From Candidatus Bathyarchaeota archaeon (lineage in GTDB: Archaea > Thermoproteota > Bathyarchaeia > Bathyarchaeales > Bathycorpusculaceae): a stretch of DNA of 45,321 nt. Location: positions 1-45,321 of the forward strand of contig JACAEK010000019.1 in assembly GCA_013388895.1 (NCBI GenBank), written 5' to 3'. The notes beneath the pieces were generated by a model, which had not been told where the DNA came from, did no database searches, and was given only the letters and a program-made list of their open reading frames with translations. How positions within the stretch are numbered: position 1 is the stretch's first letter; the number at the start of each line of letters is the position of its first letter. Positions 1-45,321 of the stretch are shown here, in pieces. A program made the translations under genes and the position numbers.

Positions 1-110
1 CAAAACGAAACTACATCCCAGGCGGACTCGGAAAAACCATTGGCTACTTCAGATGGGGCGCAGCCGCATACAACAGCCGCATACAAAACTTCACAGTAAC
101 ACCAAACTAG
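1..110 (+). CDS. C-terminal end of an unidentified protein (partial, runs off the left edge)
   Basis: The third forward frame is open from the window edge to a TAG at 108-110. It reads as 35 residues ending in RIQNFTVTPN. The Gly/Tyr/Asn/Thr-rich composition (IPGGLGKTIGYFRWG) resembles the end of a secreted or surface protein. The other two forward frames give low-quality translations before their own stops. I do not recognise a family. It converges on the Pcc1 gene, with about 106 bases between. Confidence 0.4.
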   Translation, partial: KRNYIPGGLGKTIGYFRWGAAAYNSRIQNFTVTPN

Positions 111-216
111 CCAAATAACCCCCAGCCCACACAAGAACTTACTCGTCAAAAGAACCAGAAGTTCAACCTATATATAGGGGGCTAGAGTTTCACAGAGAGC
201 AAATGAGAATTACCGA
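111..216. other. convergent intergenic region with a TATA-like palindrome
   Basis: This gap separates two convergent gene ends. It holds the perfect palindrome CCTATATATAGG at 167-178 and a weak inverted repeat (GAACTT at 134-139 with AAGTTC at 159-164). No convincing gene starts downstream of the TATA-like element on either strand. The weak inverted repeat may help end transcription. Function is unknown. Confidence 0.3.
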
Positions 217-468
217 TCATTGCGTTTTCAGAGTTTCCAACATGCTTAGAACCGCGTTTATCCATCTCAAGTAAGCATTCAATGCTGCCCGTAAAGCCAC
301 CGTATCCTTAGCTTCCACTTTCAAAAACAAAAATTTATCTTCACAGTTCAAATGTGCCTTCGATCTCATCGTAGCAGGCTTCCTAGTTTCTGGTTCTAAA
401 GCCCTGAAAACTGTCTCCAAATGTCTTTCTGAGGAAAACCTTAACCGTATAACAGCCTTCGCCTTCAT
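217..468 (-). CDS. pcc1: KEOPS complex subunit Pcc1
   Basis: This is an 83-residue protein of the Pcc1 family, the dimerisation subunit of KEOPS, which makes the t6A modification of ANN-decoding tRNAs with Kae1, Bud32 and Cgi121. The sequence shows the usual small alpha/beta pattern: a basic N-terminal strand (MKAKAVIRLRF), a central strand with LKVEAKDTVALRAALNAYLRWI, and a final helix. I place the start at the ATG whose A is base 468. It overlaps the Brix stop as TAATG and has a GGTGA ribosome-binding site just upstream; a TTG five codons earlier is less likely. It is the last gene of the exosome operon, a usual place for Pcc1 in archaea. Confidence 0.85.
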   Translation of the reverse strand: MKAKAVIRLRFSSERHLETVFRALEPETRKPATMRSKAHLNCEDKFLFLKVEAKDTVALRAALNAYLRWINAVLSMLETLKTQ

Positions 469-1055
469 TATGTCACCTTCCAAGTCAGATGCGATATTCC
501 TATCCTCGGACCGATTTCAGTTAGCCCGGGAATAAGTCTAAATGTGATGGTCATTCGTTTTGAATGATCCACCAGAATCTGCATGGCAGCATCATAATTG
601 CTAGGCACGGGCTCTTCAAGCGAAAGCACTGGAATGTTGAAAAAACTGGCAAGAAAATCTTCAAATTTCTTAACATCGAAGTTTTCCTTCGAAACAGCAG
701 TAATCACAATTGATTCTATTTTTGTTTCCTTTGACACCTGTTGTCCGAAGTCTCTTCGAAATCTCGCTTCCCGCAGATAAGCTGTTGGCAAAGCATTCCT
801 TAAATCATCACCTGCCAACTCGAAGAACTCTATTTTGCCTAAACCTTTCTCCCAACGAGAGATAATAGTAACTCTGTCAACGTCAAACCCTCGCGCTTCC
901 TCCGCTATTCCTTCGAGGCTTAGTTTGCCACGATTTATGCGAATGAGATTTGGAAAAACGCAGGAAAGGTCTCTACACAGCGTTCTCATATTCGCTGTAG
1001 GTTTTCTCGAAGTCGTCAACAACACTGACTGTCGTTTACCCAATACGCGAATCAC
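468..1055 (-). CDS. Brix domain protein (Imp4-like ribosome biogenesis factor)
   Basis: This 195-residue protein matches the archaeal single-domain Brix family, related to eukaryotic Imp4/Rpf, which binds pre-rRNA during ribosome assembly. The N-terminus (VLLTTSRKPTANMRTLCRDL) and the region SLEGIAEEARGFDVDRVTIISRW are typical of the family. The start is a GTG about 20 bases after the L37Ae stop. No strong Shine-Dalgarno is visible, so the exact start is uncertain. Its position between L37Ae and Pcc1 in the exosome operon fits a role in rRNA maturation. In many archaea rpoP lies in this gap, but there is no room for it here. Confidence 0.85.
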   Translation of the reverse strand: MIRVLGKRQSVLLTTSRKPTANMRTLCRDLSCVFPNLIRINRGKLSLEGIAEEARGFDVDRVTIISRWEKGLGKIEFFELAGDDLRNALPTAYLREARFRRDFGQQVSKETKIESIVITAVSKENFDVKKFEDFLASFFNIPVLSLEEPVPSNYDAAMQILVDHSKRMTITFRLIPGLTEIGPRIGISHLTWKVT

Positions 1056-1075
1056 TCAAGAAACTAGGGACAACA

Positions 1076-1372
1076 TTATTCGGCTTCTTCTTCTGCCTTA
1101 ATTGCCTCTTCTACGGGCGCGCCCTTAGCCACTCGCCTTGCAACTACTCCCAATTTTGTGGTTGGGACATAAGCACCGCCAGTAAATGTGAATCCGCATT
1201 TGTCGCATTTCCAAATGCCGACGCTCGTCCGTTTTACACGTGGTAATCCACATTGAGGGCATCTGTGAGGCTTCTTCATCTCTGTCATCACTTTGATGTA
1301 GCGTTTTCTAACGGTGGATCCGTACCGAACTCCCAAACCGCGTGTTGGTCCTACTTTTTTGGTTCTTCCCAT
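1076..1372 (-). CDS. rpl37ae: 50S ribosomal protein L37Ae (eL43)
   Basis: A 98-residue zinc-ribbon ribosomal protein. The N-terminus MGRTKKVGPTRGLGVRYGS and the motif CPQC-x(14)-CDKC (HRCPQCGLPRVKRTS...WKCDKCGFTFTGGAY) are diagnostic. The four cysteines would bind one zinc. The C-terminal tail is acidic (EEAIKAEEEAE), longer than the minimum for the family. The start is 4 bases after the Rrp42 stop, so translation is probably coupled. It is a standard member of the archaeal exosome superoperon. Confidence 0.97.
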   Translation of the reverse strand: MGRTKKVGPTRGLGVRYGSTVRKRYIKVMTEMKKPHRCPQCGLPRVKRTSVGIWKCDKCGFTFTGGAYVPTTKLGVVARRVAKGAPVEEAIKAEEEAE

Positions 1373-1376
1373 CAGG

Positions 1377-2168
1377 CTACCACTTCAATTTCTTGCGTAT
1401 TTCGGCAGCTTTTTCTCTAGCCATTTTCGCAACTTCTAACACTTCTTTCTCTGTGAAGTATCCACTTCCACCTTTCTGAATTGCGCATATGTTGCCGTCA
1501 TCATCAATCGCCATTGAAATCCGTGCATCCATTACTTGTTCCTCTTCTAACCATGGGTCAATAACAAGTTTGTCGCTTATCTTCGCAAACGTTACAGTTA
1601 TAGGATGTTTCTTTACTGGTAGCTGCGTATAGCCCGGCTTGATTTTCACTTCATCATCTTTAATCTCATAGTTAGACATTTTTGTATTGAGCAGAGCAGC
1701 CACAGCTGCCAAAGCAGAAGCGTCTATCAAGTTTCCATCATGGTTGAGTACATAAACGTCTACAAAGACAACAAACACTTTCTTTCCCGGTTCAATAACT
1801 AGCTTCTCTGTGTCAATGGTTTTTGATTCCCTTATTCCTCTGTCAACGATACGAGCTAGCTCTATAGAGTTTTCGTCTGGCGGTCCGGGCTCAAAGGTTG
1901 GCGAAGCAAGAGGCACGAGCTCAGCGTTTACTGTTAGAACGCCTTCGTTTGGCGTGTCGGAAAATGGTTCACCAATCTCGATTTTTATTCCAACCAAAAC
2001 TTCCGTTTTTCCAAGCAGTATTCTTGCCGAACCTTCTGCGCGTTCTATTATCCCCTGTTCAATTTTCATCTCTCGGTAATCTGTTAAGCCTCTATCATCC
2101 AAACGTTTTCCTTTAGCGATTGTCTGTGCAATTTGTTTCTGCTTTACGCGTGTTATTACTGAAGACAT
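1377..2168 (-). CDS. rrp42: exosome subunit Rrp42 (RNase PH-like, structural)
   Basis: A 263-residue RNase PH-fold protein. In archaea Rrp42 alternates with Rrp41 in the hexameric exosome ring and lacks catalytic residues of its own while helping bind RNA. The sequence shows the RNase PH N-terminal pattern KRLDDRGLTDYREMKIEQG, the central GPPDENSIELARIVDRGIRESK and a C-terminal DDDGNICAIQKGGSG segment. Its ATG overlaps the Rrp41 stop by one base (TAATG), so the pair is translationally coupled and made in equal amounts. Confidence 0.96.
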   Translation of the reverse strand: MSSVITRVKQKQIAQTIAKGKRLDDRGLTDYREMKIEQGIIERAEGSARILLGKTEVLVGIKIEIGEPFSDTPNEGVLTVNAELVPLASPTFEPGPPDENSIELARIVDRGIRESKTIDTEKLVIEPGKKVFVVFVDVYVLNHDGNLIDASALAAVAALLNTKMSNYEIKDDEVKIKPGYTQLPVKKHPITVTFAKISDKLVIDPWLEEEQVMDARISMAIDDDGNICAIQKGGSGYFTEKEVLEVAKMAREKAAEIRKKLKW

Positions 2169-2902
2169 TATTCCTCTACCTCCTTAACATCCACATACTT
2201 AGTTTTCAGCGCTTCTTTTTGCATAGCATAAATCTTCCGACATCCTTCAAGAGCGAGATTCACGGCATTCTCAAATTCTTCACTTGTCAATGTTCCATCC
2301 ATTTGCAGCAAAGTTATGGCGTTCTGATTTGGCATTAGCGCTACCGGGACATCTGCAGAACCCTGCTTGTCTTCAGTATCCATCAAATCTAATATTATTG
2401 TGTCATCCACTTTTCCCGCAGAGCATGCTGCAACCAAGTCGCGCATTGGTATACCCGCATCTGCCATCGCCACGGATGCCGCTGTTATGCTGGCACATCT
2501 TGTACTTCCATCAGCCTGCAAAACTTCGATGAAAATGTCTACGCCTGTTCTTGGATAGTATTCCATGAAAGCTGTCGGCTCCAGCGATTCTTTTATGACT
2601 TTTGAAAGCTCTATCTCCCTTCTTGAAGGTGAAGGTGATTTGCGCTCTTGAACAGAAAAAGGCGCCATGTGATAGCGGCATCTTATGACCATTCGGTCTG
2701 GAAGCGCCAAATGTTTTGGATGCATTTCTCTCGGGCCGAATGCTGCAGCCAAAATCTTGTTTTTTCCTTGCTCGATGTAGGCTGAACCATCGGCATTTGA
2801 TAAGATGCCTACTTCGATTTTTATGGGTCTTAATTCGTCTGGTTTTCTACCATCGAGTCTTAATCCTTTTTTATCAATTAGTTTTTCAGCTTTTTGACTC
2901 AT
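2168..2902 (-). CDS. rrp41: exosome catalytic subunit Rrp41 (3'-5' phosphorolytic RNase)
   Basis: A 244-residue RNase PH-family protein that provides the phosphorolytic site of the archaeal exosome and can also add A-rich tails. Recognisable parts are [19 protein letters not shown] near the N-terminus, the phosphate/RNA-binding region [23 protein letters not shown], and the acidic [18 protein letters not shown], which carries the active-site aspartate. The start overlaps the Rrp4 reading frame by 17 bases. With Rrp4 upstream and Rrp42 downstream, the core exosome is encoded as one unit. Confidence 0.97.
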
Positions 2903-3608
2903 TTTTTGTTTTTTCCTCCCCTTTTGTTTTTTCTTCTTTTAACATTTGTGTGATGCGGTCTGTCAGACCGCTTGTATGGGATTCTTCCTCAATCTTGCGA
3001 ATAGCCATCAAAGCTAGCTCTTCATCTTCCGGATTTTTTCCAGTGACCAGTATGACTCCGTTTAGCCCAAGGATTATTTGGCAGCCTGTTTCCTGAGTTA
3101 TCATAGATACCATTGAGCCTTTTCTACCAATTATCCGAGGGATTTTTGTGGATGTCACGCGTATTATTTGCCCGCGGGTTATTTTTCCTAATCCCGGTTC
3201 ACTAACAGAAAGCTGTGGGTCATGTGATCTGTCATAAGCCGTTATCTTTGCCACTACCAAATCTCCCATGCTGAGAACTTGAGACAGTTCGTCTTTTTGC
3301 GGTTTGAATGGTCTGCTAAGAACTTCTGATGCTCTCAGAAGTGCACTATAAGGTGCGTTGATGTCTATTGTCCATCCGTTGAATCCTACTTCAACCACTG
3401 TTCCTATGACGATGTCTCCTATTTTAGGAATATAAAAGGCTCTCAACGCTACGATGTTTATTTTTTTGTTTTCGTATTCCACAATTCCTACACGTGATGC
3501 GTAGATTCGGTTGTCCTCTGTGTAGGTATTTTCGCCTGCCAAGTAATCTCCTTCGGCAATCAAATCTCCGGGCGTTACAATCTGCCTTCTCTCAAAAAAT
3601 GTTGGCAC
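2886..3608 (-). CDS. rrp4: exosome RNA-binding subunit Rrp4 (S1 and KH domains)
   Basis: A 240-residue cap protein of the exosome that guides RNA into the Rrp41/42 ring. Domain order is an N-terminal domain (to about residue 60), an S1 domain (about 65-140: [20 protein letters not shown] ... [12 protein letters not shown]) and a KH domain with [15 protein letters not shown]. The C-terminal tail is Lys/Glu-rich and overlaps the start of Rrp41. The start is a GTG at 3606-3608. It lies between the SBDS-family gene and Rrp41, the standard archaeal order. Confidence 0.96.
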
Positions 3609-3644
3609 ATCTTTCCCATCCTAAACATTCTTGACAAACAAATA

Positions 3645-4352
3645 TTATGAGGCTATTTTTGCTTCGCCTGTTCCTTTTGTCACGTCGCCAAGTTTTTCAA
3701 GGAAAGGAGCGTATAAACCTGCTGGCATTTCTAAAACTCCAAACCATGAACCGTCTGCACGCCATTCTTCTCTCTTTATTGTTCCGAAACCTTTGACCGT
3801 TCCATAGGCTCTTGCTGCATGCTCTGCTGGAATTCGCACACCAAGGGATATTTGCTCCATTTTCAGAGGCAAAATCGGACGCAACAGTTTGATGATGTCT
3901 CGCGCTTGTTCTTCTAACGATTTGAATGGATCTATTGGATAGTGAATTTTTTCCATGGCATTTTCTATTCGCGACGGCGGATGTGGCAAATTCGTTTTGG
4001 GGTCGACACATTGTCTCGCTATGAAATCGATTATTTGCTTTCGTTTCTCTTCTGTCATTTTTCTTCTTTGATCAGTTGTCAGTTGCAGTGTTCCTTTTTT
4101 CAGTATTATTTCTGCTATTTTCAGGGGGTCTGTGATTCCGAAGGCTTTGCGCAAGTTTTCTTCCGATATTTTTGTGCCTTTATTGGCGTCTGAAAATATG
4201 GTTTCAGTGACCAATACTTCAGATATTGCGGCTAGTTTTTCCATGCGATAGTCTAAAGCCTTTTGGGGTTTCACAAGAACTTCGAAGTGTTCATTGTCTT
4301 TTATCATGCGCGCGACGGTATATTTATCATTCATCGCTGTTTCACTGCCCAC
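3645..4352 (-). CDS. ribosome maturation protein SDO1 (SBDS family)
   Basis: A 235-residue SBDS/Sdo1 orthologue. In eukaryotes the family helps release the eIF6 anti-association factor from the large subunit; the archaeal protein is believed to act in the same step. The sequence shows the SBDS N-terminal FYSH domain (MNDKYTVARMIKDNEHFEVLVKPQKAL), the middle helical domain with TTDQRRKMTEEKRKQIIDFIARQCVDP, and the C-terminal ferredoxin-like domain. A GTG at 4350-4352 lies 2 bases after the psmA stop; an ATG six codons later (MNDKYTV) is an equally good start and fits family length better. Confidence 0.94.
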   Translation of the reverse strand: MGSETAMNDKYTVARMIKDNEHFEVLVKPQKALDYRMEKLAAISEVLVTETIFSDANKGTKISEENLRKAFGITDPLKIAEIILKKGTLQLTTDQRRKMTEEKRKQIIDFIARQCVDPKTNLPHPPSRIENAMEKIHYPIDPFKSLEEQARDIIKLLRPILPLKMEQISLGVRIPAEHAARAYGTVKGFGTIKREEWRADGSWFGVLEMPAGLYAPFLEKLGDVTKGTGEAKIAS

Positions 4353-4354
4353 GC

Positions 4355-5068
4355 CTAGCTTTTCATGTAAGGCTCAATCTTGTCGTCGCTTAACATTTCC
4401 ATTTTCTTTGTTTCTGAAGGAATCACTGCTATTTTTATTCTAGGTGGCAGTTGTCTTGCTTCTAGGGCTTTTGTTAAGCATTTTGCAGCGAGTTTTATGG
4501 CTTCTTCAAGGCTCATTTCTTCGCGGTATTCTTCTTTTAATATGGTGAGCACTGTTTCTCTTCCTGCTCCTTGGGCTGTTGCCTTAAAGCCTCTGTAGGT
4601 TCCGCTGGGATGCGTTCCGAATAGGCGGGTTCCTGTTTTATCTACTCCGCAAAATATCAGCGAGACTCCGAATGGTCTTACGCCTGCATGTTGCGTGTAG
4701 AGCTGTTTTATGTCGCATATTCTTTTAGTCACAACTTCTGTGTCAATTGATTCGTCATAAGTCAATTTGTTGCTTTGGGCGTATACACGCGCTTGGTCTA
4801 TGAGCATGCGGGCGTCTGAGCTTAACCCTACTATTGCTACGCCTATGTGGTCATCAACTTTGAAAATCTTCCATGAATATTCTGCCTCTTCGAGAGGCTC
4901 AATGTTTTCTTCTGCTCCTAGAACTACTCCCTCAGCGCATCTTATTCCCAAGATTGTTGCCCCACGATTAACTAATTCCATGGCGTACTCTACTTGGAAA
5001 AGCCTGCCGTCTGGTGAAAAAACGGTTATGGCACGGTCGTATGCGCCTGGTGCTGCAAACATGGACAT
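4355..5068 (-). CDS. psmA: 20S proteasome alpha subunit
   Basis: A 237-residue proteasome alpha subunit, forming the outer rings and gate of the 20S core. The alpha-type N-terminus is clear: YDRAITVFSPDGRLFQVEYAMELV, followed by RGATILGIRCAEGVVLGAE. There is no processed N-terminal threonine, as expected for alpha. The start ATG has a GAGGTAG Shine-Dalgarno six bases upstream, and it is the first gene of the superoperon. Proteasome beta is not in this window. Confidence 0.97.
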   Translation of the reverse strand: MSMFAAPGAYDRAITVFSPDGRLFQVEYAMELVNRGATILGIRCAEGVVLGAEENIEPLEEAEYSWKIFKVDDHIGVAIVGLSSDARMLIDQARVYAQSNKLTYDESIDTEVVTKRICDIKQLYTQHAGVRPFGVSLIFCGVDKTGTRLFGTHPSGTYRGFKATAQGAGRETVLTILKEEYREEMSLEEAIKLAAKCLTKALEARQLPPRIKIAVIPSETKKMEMLSDDKIEPYMKS

Positions 5069-5074
5069 TCTTAT

Positions 5075-5118
5075 CTACCTCACAATATTCTAAATCTTTT
5101 TGCAGACTTTCATATAAC
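5075..5118 (-). promoter_or_regulatory. promoter and ribosome-binding site of the psmA-exosome operon
   Basis: On the minus strand a TATA-like GTTATATGAAAG lies at 5107-5118. The usual archaeal distance of about 26 bases puts transcription start near 5086. A GAGGTAG Shine-Dalgarno at 5075-5081 then sits 6 bases before the psmA ATG. No other good promoter is visible inside the tightly packed genes downstream, so this probably drives psmA to Pcc1. Position is inferred from sequence only. Confidence 0.5.
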
Positions 5119-5180
5119 AACTAAACTAAAAACCTTTTCCTATCATTTTTTGATTTTAGTTTAAGTCTATATTTGCGCTT

Positions 5181-5200
5181 ACGGAAGATTCTGCTTCCGT
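5181..5200. repeat. short inverted repeat downstream of the NHEJ/DUF72 operon
   Basis: ACGGAAG (5181-5187) and CTTCCGT (5194-5200) form a perfect 7-bp inverted repeat with a six-base loop. It lies 46 bases past the stop of the DUF72 gene and could form a 3'-end hairpin for that transcript. There is no T-run after it on the minus strand, so it is not a classical intrinsic terminator. Confidence 0.35.
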
Positions 5201-5245
5201 TATTGTTGCCGCCTGTTGCGCATTCAAATCCTATTTTCAGCAGTT

Positions 5246-6007
5246 TTATTGATTCTTCGACGAATTCTGCAGCAGTCTTAGCTGTTGTTTTGCATCTGTG
5301 GGCGGATGCCCCGAATAATATTTACTGAAGTACCCGAAAACTTCCACTGAACTGTCCAAGAGCTGCCCTATTCTGTCAGCCCATTTTTTGATGTCACTGT
5401 ATTTGTCGATTTCAACCTTACCTAGAAGTCCATTCACCTTCCGCCTGTCGCCTTCCCATCTGACATACAAAAAATCTGTAGTTATCACATCTGTTAAGGG
5501 TATGAATTGGCCTTCAACCCATGCCAGCGCAGCTTCTTTCCGATTGAGAAGCGAGTATAAGTCATTGTTAAGCAATTTCTTGTTTCTCACTTCTATTGCA
5601 ATGCGATGCTTCTGGGGTAAGTTAGTCAGGAAGCTTTCAAGCAAAGAAAACTGGGCTGTTCCAAATCCTGGAGGGAATTGTAGAAGCAAGGGACCCAATT
5701 TGTCTTCCAAGCTTGAGACTCTTTTGATAAACACACTTGTTTCTTGCTCGCAATTCTTCAACATTTTCACGTGAGTTATGACGCGGGGGAACTTTAGGGA
5801 AAATACAAAATCTGAAGGTGTCTGGTCGTGCCATCTCTTCAATGTTGCTTCTGAAGGAATTCTGTAGAAGGTGTTATCCACTTCAACCGAAGCAAAGTGC
5901 TTAGCATACTCTGTCAGATATTGGCTAGCATCTGTTTCTGGTGGATAAAAGTTTCCAGCCCAGAAATTGTAGCTCCACCCCATTGTGCCTATATGGATTT
6001 TATCCAT
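5246..6007 (-). CDS. DUF72 (YecE-like) TIM-barrel protein, coupled to the NHEJ genes
   Basis: A 253-residue DUF72 protein. Family hallmarks are the N-terminal IHIGTMGWSYNFWAGNFYPP, the strand ending SVEVDNTFYRIPSEATLKRWHDQTP, and FVFSLKFPRVITHVKML. The family has a TIM-barrel fold and no established biochemical activity. The ATG begins one base after the stop of the phosphoesterase segment, and the gene is on the same strand as the polymerase, Ku and ligase genes. It is almost certainly co-transcribed with them. Whether it takes part in end joining is not known. Length is normal for the family. Confidence 0.9.
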   Translation of the reverse strand: MDKIHIGTMGWSYNFWAGNFYPPETDASQYLTEYAKHFASVEVDNTFYRIPSEATLKRWHDQTPSDFVFSLKFPRVITHVKMLKNCEQETSVFIKRVSSLEDKLGPLLLQFPPGFGTAQFSLLESFLTNLPQKHRIAIEVRNKKLLNNDLYSLLNRKEAALAWVEGQFIPLTDVITTDFLYVRWEGDRRKVNGLLGKVEIDKYSDIKKWADRIGQLLDSSVEVFGYFSKYYSGHPPTDAKQQLRLLQNSSKNQ

Positions 6008-6008
6008 A

Positions 6009-6311
6009 CTAATCTCTCACTTTCATTAGAAGCCAATCTTTTTGGCTTGCCTTCTTCAATCTCACTAGAACAAACATCCCGTGAAGCTTTTCCCCACTAA
6101 GCAGAAATTCGATCTTGTCATCCTCCCAAACTTTGATTTCGTATGATCCTTTGTCCCAGATTCTCACTGTGCCCGCTCCGTATTGTCCCTTTGGGATTGT
6201 TCCTTCAAATTTATGGTATTCCAGAGGATGATCTTCTGTTTGAACAGCGAGTCTTTTGTCGCCTGTCTTTTGAGGGATACCCTTTGGCACAGCCCAACTT
6301 TTTAGACCCCC
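6009..6311 (-). pseudogene. C-terminal part of the LigD-type 3'-phosphoesterase domain, out of frame with the ligase
   Basis: From the G-run at 6307-6311 the frame reads GLKSWAVPKGIPQ, then DKRLAVQTEDHPLEYHKFEG, then IPKGQYGAGTVRIWDKGSY, ending MKVRD. This is the second half of a LigD phosphoesterase (PE) domain, including the EDHPLEY histidine. The first half (HGARRLHYDLRLE) is encoded in frame with the upstream ligase. One additional G in the run would join the two into a single Lig-PE protein of about 465 residues. The PE domain trims 3' phosphates and ribonucleotides during bacterial NHEJ. Alone, this fragment lacks half of its active site. Assembly error, true mutation and -1 frameshifting are all possible. 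Confidence 0.85.
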
Positions 6312-7405
6312 TGCCTCTCTAATCTCAGATCATAGTGAAGCCGCCTTGCACCATGCTCCTGCACCACAAAAACCTTGTTTTTGCTTAGCTTCTCTCTGCT
6401 TTTGGGTTCTGGAGTAATAGAAAAGTCTCTTTTCGAAAGATATTCCTCAAGATTGGCAGACTTAATCTGGTCTGTTGTGCATTCTTCTGGTTTCTTGTCA
6501 AGTCTCAGTCCTTGAAACCGAGCTATTCTCAGCTTATCATCTCTGGTCACGCTTTGATAAGCCACCTCGCAAACCAGCTTGGGCTCCAGCCAGACAACCT
6601 CTCCAGCCACGACAACATTTGCAGGCAGAATTCTTTCTCGGATCTCTAGTTCCTCAAAGATCTTCATCAAAGCGTCAAGATCCTCTTGAGAGAAACCCGT
6701 CCCAACTTTGCCCACATAAACAGGTTTTTCCTTCTCATACAACCCTAGAATTAGGGACCCAAAGGTTTCGCTCCGACTGCCTTCACCTTTCGTGTAACCA
6801 AAAATCACGCAGTCGCAGGTGGCGAGTTTCCTAATCTTTAGCCAGTTGCGGCTTCTTACACCGGGCTCGTATGGGCTGTCTTTTTTCTTGGCCATTATGC
6901 CCTCAACGCCTTTTCTAATAGCGGCTTCATAGTAAGCTTCGCCTTCTTTGTCTGCGAACAGCGATATTGAAACATGTGAGCCCTCATTCAAGCTTTTTTC
7001 AAGTAGTCGCTTTCTTTGGATTAGAGGTAACTCAAGAAGGGGTTGTCCATCTTTCTCGATTAAGTCGAAAACCACATATGTGGCTGGATTTCTTTGAGCC
7101 TCAATTTGGATTTCATGGTCTCGCGTTGCCTTGGCTCTCTCTATAACTGCTTGGAAATCTGCCTTTCCTTCTCTAATGACTACTATTTCACCGTCGAGAA
7201 CAACGTTTCTGGCAAGGGTTTTCAACTCATCCAATTCTGGAAAGTTGTGCTTTAGCTCCTTATCATTTCTGCTCCTTATGCTTAATTCGTCGTTAACGTA
7301 GCTTATTGCTCTGATTCCATCCCACTTAATTTCAAAAATCCAATCTTCCGAACTAAATGGGGCACTAGCAGTCTGAGCAAGCATTGGCCTATAACGGCGC
7401 TTCAT
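6302..7405 (-). CDS. ligD: ATP-dependent DNA ligase (LigD ligase domain) with the first part of a phosphoesterase domain
   Basis: A 367-residue ligase. The nucleotidyl-transfer motif is EIKWDGIR with K27; the other motifs are RSRNDKEL, YVVFDLIEKDG, GVEGIMAKKKDSPYE and WLKIRK. The OB-fold follows to about residue 310. From about residue 343 the start of a 3'-phosphoesterase domain appears (FVVQEHGARRLHYDLRLE) and stops at TAA 6302-6304, just after a GGGGG run. The ATG overlaps the Ku stop as ATGA. In Mycobacterium LigD the order is Pol-PE-Lig; here PE is on the C-terminal side of the ligase. It seals breaks held by Ku. The ligase part is intact; the PE part depends on the frame break being resolved. 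Confidence 0.93.
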   Translation of the reverse strand: MKRRYRPMLAQTASAPFSSEDWIFEIKWDGIRAISYVNDELSIRSRNDKELKHNFPELDELKTLARNVVLDGEIVVIREGKADFQAVIERAKATRDHEIQIEAQRNPATYVVFDLIEKDGQPLLELPLIQRKRLLEKSLNEGSHVSISLFADKEGEAYYEAAIRKGVEGIMAKKKDSPYEPGVRSRNWLKIRKLATCDCVIFGYTKGEGSRSETFGSLILGLYEKEKPVYVGKVGTGFSQEDLDALMKIFEELEIRERILPANVVVAGEVVWLEPKLVCEVAYQSVTRDDKLRIARFQGLRLDKKPEECTTDQIKSANLEEYLSKRDFSITPEPKSREKLSKNKVFVVQEHGARRLHYDLRLERQGV

Positions 7406-8199
7406 TTCTTTTTCAACTGTTTCAGAGTTTCCTGGAGGGCTACCATGAGCTCCTTGGCCTCCTCTTTCACTGGCTTCTTGACGACGATTGTTTCACCCTT
7501 CAGTTTCGTATCTATCAATTCTTCAACTTTCTCTTTGAACGTGTCTTCATATTCTTTGATGTTAAAATCGCCGGACAGGTCGGAGATGATTTTTTTCGCC
7601 ATGGTGAGCTGTTCCTTGTCAGGTTCCTTCAACTCCTTGAGTTCTTCGAGCTTGTTCGGATCTGCAACTTCATACGCATAACGCAGGGTAGTCATTAGTA
7701 GTGCTCCTCTGTAAACATGTACCAAGACAGGGTACTCCTTCGTTCGCAACGTGATTCTTCCGACTCCTGCCTTGCCCATGCCATACAGCGCGTTCAAAAG
7801 TAGGCTATAAGCATCCTCGCTTTTGTCGGGCGTTAGCACGTACGATTTATCCAAGTAGATAGGATCCACGGACAAGAAGTCGACAAACTTGTCGATGCGA
7901 ATCCTTTGATCAGATTCTGGTCTAGCAGCTTTCAGCTCTTCCTTCTCGAAAATTACGAACTCGTTTTTTGCCACTTCGTATCCTTTCACAATGTCTTCCC
8001 AAGGCACTACCTTGTCTTCTTTGATGCAAACACGCTCGTATTTGAGGGGTTGTCCATCCTGTTTATGTAGAAACCTGAAGGAGATGCTTTTATCGAAAAT
8101 CATAGTGAACAATTTAACTGGTACATTTACCAAGCCTATTGTTATTCTTCCACTCCAAATTGGCCTCTTGGAAATTCGAGGTTCTGAAGATTTAGCCAT
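7402..8199 (-). CDS. ku: Ku protein, non-homologous end joining
   Basis: A 265-residue prokaryotic Ku, the homodimeric ring that binds DNA ends and recruits the LigD-type enzymes. The N-terminus RPIWSGRITIGLVNVPVKLF and the block ISFRFLHKQDGQPLKYERVC are diagnostic. The Ku core runs to about residue 215, and then comes a short Lys-rich C-terminus (KLKGETIVVKKPVKEEAKE...LKQLKKK) of the kind that contacts LigD and DNA. The stop overlaps the ligase start by 4 bases, and the polymerase gene ends 3 bases upstream. Ku is rare in archaea. Confidence 0.96.
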   Translation of the reverse strand: MAKSSEPRISKRPIWSGRITIGLVNVPVKLFTMIFDKSISFRFLHKQDGQPLKYERVCIKEDKVVPWEDIVKGYEVAKNEFVIFEKEELKAARPESDQRIRIDKFVDFLSVDPIYLDKSYVLTPDKSEDAYSLLLNALYGMGKAGVGRITLRTKEYPVLVHVYRGALLMTTLRYAYEVADPNKLEELKELKEPDKEQLTMAKKIISDLSGDFNIKEYEDTFKEKVEELIDTKLKGETIVVKKPVKEEAKELMVALQETLKQLKKK

Positions 8200-8202
8200 T
8201 TG

Positions 8203-9066
8203 CTATTTCACTTCCAACTTTTGCCTATTTCCAATTAAATCTTCCCAAGGATTCTTTTCGCTCTTGGGTACTGTGAAAATATTTAGCTCATCAGGTTTTA
8301 ATCCTTTCTTAATCTTGTGCCACTCCAATGGTGTGGAGACTGTGGCTTTTGGGGTAGCTCTTAAGCTGTATGGACATATCATCGTTTTGCCGTGGGAGTT
8401 TTGTAGATAATCCAAGAAGATGATTCCTGGTTCCTTAGTTCCAGAAAACTCGGAAACAACCAAGGGTGTTTCACTTGCAATATGCTTTCCAATCTGATGA
8501 ACGAATTCTCTCGTTTGTCTGAAACTATACTCAGGGATTATGGGGAGAACCGCGTGTAATCCCTTTTTGCCTGATGTCTTAACGTAGGACGCGAGTCCCA
8601 GACTCTCTAGTTTCTCCTTCAACAAAAGGGCAACTTCAACCACATTGTCAAAGCTTGCTGGCGGTTCAGGGTCAATGTCGAAGAATACAAGGTCTGGTTT
8701 TTCAAAAGAATCGACTTGTCCTAGTGTCATGTGTACTTCTATTGATGCTAAATTGGCTATCCAAATGAGGGTGTCCAGATCATTGCAGACTACGTAGTTT
8801 ATTGTTCGATTGGCGGTTTCAGAAAACCTTTTCATAGTCTTAACCCATGGTGGAGTTCCCATCGGAGCATCTTTTTCGTAAAAGCCTTCCTTATCAATTC
8901 CATCTGGAAATCTTGTCAAAACCAGCAGTCTTTGAGCTAATAGGTCGAGCATTTTCGGCGCAATCTTGATGTAATATTCGATAATTTGGCCTTTTGTTAT
9001 TTTCAGCTGAGGATAGAGGATCTTGTCTAGATTTGAGAGTTCCACTTTCGTAAGGTCGCCAGCCAT
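8203..9066 (-). CDS. LigD-type primase-polymerase (NHEJ gap-filling polymerase)
   Basis: A 287-residue stand-alone LigD polymerase domain of the archaeo-eukaryotic primase superfamily. It fills gaps at breaks, usually preferring ribonucleotides. The metal-binding acids are in FFDIDPEP (D130, D132) and FLDYLQNSHGKT (D219), matching the spacing of bacterial LigD-Pol. The KTSGKKGLHAVLP motif gives the conserved histidine. N-terminal LTKVELSNLDKILYPQ is the usual opening. It is the first gene of the NHEJ operon, with a GGTGAA ribosome-binding site 8 bases before the ATG. Confidence 0.95.
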   Translation of the reverse strand: MAGDLTKVELSNLDKILYPQLKITKGQIIEYYIKIAPKMLDLLAQRLLVLTRFPDGIDKEGFYEKDAPMGTPPWVKTMKRFSETANRTINYVVCNDLDTLIWIANLASIEVHMTLGQVDSFEKPDLVFFDIDPEPPASFDNVVEVALLLKEKLESLGLASYVKTSGKKGLHAVLPIIPEYSFRQTREFVHQIGKHIASETPLVVSEFSGTKEPGIIFLDYLQNSHGKTMICPYSLRATPKATVSTPLEWHKIKKGLKPDELNIFTVPKSEKNPWEDLIGNRQKLEVK

Positions 9067-9074
9067 CCTTCTGT

Positions 9075-9121
9075 TTCACCGAATCCTGGTGCAATACTAG
9101 TACCTAAAGAGTGAATTTAAG
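9075..9121 (-). promoter_or_regulatory. promoter and RBS of the NHEJ operon
   Basis: On the minus strand a TATA-like CTTAAATTC lies at 9113-9121. Transcription would start near 9091, giving a leader of about 25 bases that contains GGTGAA (9075-9080). The remaining intergenic sequence to 9319 shows no gene or repeat I can support. Confidence 0.4.
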
Positions 9122-9319
9122 TCTGAACCACTGGAACTCGTCTGCTGTAAAAAGTCTAGTGATGTATACAATCGGGCAGAGTTTGATTCGTTTTAGATGG
9201 CAATAGCACCCGCTATATTGAGAAATATGAATACTATGGCAGGTCTAGACTGCTTCTCGTTTGTCCATGATTCCAAATTCACAGTATGCCACATTTAGCC
9301 AAACAGAAAAAATGCGACG

Positions 9320-9754
9320 CTAAACGGAGGGTATGAGGACAGCAGCGTTCGCGTCAACGTGAATCTCTGCTGATGATTCTCTTAGTTCCCGAATTCGATT
9401 CTCGACAATCCTGTAAATGTTCGTTCTAACGCCATCGCTATTAGTAGGAGAAATGCTCCCCAGTTTTTTAGCAAGTTTGGAATCGCCAAGAATTTTCTCA
9501 ACCCAATTTTGAAAGTCTCTCCTCTGAAGATGGAAAATTAGACTTTCTGCCTTGGCAGATTTCACTCTATCAAGAAAATCAGAGAGATTTTTGGCAACTT
9601 CACCTGTTGGTTTTCCGACGGCTTCGTAGAAATAGAAAGCATCTTTGTCTCCTACTGTTCTTAGAATCCTTAAAGATTCTGTATCAACCTTCACATTTTG
9701 CCTTTTTCTATGCTCTGTTTTCCTCTCATTTTTAAGAGTCATACTTTTTTTCAT
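9320..9754 (-). CDS. DUF5752 family protein
   Basis: A 144-residue protein. After a Lys/Arg-rich N-terminus of about 25 residues, it carries the DUF5752 pattern: DAFYFYEAVGKPTGEVAKNLSDFL, then SLIFHLQRRDFQNWVEKILGD and SKLAKKLG. The family is found in archaea and bacteria and has no assigned biochemical function. It stands alone between the NHEJ operon and the divergent glycosylase gene. The basic N-terminal extension could bind nucleic acid, but that is a guess. Confidence 0.75.
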   Translation of the reverse strand: MKKSMTLKNERKTEHRKRQNVKVDTESLRILRTVGDKDAFYFYEAVGKPTGEVAKNLSDFLDRVKSAKAESLIFHLQRRDFQNWVEKILGDSKLAKKLGSISPTNSDGVRTNIYRIVENRIRELRESSAEIHVDANAAVLIPSV

Positions 9755-9923
9755 TCCGATTTCACCGTTAAGAGCAAACCATAACCTTCGTCGTGAGACT
9801 TAATAAACGTTCCTAGTGAAGTGTAGAACTCTTAGACAGCCTATTAAGCTTGCCAAAAGGCAGAAAAAAGAAGCTTTAAAGACATACGAAATATTAGATT
9901 GGTAGTCAAATCCCAAGGTTTGG
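9755..9923. promoter_or_regulatory. divergent promoter region (DUF5752 / YcaQ-like)
   Basis: This 169-base gap separates divergent genes. On the plus strand a TATA-like GCTTTAAAGAC lies near 9871-9881. It would start transcription around 9902, about 20 bases before the ATG of the glycosylase gene. No operator-like repeat was noticed. Confidence 0.35.
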
Positions 9924-11144
9924 ATGTTAATGCAATTAGAAAGCACAAGCTCCAAAGAGTTCTCGAAAGAAGCTGTTAGGCACTTTCTCGTTTTCAAGCA
10001 GGGGTTTCTTCAGAAAAAAGGCAAAAATGGAGCATACGACGCACTAAGACAGCTTGAGTGCATCCAAATTGACCCAATAAGCGTCGTTCATCCCAATCAT
10101 CACTTAGTTCTTCATAACAGGGTCGTCGATTACAAGCCATCCCACTTGGAAGAGTTGCTCTACAAAGACAGGGTCGCCTTCGAGTATTGGTGTAATGAAA
10201 AATCTATAATTCCAATCGAAGATTTTCCGAAATTCCGCTACAGAATGAAAAATCCGTCACAGTTTCACTCGCCATTTTACGAACGCATAAAAGCCCAAAG
10301 CAAAGAACTGCACAAAGAAATCAAGTATGTCCTTTCGGAAATCAAAAAACATGGACCGTTGTCTTCGGGAGAATTTGAGCAAAAAAGAAAAATCGAAGGA
10401 AAATTGGCGACAAAAGTTCTGAATCTCTTGTGGGATTGCGGCGACTTGGTGATTCACCACGTAGAAGGAAATCGCCGATACTTTGATCTTACAGAGCGAG
10501 TGCTTCCGTCAAACATGAACGAAGAAGTGGCAAGTCGTGAAGAATATGAACAGTTTATAATCCATAAATACATGAAAGCCTACGGACTTGTGGACATACG
10601 AGATTGGCGCTTCAGTTGGCTACCGCTGAAAATCCCTCAAAGAAAAGCCATGATAAAAAGAATGATAGAAGCAGACAAACTATGCCCGATTAAAATAGAA
10701 GACATCAAACATACATACTATGTTCTAAAGGAGAATCTGTCCCTTCTTGAAAATTCTGACACAGCAATAAACGAAAGCATTCTCTTCATTGCACCATTGG
10801 ATAATCTTTTATGGAATCGAAAAATGATCTCTGATCTCTTCGACTTTGATTATGCTTGGGAAGTCTACAAAGTTCCTGAAAAAAGAATTTACGGTTACTA
10901 CGTTATGCCAATCTTATACGGCACAAATTTCATTGGAAGAATTGATCCAAAACTTGACAGACAAAACAGGAAAATGATAATCCATTCATTGCTTTTAGAA
11001 GAAAAATGTTTTGGCGAAAACCTTGTTGATGAACTTGTTGCTGCTTTGCAGAGATTCCTGAGTTTTCACGAAGCTTCTAAAATTGAAATAAATAAAACGA
11101 GCCCAAAGAAATTGAAGCGTGCATTAATGCGTGAACTAAGCTAA
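9924..11144 (+). CDS. YcaQ/AlkX-like winged-helix DNA glycosylase
   Basis: A 406-residue protein of the HTH_42 (YcaQ) family, which includes AlkZ and AlkX, glycosylases that unhook interstrand crosslinks and bulky alkyl adducts. The catalytic region is LRQLECIQIDPISVVHPNHHLVLHNRV. It shows the QxD motif (Q48, D50) of the AlkX/YcaQ type rather than QxQ of AlkZ. Multiple winged-helix modules follow, and the C-terminal part LLWNRKMISDLFDFDYAWEVY...GRIDPKLDR is the family beta-barrel. Length is normal. It sits close to the NHEJ genes but on the other strand, so any link is by neighbourhood only. Confidence 0.88.
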   Translation: MLMQLESTSSKEFSKEAVRHFLVFKQGFLQKKGKNGAYDALRQLECIQIDPISVVHPNHHLVLHNRVVDYKPSHLEELLYKDRVAFEYWCNEKSIIPIEDFPKFRYRMKNPSQFHSPFYERIKAQSKELHKEIKYVLSEIKKHGPLSSGEFEQKRKIEGKLATKVLNLLWDCGDLVIHHVEGNRRYFDLTERVLPSNMNEEVASREEYEQFIIHKYMKAYGLVDIRDWRFSWLPLKIPQRKAMIKRMIEADKLCPIKIEDIKHTYYVLKENLSLLENSDTAINESILFIAPLDNLLWNRKMISDLFDFDYAWEVYKVPEKRIYGYYVMPILYGTNFIGRIDPKLDRQNRKMIIHSLLLEEKCFGENLVDELVAALQRFLSFHEASKIEINKTSPKKLKRALMRELS

Positions 11145-11170
11145 GCTAAATATCTTTAAATGTTTTTTGT

Positions 11171-11575
11171 TTAGAGCTCAATTCTGTGGCTTGGTTTGTT
11201 TCGATAATTTTGAACGCATTTTTGTTTTGGTAAGCAATCTCTTTCTGCTGCCCACTTAAGCAATGGCACTATTGCTTTTCTCAACTCTTTTCCATCTGCG
11301 GTTAATGAATACTCGACTCGTGGAGGAATCTCGTTGAAGGTTTCTTTCATTATTAGGTTCTCTTTTTGTAACGCCTTTAACGTGTCGGATAATGTTTTGG
11401 GACTCACGCCTTCAAGCTGTTCCATTAATCCATTAAACCTGAGTTTTTCGCAATTTCCCAGCACGTTTATTATTAGAAGTGTCCATTTCTTGCTGATTAC
11501 ATCTATTACTCCTTCAAGAGGACAGAGACATAGGTGAGTCCTTCCATCTTTTTGGCATTTGCTTTCTTTTGACAT
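11171..11575 (-). CDS. HxlR-family winged-helix transcriptional regulator
   Basis: A 134-residue HxlR (DUF24) regulator. Signature segments are CPLEGVIDVISKKWTLLIINVLG, LRFNGLMEQLEGVSPKTLSDTLKALQKENLI and RVEYSLTADGKELRKAIVPLLKW. HxlR proteins often sense electrophiles, thiol oxidants or metals through an N-terminal cysteine; here C18 in CPLEG, together with C8 and C16, could act that way. It is divergent from a small Cys/His-rich protein gene, and a long inverted repeat lies between them. Confidence 0.92.
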   Translation of the reverse strand: MSKESKCQKDGRTHLCLCPLEGVIDVISKKWTLLIINVLGNCEKLRFNGLMEQLEGVSPKTLSDTLKALQKENLIMKETFNEIPPRVEYSLTADGKELRKAIVPLLKWAAERDCLPKQKCVQNYRNKPSHRIEL

Positions 11576-11585
11576 AGTTGCTTTC

Positions 11586-11629
11586 TTACTATAAACTTTG
11601 TAGTTTAAATACTTTACTTTTTATAGTAA
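11586..11629. promoter_or_regulatory. inverted-repeat operator between hxlR and the Cys/His mini-protein
   Basis: TTACTATAAA (11586-11595) and TTTATAGTAA (11620-11629) are perfect 10-bp inverted arms separated by 24 bases. Inside lies a smaller repeat, AAACT and AGTTT (11593-11606), and a TTTAAATAC TATA-like element. HxlR regulators bind such palindromic sites near their own genes. The element covers the predicted promoters in both directions, so it most likely controls both. Confidence 0.6.
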
Positions 11630-11635
11630 CCACCT

Positions 11636-11860
11636 GTGATAACAATGTGTAAAGAATGTGATTGTGAAGAAAATTATCACGAAGACGATTGCAGTTGCGG
11701 TTGTAGAGAATGGCATCACGGACATAAGCGCTTTGGGGTTCGGCGATTTCTAACTAAAGACGAAAAGATTAAGAAATTGGAAAACTATGCAGAAGACCTC
11801 AGAAAAGAACTTACGGCAGTACAAGAACGAGTCAAAGAACTGAAAAGCAAACAAAAATAG
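11636..11860 (+). CDS. small Cys/His-rich protein with C-terminal coiled coil
   Basis: A 74-residue protein I cannot name. The first 30 residues contain six cysteines and five histidines (MCKECDCEENYHEDDCSCGCREWHHGHK), which suggests metal binding. Residues 40-74 are a charged heptad-like helix (EKIKKLENYAEDLRKELTAVQERVKELKSK), probably a coiled coil that oligomerises. The start could be GTG 11636, about 28 bases after a TATA-like box (leaderless), or ATG 11645. Divergence from hxlR across an inverted repeat suggests it is an HxlR target. Confidence 0.75.
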   Translation: MITMCKECDCEENYHEDDCSCGCREWHHGHKRFGVRRFLTKDEKIKKLENYAEDLRKELTAVQERVKELKSKQK

Positions 11861-11927
11861 CCTTCAATTTTTCCTCTCTCTTAATTTTTTTAGCATGCTC
11901 TACTGAAATGTTAAATTCAAAACAGGG

Positions 11928-12332
11928 TTATGAGGATTTTTCGATTTTTCCTATTAACTGCTGTACTTTACTTTTTATTGCGTTTCTGACTTTTCTTGCT
12001 TCATCTAAAGAAATCTTTGCTGGGTCTGGCATGTCCCAACTTTCCACATGTTTCGCGTAGACTACAGGGCATTCAGCGCTTCCGCAGACTGTTATACCTA
12101 CGTCAGCCTTTATCTGCAACTCCACCGTTAAAGCCTGAGGTTTCTTTTCGCTAATGTCAATTCCTTCTTCTTTCATTAGCAATATGGCGTTTGGGTGCAC
12201 TTCTGCTGCAGGCTTGATTCCGGCGCTAAGGGCTGTCCAGCCTTCTGGAGCGAACTTGTTGAAGTAGGCTTCCGCCACTTGACTTCTGAAACTGTTTTCA
12301 ACACAGGCGAATAGCACAGTTTTCAAAAACAT
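11928..12332 (-). CDS. arsC: low-molecular-weight phosphatase-fold arsenate reductase-like protein
   Basis: A 134-residue LMW-PTPase-fold protein. The P-loop is CVENSFRSQ (C10-x5-R16), close to CTGNSCRSQ of thioredoxin-coupled ArsC. The general acid region is SWDMPDPAK. A second cysteine pair lies in TVCGSAECPVVY, as expected for the redox cascade of ArsC (C82/C89 in Staphylococcus), though the spacing is shorter. It may reduce arsenate; a protein-tyrosine phosphatase role cannot be excluded. No arsenite pump or ArsR is in the window. It lies downstream of the copper genes on the same strand, with a 122-base gap. Confidence 0.82.
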   Translation of the reverse strand: MFLKTVLFACVENSFRSQVAEAYFNKFAPEGWTALSAGIKPAAEVHPNAILLMKEEGIDISEKKPQALTVELQIKADVGITVCGSAECPVVYAKHVESWDMPDPAKISLDEARKVRNAIKSKVQQLIGKIEKSS

Positions 12333-12454
12333 TCCTTCTACTCAGCTTATGACACCTATTTGTCTGAGGCAGTCTTAAGTTTTTCCGAAACCACACACAG
12401 CATTGCATTTGGGTTCTTGTCCATGTTCGGCAAGACTAAGTTATCTCTTTGATT

Positions 12455-12646
12455 CTAGCAGCAGCAATGCCCTGAATGCATAGAGTGACCTGAATGCCCG
12501 CCTGCATATTTTGTTGGGTTCTTGTCAAACGTTGTCTTGCACATTTGGTTGCAGAAGTAGTAGGTCTTGCCCATGTATTCTGATTTGAACTTGGCAGTTT
12601 TCTCGTCTACACTCATGCTGCAAACTGGATCTTTAGCCATGTTCAC
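12455..12646 (-). CDS. YHS-domain mini-protein with His/Cys-rich tail
   Basis: A 63-residue protein made of one YHS domain (AKDPVCSMSVDEKTAKF...GKTYYFCNQMCKTTFDKNPTKY) followed by GGHSGHSMHSGHCCC. YHS domains bind copper or other soft metals through cysteines. The Met/His/Cys-rich tail adds more ligands, so this looks like a small copper chaperone or buffer. It lies 22 bases downstream of the copper ATPase, whose N-terminus carries a related YHS domain. The two are probably co-transcribed. Confidence 0.88.
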   Translation of the reverse strand: MNMAKDPVCSMSVDEKTAKFKSEYMGKTYYFCNQMCKTTFDKNPTKYAGGHSGHSMHSGHCCC

Positions 12647-12668
12647 ATTTCACCTCCCATTTTTTTGC

Positions 12669-14744
12669 TTATAATTTAAGTAGTTTAAGAGTTGCCGAGT
12701 TGCTGACAACGAATAAGGAACTGAATGCCATAGCTCCAGCCGCTATTATCGGGCTCAGCAACCCAAGGGCGGCTACAGGAATCGAAACCAAGTTATATAT
12801 AAACGCCCAGAAAAGATTCTGCTTAATCTTTCGCATGGTCGCTCTGCTAAGCATTATTCCTCTCGCAACATCACACAAATCATCTTTAATGAGGACGATG
12901 CCACCAGCTTCTTTAGCAATGTCGGTTCCGCTTCCTATGGCTACACCGATATGCGCCTGAGCGAGGGCGGGAGCGTCATTTACACCATCACCTACCATGG
13001 CAACAACTTTGCCTTCACTCTGCAACCGTTTAATAACATCTACTTTCTGCCATGGCAAAACATTAGCGATAACGGTGTCAATGCCTAATTGCCCAGCTAT
13101 TGCTTTAGCAGTTCGCTCGTTGTCTCCAGTCAGCATGGCAACTTCTAATCCCATGTTTTTGAGCTGTTCTAAGGCTTCAGCTGCGTTGTTTTTGGGAGTG
13201 TCCATAGCTGCTACGATTCCGGCAGTTTCTCCGTCTACTGCAAGAAGCATCGAAGTTTTGCCTTGCTTCTCCAGCGTAGTAAGCTTTCCTTCTATGTTTT
13301 CAATGTTAACATTGTTAGCTTGAATGAGTTTTCGATTTCCAAATAGTATCTGATGTTTCTTGATGGAAGCTTTAACGCCATGTCCGGGAACAGCTTCAAA
13401 CGAATCAGCGTCAGCTACTTTCAGATGCGCTTCATTTGCTGCTTTGATGACGGCTTCTGCTAGTGGATGTTCTGAACCTTTTTCGGCAACAGCAGCAAAG
13501 CCTAAGATGTCGCTTTCGTTATAGCCCTCAAAAGCGATTACGTCTGTGACCGACGGCTCCCCTTTTGTCAAAGTTCCCGTCTTATCAAATACTACTGTGG
13601 TTAATTTTCCTGCGTTTTCAACGTATTCGCCTCCTCTTAGCAAAACGCCATATTCAGCGCCTTTGCCAACTCCTGCAAGAATCGCTGTTGGCGTGGCTAT
13701 GCCTAAAGCACATGGGCAAGCGATTAGGAGTATGGCTAGCAGCACAAGAAAGGCGAATGAGAAACCTGCTGTAACTAGCCAGAAAGTAAACGCTATTCCA
13801 GCAACTGTGAAGACGGCTGGAACAAAATATCCGACAACGCGGTCTGCAAATCTTTGAGCCGGAGCGTTGGAGGCCTGCGCTTCTTCCACTAGATGCACAA
13901 TCTGCATCAGAGCCGTGTCTTCACCAATTTTGGTCGCTTTGATTTTTAATAAGCCTGTTTTGTTTATTGTGGCACCTATAACTTCGCTACCTACGTTTTT
14001 TTCTACCGGTATGCTTTCACCGGTAATGATTTTCTCGTCAACAGAAGAGTAACCAGCCGTAACCACACCATCTGTAGGGATTTTTTCGCCCGGTTTAATG
14101 ATAAGTAAATCGCCTAGTAGTACATCGTCGATTGAAACTTCCACTTCCTGTTCATCTTTTAGCACTCTTGCAATAGTGGGCTGAAGCTCAAGCAGTTTTC
14201 GAATGGCTGCGGCTGATTTGCGCCTTATGGTTTCTTCAATAAACTTGCCTAATAACACGAAAGCCAGAATTGCAATGGCAACTTCCATGTAGCCGAATCC
14301 TTCTGATCCGAGTGATGGAAAGAATGTGCTGACGGCACCATACCCCCAACCAGCTAAAACGCCTGTTGTTATCAGTACATCCATGTTTATGGCATGAATT
14401 TTGAGCGCGTTATACGCTCCATGATGAATGCTCCATCCAGCTATCCAAACGATTGGCGTTGAAAGTATGAAGAAGGCCAAGTCCCATGCAGAAATGCCGA
14501 CTATTCTGAATGTCATGATAGCCACTGCCAAACCTAGTATAGCAATCACGCGCAAGGCAGCTACGCTTATTACCCCTGCAAGCGCCAAAGCGACTCGCCG
14601 TTTCATGGCTTTTAATTCTTGTTCTGGTTGTTCGTATGTTCGGGCGCAAGTTTCGCTGCAGAAATAGTGTGTTCTGTCGCCAATCTTACGTTTAATAGAA
14701 CCTTCTTTGTCTACTGTCATTCCGCATACTGGATCTCTTGGCAT
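12669..14744 (-). CDS. copA: copper-exporting P1B-type ATPase with N-terminal YHS domain
   Basis: A 691-residue P-type ATPase. Residues 1-40 form a YHS metal-binding domain ([12 protein letters not shown]...HYFCSETC) instead of the usual HMA domain. Then come the membrane segments, the actuator [10 protein letters not shown], the membrane metal site CPC (C343-C345), phosphorylation motif DKTGTLTKG (D387), the HP motif GSEHPLAEA, the ATP-binding [10 protein letters not shown] hinge, and final helices with YN and [15 protein letters not shown] with these YN and M-x2-SS features is the Cu(I) P1B-1 signature. It exports Cu(I) from the cytoplasm. It is divergent from a PadR-TRASH regulator. Confidence 0.95.
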
Positions 14745-14763
14745 TTGTCTGTACGCTCCAATT

Positions 14764-14822
14764 TAAATTCGCGTTTGGAAATATTTAAATATATCTATGA
14801 AAGATATATCTTTTGATGATAT
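14764..14822. promoter_or_regulatory. divergent copA / padR-TRASH promoter with AT-rich operator repeats
   Basis: The gap between the divergent starts holds several related elements: ATTTAAAT near 14761-14767, TATTTAAATATATCT at 14782-14796, the perfect palindrome GATATATC at 14803-14810, and GATGATATATG running into the regulator start. Repeated ATATC/GATAT half-sites are a plausible PadR operator overlapping the TATA boxes of both genes, which would let copper release the repressor. Exact binding sites are inferred. Confidence 0.5.
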
Positions 14823-15272
14823 ATGTCTACTTCTGACATCGACGAAATAGTTTCAGACTTTTCACGTTTCTACATACTTACAATATTATATGAAGCACCA
14901 AGCCACGGCTACAGCATCCTCAACAAATTCAAAAAGCGCGTGGGGAAAGAAGTAAGTCCAAGCCTCATCTACCCGTTTCTTAAGCAACTTGAACAGAAAG
15001 GACTGGTGAAGCATTCACTCAAACCCGTTGGCGCCAAGAAGAAGAAAGTCTTTGGGCTGACAAAGGAAGGCAAGGAACTATGCAAGCAGTTGTTCAAACG
15101 CTTTTCAGCTTTGGTTTCTGTTGCCATCGAGCCAAGTATGTCTATTTGCGCTAGTTGTGGCTGCAAAATTTATGAAGGCGGATACAATGAAGTAATTAAC
15201 AATAAAGAAATGACTTTCTGTTGTGTGCATTGCGCGGAATCGTACAAGCAAGAAACACAAAAGAAACATTAA
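14823..15272 (+). CDS. PadR-family regulator with C-terminal TRASH metal-sensing domain
   Basis: A 149-residue protein with two parts. Residues 10-100 are a PadR winged helix (FYILTILYEAPSHGYSILNKF...SPSLIYPFLKQLEQKGLV...KVFGLTKEGKELCKQ). Residues 108-145 are a TRASH-like zinc-finger (SICASCGCKIYEGGY ... MTFCCVHCAESY) with C-x2-C and C-x3-C pairs about 22 residues apart. TRASH domains sense copper and similar metals in archaeal regulators. Divergence from a YHS-copper ATPase makes it the likely copper-responsive repressor of that gene. The same metal-binding theme occurs in regulator, pump and chaperone. Confidence 0.88.
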   Translation: MSTSDIDEIVSDFSRFYILTILYEAPSHGYSILNKFKKRVGKEVSPSLIYPFLKQLEQKGLVKHSLKPVGAKKKKVFGLTKEGKELCKQLFKRFSALVSVAIEPSMSICASCGCKIYEGGYNEVINNKEMTFCCVHCAESYKQETQKKH

Positions 15273-15287
15273 AAGGTGTGCCGAAGC

Positions 15288-15425
15288 TTGCTAGGTCAAT
15301 ATTTGATAACATTCAGAGAAGTTCTCGAAGCGGCATTTATAACAGCGATAATTTTTGTGTTATCTAATAATGGATTGAAACACAGTTTCGCAAGAAAACA
15401 AGCAAGCCTTGAAATTTTCGTCTAA
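15288..15425 (+). pseudogene. N-terminal remnant of an FTR1-family iron permease
   Basis: Starting at TTG 15288, with a GGTGTG ribosome-binding site at 15275-15280, the frame encodes 45 residues: LLGQYLITFREVLEAAFITAII, then FVLSNNGLKHSFARKQ, ending EIFV before TAA. The TFREVLEA motif followed by a membrane helix is the hallmark N-terminus (REGLE) of FTR1 iron permeases, normally about 280 residues with seven helices. Nothing in the next 200 bases continues the permease in any frame. It is a truncated remnant in the position of an operon partner of the TRASH regulator, 15 bases after its stop. Confidence 0.65.
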
Positions 15426-15659
15426 TTGTTGTTCTAATTCACTTCGTGGTTTGTCCGACGGCTTTTATAAACATAAAGTCAAATGACTAGACTTGGAGGT
15501 TGAGAACGAATCCGAGTGAAACATCCCCTCAGGAATGGCTCGTCAAGGTCTGGAGCACCCTAAAATCTCCCAAATATTCTCCCTTTCTCTCCTTTCTTCT
15601 CTCCTTCAGACTCTTGCGAGAGTCAGAGAGAATAAAAAATACAAATTTAGGTGAAACAC
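15426..15659. other. intergenic stretch with promoter and a polypyrimidine tract
   Basis: A TATA-like GCTTTTATAAAC lies at about 15460-15471, giving a start near 15492. The stretch from about 15572 to 15608 is almost pure pyrimidine on the plus strand (TCTCCCTTTCTCTCC and similar). A perfect hairpin, GACTCT-TGCG-AGAGTC, lies at 15609-15624 without a following T-run. A GGTG ribosome-binding site at 15650-15653 precedes the next ATG. Apart from the doubtful small reading frame listed separately, no gene is evident. Confidence 0.45.
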
Positions 15660-15667
15660 ATGAGTGA
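15500..15667 (+). CDS. possible small protein, unrecognised
   Basis: A TTG-started frame of 55 codons begins right after a GGAGG sequence (15495-15499) and runs to TGA 15665-15667, overlapping the ATG of the next small gene by 8 bases. The translation begins LRTNPSETSPQEWLVKVW and contains a hydrophobic stretch, FLSFLLSFRLL. The Shine-Dalgarno is too close to the TTG to be comfortable, and part of the frame is the polypyrimidine tract. It may be a leader peptide, a decayed gene or chance. Confidence 0.22.
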   Translation: MRTNPSETSPQEWLVKVWSTLKSPKYSPFLSFLLSFRLLRESERIKNTNLGETHE

Positions 15668-15862
15668 AGTAATGGTCCTTGAAGAAGAACATCGTTTGTT
15701 GAAAAGGAAACCGGTGAAAGCTTGAACAAGAAGCAACTGATAGAAGCCACTGTAAACAAACAATTTGAAAAACTGAAGACTCTGGAAATTTTGCTAGAAA
15801 AAAAGCGTAAGAGTCGCGATGACAATTTTCAAACGGTTCGTTATGCATTAGTGCCGGAGTAA
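15660..15862 (+). pseudogene. small charged protein gene with a probable frameshift
   Basis: An ATG at 15660, with GGTG 6 bases upstream, opens MSEVMVLEEEHR and soon reaches a stop. A second frame, open without a start, continues FVEKETGESLNKKQLIEATVN, KQFEKLKTLEILLEKKRKSRD and NFQTVRYALVPE to TAA 15860-15862. A single-base deletion near 15692-15697 would explain the break and restore a protein of about 67 residues. The stop is 8 bases before the next gene, so the two probably form an operon. No family is recognised; the second half looks helical and highly charged. Confidence 0.4.
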
Positions 15863-15870
15863 ACAAAATT

Positions 15871-16524
15871 ATGAATCCGGGCAAAAATAAAACAATTATA
15901 ATCTCAATGGCTGTAGTGTTAGCCGCGCTCTTGGTTTTCTATTCTTTCTTGTTTGTCAGAGGTATCATCTTTAGAGCTTCGTGGAGAAACTCTCTTACAA
16001 TTAATGAAGCCGCAAAACTTGCTGAAGACTATTTGAAGCCGCTGAATGATGCCGATTTGGCAATAGACGAAATAATGGAGTTCGAGCTTAACTTCTATAT
16101 TGTTAACTACGAGAAAAAAACGAACATTGGAGCTTTTGAAGCAATAATCGATAAAAGAAGCACCGGAATAGGTGGAATGATGGGGATGATGATGGGCTAC
16201 GGATACATTCGTCCTGAGCAAGGACCTAACATGATGTGGAACACTAAATATGATATGCATGGTGAAATGGGCTGGATGCATATTGGAAACGTGTATGCTA
16301 ATGCGTCCATCACTGGAGAACAAGCTAGGGAATACGCGCAAGAATATCTATATGAATATTTCTCAGGCACAATTGCTGAAGAGGTTCACTCGTTCTATGG
16401 GTACAACATAATTCATGTTATGAAAGAAGGCAAAATATTTGGCATGCTCAGTGTTAACAGTGCTACTAGGCAAGTTTGGTATCATAACTGGCATGGAGCC
16501 TACGTCCAAACTCTAGAATTTTAA
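15871..16524 (+). CDS. membrane-anchored extracytoplasmic protein with Met/His-rich metal-binding loop
   Basis: A 217-residue protein. Residues 8-34 form one membrane helix (TIIISMAVVLAALLVFYSFLFV). The rest should be outside the cell. Two PepSY-like repeats can be suspected (TINEAAKLAEDYLKPLNDADL... and SITGEQAREYAQEYLYEYFSG...). Between them is a Met/His-rich stretch, GGMMGMMMGYGYIRPEQ...MWNTKYDMHGEMGWMHIG, of the kind that binds copper. It is separated from the copper ATPase only by the regulator and remnants, so I infer an extracellular copper-handling role. The family is not recognised with certainty. Confidence 0.72.
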   Translation: MNPGKNKTIIISMAVVLAALLVFYSFLFVRGIIFRASWRNSLTINEAAKLAEDYLKPLNDADLAIDEIMEFELNFYIVNYEKKTNIGAFEAIIDKRSTGIGGMMGMMMGYGYIRPEQGPNMMWNTKYDMHGEMGWMHIGNVYANASITGEQAREYAQEYLYEYFSGTIAEEVHSFYGYNIIHVMKEGKIFGMLSVNSATRQVWYHNWHGAYVQTLEF

Positions 16525-16540
16525 AATGAGAAGAAATCGG

Positions 16541-17764
16541 TTATTCTTTCCAGTCTAGAAGTCTTTGTTTGCCCTCAATTTTCTTGATGTCCGTAATATC
16601 CTGTGTCACTTCCATGGTTCCTAAATACTTTCCATTCTTGTCCCTGACTGCGAAGTATCTTATGTGAATCAGGCGGTTGTTTATGTTAATCCAGAATTCG
16701 GACACATCTTTTTTGCCTGCCTTGAAAGCCTCCACGATACGGTTTACTATGTGTACGCTCTTCTGCGGGTGACACAGTTGCACTTTTCTTCCAATAACAG
16801 ATTTTGCTCGGACAAAAACTCTTTTTTCAGCTTTGTTGAAATATTTCACTGAGTCACTTTTGTCGACAAAGGTTACATCTATGGGAAGTGAATCCAGCAA
16901 AGCCTCAAGTTCTTCTTTTGAGAGGCTTCCTGTCTCAAACTGCAATAGTCCCTCAGATGTAGCAACTGCTTTTTCCTCGGCTTCGATTTTTGATACAACT
17001 GTCAAAAGAGGCGGTGTGAAACAGCAGTACCCAATTTCATCAAATTCTTTTCTAGCCTCTTTCCATTCTTCTTCTGTGACGACTCGTAGAGCTGCGGGGA
17101 AAAGTATGTTATTCTCTTTAAAGAAGTGATTTGGAAGAAGATTGTTTAAAGCTTCAGCGGTCTCAGCTAGCTGTTGTTTGAAGTCTTGGAAATCTGTTGA
17201 ATTGTAGCTTTCCACTAGTTTTCCAAGTTGTTTCTTTTTTTCTCTGATTTGGTTGTGTTCCATCCACATTATGACCGGCGGTTCTGTAATACCATGTTTT
17301 TCCAAATAGGGAAAGAGAACGTTTTCTTCTCGCAGGTAATGTTTTTCTGAATCATGAAAGTCTTCAGACACGTGTTCAATGTTGTGTATTTCGTCGCTGA
17401 CATAGTTTTTGTCACTGATTTTTTGAAGTTTATGTACAATTGTGCCAAGCTTCTCGGCAAGTTGCAGCATTATCTTATGTTCTTCCATGAGAATATTAAC
17501 CGGATGCGTCGCGGGAATTTCGAGTTTTTGTTTTCCCAATTGCTCCCTAAAAACTTCCATGTGCACATCGCATAGTCTTTGGATTTCTTCTCTGGGCAAT
17601 CCTTCCCTAATGAGTTCTTGTTCAATCTTTGCGATTTCTACTGAACTTACGTTCTCCAGCATATTTCGGAATTTTTCTTTTACTTCTTTCGGAGGCACCC
17701 CAGCATGCAGTTGTTTAATTATTTCTTCTAGCATTCGCTTTTTGTCTTTGGATATTTCACTCAT
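16541..17764 (-). CDS. DUF438 protein with hemerythrin-like and PAS domains
   Basis: A 407-residue protein with three parts. Residues 1-90 are DUF438 (LEEIIKQLHAGVPPKEVKEKF...SSVEIAKIEQELI). Residues about 95-245 are a hemerythrin-like four-helix domain with iron-ligand pattern HPVNILMEEHKIML ... HYLREENVLFPYLEKHG ... MWMEHNQIREKKKQL ... HFFKENNILFPAAL. Residues about 285-405 are a PAS domain (LPIDVTFVDKSDSVKYFN...GRKVQLCHPQKSVHIV). Such proteins are thought to sense or handle oxygen, NO or iron. The flavodiiron protein nearby supports an oxygen/NO role. GGTG lies 7 bases before the ATG. Confidence 0.92.
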   Translation of the reverse strand: MSEISKDKKRMLEEIIKQLHAGVPPKEVKEKFRNMLENVSSVEIAKIEQELIREGLPREEIQRLCDVHMEVFREQLGKQKLEIPATHPVNILMEEHKIMLQLAEKLGTIVHKLQKISDKNYVSDEIHNIEHVSEDFHDSEKHYLREENVLFPYLEKHGITEPPVIMWMEHNQIREKKKQLGKLVESYNSTDFQDFKQQLAETAEALNNLLPNHFFKENNILFPAALRVVTEEEWKEARKEFDEIGYCCFTPPLLTVVSKIEAEEKAVATSEGLLQFETGSLSKEELEALLDSLPIDVTFVDKSDSVKYFNKAEKRVFVRAKSVIGRKVQLCHPQKSVHIVNRIVEAFKAGKKDVSEFWININNRLIHIRYFAVRDKNGKYLGTMEVTQDITDIKKIEGKQRLLDWKE

Positions 17765-17810
17765 TCTTTTTCACCATTTTAGTTAGGAATAAATGGGTAC
17801 ATATATTAAA
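17765..17810 (-). promoter_or_regulatory. promoter of the DUF438-hemerythrin gene
   Basis: On the minus strand a TTTAATATATG TATA-like box at 17799-17809 and a GGTG ribosome-binding site at 17772-17775 precede the ATG at 17764. The box overlaps the stop of the frameshifted DsrE gene, so the DUF438 gene can be expressed on its own as well as by read-through. Confidence 0.45.
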
Positions 17811-18163
17811 CTGATAAGATTTTTTGACTTTGCTTAACCCATTGTGCGAGTTGCATCATCGTTCCTATTTGTACGCCCTCAATCAGCTCTTCTTTGGCTA
17901 GTCCTCTTGCGTTAACGCATGTGCCGCATGCGGTAACTTCTACGCCTTGCTCAATCAAATCCTTCAGCATTTGCTGCAAGTTGTAATACCCCAGGAGTCT
18001 TCTGTCCCTTTTTAGCGCTACTCACAGCGTCTCCTAGAAGGAAAATGCTCACTTTCATTTTTATCGTAGCAGCAATGAGCGCCTTTGCAAGTCTTAGTGT
18101 ATTCCAGACTTTTTCATTCCCATATGGAGCGTCATTAAGAATTATTGCGAGCGATTCCATCAT
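17806..18163 (-). pseudogene. DsrE/DsrF-like sulfur-relay protein with a frameshift
   Basis: The first part (18163 to about 17990) reads MMESLAIILNDAPYGNEKVW...KVSIFLLGDAVSSAKKGQKTP and then runs out of frame to a stop at 17951. In another frame from 17988 the protein continues YYNLQQMLKDLIEQGVEVTA, CGTCVNARGLAKEELIEGVQ and ends KKILSV at TAA 17806-17808. Together they make a normal DsrE-family protein of about 118 residues with the ACGTCVNARG cysteines. The break lies at a GGGG run (17989-17992) and needs one base fewer or two more. Its ATG overlaps the flavodiiron stop. Family members act in sulfur transfer or bind thiols. Confidence 0.85.
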
Positions 18164-19347
18164 GTTTCCTCTTTGATTTTTTTAGCGAGGATTTTTCCTA
18201 TTTCTGTTATTTGTTCGATGTTACTTTCGGATGGCGGACCATTTATTTCCATCGCTCCAACCACTTCAAGCCTTGTTTGTCCCAAAATTTCCTGAACGTG
18301 TTTTATGGTGCCTCCACCCCAGCCGTAAGAGCTTAAAACAACGCCGAATTTTAGTGGAGGACGAAGCGCTTTAACTAGATAGGTTGCGTAAACACCTAGA
18401 GGATGCATACCGCCCAGCACTGTTGGCGCGCCTAACACTATGGCTCTTGAATCTACTAAATCCTTTGCTATGTTTCCTATGTCTGCAAAAGTCAAATTAT
18501 ACATGGCGATTTCGATGCCTTCCGAAGTAAGCGTGTCAGCAATTGGCTGAATCATTTTTTCAGTGCTGTTCCACATTGTAGCGTAAACTATTATGGCTTT
18601 TTGCTTAGTTTCGCCATTCACCCATTTTCTGTACGCATTTAGAATGCGTTCTGTGTTACGATGTATAGGCCCATGACTCGGCGCTATCATTTCAATTTGC
18701 AAACCTTTGATTTTTTCCATTGCTTTCTGTCCCATGATTCTAAAAGGCATCATTATCTCGCCAAAGTATCTTTGAGCATAGACAAGCAAGTCCTCTATTT
18801 CATCATCGTACAGACCATTTGCCACGTGAGACCCAAAGAAATCGCATGGAAACAGAATCTTGTTTTCAGGCAGATATGTAAACATAGTTTCTGGCCAGTG
18901 AAGCATCGGTGCTTCAATGAACCGAAGGGTTTTACCACCGAGATCAATAGTTTCTTGATCTTTGACTGCGATTATGCGATTTTCTGGCACTTTGTAGAAT
19001 GTCTGCGCCATCTTGGCACCTTTACTTGTAGCCACTAGCTTGGCCTTGTTGTTCATTGCCATAATATATGGTATGCTTCCAGCATGATCTGGCTCTGCGT
19101 GATTCATTACCACATAATCAATTTCGCTTGGGTCTGTGACGTTTTTGATTTTTTCTTCAAACTCTTTTTCAAATCCCGGATTTACAGTGTCAATTAATGC
19201 CTTTTTGTTGTTGCCGATTACAAGATACGCGTTGTATGTTGTTCCGTTTGGAAGTGGAATTAGAGCGTCAAAAAGTCTGCGGTTCCAGTCTCTGGCGCCA
19301 ATCCAGTAAACGTCTTCCGAGATTTTAGCTATATTTCTCCAATTCAT
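18160..19347 (-). CDS. fprA: flavodiiron protein (FprA type, oxygen or NO reductase)
   Basis: A 395-residue protein from the ATG at 19345-19347, chosen because GAGGG lies about 9 bases upstream; an upstream in-frame start at 19407 would add 20 unlikely residues and cross the operator. The metallo-beta-lactamase part holds diiron ligands in HAEPDHAG (H83, E85, D87, H88) and LHWPETMFTY. The flavodoxin part starts at about residue 250 (IVYATMWNSTEKMI ... GAPTVLGGMHPLGVYATYL ... SSYGWGGGTIKHVQEIL). Methanogen FprA reduces O2 to water with F420H2; NO reduction is possible. It protects an anaerobe from oxygen. DsrE overlaps its end. Confidence 0.94.
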   Translation of the reverse strand: MNWRNIAKISEDVYWIGARDWNRRLFDALIPLPNGTTYNAYLVIGNNKKALIDTVNPGFEKEFEEKIKNVTDPSEIDYVVMNHAEPDHAGSIPYIMAMNNKAKLVATSKGAKMAQTFYKVPENRIIAVKDQETIDLGGKTLRFIEAPMLHWPETMFTYLPENKILFPCDFFGSHVANGLYDDEIEDLLVYAQRYFGEIMMPFRIMGQKAMEKIKGLQIEMIAPSHGPIHRNTERILNAYRKWVNGETKQKAIIVYATMWNSTEKMIQPIADTLTSEGIEIAMYNLTFADIGNIAKDLVDSRAIVLGAPTVLGGMHPLGVYATYLVKALRPPLKFGVVLSSYGWGGGTIKHVQEILGQTRLEVVGAMEINGPPSESNIEQITEIGKILAKKIKEET

Positions 19348-19365
19348 TGGTTGTTCCCTCAATTT

Positions 19366-19385
19366 TTTATTACAATTGTAATAAA
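19366..19385. promoter_or_regulatory. perfect 20-bp palindrome between fprA and the XRE regulator
   Basis: Bases 19366-19385 form a perfect 20-bp palindrome centred on CAATTG (inner 12 bases TTACAATTGTAA). A near-symmetric TATA-like element, GTATATTTATAC, follows at 19386-19397 and can serve both directions. For fprA the palindrome lies between TATA and the predicted start, a repressor position. For the XRE gene it lies just upstream of TATA, an activator or autoregulatory position. Confidence 0.65.
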
Positions 19386-19429
19386 GTATATTTATACCTT
19401 TCTGCAATTATAACACGGAAGCAACATAG

Positions 19430-19828
19430 ATGTTAGTCCCCTGCGAAGTAGCAACAAAATGCATTTTGCCCGCAGTTCGGGCTATGATAGCCAAAGAACT
19501 AATGGTTACACATAACTTAAAGCAGGCAGAAGCAGCAAAACTTATTGGAGTAAGTCAGCCAGCCATAAGTCTTTACAACCGAAGAATGCGCGGAAAGGCA
19601 ATAGACCTTGAAAACGATAAGGAAGTTGGAATTTTGATAGAAAACTTTGCGTCATTACTAATCAAAGGCAACATATCTCACAAGGACTTTATACCTGCCT
19701 TCTGCGAAATCTGCAGAACAATTAGAGCAAAAGGTCTAATGTGCAAATTGCACAAAAGATTTGACCCTGCTGTTGAAACAGATAACTGTACACTTTGTTC
19801 GTCTATGACGACTAAATGTCTTCCATAA
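19430..19828 (+). CDS. XRE-type helix-turn-helix regulator with Cys-rich C-terminus
   Basis: A 132-residue archaeal regulator resembling the COG2522 type. The helix-turn-helix is NLKQAEAAKLIGVSQPAISLYNRRMRG (about residues 29-55). The C-terminus carries CEIC-x(9)-C and CTLC-x(6)-C, with two further cysteines near the N-terminus (PCEVATKC). This set could hold an Fe-S cluster or zinc and sense redox state. It is divergent from the flavodiiron gene across a perfect palindrome, so it probably controls the oxygen/redox genes. Regulatory direction is unknown. Confidence 0.85.
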   Translation: MLVPCEVATKCILPAVRAMIAKELMVTHNLKQAEAAKLIGVSQPAISLYNRRMRGKAIDLENDKEVGILIENFASLLIKGNISHKDFIPAFCEICRTIRAKGLMCKLHKRFDPAVETDNCTLCSSMTTKCLP

Positions 19829-19965
19829 ATTGTTTGGATGATGTTTGCGTGAACCCTTGTAAGAAAACATACTTGTCTTTTCGATAACAGTTTGAACATT
19901 AATTCTCTTGTGATAACCCTTTATAATGTCTTGTACTAATTCCAGATGGTGGTGGACAATAAGCG
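19829..19965. promoter_or_regulatory. promoter region of the DUF2096 gene
   Basis: A TATA-like CCCTTTATAATG lies near 19917-19928. Transcription would start close to 19950, shortly before the ATG at 19966. Nothing else was recognised in this gap. Confidence 0.4.
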
Positions 19966-20493
19966 ATGGGTCGCTTAGCTGCTTGGAAAGTTTTGGAGCA
20001 AATGATAGCGGACTTCCGCAAAAAAGGAATAATCGTTCCAGGGGAAATCATGAACGATCTAAAATCCGCAAAAACTTTAATCAATATCTTAAAAGCTGCC
20101 CCAAGCCAGGTAGACATAAGTCAAAAGGTTGAATCTTATCTTCTGAACATCGAGTCGTTCCTAGTTTCTTTGGGACAGAAAAAGTTTGGTGCTAAATATG
20201 TTGAAGAATGGCTTGGACAGTTAGATGACGCAAGTCGGAAACCGCACGAAGAAGAAGAGATAGAAGAAGAGGAAACACGATTTATTCCTGGGCTTCCACG
20301 TAATAAGAAATGGATTCGTGTAAAGCCTACTGCCGAACTGTCTCTGGAAAGAATAGAGGCATTAGCAAAAGAGGAGAATCTTTCGTTTAATGTTCACAGT
20401 GATGGCTGCCTGCTTGTGTATGGTGACGACAAACGCATAAAAGAGTTTGTCAGGAAAATGGCTACGAAATATGGGTTAGAAGCTGAAAAATAG
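19966..20493 (+). CDS. DUF2096 family protein
   Basis: A 175-residue archaeal protein of the DUF2096 type, function unknown. It has a helical N-terminal half (WKVLEQMIADFRKKGIIVPGEIMNDLKSAKTLINILK), an acidic linker (EEEEIEEEE, about residues 97-105), and a C-terminal alpha/beta part (PRNKKWIRVKP...LSFNVHSDGCLLVYGDDKRIKEFVRKMA) that looks like a small nucleic-acid-binding fold. The gene precedes smc by about 120 bases, with a separate TATA-like element between, so co-transcription is not assured. Confidence 0.72.
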   Translation: MGRLAAWKVLEQMIADFRKKGIIVPGEIMNDLKSAKTLINILKAAPSQVDISQKVESYLLNIESFLVSLGQKKFGAKYVEEWLGQLDDASRKPHEEEEIEEEETRFIPGLPRNKKWIRVKPTAELSLERIEALAKEENLSFNVHSDGCLLVYGDDKRIKEFVRKMATKYGLEAEK

Positions 20494-20612
20494 CGTCAAA
20501 GAGTACATAATAGTTAAAGCTTGGAAATGTAACATTTTTATAGAAAAATCTTTCAGAAGTATCTTTAATAAGATAAGTCTATCTTTCCGTGGATGGTGAG
20601 GGCGCAGACTGA
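20494..20612 (+). promoter_or_regulatory. promoter and RBS of smc-scpA-scpB
   Basis: A TATA-like ATCTTTAATAAG is seen near 20561-20572, and a GTGAGGG ribosome-binding site lies about 10 bases before the smc ATG at 20613. No RNA gene is visible in the gap. Confidence 0.4.
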
Positions 20613-23600
20613 ATGCCCCACATTAAAAAAATTGAGCTTAAGGGTTTCAAATCCTTTGGACCGCAAATCGTTAAAGTAGTCCTAGATAAGGGCTTCACAG
20701 CCGTCACGGGACCAAACGGAAGCGGAAAGACAAACATCATCGATGCGGCTTTGTTCGCCTTATGCGAATTAAGCACTAAAAGGCTTAGGGCTGAAAATGC
20801 TGCTAAACTAATTTTTCATGGTTCTGAGAAGGCGGGGCTGGAAAGAGCAAAAGTAGCCAAAGTCATAATTCAATTTGACAACATAGACGGGCGCATGCCA
20901 GTTGACACCACAACCGTTACAGTCTCGCGAGAAGTTTACAGGAATGGTCAAAGCGTTTACAGACTTAATGGTAGGCGAATTTCGCGGGCGCATGTTTTGG
21001 ACGTTCTTTCCATGGCTGGAATCAGTTCCACCAGCCAGAACATAATCTTGCAAGGCACCATTACACGGTTAGCTGATATTTCTCCCATGGAACGTAGAAA
21101 AATCATCGAAGATTTAGTGGGAATAGCTCAATATGACGCTGAAAAAGCAGAGGCTGAAGAAAAATTGCGAGCGGCAGACCTGTCTATACGCACAGCTATG
21201 GGTAGAATTGACGAAGTTCAAAAAAGAGTAGACGACTTGGAAAGAGAACGTAACGAACTACTAAGAAACAGTTTCATCCAAGGCGAAATAAAAAAGTTTG
21301 AAGCTGTGAAAATTTCGCATGAAATGGCTGACATCCAAGGAAAAGTGAAAGACACATCTTCACAAGCGGACAAAGTCCAAAGTAGAGTTGAAAGATTAAG
21401 ACAGATACGAGAAGATTATAGGTCGAAGAGAAGAGAAGTTGAAGGTGAATGGCGTAAACTAAGCTCAGAAATAGTTGAAGAAGGCGGCTCGCAAGTATTA
21501 AAGGTTCAGATAAGAATCGGCGAGTTGAAGTCGAAATTAACGGAATTGACGACAAAAATTACTTCGGGAAAAACCAGCCTCGAAGGCTTAAGGCGAGTCA
21601 GAGAAAACAATCTTCAGCAATATCAGACTATTCGAAACGAAATCCGAGAAAATCGATTGAAAATCAAAAAATCAAAAAGTGAACACGAAGGAATTTCCAG
21701 TCAAATAGCCGTAAAACAAGCTGAACACGACGTTTTCGTAAGCGAAACTGCACAGCTTTGGGAAAACATGGGTGAAAACAGCAAAAGAATACGCGAAATC
21801 GAACAGCAATTAGACGATCATTACAAACGGCTAACGTTTCTAAGGTCAGAACAAGTGAAAAACCAAACAGCCATCAAACTTCGCGCGAGACGCCTAAGAG
21901 ACTTAAACGACCGCTACGAAAGATTTGTAACAACAAAAAATGAATTGGAAAAATCCTTTACAGATCTTGAAAAAGTGCAGAAAGAACAGAAAGCACAGCT
22001 TAAAAACCTAGAGCGTACACTCGAGCGAAGGAGTGCGCAAAAAGATGCAATAGAAAAGGAGATAGCCGAAGCTGGAAAGATAGCTGACTCAGCTCGAACA
22101 GCAGTCATCGAATTTCTTACTCAGAGGGAACTTGCAGAAACCGTGGCTGCAGAAGAAAAAGCTCTGCGAAGCATAGAAGAACTGGGCGAGTTAGGCGTAA
22201 TTTCCGGCGTTTACGGTAGGCTTCGCAATCTAATCAAGATTGACAAGACTTATCAACGTGCGATTGAGGCTACGGCAGCAGGATGGCTCGACGCCGTAAT
22301 TGTCAAAGATTTTGACGCCGCCTTCACATGCACAGAAACATTGCGCAGAATGAAGCTTGGAAGAATTAAGATAATTCCGCTTCAAGGGGCAATGAACCCT
22401 AGGTCGCTAAAATTACCTCAGAAAGAAGGTATAAACGGCACTGCTTCCATTTTCATTAAGTACGAGAAGCACTATGAGACCGCTATTCATTTCGTTTTTG
22501 GCGACACTTTAGTCGTTTCAGATGACAAAACCGCTTTTTCCTTGTCAAATGAAGGCTATCGTGCAGTTACTGTTAATGGAGATCTTTATGAGGCTGGCGG
22601 AGCTTTTGAAAGCGGTTACTATCGGGCTCCGATAGATTTTTCCACAATTATCCCCAGCGAAACAGCCATTAAAAGTCTCGACGAAGCCGTCAAAGCCTTA
22701 CAGCAACATCTTTCAAGAAGAGACAGCGACGTGGTGTCTTTCGAAGAAGATATTGCCAAAACACAAGTTGAAATTGCGCATTTGTCAGAAGCCATAACAA
22801 CGCTTGACAGAGAAATAGTCAGAGTTAGAAGAAGCATCAAACGAGCAAAAGCCAACATAAGACGAGTCAGTAATTCCATTGAACGATTCAAGAAGGAAGT
22901 TGATAACGAAAAAACGCAAATGTGGCTCCACAAGGCAGAACGAAGCACAATACAGAGGGAAATGCGCAAACTTCAAAACGAGTTAGCTACGCTAAGACGC
23001 AAAACAGATCCGTCAACCATTCAAGAAATGGAGGTTAAAAGGGAAAGGCTCGCCGAGGAAATTATCACTTTAAGACAAAAACTTGGCGCAATCCAGACAG
23101 AAATGTCAACCTTACAGTCCCAATTTGACAACGTTTTAAGAGTTGGGTACCAGAACGCAAAAATTCAACTAGCCAAAGTCGAACAGCAACAAAGAAAAGT
23201 TGAGAAAGAAGTGGAAGAAGCGCTCGAACAACGGGAAGCGCTAAAACACGAAATTGGCGAATTGGAGAAAAGCAGGGTTCAGCTTTCTAAGACCGTTTTA
23301 TCCGCCAGAGATGAAGCTAAAAAATTCACTGCACAAATAGATGATATAGACAAAGAACTTCGCGAGCTTGATTCAGAATATGAGCAAACAGATCGTCTAC
23401 TAAGCCAGCTTCAGCTGAACATTCAAACATCGATGCTTCAACTCGAACAGCATCGAAGCCAGCTTAGGCAATTTGGCTACGAACAGCCACTAGAGGTAAC
23501 GCCCAAACAGGTTGAGGAGGCTGAGACCTCCATCAAAATGATGCAGTTCGAACTGGAAAGAATCGGCGCAGTAAACCAGCTTGCTCTATCCCATTATGCC

Positions 23601-24164
23601 GAACAGATTTCACGATACAAAGAACTTTCATTAAGAATGAATGAGCTTGAGCGAGAAAAACAAGCCATCGTGCAGTTCATGGACGAAATCGAACACAAAA
23701 AGCGTAGGGTTTTCACTGAAGCCTTTGAAAAAATCAACAATAACCTAGAGAAGTATTTCTCCAAACTTACAGTAGGTGGAATCGCTACATTAAAACTGGA
23801 AAACTTTGAGGAACCATTTTCAGGCGGTATAGAAATGCTTGTTCAGTTTCCACGCAAACCTTCAATAGTAGTGAGTGGAGCTAGCGGAGGCGAACGTTCA
23901 GTCGCGGCTGTTGCCTTCTTATTTGCGTTACAAGAGTTTACGCCTGCTTCATTCTACATTCTTGACGAGATAGACGCCCACTTAGACGCTTTCCATGTTG
24001 CGAAACTTGCTGACCTTCTTCTTGAGGAGTCAGAAAAAACGCAGTTCATAGTTATCACATTGAAGCCTGAAATGGTGAACAAAGCGCAAAAAGTTTATGG
24101 AGTTTATGAACGCAATGGAGTGTCAAATGTTGTCTCGGCTAAATTTCTGGAGGTGCAAGGCTGA
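20613..24164 (+). CDS. smc: chromosome segregation protein SMC
   Basis: A 1183-residue SMC ATPase. The N-terminal head has Walker A GPNGSGKTN (G33-T40) after IELKGFKSFG. Coiled coil runs from about 170 to 510. The hinge lies about 520-660 (GVISGVYGRLRNLIKI...YQRAIEATAAGWLDAVIVKDF...AMNPRSLKLP). A second coiled coil reaches about residue 1030. The C-terminal head has the ABC signature VSGASGGERSVAAVAFLF and Walker B FYILDEIDAHLD. It forms the ring that organises and separates chromosomes. ScpA begins immediately after its TGA, and ScpB follows, so all core parts of the bacterial-type condensin are present. Confidence 0.97.
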   Translation: MPHIKKIELKGFKSFGPQIVKVVLDKGFTAVTGPNGSGKTNIIDAALFALCELSTKRLRAENAAKLIFHGSEKAGLERAKVAKVIIQFDNIDGRMPVDTTTVTVSREVYRNGQSVYRLNGRRISRAHVLDVLSMAGISSTSQNIILQGTITRLADISPMERRKIIEDLVGIAQYDAEKAEAEEKLRAADLSIRTAMGRIDEVQKRVDDLERERNELLRNSFIQGEIKKFEAVKISHEMADIQGKVKDTSSQADKVQSRVERLRQIREDYRSKRREVEGEWRKLSSEIVEEGGSQVLKVQIRIGELKSKLTELTTKITSGKTSLEGLRRVRENNLQQYQTIRNEIRENRLKIKKSKSEHEGISSQIAVKQAEHDVFVSETAQLWENMGENSKRIREIEQQLDDHYKRLTFLRSEQVKNQTAIKLRARRLRDLNDRYERFVTTKNELEKSFTDLEKVQKEQKAQLKNLERTLERRSAQKDAIEKEIAEAGKIADSARTAVIEFLTQRELAETVAAEEKALRSIEELGELGVISGVYGRLRNLIKIDKTYQRAIEATAAGWLDAVIVKDFDAAFTCTETLRRMKLGRIKIIPLQGAMNPRSLKLPQKEGINGTASIFIKYEKHYETAIHFVFGDTLVVSDDKTAFSLSNEGYRAVTVNGDLYEAGGAFESGYYRAPIDFSTIIPSETAIKSLDEAVKALQQHLSRRDSDVVSFEEDIAKTQVEIAHLSEAITTLDREIVRVRRSIKRAKANIRRVSNSIERFKKEVDNEKTQMWLHKAERSTIQREMRKLQNELATLRRKTDPSTIQEMEVKRERLAEEIITLRQKLGAIQTEMSTLQSQFDNVLRVGYQNAKIQLAKVEQQQRKVEKEVEEALEQREALKHEIGELEKSRVQLSKTVLSARDEAKKFTAQIDDIDKELRELDSEYEQTDRLLSQLQLNIQTSMLQLEQHRSQLRQFGYEQPLEVTPKQVEEAETSIKMMQFELERIGAVNQLALSHYAEQISRYKELSLRMNELEREKQAIVQFMDEIEHKKRRVFTEAFEKINNNLEKYFSKLTVGGIATLKLENFEEPFSGGIEMLVQFPRKPSIVVSGASGGERSVAAVAFLFALQEFTPASFYILDEIDAHLDAFHVAKLADLLLEESEKTQFIVITLKPEMVNKAQKVYGVYERNGVSNVVSAKFLEVQG

Positions 24165-24866
24165 ATGGCGTCTGCAGTCATCTCAAGACCGTTTTATCTG
24201 CGTCCTCCATGGAACATTCTCTTCGAGTTTCATAAACTTGAAAAGCTTACTCCTTGGAACATTAATATTGCCTATCTGCTTGCATCTTTTCTTGAGGAGA
24301 TGGAGAAAACTGGGCAAACTGATTTCCGCGCATCCGGCGTTGCGCTTGATTCTTCAGCCCTCATATATCTTATGAAATCTAAGCTTTTACTTAAGCTTGA
24401 AGAACCGCCGCCTCCGCCTAAGCCTCCGCAGGACTTTCTTCCTCCACCATTATTTTTGCCACTTAGACATGAGTTAACTTCAACAACCATAAAGCATCTG
24501 TTGGAAGTGTTAGACGACGTCTTAAAAGGAGAGAAACTAATCCATTTAGAGAAAACTGTTGCCGAACCAATTCTCCCAGAACCTTCAGAGATTTTGCCGC
24601 AACTTGACGCCTTTCTTGTTGAAATTGAGCTTCAGATGGAAAGACTTTACTCTTTCCTTTCTGAGAAAGTTAAAGGCGCTGGAATAGTGGAATTCTCAAC
24701 TGTAACAAAAGGTGTGGCACGATTGGATGCCATTCGCACTTTCATTCTTTTGCTGTTTTTAGCGCAAGATGGGCGAGTAAGTCTGTGGCAAAATGAAGAA
24801 ACTGAGGAAATATACGTAACAATCGGAGATTTGAGAATTGCAGAAGGCGGAAAAGCGGATAGTTGA
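24165..24866 (+). CDS. scpA: segregation and condensation protein A (kleisin)
   Basis: A 233-residue kleisin that bridges the SMC heads. N-terminal helices contain PWNILFEFHKLEKLTPWNINIAYLLASFLEEM, corresponding to the neck-binding part. A central proline-rich linker (EEPPPPPKPPQDFLPPP, about residues 77-95) is followed by a C-terminal winged helix (VKGAGIVEFSTVTKGVARLDAIRTFILLLFLAQDGRVSLWQNE). The ATG directly follows the smc stop, so translation is coupled. Archaeal ScpA is divergent, but context and fold pattern agree. Confidence 0.92.
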   Translation: MASAVISRPFYLRPPWNILFEFHKLEKLTPWNINIAYLLASFLEEMEKTGQTDFRASGVALDSSALIYLMKSKLLLKLEEPPPPPKPPQDFLPPPLFLPLRHELTSTTIKHLLEVLDDVLKGEKLIHLEKTVAEPILPEPSEILPQLDAFLVEIELQMERLYSFLSEKVKGAGIVEFSTVTKGVARLDAIRTFILLLFLAQDGRVSLWQNEETEEIYVTIGDLRIAEGGKADS

Positions 24867-25440
24867 TTTGGCTGAAAGTCTTTCTGAAAAGCCCGCTGTA
24901 GAGAAAATGCGGCGAGATTTCGCTTTGTTAGAAGCTGCTTTATATGTTGCAGGCCGCCCGTTAGATCTAAATGAATTATGTTCAATTTTGAAAACACGTT
25001 CAAAGAATAAGACCAAAAAATGTGTAAAAATGCTGATGACTGAATATGCAAACAGAAATACAGCCCTCGAAATTTTGGAATTAAAAGACGAGCGATATGT
25101 TCTGCAGTTAAAGGCTGAATACACACCACTCGTTAAGAGACTTGTTAATAGGCCCTTGCTTTCCACTGGTCCTTTGAAAACGCTTTCGTACATAGCCTTC
25201 AGACAGCCTATTTCTCAAAAAAGAGTGGTTGACGTGCGTGGGCATCATGTTTATGGTCACATTAGAGTGCTGAAAGAGATGGGCTTAATAGCTGCTGAAA
25301 GAAGTGGGCGCTCACTTGTTCTTAGAACTACTGAATATTTTGCTGACTACTTCGGTTTGAGCCATGAAATGGCAACAATGAAAAAAGAATTGACGCATGT
25401 TTTCGAAGATTCTGCAAAACAAGAAAAGCCCAACCCATAG
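24838..25440 (+). CDS. scpB: segregation and condensation protein B
   Basis: A 200-residue protein with the ScpB double winged-helix pattern: DFALLEAALYVAGRPLDLNELCSIL, then LEILELKDERYVLQLKAEYTPLVKRLV, then RPLLSTGPLKTLSYIAFRQPISQKRVVDVRG and VYGHIRVLKEMGLIAAERSGRSLVLRTTEYFADYFGL. It binds the ScpA linker as a dimer. I take TTG 24838 as the start because GGAG (24825-24828) lies 9 bases upstream; it overlaps scpA by 29 bases. TTG 24868 and ATG 24907 are alternatives. Confidence 0.92.
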   Translation: MQKAEKRIVDLAESLSEKPAVEKMRRDFALLEAALYVAGRPLDLNELCSILKTRSKNKTKKCVKMLMTEYANRNTALEILELKDERYVLQLKAEYTPLVKRLVNRPLLSTGPLKTLSYIAFRQPISQKRVVDVRGHHVYGHIRVLKEMGLIAAERSGRSLVLRTTEYFADYFGLSHEMATMKKELTHVFEDSAKQEKPNP

Positions 25441-25447
25441 ATGGATA

Positions 25448-25457
25448 GGTTTATATC
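25448..25457 (+). promoter_or_regulatory. TATA box for rps8e
   Basis: GGTTTATATC lies immediately after the scpB stop, about 60 bases before the S8e ATG. Transcription would begin near 25480. The ribosomal gene is therefore likely to have its own promoter despite following scpB closely. Confidence 0.5.
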
Positions 25458-25512
25458 TAAACTGACGGTGATAGTGAACATCAAGTTTAAAAAAGAGAAA
25501 GGTAGCCCAATC

Positions 25513-25911
25513 ATGTCAGTTTGGCACGGTCACTCACATAAGAAAAAGTCTTCTGGCGGTAGAAAAAGAGCCTATCGAAGCAAAAGGAAGTTTGAAAAGG
25601 GTTCGTTTCCGACAGAACCAACATTAGGCGAGCTCAAAGTGAAGACTCAGAGAGCAAGAGGAGGGAACACGAAAAGAAAAGCTCTAAGCAGCAGATATGC
25701 AATTGTAACCGACCAGAAAAGTGGAAAAACAGAAAAAACCGAAATAATGCGAGTTGCCCGAAACCCCGCAAACATTGACTATGACCGCAGAGGAGTAGTT
25801 ACCAAAGGCACGGTAATAGAAACTTCGCTTGGTCTAGCACGGGTTACTTCTCGTCCTGGGCAAGACGGCATGATAAACGCGGTTCTAGTTCCCGAAGAAG
25901 AAAAAGGCTAA
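25513..25911 (+). CDS. rps8e: 30S ribosomal protein S8e
   Basis: A 132-residue S8e. The true start is ATG 25513 (MSVWHGHSHKKKSSGGRKRAYRSKRKFE); upstream in-frame codons cross the promoter and would add a non-homologous extension. TQRARGGNTKRKALSSRYAIV and GVVTKGTVIETSLGLARVTSRPGQDGMINAVLV match the family. It converges on SRP19 with only 2 bases between the stops. Confidence 0.96.
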   Translation: MSVWHGHSHKKKSSGGRKRAYRSKRKFEKGSFPTEPTLGELKVKTQRARGGNTKRKALSSRYAIVTDQKSGKTEKTEIMRVARNPANIDYDRRGVVTKGTVIETSLGLARVTSRPGQDGMINAVLVPEEEKG

Positions 25912-25913
25912 TC

Positions 25914-26210
25914 CTATTTGGCGGATACACTGCGAATTTTTACAAGTTGCCTCGCAATTTTTCTAATTGTCTTGTCTTTTGCCTCGTTCTTTTCCATGAG
26001 AAGCATACCTGTTTTCAGCCAAGGCGTCTTTGAATAGCCTGCATCTTCTACAAGTTCACATTTTAAGCCAAACTTTTCTATAACATCTTTAATCTCGAGA
26101 ATCCTTGGAGAAGCTATAGCCAGATTTTTCGGAACTCGCCTTCCCTCCCTTCTTGTTTTCGTCGAGTCAAAGTAGGCTGGCCATATTATTGTTTTATCTT
26201 GTTTGCGCAT
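25914..26210 (-). CDS. srp19: signal recognition particle protein SRP19
   Basis: A 98-residue SRP19, which binds the tips of helices 6 and 8 of 7S RNA and helps SRP54 assemble. The core IIWPAYFDSTKTRREGRRVPKNLAI is diagnostic. The C-terminal KTGMLLMEKNEAKDKTIRKIARQLVKI is typical. It starts 13 bases after the GluRS stop and so probably ends the long minus-strand operon. Confidence 0.95.
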   Translation of the reverse strand: MRKQDKTIIWPAYFDSTKTRREGRRVPKNLAIASPRILEIKDVIEKFGLKCELVEDAGYSKTPWLKTGMLLMEKNEAKDKTIRKIARQLVKIRSVSAK

Positions 26211-26223
26211 CTATTTTTTCTCC

Positions 26224-27972
26224 TTACTTGTGGGCATAACAAGCAGTTAATTTTGCGTTAACTTTGTCGATTCTAACGAAGCCGAATCGTTCAAACTGTA
26301 TGATGCTGTTTGACTTTAACTTTCTGCAGGCGCTTTCGGCAATTCCTTCGGCTACTGTTGCATCTGGCATTAGGACCTGACATGGCATATCTTCTCCGAC
26401 AGATATCCAATGGATTAGTTGCGTCTTGGTTCTTTTCACATCTTCGTATGATTCGCTTACAAAGGATGCTTCAGCTGAGCAAGCTTCTGTGTTTTCTATT
26501 TTCACGTTGAAGAGCTCCATGAGCCGAATAACATTTCCTATTGCAACAGATTCCATGTCCTTTTTTGAGACCCAGAAAACGACAGAACCGTCTCTTTCTG
26601 GCTCTACAGTATATTCTCTGTATCCTTTTTCGGGTTTTTCTGGATGCAAAGGAAGTTTTGCTCTAAACGCTTTTGAAACCTGTTTCACCTTCAGCTCTAT
26701 TGGATTATCCACGAAGAAGTATCTGTCAGCTACTGGGTCCAAGATTTTGCGGTTGTAAGCGTAAAGATTCTCCCAGCTCAAAATAACATCGGGTGTTTTA
26801 GGTCCAACGTCAATAATCATCTTTTTAATTGCTTCTGGCGTTATTCCACGTCTTCTCAAAGCAGCAAAAGTTGCCAATCGCGGGTCATCCCAATCCTTGT
26901 ATAAGCCTTCTTTTATTCCTTGAACAATTTTTGATTTGCTAAGAGAAGCTCCGGTGATTTTAAGCCTACCGTAATGTATGGCTTCTGGATATTTCCATCC
27001 GAAATATTTGTACATGTACTCTTGTCGAACCATGTTTGTTAAATGCTCTTTTCCACGGATAATGTGGGTTATTCCCATCAAATGGTCGTCTATGCCGGCT
27101 GCCAAATTGTATAGTGGCCAAACATGATATTTTCTTCCAACTCTCGGATGCGGATATTTCTCAGCATCAATAACGCGTAAAGCAGGCCAGTCTCTAACTG
27201 CCGGGTTTGGATGGTTCAAATCGGTTTTTACACGGTACACTGCTTCGCCTTCTCGGTATCCGCCTTCAAGCATGCGCTTCCATCCTGCAAGTTGCTCTTT
27301 TTTGGATAAATTACGACATTCACATGGCTTGCTGGCTAATATCTTCTTTCGAAACTGCTCTGGCTGACATGTGCATACGTACGCGTTACCATCCTTCAAT
27401 AGTTGCTCAGCATACTCGTAGTATATAGAAATCCTATCGCTTTGAATGTACTCTTCATCATGCTTACATCCAAGCCAAACCAAATCCTCTCTAATGCGAT
27501 CATAAAACTCCAAAACTGGTCTTTTCAATTTAGGGTCAGTGTCCTCAAAGCGTAAAATGAACTTGCCCTTATACATTCGCGCGTATTCGTGGCATAGTAT
27601 TATGGCTCTTGCTGAACCTAGATGCAGAACACAGTCAGGATTCGGAGAAAACCGCGTAACAACTTGCACATATTTGTCCACATTTGGCAGAGGCGGAAGA
27701 CGCTTTTCCTCTTCCACTTTTTCCTTGACAAGAGTTTCTGGCCATTTCTCCTCAATAATCCGCTGTTGCTCACTTAATGAAAGATTGTTAATCTCTTGAA
27801 CAACATCATTGACGATGACAGCTAATTCTTTAGCCCTTGTTCTAAACTCTGGTTTTTCCCCCAAAATTTTTCCAACAACAGGGCCTAACTGTGCTTTGCC
27901 GTTATGCCTAACAGCATTCAACAAAGCAACTTTTCGAATAGCTTCTCTAAGCGCGTCATCTGCAATTGACAA
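26224..27972 (-). CDS. gltX: glutamyl-tRNA synthetase (archaeal type)
   Basis: A 582-residue class I aminoacyl-tRNA synthetase. The HIGH-like motif is in RFSPNPDCVLHLGSARA, followed by the glutamate pocket FILRFEDTDPKLKRPV. The KMSKS-like motif is GASLSKSKI. An N-terminal extension of about 105 residues and a C-terminal beta-barrel anticodon domain match archaeal GluRS rather than bacterial GltX. In archaea this enzyme is often non-discriminating and charges tRNA-Gln with Glu for later amidation. It lies 21 bases downstream of the prenyl synthase gene. Confidence 0.95.
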   Translation of the reverse strand: MSIADDALREAIRKVALLNAVRHNGKAQLGPVVGKILGEKPEFRTRAKELAVIVNDVVQEINNLSLSEQQRIIEEKWPETLVKEKVEEEKRLPPLPNVDKYVQVVTRFSPNPDCVLHLGSARAIILCHEYARMYKGKFILRFEDTDPKLKRPVLEFYDRIREDLVWLGCKHDEEYIQSDRISIYYEYAEQLLKDGNAYVCTCQPEQFRKKILASKPCECRNLSKKEQLAGWKRMLEGGYREGEAVYRVKTDLNHPNPAVRDWPALRVIDAEKYPHPRVGRKYHVWPLYNLAAGIDDHLMGITHIIRGKEHLTNMVRQEYMYKYFGWKYPEAIHYGRLKITGASLSKSKIVQGIKEGLYKDWDDPRLATFAALRRRGITPEAIKKMIIDVGPKTPDVILSWENLYAYNRKILDPVADRYFFVDNPIELKVKQVSKAFRAKLPLHPEKPEKGYREYTVEPERDGSVVFWVSKKDMESVAIGNVIRLMELFNVKIENTEACSAEASFVSESYEDVKRTKTQLIHWISVGEDMPCQVLMPDATVAEGIAESACRKLKSNSIIQFERFGFVRIDKVNAKLTACYAHK

Positions 27973-27993
27973 CAGCTTTTCACTCTTTTATGG

Positions 27994-29064
27994 TTAGATT
28001 TTTCTTTCAATTAAGAAGTTTGCAAACGCACTTAATTTTTCCTTTGCGACTGATTCTGGCAGAAGTTTTTTGGCTTCGTTCCAGCTTTCTTCAACCATTT
28101 TTCTCGCAAACTGCTTCGTATACTCTATGGAACCATATTTTTTGACAATTGCAATTGCTTCGTCTTTCAGTTTCTGGTTTGAAGTGTGCATGTTTAATAT
28201 TTCGATAAGACGTTTTTTATCTTCAGCCTTCGCAACTTTCAATGTGTGGATAATTATTAGGCTGCGTTTTCCCTCGGTTATGTCCTGTCCATATCCGCCT
28301 TTCTTCTTTGCAAATTCTCCACCTGTAACATCGAGGATGTCATCTTGCATTTGGAAGGCTACGCCTATGCTTTCGGCGAAACGTCCAAGTTTTTCCACAA
28401 GCTCCTCACTTGCATCTGCTAGAACTGCAGCGATTTTTGCAGCCATTCTTGCCAGAGTTCCCGTTTTGTAAGCGCACATCTGCAGATAGTCCTTCTCACT
28501 AATTTTGTCGGCGTCTGCTAAGCCTCTATGCCACGCAATGTCCATCGCCTGACCTAGGCTTATGCTAATCATCTCTTGCAAATAAACCTCGCAGACCTTG
28601 CCGAGTTTTTCGGGTGAAATCTTGTCTCTTTTTTCTATTAGTGGCAGAAGTGGCAAATAGTACATGGCGTTTCCAGTGTTTATGGTTATGTCTAAGCCGT
28701 AGATTTTGTATGTGCAAGGTTTTCCTCTGCGAAATTCTGAAGCATCCTCTATGTCGTCCACCATTAATGTTCCATTATGGATTACCTCTGGAATTATTGC
28801 GAAATCCACAAAATCCTCTGCCTTTCTACCCACCGCTTCACAGATTAGCAGAAATAAGGTTGGACGCCATCTTTTTCCGCCACGGTCGAGAAACTCCCAG
28901 ATGGGTTCTGCAATTGCTTTGTTTAGCGCTTCTAGATTGTAGGCGTACTGCGGTGGGTTCAGTTTGAAGAGAAGCGCTTTTTCAGAAAACTTTCTAGGAA
29001 CATATTTTTCAATAATTTTATCTATTGAAGCAGCTTCTTCTTCAAGAAATTTCTCCATGTCCAA
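27994..29064 (-). CDS. idsA: polyprenyl diphosphate synthase (probable geranylgeranyl/farnesyl-PP synthase)
   Basis: A 356-residue trans-prenyltransferase. The first Asp-rich motif is LMVDDIEDASEFRRGKP (DDxxD), and the second is FQMQDDILDVTGGEFAKKKGGYG. GGKRWRPTLFLLICEAVG is also typical. The enzyme condenses IPP with allylic diphosphates to build archaeal lipid chains, most likely C15-C20. Chain length cannot be read with certainty. It lies 3 bases after the Idi2 gene in the isoprenoid run. Confidence 0.94.
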   Translation of the reverse strand: MDMEKFLEEEAASIDKIIEKYVPRKFSEKALLFKLNPPQYAYNLEALNKAIAEPIWEFLDRGGKRWRPTLFLLICEAVGRKAEDFVDFAIIPEVIHNGTLMVDDIEDASEFRRGKPCTYKIYGLDITINTGNAMYYLPLLPLIEKRDKISPEKLGKVCEVYLQEMISISLGQAMDIAWHRGLADADKISEKDYLQMCAYKTGTLARMAAKIAAVLADASEELVEKLGRFAESIGVAFQMQDDILDVTGGEFAKKKGGYGQDITEGKRSLIIIHTLKVAKAEDKKRLIEILNMHTSNQKLKDEAIAIVKKYGSIEYTKQFARKMVEESWNEAKKLLPESVAKEKLSAFANFLIERKI

Positions 29065-29067
29065 ATT

Positions 29068-30171
29068 TTATTTTCTCCCTCTACATCCATAGCTTTCTAC
29101 GTTAACTCCTCTTATTCTCAGCCATTCCGCTGTTTTACCTATTATAGCAATAGGAACTCTTCTTAAGGTTTGAACAGAATCTGCTCCCACAAGAAACATG
29201 GTGTTTCTCAGCTCCTCCATCAAAAGCGAAAGCACGTCTTTTGTCTCTTTTACGCCTTTAACCGCTACTTGCAGCATTGGTTGTGAAAGACTTGCCAAGT
29301 TTGCCCCTAAAGCCAATGCCTTTGCCATTTCCACACCGTTGCGGATTCCGCCAGAAGCAATTATTGGAATGTTCACTGTTTGAGAAACTTCTGCTATACT
29401 GATGGCAGTTGGAATTCCCCAATCCCAGAAAACGTCACCTAGTCTATGTTGAAAATTGTTTTTTTGGTTTTTTGCGCGGTAATATTCAACTGCTGCCCAG
29501 CTTGTGCCACCGGCTCCGCTTACGTCTATGCCCTTCGCACCTGCTGTTTCGAGTTTTTTTGCTTCTTCTGCAGCTATGCCTGTTCCTGTTTCTTTTACGA
29601 TAATGGGTTCGTCTAGCTTCTCTGCAATTGCACTTATTTTTTCTAGCACTCCTTTGAAGTCTGTTTGTCCTTCTGGTTGAGTAGCCTCTTGCAACGGGTT
29701 AAGATGTATCGCTATAGCGTCTGCCTCAATCATTTCAATAGCTTTTTTCACTTCTTTTGGTCCATAACCTTGGACGAGTTGCACTCCTCCTATGTTAGCT
29801 ATTAGGAAGGCGGTGGGTGCCTTTTTTCGGGCTATCGCAAATGTTTTCTCGAGTTTTTTATCTTCTATGGCTACCCGTTGGCTTCCAACTCCCATGCCTA
29901 AGCCCAACTCTTCCACAGCTTCGGCGATTGCCGCATTGATCCTTGTAGCTTCAGCAGTTCCACCTGTTATAGCGCCCACAATTAATGGCGCAGCAAATCT
30001 ATGACCAAAAACGGTTGTAGATAAGTCTATTTTCTGTCTGTCAATTTCAGGTAAAGCTTTGTGGATAAAGTGTATATCTTCGAAACCTGTTGTGATTTCT
30101 CTAGCTTGGACATTTTTGTTCAAAGAAATCTTGATATGATCCGCTTTTCGTTTTCGTGTTTCCTTTGCCAA
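29068..30171 (-). CDS. fni: type 2 isopentenyl-diphosphate delta-isomerase (FMN-dependent)
   Basis: A 367-residue Idi2 that interconverts IPP and DMAPP using reduced FMN. Recognisable parts are RKADHIKISL at the N-terminus, PLIVGAITGGTAEA, GVGSQRVAIED, AIAIHLNPLQEATQPEGQTDFKGVL, IIVKETGTGIAAEEAKKLETAG, GIDVSGAGGTSWAAVE and IIASGGIRNGVEMAKALALGA, the FMN/substrate barrel motifs in order. It follows the isopentenyl phosphate kinase gene by 2 bases. Confidence 0.96.
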   Translation of the reverse strand: MAKETRKRKADHIKISLNKNVQAREITTGFEDIHFIHKALPEIDRQKIDLSTTVFGHRFAAPLIVGAITGGTAEATRINAAIAEAVEELGLGMGVGSQRVAIEDKKLEKTFAIARKKAPTAFLIANIGGVQLVQGYGPKEVKKAIEMIEADAIAIHLNPLQEATQPEGQTDFKGVLEKISAIAEKLDEPIIVKETGTGIAAEEAKKLETAGAKGIDVSGAGGTSWAAVEYYRAKNQKNNFQHRLGDVFWDWGIPTAISIAEVSQTVNIPIIASGGIRNGVEMAKALALGANLASLSQPMLQVAVKGVKETKDVLSLLMEELRNTMFLVGADSVQTLRRVPIAIIGKTAEWLRIRGVNVESYGCRGRK

Positions 30172-30173
30172 TT

Positions 30174-30989
30174 TTACTCCTTCTCTATTAGAGTGCCTTC
30201 CACTTTTTCTCCTTTCAAAGCCTCGTAAATGTAATTTGACTTAGTAGCGTTTACAATTGTTACTTGGATGCCTTTCTCTACAGCAGGTATAATCTCTGTC
30301 ATTTTGCCGAACATGCCGCCAGTTACGTCACAAGCTGACGGCTTGCCAAGTTTGTTTTGGAGAGTTTTTAGTTCCTTTAGTGTTAAATGGCTATGAGATT
30401 TGGCGTTTTTTTCAACTTTTGGGTCGGCATCAAATATTCCATCCACATCGACTCCCATTATGATGCGCTCAGCATTAAACTTGATGGCAATATGTGAAAC
30501 AAGCTGGTCGCCGGATAAAATCGTGAAGCCCAAATCCGTGTCAAAAACTGCGTCGCCGTAAGTGATGGGAAGAAAGCCCATGTTCAGTGCCATTTTGAAA
30601 GGCGTTTCTTCGAAACATTGGATTCTGCCCTTTTTTGTTAATATGCATGAAGATGGGGTGATACTTACCGCTGGAAGTTTGCGCCAAATCAATGCGTCCA
30701 TGAATAGACCGTTAAGCATGGTCATTGCATAATGCGTTTCTGCGAAACCGATTTTTTGGCTTTCCTCTTTGAAGCCGTCCCTCAAAGCATACTGCTGTGC
30801 GCTTGGATGTCCAAAGCTTCCGCCTCCATGGACAGTAACTAGATTTTTGATGTTTGCCTCTTTGATTTCCTTTGCTAGGCGCCTAATATCTTCCATTCGT
30901 GCTGAATATTCTGCACTCTTGTCTGTGATTACAGAGCCACCGATTTTTAACACTGTGAATTTATCTTTGTTCAATCTTAACTCCTTCAT
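30174..30989 (-). CDS. isopentenyl phosphate kinase
   Basis: A 271-residue amino-acid-kinase-fold enzyme that makes IPP from isopentenyl phosphate, the last step of the modified archaeal mevalonate pathway. Motifs are LKIGGSVITDKSA, LVTVHGGGSFGHPSAQQY (catalytic His), FTILSGDQLVSHIAIKF, GVDVDGIFDADPK and DVTGGMFGKMTEI. The ATG at 30989 overlaps mevalonate kinase by 29 bases; GTG at 30951-30953 (VLKIGGS) is a possible shorter start closer to the family norm. Confidence 0.95.
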   Translation of the reverse strand: MKELRLNKDKFTVLKIGGSVITDKSAEYSARMEDIRRLAKEIKEANIKNLVTVHGGGSFGHPSAQQYALRDGFKEESQKIGFAETHYAMTMLNGLFMDALIWRKLPAVSITPSSCILTKKGRIQCFEETPFKMALNMGFLPITYGDAVFDTDLGFTILSGDQLVSHIAIKFNAERIIMGVDVDGIFDADPKVEKNAKSHSHLTLKELKTLQNKLGKPSACDVTGGMFGKMTEIIPAVEKGIQVTIVNATKSNYIYEALKGEKVEGTLIEKE

Positions 30990-31944
30990 TCGTTTTTCTT
31001 GCTACAAAACCTCTTCCGCCCGCCCTTTGAATAGCGCCTAAAACTTGCTCAAGCCTTTCATCTTTTGTTAATGCAATCATGCAGCCACCGCCTCCTGCAC
31101 CAGTCAATTTTGCCCCTAAAGCTCCCTCTTTTCGAGCGGCGCTTATTAGCCATTCCAGGGACTCATCTGAAACTCCTACCCCATAAAGCAAAGCATGATT
31201 AATATTCATTAACTCGCCAAGAGTCTCCAAATCATTTTCTTTTAGAGCATCAATCGCTCTCAAAACGATTTCTCGAGCTGCCCACATTATGTGATCTACG
31301 ATTCTCGGATGCTTTTCTCTTAAATTTCGCACTTTTTCCACTTGCAAGCGGGTGGACCTTTCTATGCCGGTGTTTCCAATTATAAGCGGCATGTCCATGT
31401 GAACCTCTAAGGGCTTAAACCCCGTATCTGTTTGGAAAAAGAGCGTGCCGCCGAAGGTTGCAATTGCCGGATCTATTCCTGAAGGCGTGCCATGCACTGT
31501 TTTTTCTGCTTCAAAGGCGACACGCAAAATGTCTTCCTTTGCCATCTTCACGTTCAATAATTCGCCTACGGCGGCTGCCACTGCTGCCGCTACGGCTGCT
31601 GAAGAACCCAACCCTGCAGCGACAGGAACAGTCGAGTATATTTCAACGTTTAAGCCGACACTTTCTCCGTATTTTTCTGCGACTTTGTTTATGGCTAATT
31701 TGACTGGTTCAAACTTCGATTTTGCCTCCTTCACGTCGCCTTGTTCAATTTTGAACGTTCCGTTGTCGAAGTATCCTGCAAGATTCAGGTTTGTCGAGCG
31801 TATGTAGAGGCGTTTGTCTTCACGGTTTTCTACTGTTGCATAGGCTCTTTTGTCTATGGCTAAAACTATGGCTGGTTCGCCGTAAACGACAAAGTGTTCT
31901 CCGAAAAGTATTACTTTCGCTGGAGCTGAAGCAACAACTCCCAT
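30961..31944 (-). CDS. mvk: mevalonate kinase
   Basis: A 327-residue GHMP kinase. SAPAKVILFGEHFVVYGEPAIVLAI is the N-terminal motif, PVAAGLGSSAAVAAAVAAAV the ATP loop, GTPSGIDPAIATFGG the mevalonate site and KLTGAGGGGCMIAL the third motif. It phosphorylates mevalonate at the start of the isoprenoid branch. Its end overlaps the isopentenyl phosphate kinase start, and MEMO ends 9 bases upstream. Confidence 0.96.
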   Translation of the reverse strand: MGVVASAPAKVILFGEHFVVYGEPAIVLAIDKRAYATVENREDKRLYIRSTNLNLAGYFDNGTFKIEQGDVKEAKSKFEPVKLAINKVAEKYGESVGLNVEIYSTVPVAAGLGSSAAVAAAVAAAVGELLNVKMAKEDILRVAFEAEKTVHGTPSGIDPAIATFGGTLFFQTDTGFKPLEVHMDMPLIIGNTGIERSTRLQVEKVRNLREKHPRIVDHIMWAAREIVLRAIDALKENDLETLGELMNINHALLYGVGVSDESLEWLISAARKEGALGAKLTGAGGGGCMIALTKDERLEQVLGAIQRAGGRGFVARKTNEGVKIEQR

Positions 31945-31953
31945 GATAGACCA

Positions 31954-32805
31954 CTATTTTGTGAAACAGACGGCGGCATACCCCACAACACTTGAGTAGT
32001 CGCCAATAACATCTCCACTGGTCTTATAGCTTAATAATTTTGCCTCTTTCGCTCCTAGACTCTTGGCAGCACTGATCAAGGCAACTATGGGTCCGTATCC
32101 GCAGATACTAATGCGTTGCGACTCAACAGCAGAATAAAATCTGTCCTCATCCATTGCTTCCACAGCCTCGAGTGCTTGTCTGTCCTTTTTTGCTGCACTT
32201 TGCTGCGACTCATAGTGTGTCATGTCAGAGGAAGCAATAATAACAGCGTTTTTCTCAGCTAAAACTTTAGCCACCGCCTTTCCGACTTCTTTAGCTGAGG
32301 GCAAATCCTGCATTAGGAAGCAGATGGGTACGACTTTGAAGGTCGAGCCGTATAAATATTGGAGAAATGGAAGCTGCACCTCGATTGAATGTTCAAAACG
32401 GTGGGCAGAATCATCCACATCAATTATATGTGCTTCCTTTGTGATTTTGTTTGCTGTTCCGCTATCTATTTCCACATCGCCTAAAGGCGTCTGCCAAAAG
32501 CCCTCGTTTGTAACTGCCAAAGCACTACCATAGCCCGTATGGTTTGGACCAAAGATTACGACAATGTCTGGTTTGCCATCTACAGCAAGGCTATAATAGG
32601 CATGGGCGGCTACCGGTCCGGAAAACATGTATCCTGCATGTGGACAGACTAAACCAATAATATTCTTTAAGCTTGTCTTGGCAACTTTTGGAATTTTCCC
32701 CGGCCCAAGTTTGTGGAGAAAACATTCTTCTATTTGTTGTTTTAATGATTCGGCGTCTTTTTCGTAGAAGGCTCCTGCTTGGGTTGGACGCCGAACCTTC
32801 TTCAT
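31954..32805 (-). CDS. MEMO1-family protein (AmmeMemoRadiSam system protein B type)
   Basis: A 283-residue MEMO protein related to class II extradiol dioxygenases. MKKVRRPTQAGAFYEKD, VCPHAGYMFSGPVAAHAY, FGPNHTGYGSALAV, HRFEHSIEVQLPFLQYLYG and ASSDMTHYESQQSAA hold the conserved histidines and acids. I start at ATG 32803-32805, 4 bases after the S2 stop; the longer frame runs back into S2. The exact role in archaea is not settled, but this position next to mevalonate kinase is conserved in many genomes. Confidence 0.93.
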   Translation of the reverse strand: MKKVRRPTQAGAFYEKDAESLKQQIEECFLHKLGPGKIPKVAKTSLKNIIGLVCPHAGYMFSGPVAAHAYYSLAVDGKPDIVVIFGPNHTGYGSALAVTNEGFWQTPLGDVEIDSGTANKITKEAHIIDVDDSAHRFEHSIEVQLPFLQYLYGSTFKVVPICFLMQDLPSAKEVGKAVAKVLAEKNAVIIASSDMTHYESQQSAAKKDRQALEAVEAMDEDRFYSAVESQRISICGYGPIVALISAAKSLGAKEAKLLSYKTSGDVIGDYSSVVGYAAVCFTK

Positions 32806-32809
32806 TTCT

Positions 32810-33511
32810 TTAGGTCTCTCCCTCTTCTCTGGCGATTTTTGCTTCGAAATCATCGATTGCTGACGGTGGGTCTTTATCCGGTGGCAGTTCGCCTCTTTCT
32901 CGCAGTATTTGTCTCGCTAGAAGCCAATAGATAACTGCTAGGGCTCGTCTTCCTTTGTTGTTTGTTGGGATTACTAAGTCTACACCGAAGAATTCATTAT
33001 CTGTGCTACATAGAGCTATTACAGGTATACCAACAGAAGACGCCTCTTTGACCGCTTGAAAATCAGCACGCGGATCAGATACGATTAGCACTTCTGGCTC
33101 AATGCGATTCGGGTAAAGCGGATTTGACAAAAGTCCGGGAATGAAACGTCCAATCACTGATGTTGCCCCAGTTATCTCACAGAATTTCTTAGCTGGTTCT
33201 TGCGCGTAAAGCCTTGTTGCAGCTGCGGCTATTTTTGCTGGTTCGAATCTTGCGAGAAATTTTGCGGCTACTCTTATGCGGTCGTCTGTCTTTTTAACGT
33301 CGAGTACGAATAACCCGTCCGGTCTGACACGGTATATGAATTGCTGCATGTCGCCTGTCTTCATTCTTGTTCCAATGTGAATGCCCGCCGACAAGAGTGT
33401 ATCCCTAGGTAACAGGAGCTCTTCTTCGGCTGGAATGATCTCGGTTTCATCTTCGGTTTTTTTCTCTTCTTCTGCTGGTTCTTTAATTTCTTCATCAGAC
33501 AATGTTATCAC
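32810..33511 (-). CDS. rps2: 30S ribosomal protein S2
   Basis: An S2 of about 233 residues. After an acidic N-terminal extension ([18 protein letters not shown]), the core starts [30 protein letters not shown], then [55 protein letters not shown] and [29 protein letters not shown] prefer GTG 33509-33511 as the start, just after the enolase stop; an in-frame TTG at 33523 would overlap it. Confidence 0.95.
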
Positions 33512-33515
33512 TCTC

Positions 33516-34769
33516 TTAAACAATTTTTAATTCGGCCATTTTTGCGCGTTCTTCCAAGAACTGCTCGATCCTTATTAACTCGTTTATTTTGGCAATGCGT
33601 GCGCCTTCAACAATTCCCGTTTTTATTATTGGACATTTGAAGGCTATTGCTAAATGTGCTATGTGCCAATCGCATGTATCACCTGAACGATGCGACATTA
33701 CTGGTATGTAGTTGTTTCTTTTTGCTAGTTCAATTGTTTCCCAAGCATCTGTTAGGGTGCCAACTTGGTTTACTTTAATTATTAGAGCGTTGGCTGCGCC
33801 TATTTTTATGCCGTGATTCAACCTTTCAACATTTGTGGCAAAGAGGTCGTCACCAGTAATTAAACAGTTTTTAACTTTCTTGGTTAACTCTGCAAATCCT
33901 TCAAAGTCTTTTTCATGCAAGGGGTCTTCAACATAGACTGGATGATACTTTTTGATAAGCCCTAAAACAAAACCCATCTGTTCACTTGAATCCCGTTTCT
34001 TTCCTTCTTTATGATAGACATATGCTTCTTCTTTTTCACTCCACATGGTAGATGCTGCAATGTCAAGGCCGAAACCGCATTCAAAACCTAATTCGTTTCC
34101 AACTTCAGCACAGGTATTAGCTAAGATTTCTAGGGCATCCAAATTTCCAATATTTGCAATCCATGCACCTTCGTCACTTTTTCCACCGCCGAAAAGTTTA
34201 TCCTTCTTTTTCAAAAAGACGCCTATTCGTTGATGAATCAGGGCGTTAGCTTCAGCGGCTTCGAGGAAAGATTCAGCTCCGTAAGGAATGACCAAAAATT
34301 CTTGTATGTCTGGAGACTTTCCGAGGGCATGTTTTCCACCGCTTATGGCGTTTCCAAGCGGATATGGAAGTTCATGAGCAACCTGTCCTCCTAAAAATTG
34401 GAAGAGAAGCAAACCATAAGAGTTTGCGGCTGCTTCGGCATTTGCTAAAGAAATTGCGAAAGACGTGTTACCACCTATGACCTTAAAATCTTTTGAACCG
34501 TCAATCTCGTGTAATGTTCGGTCAATTTCTTCTTGGGAATCAGCGTTTAATCCGACTATTTCTGGAGCTATTAGCTCCTCAACCTTTTTTATTGCTTGAT
34601 CCACACCTCCTTGTGGATAATATGTTACTTCAGCTTTTCCACGGCTCTCTCCAGCTGGAGCGGAGGCTCTTCCAAAACCAGAATTTGTTGTAACATCAAT
34701 CTCTATAGTTTCTTGTCCTCGTATGTTGAAAACTTTGCGGGCGATTATGTCTTCAATCACAGCTGACAT
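33516..34769 (-). CDS. eno: enolase
   Basis: A 417-residue phosphopyruvate hydratase from ATG 34767-34769 ([26 protein letters not shown]), preceded by GGAGA. Motifs are [83 protein letters not shown] and [20 protein letters not shown]. It acts in glycolysis and gluconeogenesis. A gene between RpoN and S2 is normal in archaea. The usual small rpoK gene is not found in the 19 bases between RpoN and this start. Confidence 0.97.
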
Positions 34770-34788
34770 GTCTTTCTCCTTTTCACTT

Positions 34789-35028
34789 CTAGTAATAGTT
34801 TCTTGCTTCTTTTCTTTTTTCAGCCTCTTCGTAAAAACGTAACACTTCATCTATGATTTCCACGTGCGATAGTAACATGCGCCTGCAACAGTAACGTTTT
34901 ATTCCTAAGCTGTTCAATATTTCTGATGCTTTTTCTCCAGCTTTAACTCTTGTGGCAAATTCCTCCCATACGTCTCCAATCAATTTGCCACACGTGAAAC
35001 ATCTTACAGGTATAATCACACAATCCAC
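34789..35028 (-). CDS. rpoN: DNA-directed RNA polymerase subunit N (Rpb10 homologue)
   Basis: A 79-residue RpoN. The diagnostic CFTCGK near the N-terminus and [17 protein letters not shown] (CC pair) bind zinc. The annotated start gives [10 protein letters not shown]; the family usually begins MIIPVRC, so a GTG at the V could be the true start. It lies 3 bases after S9. The C-terminus is a little longer than average. Confidence 0.96.
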
Positions 35029-35031
35029 TCC

Positions 35032-35442
35032 TTACCTGTAGCTTTTCTGGTCTTTAGCCCGTGCGCCTGGGCCTCCAGACTTTTTGGGCTCTTTTTTTCT
35101 GGAATCACCAACAATCATTGTTCTATCGAATTCAGCAAAAACTGTTCGCAAATGCCCGCTCTTTGTCCATTTTAACAAAGCATTGGCGACTGCCATTCTT
35201 GCCGCTTCAGCTTGTCCCATAAAGCCTCCTCCTGAAACTTTAATGTCTATGTCTAACTGTTTCCAGACTTCGTCTCCAGCTTGGAGAAGTGGCTCCATAA
35301 TCTTTTCACGGGCGATTTTGGGTTCGAAAACTTCTACACGAGTTCTATTTATGCGCACTTTTCCTACGCCAAGCTTGACAATGGCACGTGCGGTGGCTGT
35401 TTTTCTTTTGCCGCTAACAACTAAGACTTTTTTAGCTGGCAC
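35032..35442 (-). CDS. rps9: 30S ribosomal protein S9
   Basis: A 136-residue S9. VSGKRKTATARAIVKLGVGKVRINR opens it; KVSGGGFMGQAEAARMAVANALLKW is central; and the C-terminus DSRKKEPKKSGGPGARAKDQKSYR ends in the conserved basic tail that reaches the P site. L13 lies 38 bases upstream. Confidence 0.97.
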   Translation of the reverse strand: MPAKKVLVVSGKRKTATARAIVKLGVGKVRINRTRVEVFEPKIAREKIMEPLLQAGDEVWKQLDIDIKVSGGGFMGQAEAARMAVANALLKWTKSGHLRTVFAEFDRTMIVGDSRKKEPKKSGGPGARAKDQKSYR

Positions 35443-35480
35443 AACTATTCACTCCGGTTCCATCCTATTTCTTTGGCTAG

Positions 35481-35888
35481 TTAACCAACAGTGAAGTAGG
35501 GGCACTTTAACTTTTCAGCTCGTGCATTCACTAATGTTTCCATTTTGTGCTCTTTCACTTCTGCTGGTATGCCAATGAACACTTTAAGACGTTTGTAGGC
35601 TTGTTTGCCCTTTGGTTGTTTATACGGAAGCATGCCCCTCACTGTTCTCCTGACTATTCTGTCAGGTCTTCTATAGTGGAATGGGCCTTTCTCAGGATAG
35701 CCTACTTCCAAGAATTCTTTGGCTTCGGTAACTTTGCTTTTCTTTCGCCCAGAAATCACAGCTTTTTCAGCATTAACGATTATCATTTCTTCACCCTTTA
35801 GCAAACGTTTGGCAATTATGCTCGCCATTCTGCCAATAATGAGTCCTTCAGCATTTATTATGGTAGCTTGTTTGCTCATTATCTCCAT
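35481..35888 (-). CDS. rpl13: 50S ribosomal protein L13
   Basis: A 135-residue L13. ATIINAEGLIIGRMASIIAKRLLKGEEMIIVNAEKAVISG and HYRRPDRIVRRTVRGMLPYKQPKGKQAYKRLKVFIGIP match the archaeal family. ATG 35886-35888 and an ATG three codons later are both possible starts; GGTGA precedes the first. It is 4 bases downstream of L18e. Confidence 0.96.
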   Translation of the reverse strand: MEIMSKQATIINAEGLIIGRMASIIAKRLLKGEEMIIVNAEKAVISGRKKSKVTEAKEFLEVGYPEKGPFHYRRPDRIVRRTVRGMLPYKQPKGKQAYKRLKVFIGIPAEVKEHKMETLVNARAEKLKCPYFTVG

Positions 35889-35892
35889 TTTT

Positions 35893-36255
35893 TCACCCGA
35901 TTATTCTGACGTTTGAGCCTTTAGGATTTTTCTTGATGAGCTCAGAAAACGACAAGGTTTTGCCCTTGGCAGCCTTTATTTTTTTGTTTGCTTTTTCGGA
36001 GAAAGCGAACGCTGTTATGGTTATTGGATGGTTTATTTCGCCTGCACCTAACACCTTGCCTGGAACGACTACTACTTCCTTCTTTTGTGTATGCCTATTT
36101 ATGCGGCTGAGGTTCACAGCTAAACGTTTCCTTCTTGGTTTGGATAGATACTCAGCAATGTCTCGCCAAATTTCAGCCCTATTTTCCTTGCTTTGCTTTT
36201 TTAGAAAAAGGATAAGATCTGTAAGCTCTGGGTTCGTTGTTTTAGCTTTCTTCAA
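35893..36255 (-). CDS. rpl18e: 50S ribosomal protein L18e
   Basis: A 120-residue L18e (eL18, related to L15). NPELTDLILFLKKQSKENRAEIWRDIAEYLSKPRRKRLAVNLSRINRHTQ and VVVPGKVLGAGEINHPITITAFAFSEKA are characteristic. The start overlaps RpoD by 14 bases. Confidence 0.96.
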   Translation of the reverse strand: MKKAKTTNPELTDLILFLKKQSKENRAEIWRDIAEYLSKPRRKRLAVNLSRINRHTQKKEVVVVPGKVLGAGEINHPITITAFAFSEKANKKIKAAKGKTLSFSELIKKNPKGSNVRIIG

Positions 36256-37063
36256 TCTTCTTCACCTTGATTTGGCTTTCGAACTCCTTTAACTGTTTGT
36301 CCAGAATTTTAATGGCTTCTGAGAGTATCCGTTCTGGAGATAGTGCGCCAGACGATTCAAGACTGAATATGAACGTGTCTTTTTCCCAACTAACCTCTAT
36401 TGGTGGTGGATTCTGTGTGCAGGCTTCAACACAGTCCATGCAGAGGATACAAGCCATCAAGTTGCGAATTTCCACCTTGTTTTCTGTTTTGGCGTAAACA
36501 TTTCTTGGGCAGATGTCCACGCATTTTCCACATCCATCACAATTCTTGGAGATTTCTATTTTTGGCATGTACTTGTATGTGCACATCGAAACTGGTTGCC
36601 ATTTCGCGTGATTCTTGCCCTTTCCAAGCCTGACATACGCTTCAAGCCTTATTTTCTGTTCTTTCGCCAATTTGACTAATGGGATTTTGCCACTCACTGG
36701 AGCTATTTCCGGGTTTTCCGATTTTAATTCGTCTGAATAAACAGTTTTTGTTCCTTCTTTGGCTTCCACATCTAAAGTGAGTGTGACTCTGCAAAGGTTA
36801 CATCCAAATTCGCTTTTACATGGGCATTCTTCAGGCAAATTGTAACTATCCAAGTCTGTTTTGAGGGGGATGAGACCAAGCCTATGTGCTACAATTTCAT
36901 CTTGCAATATAGAAGAATTCTCAAGCATCACAATTTCATCTACAGCCATGCATGGGACTTCGGTCATTATTATCCGTCTCAAGGCGTTCACGTGGGGAAC
37001 GTTAGTTCCTCGAATTAGTAAACGCATGTTTTTTTCGTCTTTTTCAAGCACTTCAATTTCCAC
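36242..37063 (-). CDS. rpoD: DNA-directed RNA polymerase subunit D with two 4Fe-4S modules
   Basis: A 273-residue RpoD (Rpb3 homologue, RpoA-like assembly subunit). The N-terminus NVPHVNALRRIIMTEVPCMAVDEIVMLEN is the dimerisation domain. Residues about 80-92 carry CPCKSEFGCNLC, resembling the Rpb3 zinc loop. Residues about 175-220 are a ferredoxin-like insert with two complete CxxCxxCxxxC sets: CDGCGKCVDICP and CILCMDCVEACT. Thus two [4Fe-4S] clusters are predicted; many archaea keep one or none. The start is GTG 37061-37063. It precedes L18e in the conserved order. Confidence 0.97.
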   Translation of the reverse strand: MEIEVLEKDEKNMRLLIRGTNVPHVNALRRIIMTEVPCMAVDEIVMLENSSILQDEIVAHRLGLIPLKTDLDSYNLPEECPCKSEFGCNLCRVTLTLDVEAKEGTKTVYSDELKSENPEIAPVSGKIPLVKLAKEQKIRLEAYVRLGKGKNHAKWQPVSMCTYKYMPKIEISKNCDGCGKCVDICPRNVYAKTENKVEIRNLMACILCMDCVEACTQNPPPIEVSWEKDTFIFSLESSGALSPERILSEAIKILDKQLKEFESQIKVKKIEES

Positions 37064-37165
37064 TTAACATGACACTCCATAATAGGCGATGATAACTGTG
37101 CCGTTCAATAGAATACTAGTGGGTTATTTCAATTTTTCTGTTAACAAAAGAACAATACAAATCGG
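37064..37165 (-). other. gap between S11 and RpoD, AT-rich
   Basis: A 102-base gap interrupts the otherwise tight ribosomal cluster. I see no RNA gene or strong hairpin. It could contain an internal promoter for rpoD, but no clear TATA box stands out. Confidence 0.3.
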
Positions 37166-37570
37166 CTAGACTCTTCTTCCCCTTCTGCCGCCTGGCCTTC
37201 GTGTACCATCATGCGGGATTGGCGTAACTTCTTCGATGCGGCCTATTTGGAAGCCTGCTCTGGCTAAGGCTCTTATGGCTGCTTGGGCGCCCGGACCGGG
37301 GGTTCTTGGTCCTGAGCCTCCTGGCGCGCGTACTTTGATGTGTATGGCTGTTATTCCCTTGTCTTTTGCTATTTCTGATACTGATGTTGCTGAACGCATA
37401 GCTGCGTAAGGTGACGATTCCATTCTATCTGCCTTTACGAACATTCCGCCAGACGCTCTAGCTATGGTTTCTGCGCCTGAAATATCTGTCATATGAATTA
37501 GTGTGTTGTTGTAAGAACTGAAAATGTGAACAACTGCCCATTTTTCTGCTTTCTTACTTGAACTGCTCAT
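37166..37570 (-). CDS. rps11: 30S ribosomal protein S11
   Basis: A 134-residue S11. [40 protein letters not shown] and [59 protein letters not shown] are diagnostic. The start overlaps the S4 stop by 4 bases (ATGA). Confidence 0.98.
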
Positions 37571-38142
37571 TGTTCCTCCTCCATCGTCTTAGTTTGGCTT
37601 GGTTTAGATTCTGTTGTTGGTGTAACTGCGATGGTTTGGCGCAAGGGATGAGCTGGATTTGAAAAGGGACTTCTTGGAGCATAGGTTATCTGATTTTCTT
37701 CTTCCCGCGTGACAATGTAGCTTGGCACTGTAACTTTTCGGTTTTCTATAATTATGTGTCCGTGAGTTATGAGTTGACGCGTTTGATGGATGCTTGCAGC
37801 CAAGCCTTTACGAAAAACAATAGTCTGAAGTCTTCGCTCGAGAATATCCTCTACAGTCAAATCTAAAACGTCATCCAAAACTGCCGTTTCGTGAAGCACA
37901 CCCAGCTTCTTCAAACGTGCAAGAAGTTCTCTTTCCATTTTTTCCCTTTCTTCAGGTGATTTGCCTATAAGCGAACGGGCTATTCCCCTGAACTTTGATA
38001 GCATGGTTTCGTGGCGCCACAATTCATGTTTATTCCTTAAGCCGTATTGACCCAAAAATTTGAGTTCGTCTTTAAGGATGTCGGTCCGCCATGGAAAACG
38101 CGGCGTCGCGTACTTTTTTCTTTGTTTTTTAGGGTCGCCCAC
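37567..38142 (-). CDS. rps4: 30S ribosomal protein S4
   Basis: A 191-residue archaeal S4. [59 protein letters not shown] is the N-terminal part; [43 protein letters not shown] is the S4 RNA-binding domain. S4 binds 16S rRNA first in assembly. It follows S13 by 2 bases. Confidence 0.97.
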
Positions 38143-38144
38143 AA

Positions 38145-38624
38145 CTACCCACCTTCAGCAGGCGCCGTCGGTCTGACAAGTGCTTTCTTCTTGACTCCAA
38201 GTGCTTTTCCTGATCTGCCAGTTGTTTTGGTTCTTTGCCCCCGCACTTTTAATCCATAAGCATGGCGGTATCCACGCCACGATTTAATAACTTTCATTTG
38301 CTCAATGTCCGTCTTCGTTTTTAAAACAAGATCAGCGCTGATTAGGTGTTGATCTTTGCCAGTTTCCGAGTCTTTTCTTCTATTTAGAAGCCAGTTGGGA
38401 ATTCCATGCTTCAGAGGGTCTTCAATTATTTCTTCTATTTTTTCAATGTCTGCTTCTGTTAGAAATCCTGCTCTTGTATGCGGATCAATTCCTGCTTTCT
38501 TCAAAATGGCGTTTGCTAAGCCAAGGCTTATTCCTTTAATTTTTTTTAGCGCAAAGGGCGCTTTCAGAGTACCTTCTACATCCGCGTCTGTTATTCGAAG
38601 GATGTGGCGGAATTCTTGTGACAT
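38145..38624 (-). CDS. rps13: 30S ribosomal protein S13
   Basis: A 159-residue archaeal S13. HILRITDADVEGTLKAPFALKKIKGISLGLANAILKKAG, then IPNWLLNRRKDSETGKDQHLISADL and IKSWRGYRHAYGLKVRGQRTKTTGRSG are typical. It is the first gene of the long minus-strand operon that runs at least to the RNA polymerase genes. Confidence 0.97.
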   Translation of the reverse strand: MSQEFRHILRITDADVEGTLKAPFALKKIKGISLGLANAILKKAGIDPHTRAGFLTEADIEKIEEIIEDPLKHGIPNWLLNRRKDSETGKDQHLISADLVLKTKTDIEQMKVIKSWRGYRHAYGLKVRGQRTKTTGRSGKALGVKKKALVRPTAPAEGG

Positions 38625-38641
38625 TCATTGACATCCTATAG

Positions 38642-38682
38642 AGGTAGAGCTACCTACGAAAATAAACCAGACTTTATTTAAA
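38642..38682 (-). promoter_or_regulatory. promoter of the S13 operon with an inverted repeat at the start site
   Basis: On the minus strand a TTTAAATAAAG TATA box lies at 38672-38682, placing transcription start near 38651. Exactly there lies the near-palindrome AGGTAG-AG-CTACCT (38642-38655). It could form a hairpin at the mRNA 5' end or be an operator. Confidence 0.5.
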
Positions 38683-38966
38683 CCTTACTAGTCCCCTTCT
38701 TGCAAATGTATTTTCATCTTTTCACCCTTTTTTTGCTACACTTTTCTGAATCTCTACCGAACAGTTATTATAGCGCAATCAATGCCGCTGTTTTAACGTT
38801 AGTCTTTTATCAAATCCTGCGCAGAAGTGCAAGAAAACTTCTCCATGGGGATATTCCATACAACTCTCTTTCTTTTGAGTGTTCCCACACCATAGTGGAG
38901 TTCTGAGGATCCATAAACGAAAAAACTAAGTAGACGTATATACACCTATATCTTGGGAGAAGGGAG
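38683..38966. other. intergenic region upstream of the giant subtilase
   Basis: Between the S13 promoter and the subtilase ATG there is about 280 bases without a supported gene. TATA-like candidates for the subtilase are CCATAAACG near 38911 and GTATATACACC near 38937. A purine-rich GGGAGAAGGGAG (38955-38966) directly before the ATG serves as the ribosome-binding site, so the more distant TATA box gives the more sensible leader. Confidence 0.4.
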
Positions 38967-41900
38967 ATGCAAAAATCAGCTTTTTTATCTTTTATGCTTA
39001 TTACAACTCTGCTACTTAGTAGCATTTCAGCAGCAATAACATCTGTGACATATTCACAAAACAAGGCATTTCTAGAAACAGTGGAGGAGAATGTGCTTGA
39101 TAAAGGCTATGATCAAACACGGCAGATATCTGGCGGCAATGATATCTCTAATACAACATCTGATATATTCAGGAAAAACCCATGGATGCGCCTCAAATCT
39201 TCTGAGTGGAAGAAATTCGCCCAAGTTACAGGCAACTTAGCTGAGTTAGTTATAGGCATCAGCACATCTTCCGAAGCAGGTTATGTAGAGTTAGAGAACT
39301 TTATCCAAAATGGAAAAGGAAAGATTCTCAAAAAACTATACGCTGGAAATGATGTTGCGGCGTTCGTTGTTGGTTTACCTTTTGACTCAATTCCTCTTCT
39401 TGTGAATGTTCAAAGAACTACCCAATCTTTCAGATATGTTGAACCCAACAGGCTAGTTCAAGCAGATTTTGTTCCGAACGACCCTCAATGGTCTCAACAA
39501 TGGGGACCTAAAAAGATAGAAGCCGATTATGCTTGGAATGCAACAGTGGGTAGTTCATCGGTTTTAGTAGCTATAATTGACACAGGCATCGATTATATGC
39601 ATCCTGATTTGGCTTATAATTATGCGCCAGGCGGTTATGACTGGGTCAACTATGATGACGATCCAATGGATGACCATGGTCATGGAACTCACTGCGCCGG
39701 AATAGTTGCTGCCGTTATCAATAACGGCATAGGAATCACTGGGATCGCCCAAGTAAGCGTGATGGCTGAAAAGTGTCTTAATGATCAAGGCTTCGGCGAT
39801 GATGCAGATTGTGCTCAAGCGATAATCCATGCAGTAGATCAAAGTGCAAAAATATTAAGTTGCAGTTGGGGAGGCTCTTCAAGCTCGGTCATCCATGACG
39901 CCATAAAATATGCTTATAGTCATGGAGTAATTGTATTAGCGGCTGCAGGAAACACCGCTAATAGCTACGAACATTATCCGGCCGCTTTTGACGAGGTTGT
40001 AGCAGTTACGGCTACAGACAGTAATGATAGTCCAGCTGATTTCACAACATTCGGCGAGTGGGTTGAGGTTTCTGCTCCAGGTGTTGCCATACTCTCAACT
40101 ATTCCTGGCGGTGTGTACCTCTACGCAAGTGGAACCTCAATGTCATGTCCACATGTTGCAGGTGTTGCCGCTTTGATTCTGAGTAGATTTCCAGATTTGA
40201 CCATTAATCTACTAAGGCAAGCGATTCTATATGCTACTGATGATTTAGGTTGCCCGGGTTTTGACATCTATTACGGTTATGGCAGAATCAATGCAAGGAT
40301 AGCTGTTGAGGCATCCGTTTCTGAACACGATCTTGTCCTTTGGGAAATGCTTACGCCACCTTTTGTAGAACCTGGGAGTTCCGGTTTCATTAACGCGACC
40401 GTATATAACGCGGGATTGTCAGATGAAAGCGAAATACACGTACAACTGCTTGAGAATGGAACAATGGTTGACTCTGAAGTAATTTCGTTCCTACCCAAAG
40501 ATTCGTTTGCAAATGTTAGTTTAATTTGGAATCCGGAAACTGAAGGAGACCATAATCTCACAGCTTTTGTTGTTCCTGTTACTAACGAAACAAATTTAAG
40601 GTTCAACAGTCAGTGTGCGTGCGTTCAAGTCGGTTTTCCATTGAAGGTTGCCGTAGTGGACTCTGATGGTTGTTGGGACCAGCACACCATTAGTGAAGTT
40701 TGGGAAAGATTGAACAGAGACTGGCGCTATTTTGGCGACCAAATGATTCTCATTGACTATACTTCATTGGCTAAGCTTAACATCTCATACAATGATATAA
40801 GCGCCACAAAAGCCGATGTACTTTTCATTTCATGTGCTGAGGCTCGGGAGTATACTGACGAGGAAATTGATGCAATCACTCGATACGTCTATGAGGGGCA
40901 TGGCTTGATCGCAACAGCTGGAACTTTTTACTCTCCTTGGGTTCCTAATAACAATAAGCTTGCGCCCCTTCTTGGGTTAAATCAAAATCTGCATTGGAAC
41001 ATAACTGAACTTGATGTTATGGAGGTGCTTGACCTCGAACATCCATTATTCACTAACTTCCCAACAACATACAATCTCAGTGAGCTCGCGCTTGGTAGTA
41101 TTTCAGAAGATTACTGTTGGGATTCCAATGAATTATGGGAAGGACAATATGTAGCGTTGGGAAGTGAAGGTCTTTCTGCAATTGTGACGTACAGAGGATT
41201 GGTCTACATTTCTCCCTACCTGGAGTTCATAGGTTATTGGGAATGTCCAACTATATCTCCACTAAACCTTGATCATCTACAACTCTTTTACAACGCAATA
41301 ATATGGTCAAAGTTCCAGAAGCCAGAACATGAGTTAATTGCTTCTTTGAAAACAAGTAGCATAACAATAGTTGGTGAAGAAGCTCAGATCAACGCGGTTG
41401 TCTCCAATATAGGATTGAGTAACGAAACAAATGTAACGCTCAGAATAATCATCAACGGAAGCATCGCGTACAGCGAAGTAATACCGAACCTGTTCAACGG
41501 GTCCGCATATACACTTGCATATTCGTGGGTACCCGCAACATTAGGCGAGTACAATGTAACAGTGTTCATACAACCAAACCTTGGTGAAGACAACATACGA
41601 AACAATGTTGCGTCTATGAGGGTTAATGTTGAACCTCCAATAAGAGAAAAAAACATTCTCATAGTAGCTGATGATGATGGAGGTGCTAAAACGAGCCTGC
41701 AAGAATTCCAATACGCCCTTGATAATATCGGATGTAGCTACTATGTTTGGAGAGAAGAAACACTAGGCTCACCGCCCTTGGATTTCATTAGTCAATTTAA
41801 GCTGATAATCTGGACATGTGGCGAGGCAGCTGACATGCTTGACTGCGTATCCACAACTGATGCTTTAAGTCTAATTACCTATGCGAAGCAAGGTGGAACC

Positions 41901-44108
41901 GTTTTCCTTGAAGGCAGCTTCATAGCATACACTCACATGTTTGATACTGACTTCAAAAAGTATGTAATGCATGCTAATTTTCTGGGTATGACTTGGCCTT
42001 GGCTTGGCGGAACTGAAGGGGCGAAAGTAATAGAAACAAATCAATTAGTAGTTTGGGGTTTGCCAGAACTGACTTATTGGAGCGATGTGCCACGTATAGC
42101 CCAAGGTATCACACCAGCATATGAGGGAGTGACAATTCTTAACTACATAGACAATCCTGAACCTGTTACACCACCTGACCATTTTCCACTTCCAAAGGTT
42201 ATCGAATGGGGCGCCATTGTTGTTTCAGAAGAATATGATAGGCACTCAACCATATTCTGTTCTTTTCCACTTTTTGGTCTTCCCGAAAGTGAGAGAAACC
42301 TGATAATAAAAAATGCTGTCAATTGGCTTATTCCAAAAGAGCATGATCTCGCTGTGACGATTACCACCTTCAAAGACAACTTTCACGACATAAAATATCC
42401 TGCATGGATAAACGTGACTGTCACTAATTGGGGACTTACCGATGAAACAAACATTGGATTACAAGTATCAATTAATGGGACAGTTGTCGACTCTGCAATA
42501 ATCTCTTCTATGTCCACTGGTTCCACTTATGCGCTTAACCATCTTTGGACGCCTGAAAAAATAGGAACATACAATATAACCGCCCATGTGCTTCCACTTT
42601 TGGATGAAGATGTTCTATATAATAATGTAATAAGTAGCTCCGTCAATATCCGGCATATTGTAGTGGCTTTAATATCGAACAAGGAAGAACTGGAAAACAT
42701 TATTCCCCTCCTTGACTCAATAAAAATAGGCTACCACATATACAGTGGGAACAAATACTACGACTATTCTGAAGACATTGAACTGTTGTTGGCTCATCGT
42801 GTTGTAATCATGATAAAGAGTTGGGCGCAAACAACTGCAAACGAGCATGCAGCACTGAAATCTTATTTAGCAGCCGGTGGCAACTTGCTTGTCACTGGTG
42901 AAGGTTGCCTTCTTTCAGACGCATTTCCCACAAGAATTGATACATACATGTGCGATATTGTTGGTGCAAACTGCTCTGGACTCTACTTTCCACTACCAGA
43001 AATTGGAATAATGTATATAATGAATAACTCGCACCCAATAACTGACGGACCATTTGGGAAATTTGATATTGGATACACAACTTCTGTAAGATATACGTAT
43101 TGCGAAAATGCAACCGCGGATACTTCGAAGAATGCTGTTGTAATCTCTAAGTGGCTGTCTCCAGATTGCCCTGCAGACAAAATTATTGCAACAGATCTCA
43201 CATCAGGGAAAGTAGTGTTTTGGAATGGCAAAGGCAACACAGAGTGGATCCTCAATGATGATTGCCAGATGATCTTTAGGAACCTAATTAATTGGTTTGA
43301 GTTTGGGTTGTACCATGACTTGGAAACCTCTGTGCAAATCCTTGGAGTGATAGAACCAGGTGAGCCCTTGACTTTGAATGTAACAGTTTACAATAATGGT
43401 TACTTTGATGAGCATGATGTCACATTAAGTCTATTCATTGACAGCATTAACGTCTACTCTATAGAGATACCCACTCTGATGAAACGAACATTGTATAGAC
43501 TTGACTATTTGTGGGTTCCGCCAAGTGAAGGATTATATAATGTTACAGTTTACACGCCGATTATTCCAACAGAGCTCAACCAAACAAATAATATATTCTC
43601 AAGATTTGCCTTGGCAAAGCATGCAGATATAGCTATTACAAATGTGGTTCTTTCCAAAAACTTTGTGGGCCTAGGATTCCCTCTAGGAATACACGTAACC
43701 CTTGCGAATCTGGGAAACTTCACTGAAACCTTCAACGTCACAGTATACGCTAATGCTGCCGTCATTAAGACGGGGACTGTGACGCTGACAAATCGAAGTT
43801 ATGTGACTCTTATCTTCATTTGTGACACTACAAGTTTTGACAAAGGCAACTACACGATAAGTGTTTGTTCGGAACCTCTTCCAGATGAAATAGACAATAC
43901 CAATAATGTGCCTTTTGATAATTACATCTTTGTGACAATTCCTGGAGATGTAAATGGCGATAGATTTGTCAATGCTAAAGACGCAGTAATTTTAGGTGAA
44001 GTATTTGGCAATTCTTCTGGAAATCTGGATGCCGATATTAATGGTGACGGGTGGGTCAATGCCAAAGATGTTACAATCTTAGGTATACACTTCAACGAAT
44101 ACTGGTAA
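38967..44108 (+). CDS. secreted subtilisin-like protease with CARDB repeats, GATase-like domains and C-terminal dockerin
   Basis: A 1713-residue protein. It has a signal peptide (FLSFMLITTLLLSSISAA), a propeptide-like region to about 170, and a peptidase S8 domain at about 175-445 with the full catalytic set: IIDTGIDY (D205), DHGHGTHCAG (H239), AAGNTAN (N329) and SGTSMSCPH (S391). CARDB-type repeats follow at about 453-545, 788-890, 1126-1230, 1450-1550 and 1552-1652, marked by NATVYNAGLSDES, NAVVSNIGLSNET, NVTVTNWGLTDET and NVTVYNNGYFDEH. Between the first four lie three alpha/beta domains resembling GATase/flavodoxin folds (ADVLFISCAEA, FKLIIWTCGEA, HRVVIMIKSWA). Residues 1659-1713 are a dockerin with DVNGDRFVNAKD and DINGDGWVNAKD. 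No C-terminal membrane anchor is present. Confidence 0.93.
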   Translation: MQKSAFLSFMLITTLLLSSISAAITSVTYSQNKAFLETVEENVLDKGYDQTRQISGGNDISNTTSDIFRKNPWMRLKSSEWKKFAQVTGNLAELVIGISTSSEAGYVELENFIQNGKGKILKKLYAGNDVAAFVVGLPFDSIPLLVNVQRTTQSFRYVEPNRLVQADFVPNDPQWSQQWGPKKIEADYAWNATVGSSSVLVAIIDTGIDYMHPDLAYNYAPGGYDWVNYDDDPMDDHGHGTHCAGIVAAVINNGIGITGIAQVSVMAEKCLNDQGFGDDADCAQAIIHAVDQSAKILSCSWGGSSSSVIHDAIKYAYSHGVIVLAAAGNTANSYEHYPAAFDEVVAVTATDSNDSPADFTTFGEWVEVSAPGVAILSTIPGGVYLYASGTSMSCPHVAGVAALILSRFPDLTINLLRQAILYATDDLGCPGFDIYYGYGRINARIAVEASVSEHDLVLWEMLTPPFVEPGSSGFINATVYNAGLSDESEIHVQLLENGTMVDSEVISFLPKDSFANVSLIWNPETEGDHNLTAFVVPVTNETNLRFNSQCACVQVGFPLKVAVVDSDGCWDQHTISEVWERLNRDWRYFGDQMILIDYTSLAKLNISYNDISATKADVLFISCAEAREYTDEEIDAITRYVYEGHGLIATAGTFYSPWVPNNNKLAPLLGLNQNLHWNITELDVMEVLDLEHPLFTNFPTTYNLSELALGSISEDYCWDSNELWEGQYVALGSEGLSAIVTYRGLVYISPYLEFIGYWECPTISPLNLDHLQLFYNAIIWSKFQKPEHELIASLKTSSITIVGEEAQINAVVSNIGLSNETNVTLRIIINGSIAYSEVIPNLFNGSAYTLAYSWVPATLGEYNVTVFIQPNLGEDNIRNNVASMRVNVEPPIREKNILIVADDDGGAKTSLQEFQYALDNIGCSYYVWREETLGSPPLDFISQFKLIIWTCGEAADMLDCVSTTDALSLITYAKQGGTVFLEGSFIAYTHMFDTDFKKYVMHANFLGMTWPWLGGTEGAKVIETNQLVVWGLPELTYWSDVPRIAQGITPAYEGVTILNYIDNPEPVTPPDHFPLPKVIEWGAIVVSEEYDRHSTIFCSFPLFGLPESERNLIIKNAVNWLIPKEHDLAVTITTFKDNFHDIKYPAWINVTVTNWGLTDETNIGLQVSINGTVVDSAIISSMSTGSTYALNHLWTPEKIGTYNITAHVLPLLDEDVLYNNVISSSVNIRHIVVALISNKEELENIIPLLDSIKIGYHIYSGNKYYDYSEDIELLLAHRVVIMIKSWAQTTANEHAALKSYLAAGGNLLVTGEGCLLSDAFPTRIDTYMCDIVGANCSGLYFPLPEIGIMYIMNNSHPITDGPFGKFDIGYTTSVRYTYCENATADTSKNAVVISKWLSPDCPADKIIATDLTSGKVVFWNGKGNTEWILNDDCQMIFRNLINWFEFGLYHDLETSVQILGVIEPGEPLTLNVTVYNNGYFDEHDVTLSLFIDSINVYSIEIPTLMKRTLYRLDYLWVPPSEGLYNVTVYTPIIPTELNQTNNIFSRFALAKHADIAITNVVLSKNFVGLGFPLGIHVTLANLGNFTETFNVTVYANAAVIKTGTVTLTNRSYVTLIFICDTTSFDKGNYTISVCSEPLPDEIDNTNNVPFDNYIFVTIPGDVNGDRFVNAKDAVILGEVFGNSSGNLDADINGDGWVNAKDVTILGIHFNEYW

Positions 44109-44303
44109 CATGCTAACGTTCAAATTTTGATCCTCTTAATATTGAATGCTTTTGAGAAATGTGAAGACCTGTCGCAAATGAGAATAGTGTCCAGAAAAAT
44201 AACCTATATTTCCCTATAATAAGTCATAATTCGTAATATAGGTTAAATCTTTTAAAGGGTTTCAGCTATAATGAGACAGCAGAAACAATAGAGTTGATGC
44301 ATA
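44109..44303 (+). promoter_or_regulatory. regulatory region with 11-bp inverted repeat upstream of the winged-helix gene
   Basis: TAACCTATATT (44200-44210) and AATATAGGTTA (44235-44245) are perfect 11-bp inverted arms with a 24-base spacer. A TTAAATCTTTTAAAG TATA-like element follows at 44243-44257, placing transcription start near 44276, about 28 bases before the ATG. The repeat is a likely operator, perhaps for the regulator itself. The start of the gap shows nothing further. Confidence 0.55.
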
Positions 44304-44639
44304 ATGGTGAAAAGAGGAGAAGAGGAGAAGATTAAACGCATCTTAACAGACCCCAAACTATCAGGCATAAAAGCCATGCTGGAAAAAGACCATGCCATAG
44401 ACTGCATTTTCTTACTGCATATGAGCCGTGGCAAGTGGAAAGAAGCAAAAGAGTTCATGCGCAACAATGGCTTAACCCTCAGCGACGGCACTTTCAGAGC
44501 TCGAATGATTGAAATTGAAGATTTGGGCTTAGCCAAAAGCGAACGCATCGACCCTCTCAAAAAATACTACGTGAAAACTGAGTTGGGCGAAAAAATCGCA
44601 AAGCTTCTTCTAGAAATCTTCGACAAACTGGGTGCATAA
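44304..44639 (+). CDS. winged-helix transcriptional regulator
   Basis: A 111-residue protein. After a charged N-terminus (GEEEKIKRILTDPKLSG), it shows a winged-helix pattern: CIFLLHMSRGKWKEAKEFMRNNG, TLSDGTFRARMIEIEDLGLAKSERIDPLKKYYVKTELGEKIAKLLLEIFDKL. The recognition helix would be in TFRARMIEIEDLGL and the wing in KSERIDPLKKYYVKT. The family is not named with certainty. The inverted repeat upstream suggests autoregulation, and the pilin gene downstream is a candidate target. Confidence 0.78.
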   Translation: MVKRGEEEKIKRILTDPKLSGIKAMLEKDHAIDCIFLLHMSRGKWKEAKEFMRNNGLTLSDGTFRARMIEIEDLGLAKSERIDPLKKYYVKTELGEKIAKLLLEIFDKLGA

Positions 44640-44838
44640 ACACTTCAAGCACATCATTCCACCACTGTTCAACAGTTCCACTTCAAACAACTTTTTAGAC
44701 GTAAATCCCACAACATGCCCCTCGCTATATTGTAGTCTTGCTTTACAAATGATTAATATGGTGTATTAAGTCGTAAGACTTAAATTCCTTGTTTCTACTT
44801 ACATAATCAATAACCCCGAAGGAGGGATAGAAAGAAAA
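44640..44838 (+). promoter_or_regulatory. pilin promoter region with hairpin-like inverted repeat and strong RBS
   Basis: TTAAGTC-GTAA-GACTTAA (44766-44783) is a perfect 7-bp inverted repeat overlapping a CTTAAATTCC TATA-like element. GGAGGG at 44821-44826 is a strong Shine-Dalgarno before ATG 44839 or ATG 44845. The repeat may be an operator for the neighbouring regulator, although its arms differ from the 11-bp arms upstream of that gene. Confidence 0.5.
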
Positions 44839-45273
44839 ATGAAAATGTTGAAGAATAGGAAAGCCCTAAGCCCTGTAGTTGCGTCAATCATACTTATTGC
44901 TGTAACAGTCGCTGTAAGCATCGCTGTAGCTGCATGGATGGGAGCATTGACATTCACTTTCACGCAAACTGAGCAGGTGACTTTCACAGCGTATCAGTGG
45001 GGATCTCCAGGAACTACGGTACCATACATATTGATAACAATAAAGAACACTGGTGCAACAGACTTATCTATAGCTGAAATACGCGTAGATGGCTCAACAA
45101 CTGGCATAACAGTAACACCCTTATTAACGACTCCATATGCACTGACGAAAGGCTCCTCAGTTCAGTTCAATGTTACCAAAAGCGGTGGATATACTCGAGG
45201 AGTACAGTACAGTTTCATGGTAATCACAGCTAAGGGCAACCAATTCGGTCCATACGTGCAAACTGCTCCATAA
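44839..45273 (+). CDS. archaeal type IV pilin-like protein
   Basis: A 144-residue protein with a class III signal peptide. The basic start KMLKNRKA is followed by LSPVVASIILIAVTVAVSIAVAAWMGAL, the pilin N-terminal helix; prepilin peptidase should cut after KA. The rest is a beta-rich head with FTAYQWGSPGTTVPYILITIKNTGATDLSIAEIRVDG. Such pilins form adhesion or surface filaments. No pilus assembly ATPase is in the window. The first ATG is at 44839 and a second at 44845. Confidence 0.88.
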   Translation: MKMLKNRKALSPVVASIILIAVTVAVSIAVAAWMGALTFTFTQTEQVTFTAYQWGSPGTTVPYILITIKNTGATDLSIAEIRVDGSTTGITVTPLLTTPYALTKGSSVQFNVTKSGGYTRGVQYSFMVITAKGNQFGPYVQTAP

Positions 45274-45321
45274 CCTCCCTTTCTTTGCTAATTGGGAGTG
45301 GGGTAGGGTGAGCAAAAACTC
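45274..45321. other. right edge, no gene seen
   Basis: The last 48 bases after the pilin stop contain no recognisable gene start. They are a possible terminator region (CCTCCCTTTCTTTGC), but the window ends too soon to say. Confidence 0.3.

Follow-up and report, generated by a model that had tools for sequence, protein, structure and literature searches.

A dockerin-tailed subtilase in a Bathyarchaeial genome and the cohesins that may hold it at the cell surface

Anoxic sediments are rich in Bathyarchaeia, whose diet is believed to include buried protein. A 45,321-nucleotide stretch of DNA from a Candidatus Bathyarchaeota archaeon, analysed here at its whole length and called the window, encodes a secreted subtilase that ends in a dockerin and carries no membrane anchor, which raises the question of what would keep such an enzyme at the cell. 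From the sequence we consider it probable, at roughly 60%, that secreted proteases and peptide-binding proteins are attached to the cell by a cellulosome-like surface assembly. If such a modular complex does couple proteases with a peptide importer, it would account for the way Bathyarchaeia digest protein outside the cell.

The subtilase open reading frame (38967..44108, 1713 aa; this and all features of the protein are on the + strand) begins with ATG and has no internal stops. It was found that the hydrophobic N terminus, a predicted signal peptide at approximately residues 1-25 (38967..39041), is the sole hydrophobic helix in the 1713 aa, and that the C terminus has no membrane helix. The S8 protease domain (residues 161-450, 39447..40316) was delimited by Pfam, the triad positions and a phmmer comparison with thermitase; the Peptidase_S8 match covers residues 197-439 (E 6.6e-55), and the complete catalytic triad (Asp205, His239 and Ser391), together with the oxyanion residue Asn329, assigns the domain to MEROPS S8. 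The nearest solved structures are thermitase (phmmer 2e-65) and the AK.1 protease. The thermitase-like chains 1thm and 1dbi share this catalytic domain (E 2e-65) but have none of the CARDB, alpha/beta and dockerin modules that follow it in the window.

Five stretches of the protein match CARDB (Pfam, E 4.7e-41), at 40323..40622, 41322..41636, 42342..42650, 43305..43601 and 43611..43931. The first is also supported by an AF2 model and Foldseek, and the fifth belongs to a CARDB-dockerin cassette (residues about 1546-1713) common to other proteins of the genome, with 46-51% identity to protein endings on contigs C21, C56 and C35. Modelled with AF2 (pLDDT 77), residues 453-893 have the arrangement CARDB, alpha/beta, CARDB, and the CARDBs of the model match the Pyrococcus PF1109 CARDB with TMt values of 0.83-0.89 in Foldseek. 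The type I dockerin (43941..44081) has the duplicated calcium-loop/helix motif typical of its class (about 55 residues), with the two loops, DVNGDRFVNAKD and DINGDGWVNAKD, following the pattern DxNxD...NAKD; the Dockerin_1 match (residues 1659-1705, E 7.4e-8) scores 32.9 bits against a Pfam cut-off of 22.9. The order claimed by the earlier note, S8, CARDB, alpha/beta, CARDB, alpha/beta, CARDB, alpha/beta, CARDB, CARDB and dockerin, was recovered behind the signal peptide, and the intact protease, the lack of a membrane anchor and the C-terminal dockerin were likewise borne out. A rare-peptide search of genome contigs found no close relatives of the whole subtilase.

The three modules between the CARDBs were harder to name. 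Module 1 (40632..41321; GIFT/ThuA/GATase1-like) is kept in relatives at 44-56% identity, and its AF2 model alternates strands and helices between CARDB folds on both sides. Module 2 (41637..42326) was recognised by its position between CARDBs and by seed comparison and has no Pfam family match of its own, and module 3 (42672..43301; ThuA/GIFT-like) was recognised by weak ThuA and IFT52_GIFT matches. No confident Pfam family was found for any of the three, and profile searches against the PDB gave nothing significant. The weak matches (IFT52_GIFT 0.006; ThuA 2.7e-4, in a relative; DMFA2_C, ABC_transp_aux, DUF4350 and DUF4159) all converge on the class I glutamine-amidotransferase-like superfamily. 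A comparison of module 1 with module 3 gave only a weak match. Because the weak matches fall in one superfamily and the model has the strand and helix pattern, the description of these modules as GATase-like, which came from the earlier note, is plausible; the structure prediction that it had called for does place an alpha/beta module between CARDBs, but the Foldseek list for the module 1 model consists mostly of CARDB.

A dockerin would need cohesins, and the earlier note had taken their absence from the genome as grounds for abandoning its proposal. The genome of the window (archaeal, 1.58 Mb, 95.8% complete) was found to contain seven PF00963 cohesin matches, of which two exceed the Pfam cut-off, both narrowly, and thirteen dockerins at E<=1e-3. 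The uS4 protein of this genome has 85% identity to the one in a Candidatus Bathyarchaeota MAG. A cluster on contig C38 encodes a protein with a cohesin and, at its C terminus, an IPEF-type membrane helix (C38:15720-16355), a scaffoldin with three cohesins, a CARDB and a dockerin (C38:16454-18385), a PKD-type dockerin protein (C38:18587-20239), a two-cohesin protein (C38:20301-22109) and a dipeptide/oligopeptide-type ABC transporter, the binding protein of which has a dockerin at its end (C38:26744-29053). For the scaffoldin, an AF2 model with pLDDT 85 has 3l8q, the type II cohesin dyad of Acetivibrio ScaA, as its top Foldseek match (2e-16) and also matches the Archaeoglobus cohesin 2xdh (TMt 0.78); a scaffoldin orthologue in a relative has three cohesins (E 3e-27). 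The same genome therefore has a multi-cohesin scaffoldin and, judging by sequence only, a surface anchor in the cohesin with the membrane helix. Two M14 carboxypeptidases also end in CARDB-dockerin, a further dockerin protein is a beta-helix protein, and peptidases are the commonest recognisable enzymes among the dockerin proteins of this genome. Pfam scans of its cohesin and dockerin ORFs found no CBM or glycoside hydrolase, so the system is not a cellulosome in the strict sense. Because cohesins, a scaffoldin and a membrane-anchored cohesin are all present in the same genome, a dockerin-cohesin surface complex including the subtilase is well supported as a hypothesis.

Two further proteins of this genome were observed. 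One, a small protein (L040:18428-19237, G000:C38:38428-39237), has an N-terminal zinc ribbon, an HTH-like segment, one membrane helix and an extracytoplasmic cohesin-like domain, with a weak cohesin match and no Pfam matches, and is possibly a membrane regulator sensing dockerin occupancy. The other (L042:5062-6879, contig C29) has a dockerin followed by a cohesin and may be a cysteine peptidase of clan CD (HGGG motif); it has no clear start, and since there are stops in frame upstream, the gene may be decayed or frameshifted.

A survey of 91 genomes of the family found cohesins in 52 and dockerins in 52, with both present in 41 and both absent in 28, and the counts of the two are correlated (Spearman 0.68, 91 genomes). 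A locus with an Opp-type transporter, a dockerin-tailed binding protein, a two- or three-cohesin protein, the scaffoldin and cohesins with C-terminal membrane helices recurs, whole or in large part, in twelve genomes of about ten genera (G000, the genome of the window, and G056, G051, G052, G066, G065, G064, G048, G068, G045, G002 and G076). A search for binding-protein orthologues at E<=1e-90 returned only the query, that cut-off being too strict. Subtilase genes adjoin cohesin genes or the gene of the dockerin-tailed binding protein in G064, G051, G052, G045 and both loci of G066, spanning three genera; the subtilases of G066, G064 and G051/G052 carry a cohesin of their own, and the G064 gene is interrupted by a stop or frameshift. 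The anchor itself is exchanged among the subtilase homologues, seven of which end in a dockerin and 11 in a TM helix. Cohesin or dockerin-tailed binding-protein neighbours were found for 6/7 of the dockerin-bearing subtilases and 1/11 of the TM-anchored ones (Fisher p 0.0025), the single case among the latter, within the flanks examined, being a cohesin gene in G002. When collapsed to genera, the same contrast is 3/4 against 1/6 and not significant (p 0.19), and the linkage of dockerin subtilases to these genes is therefore suggestive only.

The cargo in the relatives is broader than proteases, consisting mainly of NosD-like beta-helix proteins (10/35) and ABC binding proteins of three families, with one penicillin amidase, and most of it is not peptidases. 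A purely proteolytic complex is therefore rejected for the family as a whole. The breadth of the cargo also leaves real weight with a rival explanation, in which cohesin-dockerin pairs are a general tether that attaches many secreted proteins to the envelope, with the subtilase and the peptide importer uncoupled. In the window, moreover, it is ribosomal protein genes that adjoin the subtilase gene, and the cohesin locus lies elsewhere in the genome. Against such a tether stand the adjacency of subtilase genes to cohesin or binding-protein-dockerin genes in three genera and the prominence of peptidases among the dockerin proteins of the window's own genome, and on balance we think it unlikely. 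The protein scavenging suggested by the earlier note consequently has a mixed outcome: it gains from the linkage, seen in relatives, to an ABC transporter of the oligopeptide type and from the two M14 carboxypeptidases, but not from the relatives' cargo.

The choice of cohesin by a cellulosomal dockerin hinges on positions 11 and 12 of each calcium loop (PMC5141474, PMC5301203). When 69 dockerins from 14 populations were aligned, the recognition residues at these positions proved to be almost exclusive to each genome and common to its unrelated dockerin proteins. The pair is Ala-Lys in both repeats of the subtilase dockerin (43974..43979 and 44061..44066), and the same code occurs in the binding protein and the beta-helix protein of its genome, with single variants in the M14 proteins. 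The genus mate G056 has Val-Leu; other codes are Ile-Phe (G066), Gly-Lys (G065), Met-Lys (G064), Met-Asp/Gly (G051/G052), Leu-Lys (G068) and Leu-Phe/Tyr (G002). Identity at the four recognition positions was 0.579 within genomes, for different protein classes, compared to 0.131 between genomes (0.135 for proteins of the same class), whereas the remaining dockerin columns gave 0.511 and 0.391, respectively. The within-genome value exceeded the between-genome value in 13/13 genomes, 0 of 2000 shuffles reached the observed value, equally variable control columns had an identity of just 0.347 within genomes, and the two best of 54 columns were the first recognition position of each repeat. Leaving out the genome of the window had little effect on these numbers (0.604 within and 0.137 between), as did restriction to subtilase, binding-protein and scaffoldin dockerins (0.647 and 0.138). 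The binding proteins of G048 and G002 have degenerate dockerins with eroded calcium loops that keep the local code, and the code of G045 is loose. For dockerins outside the loci, 10/31 matched their own genome best by code (about 2 expected), and other columns did equally well; the code is therefore dominant but not universal.

The G066 bin (L113, L114, L163 and L164) contains three codes, IF, MS/MT and MK, the last of which matches G064, and is probably a mixed bin; dockerin codes could act as a contamination check. In G051/G052, cohesin-CARDB-dockerin proteins (L180:577-1593 and L181:1174-2205) have an IN/KA code that differs from the one otherwise found in these genomes and represents a second class of specificity.

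The cohesins have a related pattern. A tree of the cohesins groups the first ones of different proteins largely by genome, and cohesins 2 and 3 of the scaffoldin as orthologues. The first cohesin of the scaffoldin is nearer to the first cohesins of other proteins in its own genome than to its orthologues in 11/12 genomes, with one tie (G065); per-genome mean similarities are 0.26-0.56 and 0.18-0.30, respectively. Because first cohesins are homogenised by genome and cohesins 2 and 3 are orthologous, the sequences suggest that dockerins are received by the first cohesin, with a structural role for the other scaffoldin cohesins. Whole-domain Mantel tests of cohesin distances against dockerin-code distances were positive but did not single out first cohesins, so the genome-wise cohesin pattern falls short of residue-level co-variation.

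These data also bear on whether the dockerin might instead be a calcium-stabilised C-terminal cap or bind some other partner, with the cohesin-like domains as plain structural Ig-like spacers, a reading that the weak cohesin matches of the window's genome and the ordinary orthologous evolution of scaffoldin cohesins 2 and 3 would allow, but which is made improbable by the coincidence of the genome-private residues with known contact positions, the match of the scaffoldin model to cohesins, the exchange of dockerin for TM helix among homologues, and the cohesin-dockerin binding that, according to PMC9012536, has been verified for other archaea.

For the surface assembly that we favour, we infer physical binding between the partners, peptides as the substrate and an order of assembly as follows. 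The secreted subtilase would be held non-covalently at the cell surface, its dockerin plugging into the C38 cohesins, namely the membrane-anchored cohesin, the scaffoldin and the two-cohesin protein. The oligopeptide-binding protein of the neighbouring ABC transporter and the M14 carboxypeptidases, which bear dockerins too, would be held by these cohesins as well, so that peptides would be set free beside their importer. The CARDB and alpha/beta modules would be a spacer and possibly a substrate-binding arm. Scaffoldins may form chains, because they bear a first cohesin and a dockerin of about the same code. A more ambitious version, which we advance tentatively and with clearly less confidence than the assembly itself, is that Bathyarchaeia build a proteolytic, importer-coupled cellulosome analogue. 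Its scaffoldins, having one active first cohesin and one matching dockerin, could chain head to tail from the membrane-anchored cohesin and gather proteases and peptide-binding proteins, and since cohesins and dockerins would change code together in each species, the proteins of neighbouring species would be unable to plug in. As the code is nearly genome-private, the hypothesis can be tested with small recombinant domains, without culturing.

Parts of such a system are already known. As far as the available text of the ANME account goes (Chadwick et al. 2022, PMC9012536), those archaea likewise have proteins with several cohesins and a dockerin, and dockerin-bearing OppA/NikA-type binding proteins, but they belong to a different phylum, and that text has no conserved ABC permease locus, dockerin subtilase or genome-specific recognition residues. 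Ca. Stygibacter (Cloacimonadota), in the portion of PMC8542988 available, combines a cohesin scaffoldin with S8 (and C25) peptidases that end in dockerins, in a complex proposed for polypeptide and polysaccharide degradation; unlike the system here it is bacterial, its scaffoldin has CBMs and is attached via a conserved C-terminal domain, its cargo includes chitinase and amylase types, and importer coupling is not described in that portion. The clostridial cellulosome has the cohesin scaffoldin, dockerin enzymes, anchored cohesin and pivotal dockerin positions 11/12 in common with the Bathyarchaeial system (PMC5141474, PMC5301203), whereas in the latter no CBM or glycoside hydrolases were seen, the recognition residues of the scaffoldin dockerin are roughly those of the enzymes, and the anchor is a C-terminal TM helix rather than SLH. 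Our literature search, with most subscription papers and all preprints outside its scope, returned nothing on this system in Bathyarchaeia, on a conserved locus linked to a transporter or, for archaea, on genome-private codes; as far as searched, what is new is that the protease-transporter locus is conserved and that the code is genome-private.

The remaining observations concern other genes of the window and a second giant subtilase. Just downstream of the dockerin subtilase gene (44839-45273, +) is an archaeal type IV pilin-like protein with a weak Pilin_N match. The upstream ribosomal protein cluster includes an RNA polymerase subunit D-like protein (36242-37063, -) whose cysteine motifs are of the 4Fe-4S type, which is ordinary for archaea. 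SMC and ScpA-like genes next to each other (20613-24866, +) form an ordinary condensin operon. The second giant subtilase of the same genome (L051:1052-6112, contig C44; 1686 aa) has a C-terminal membrane helix in place of the dockerin.
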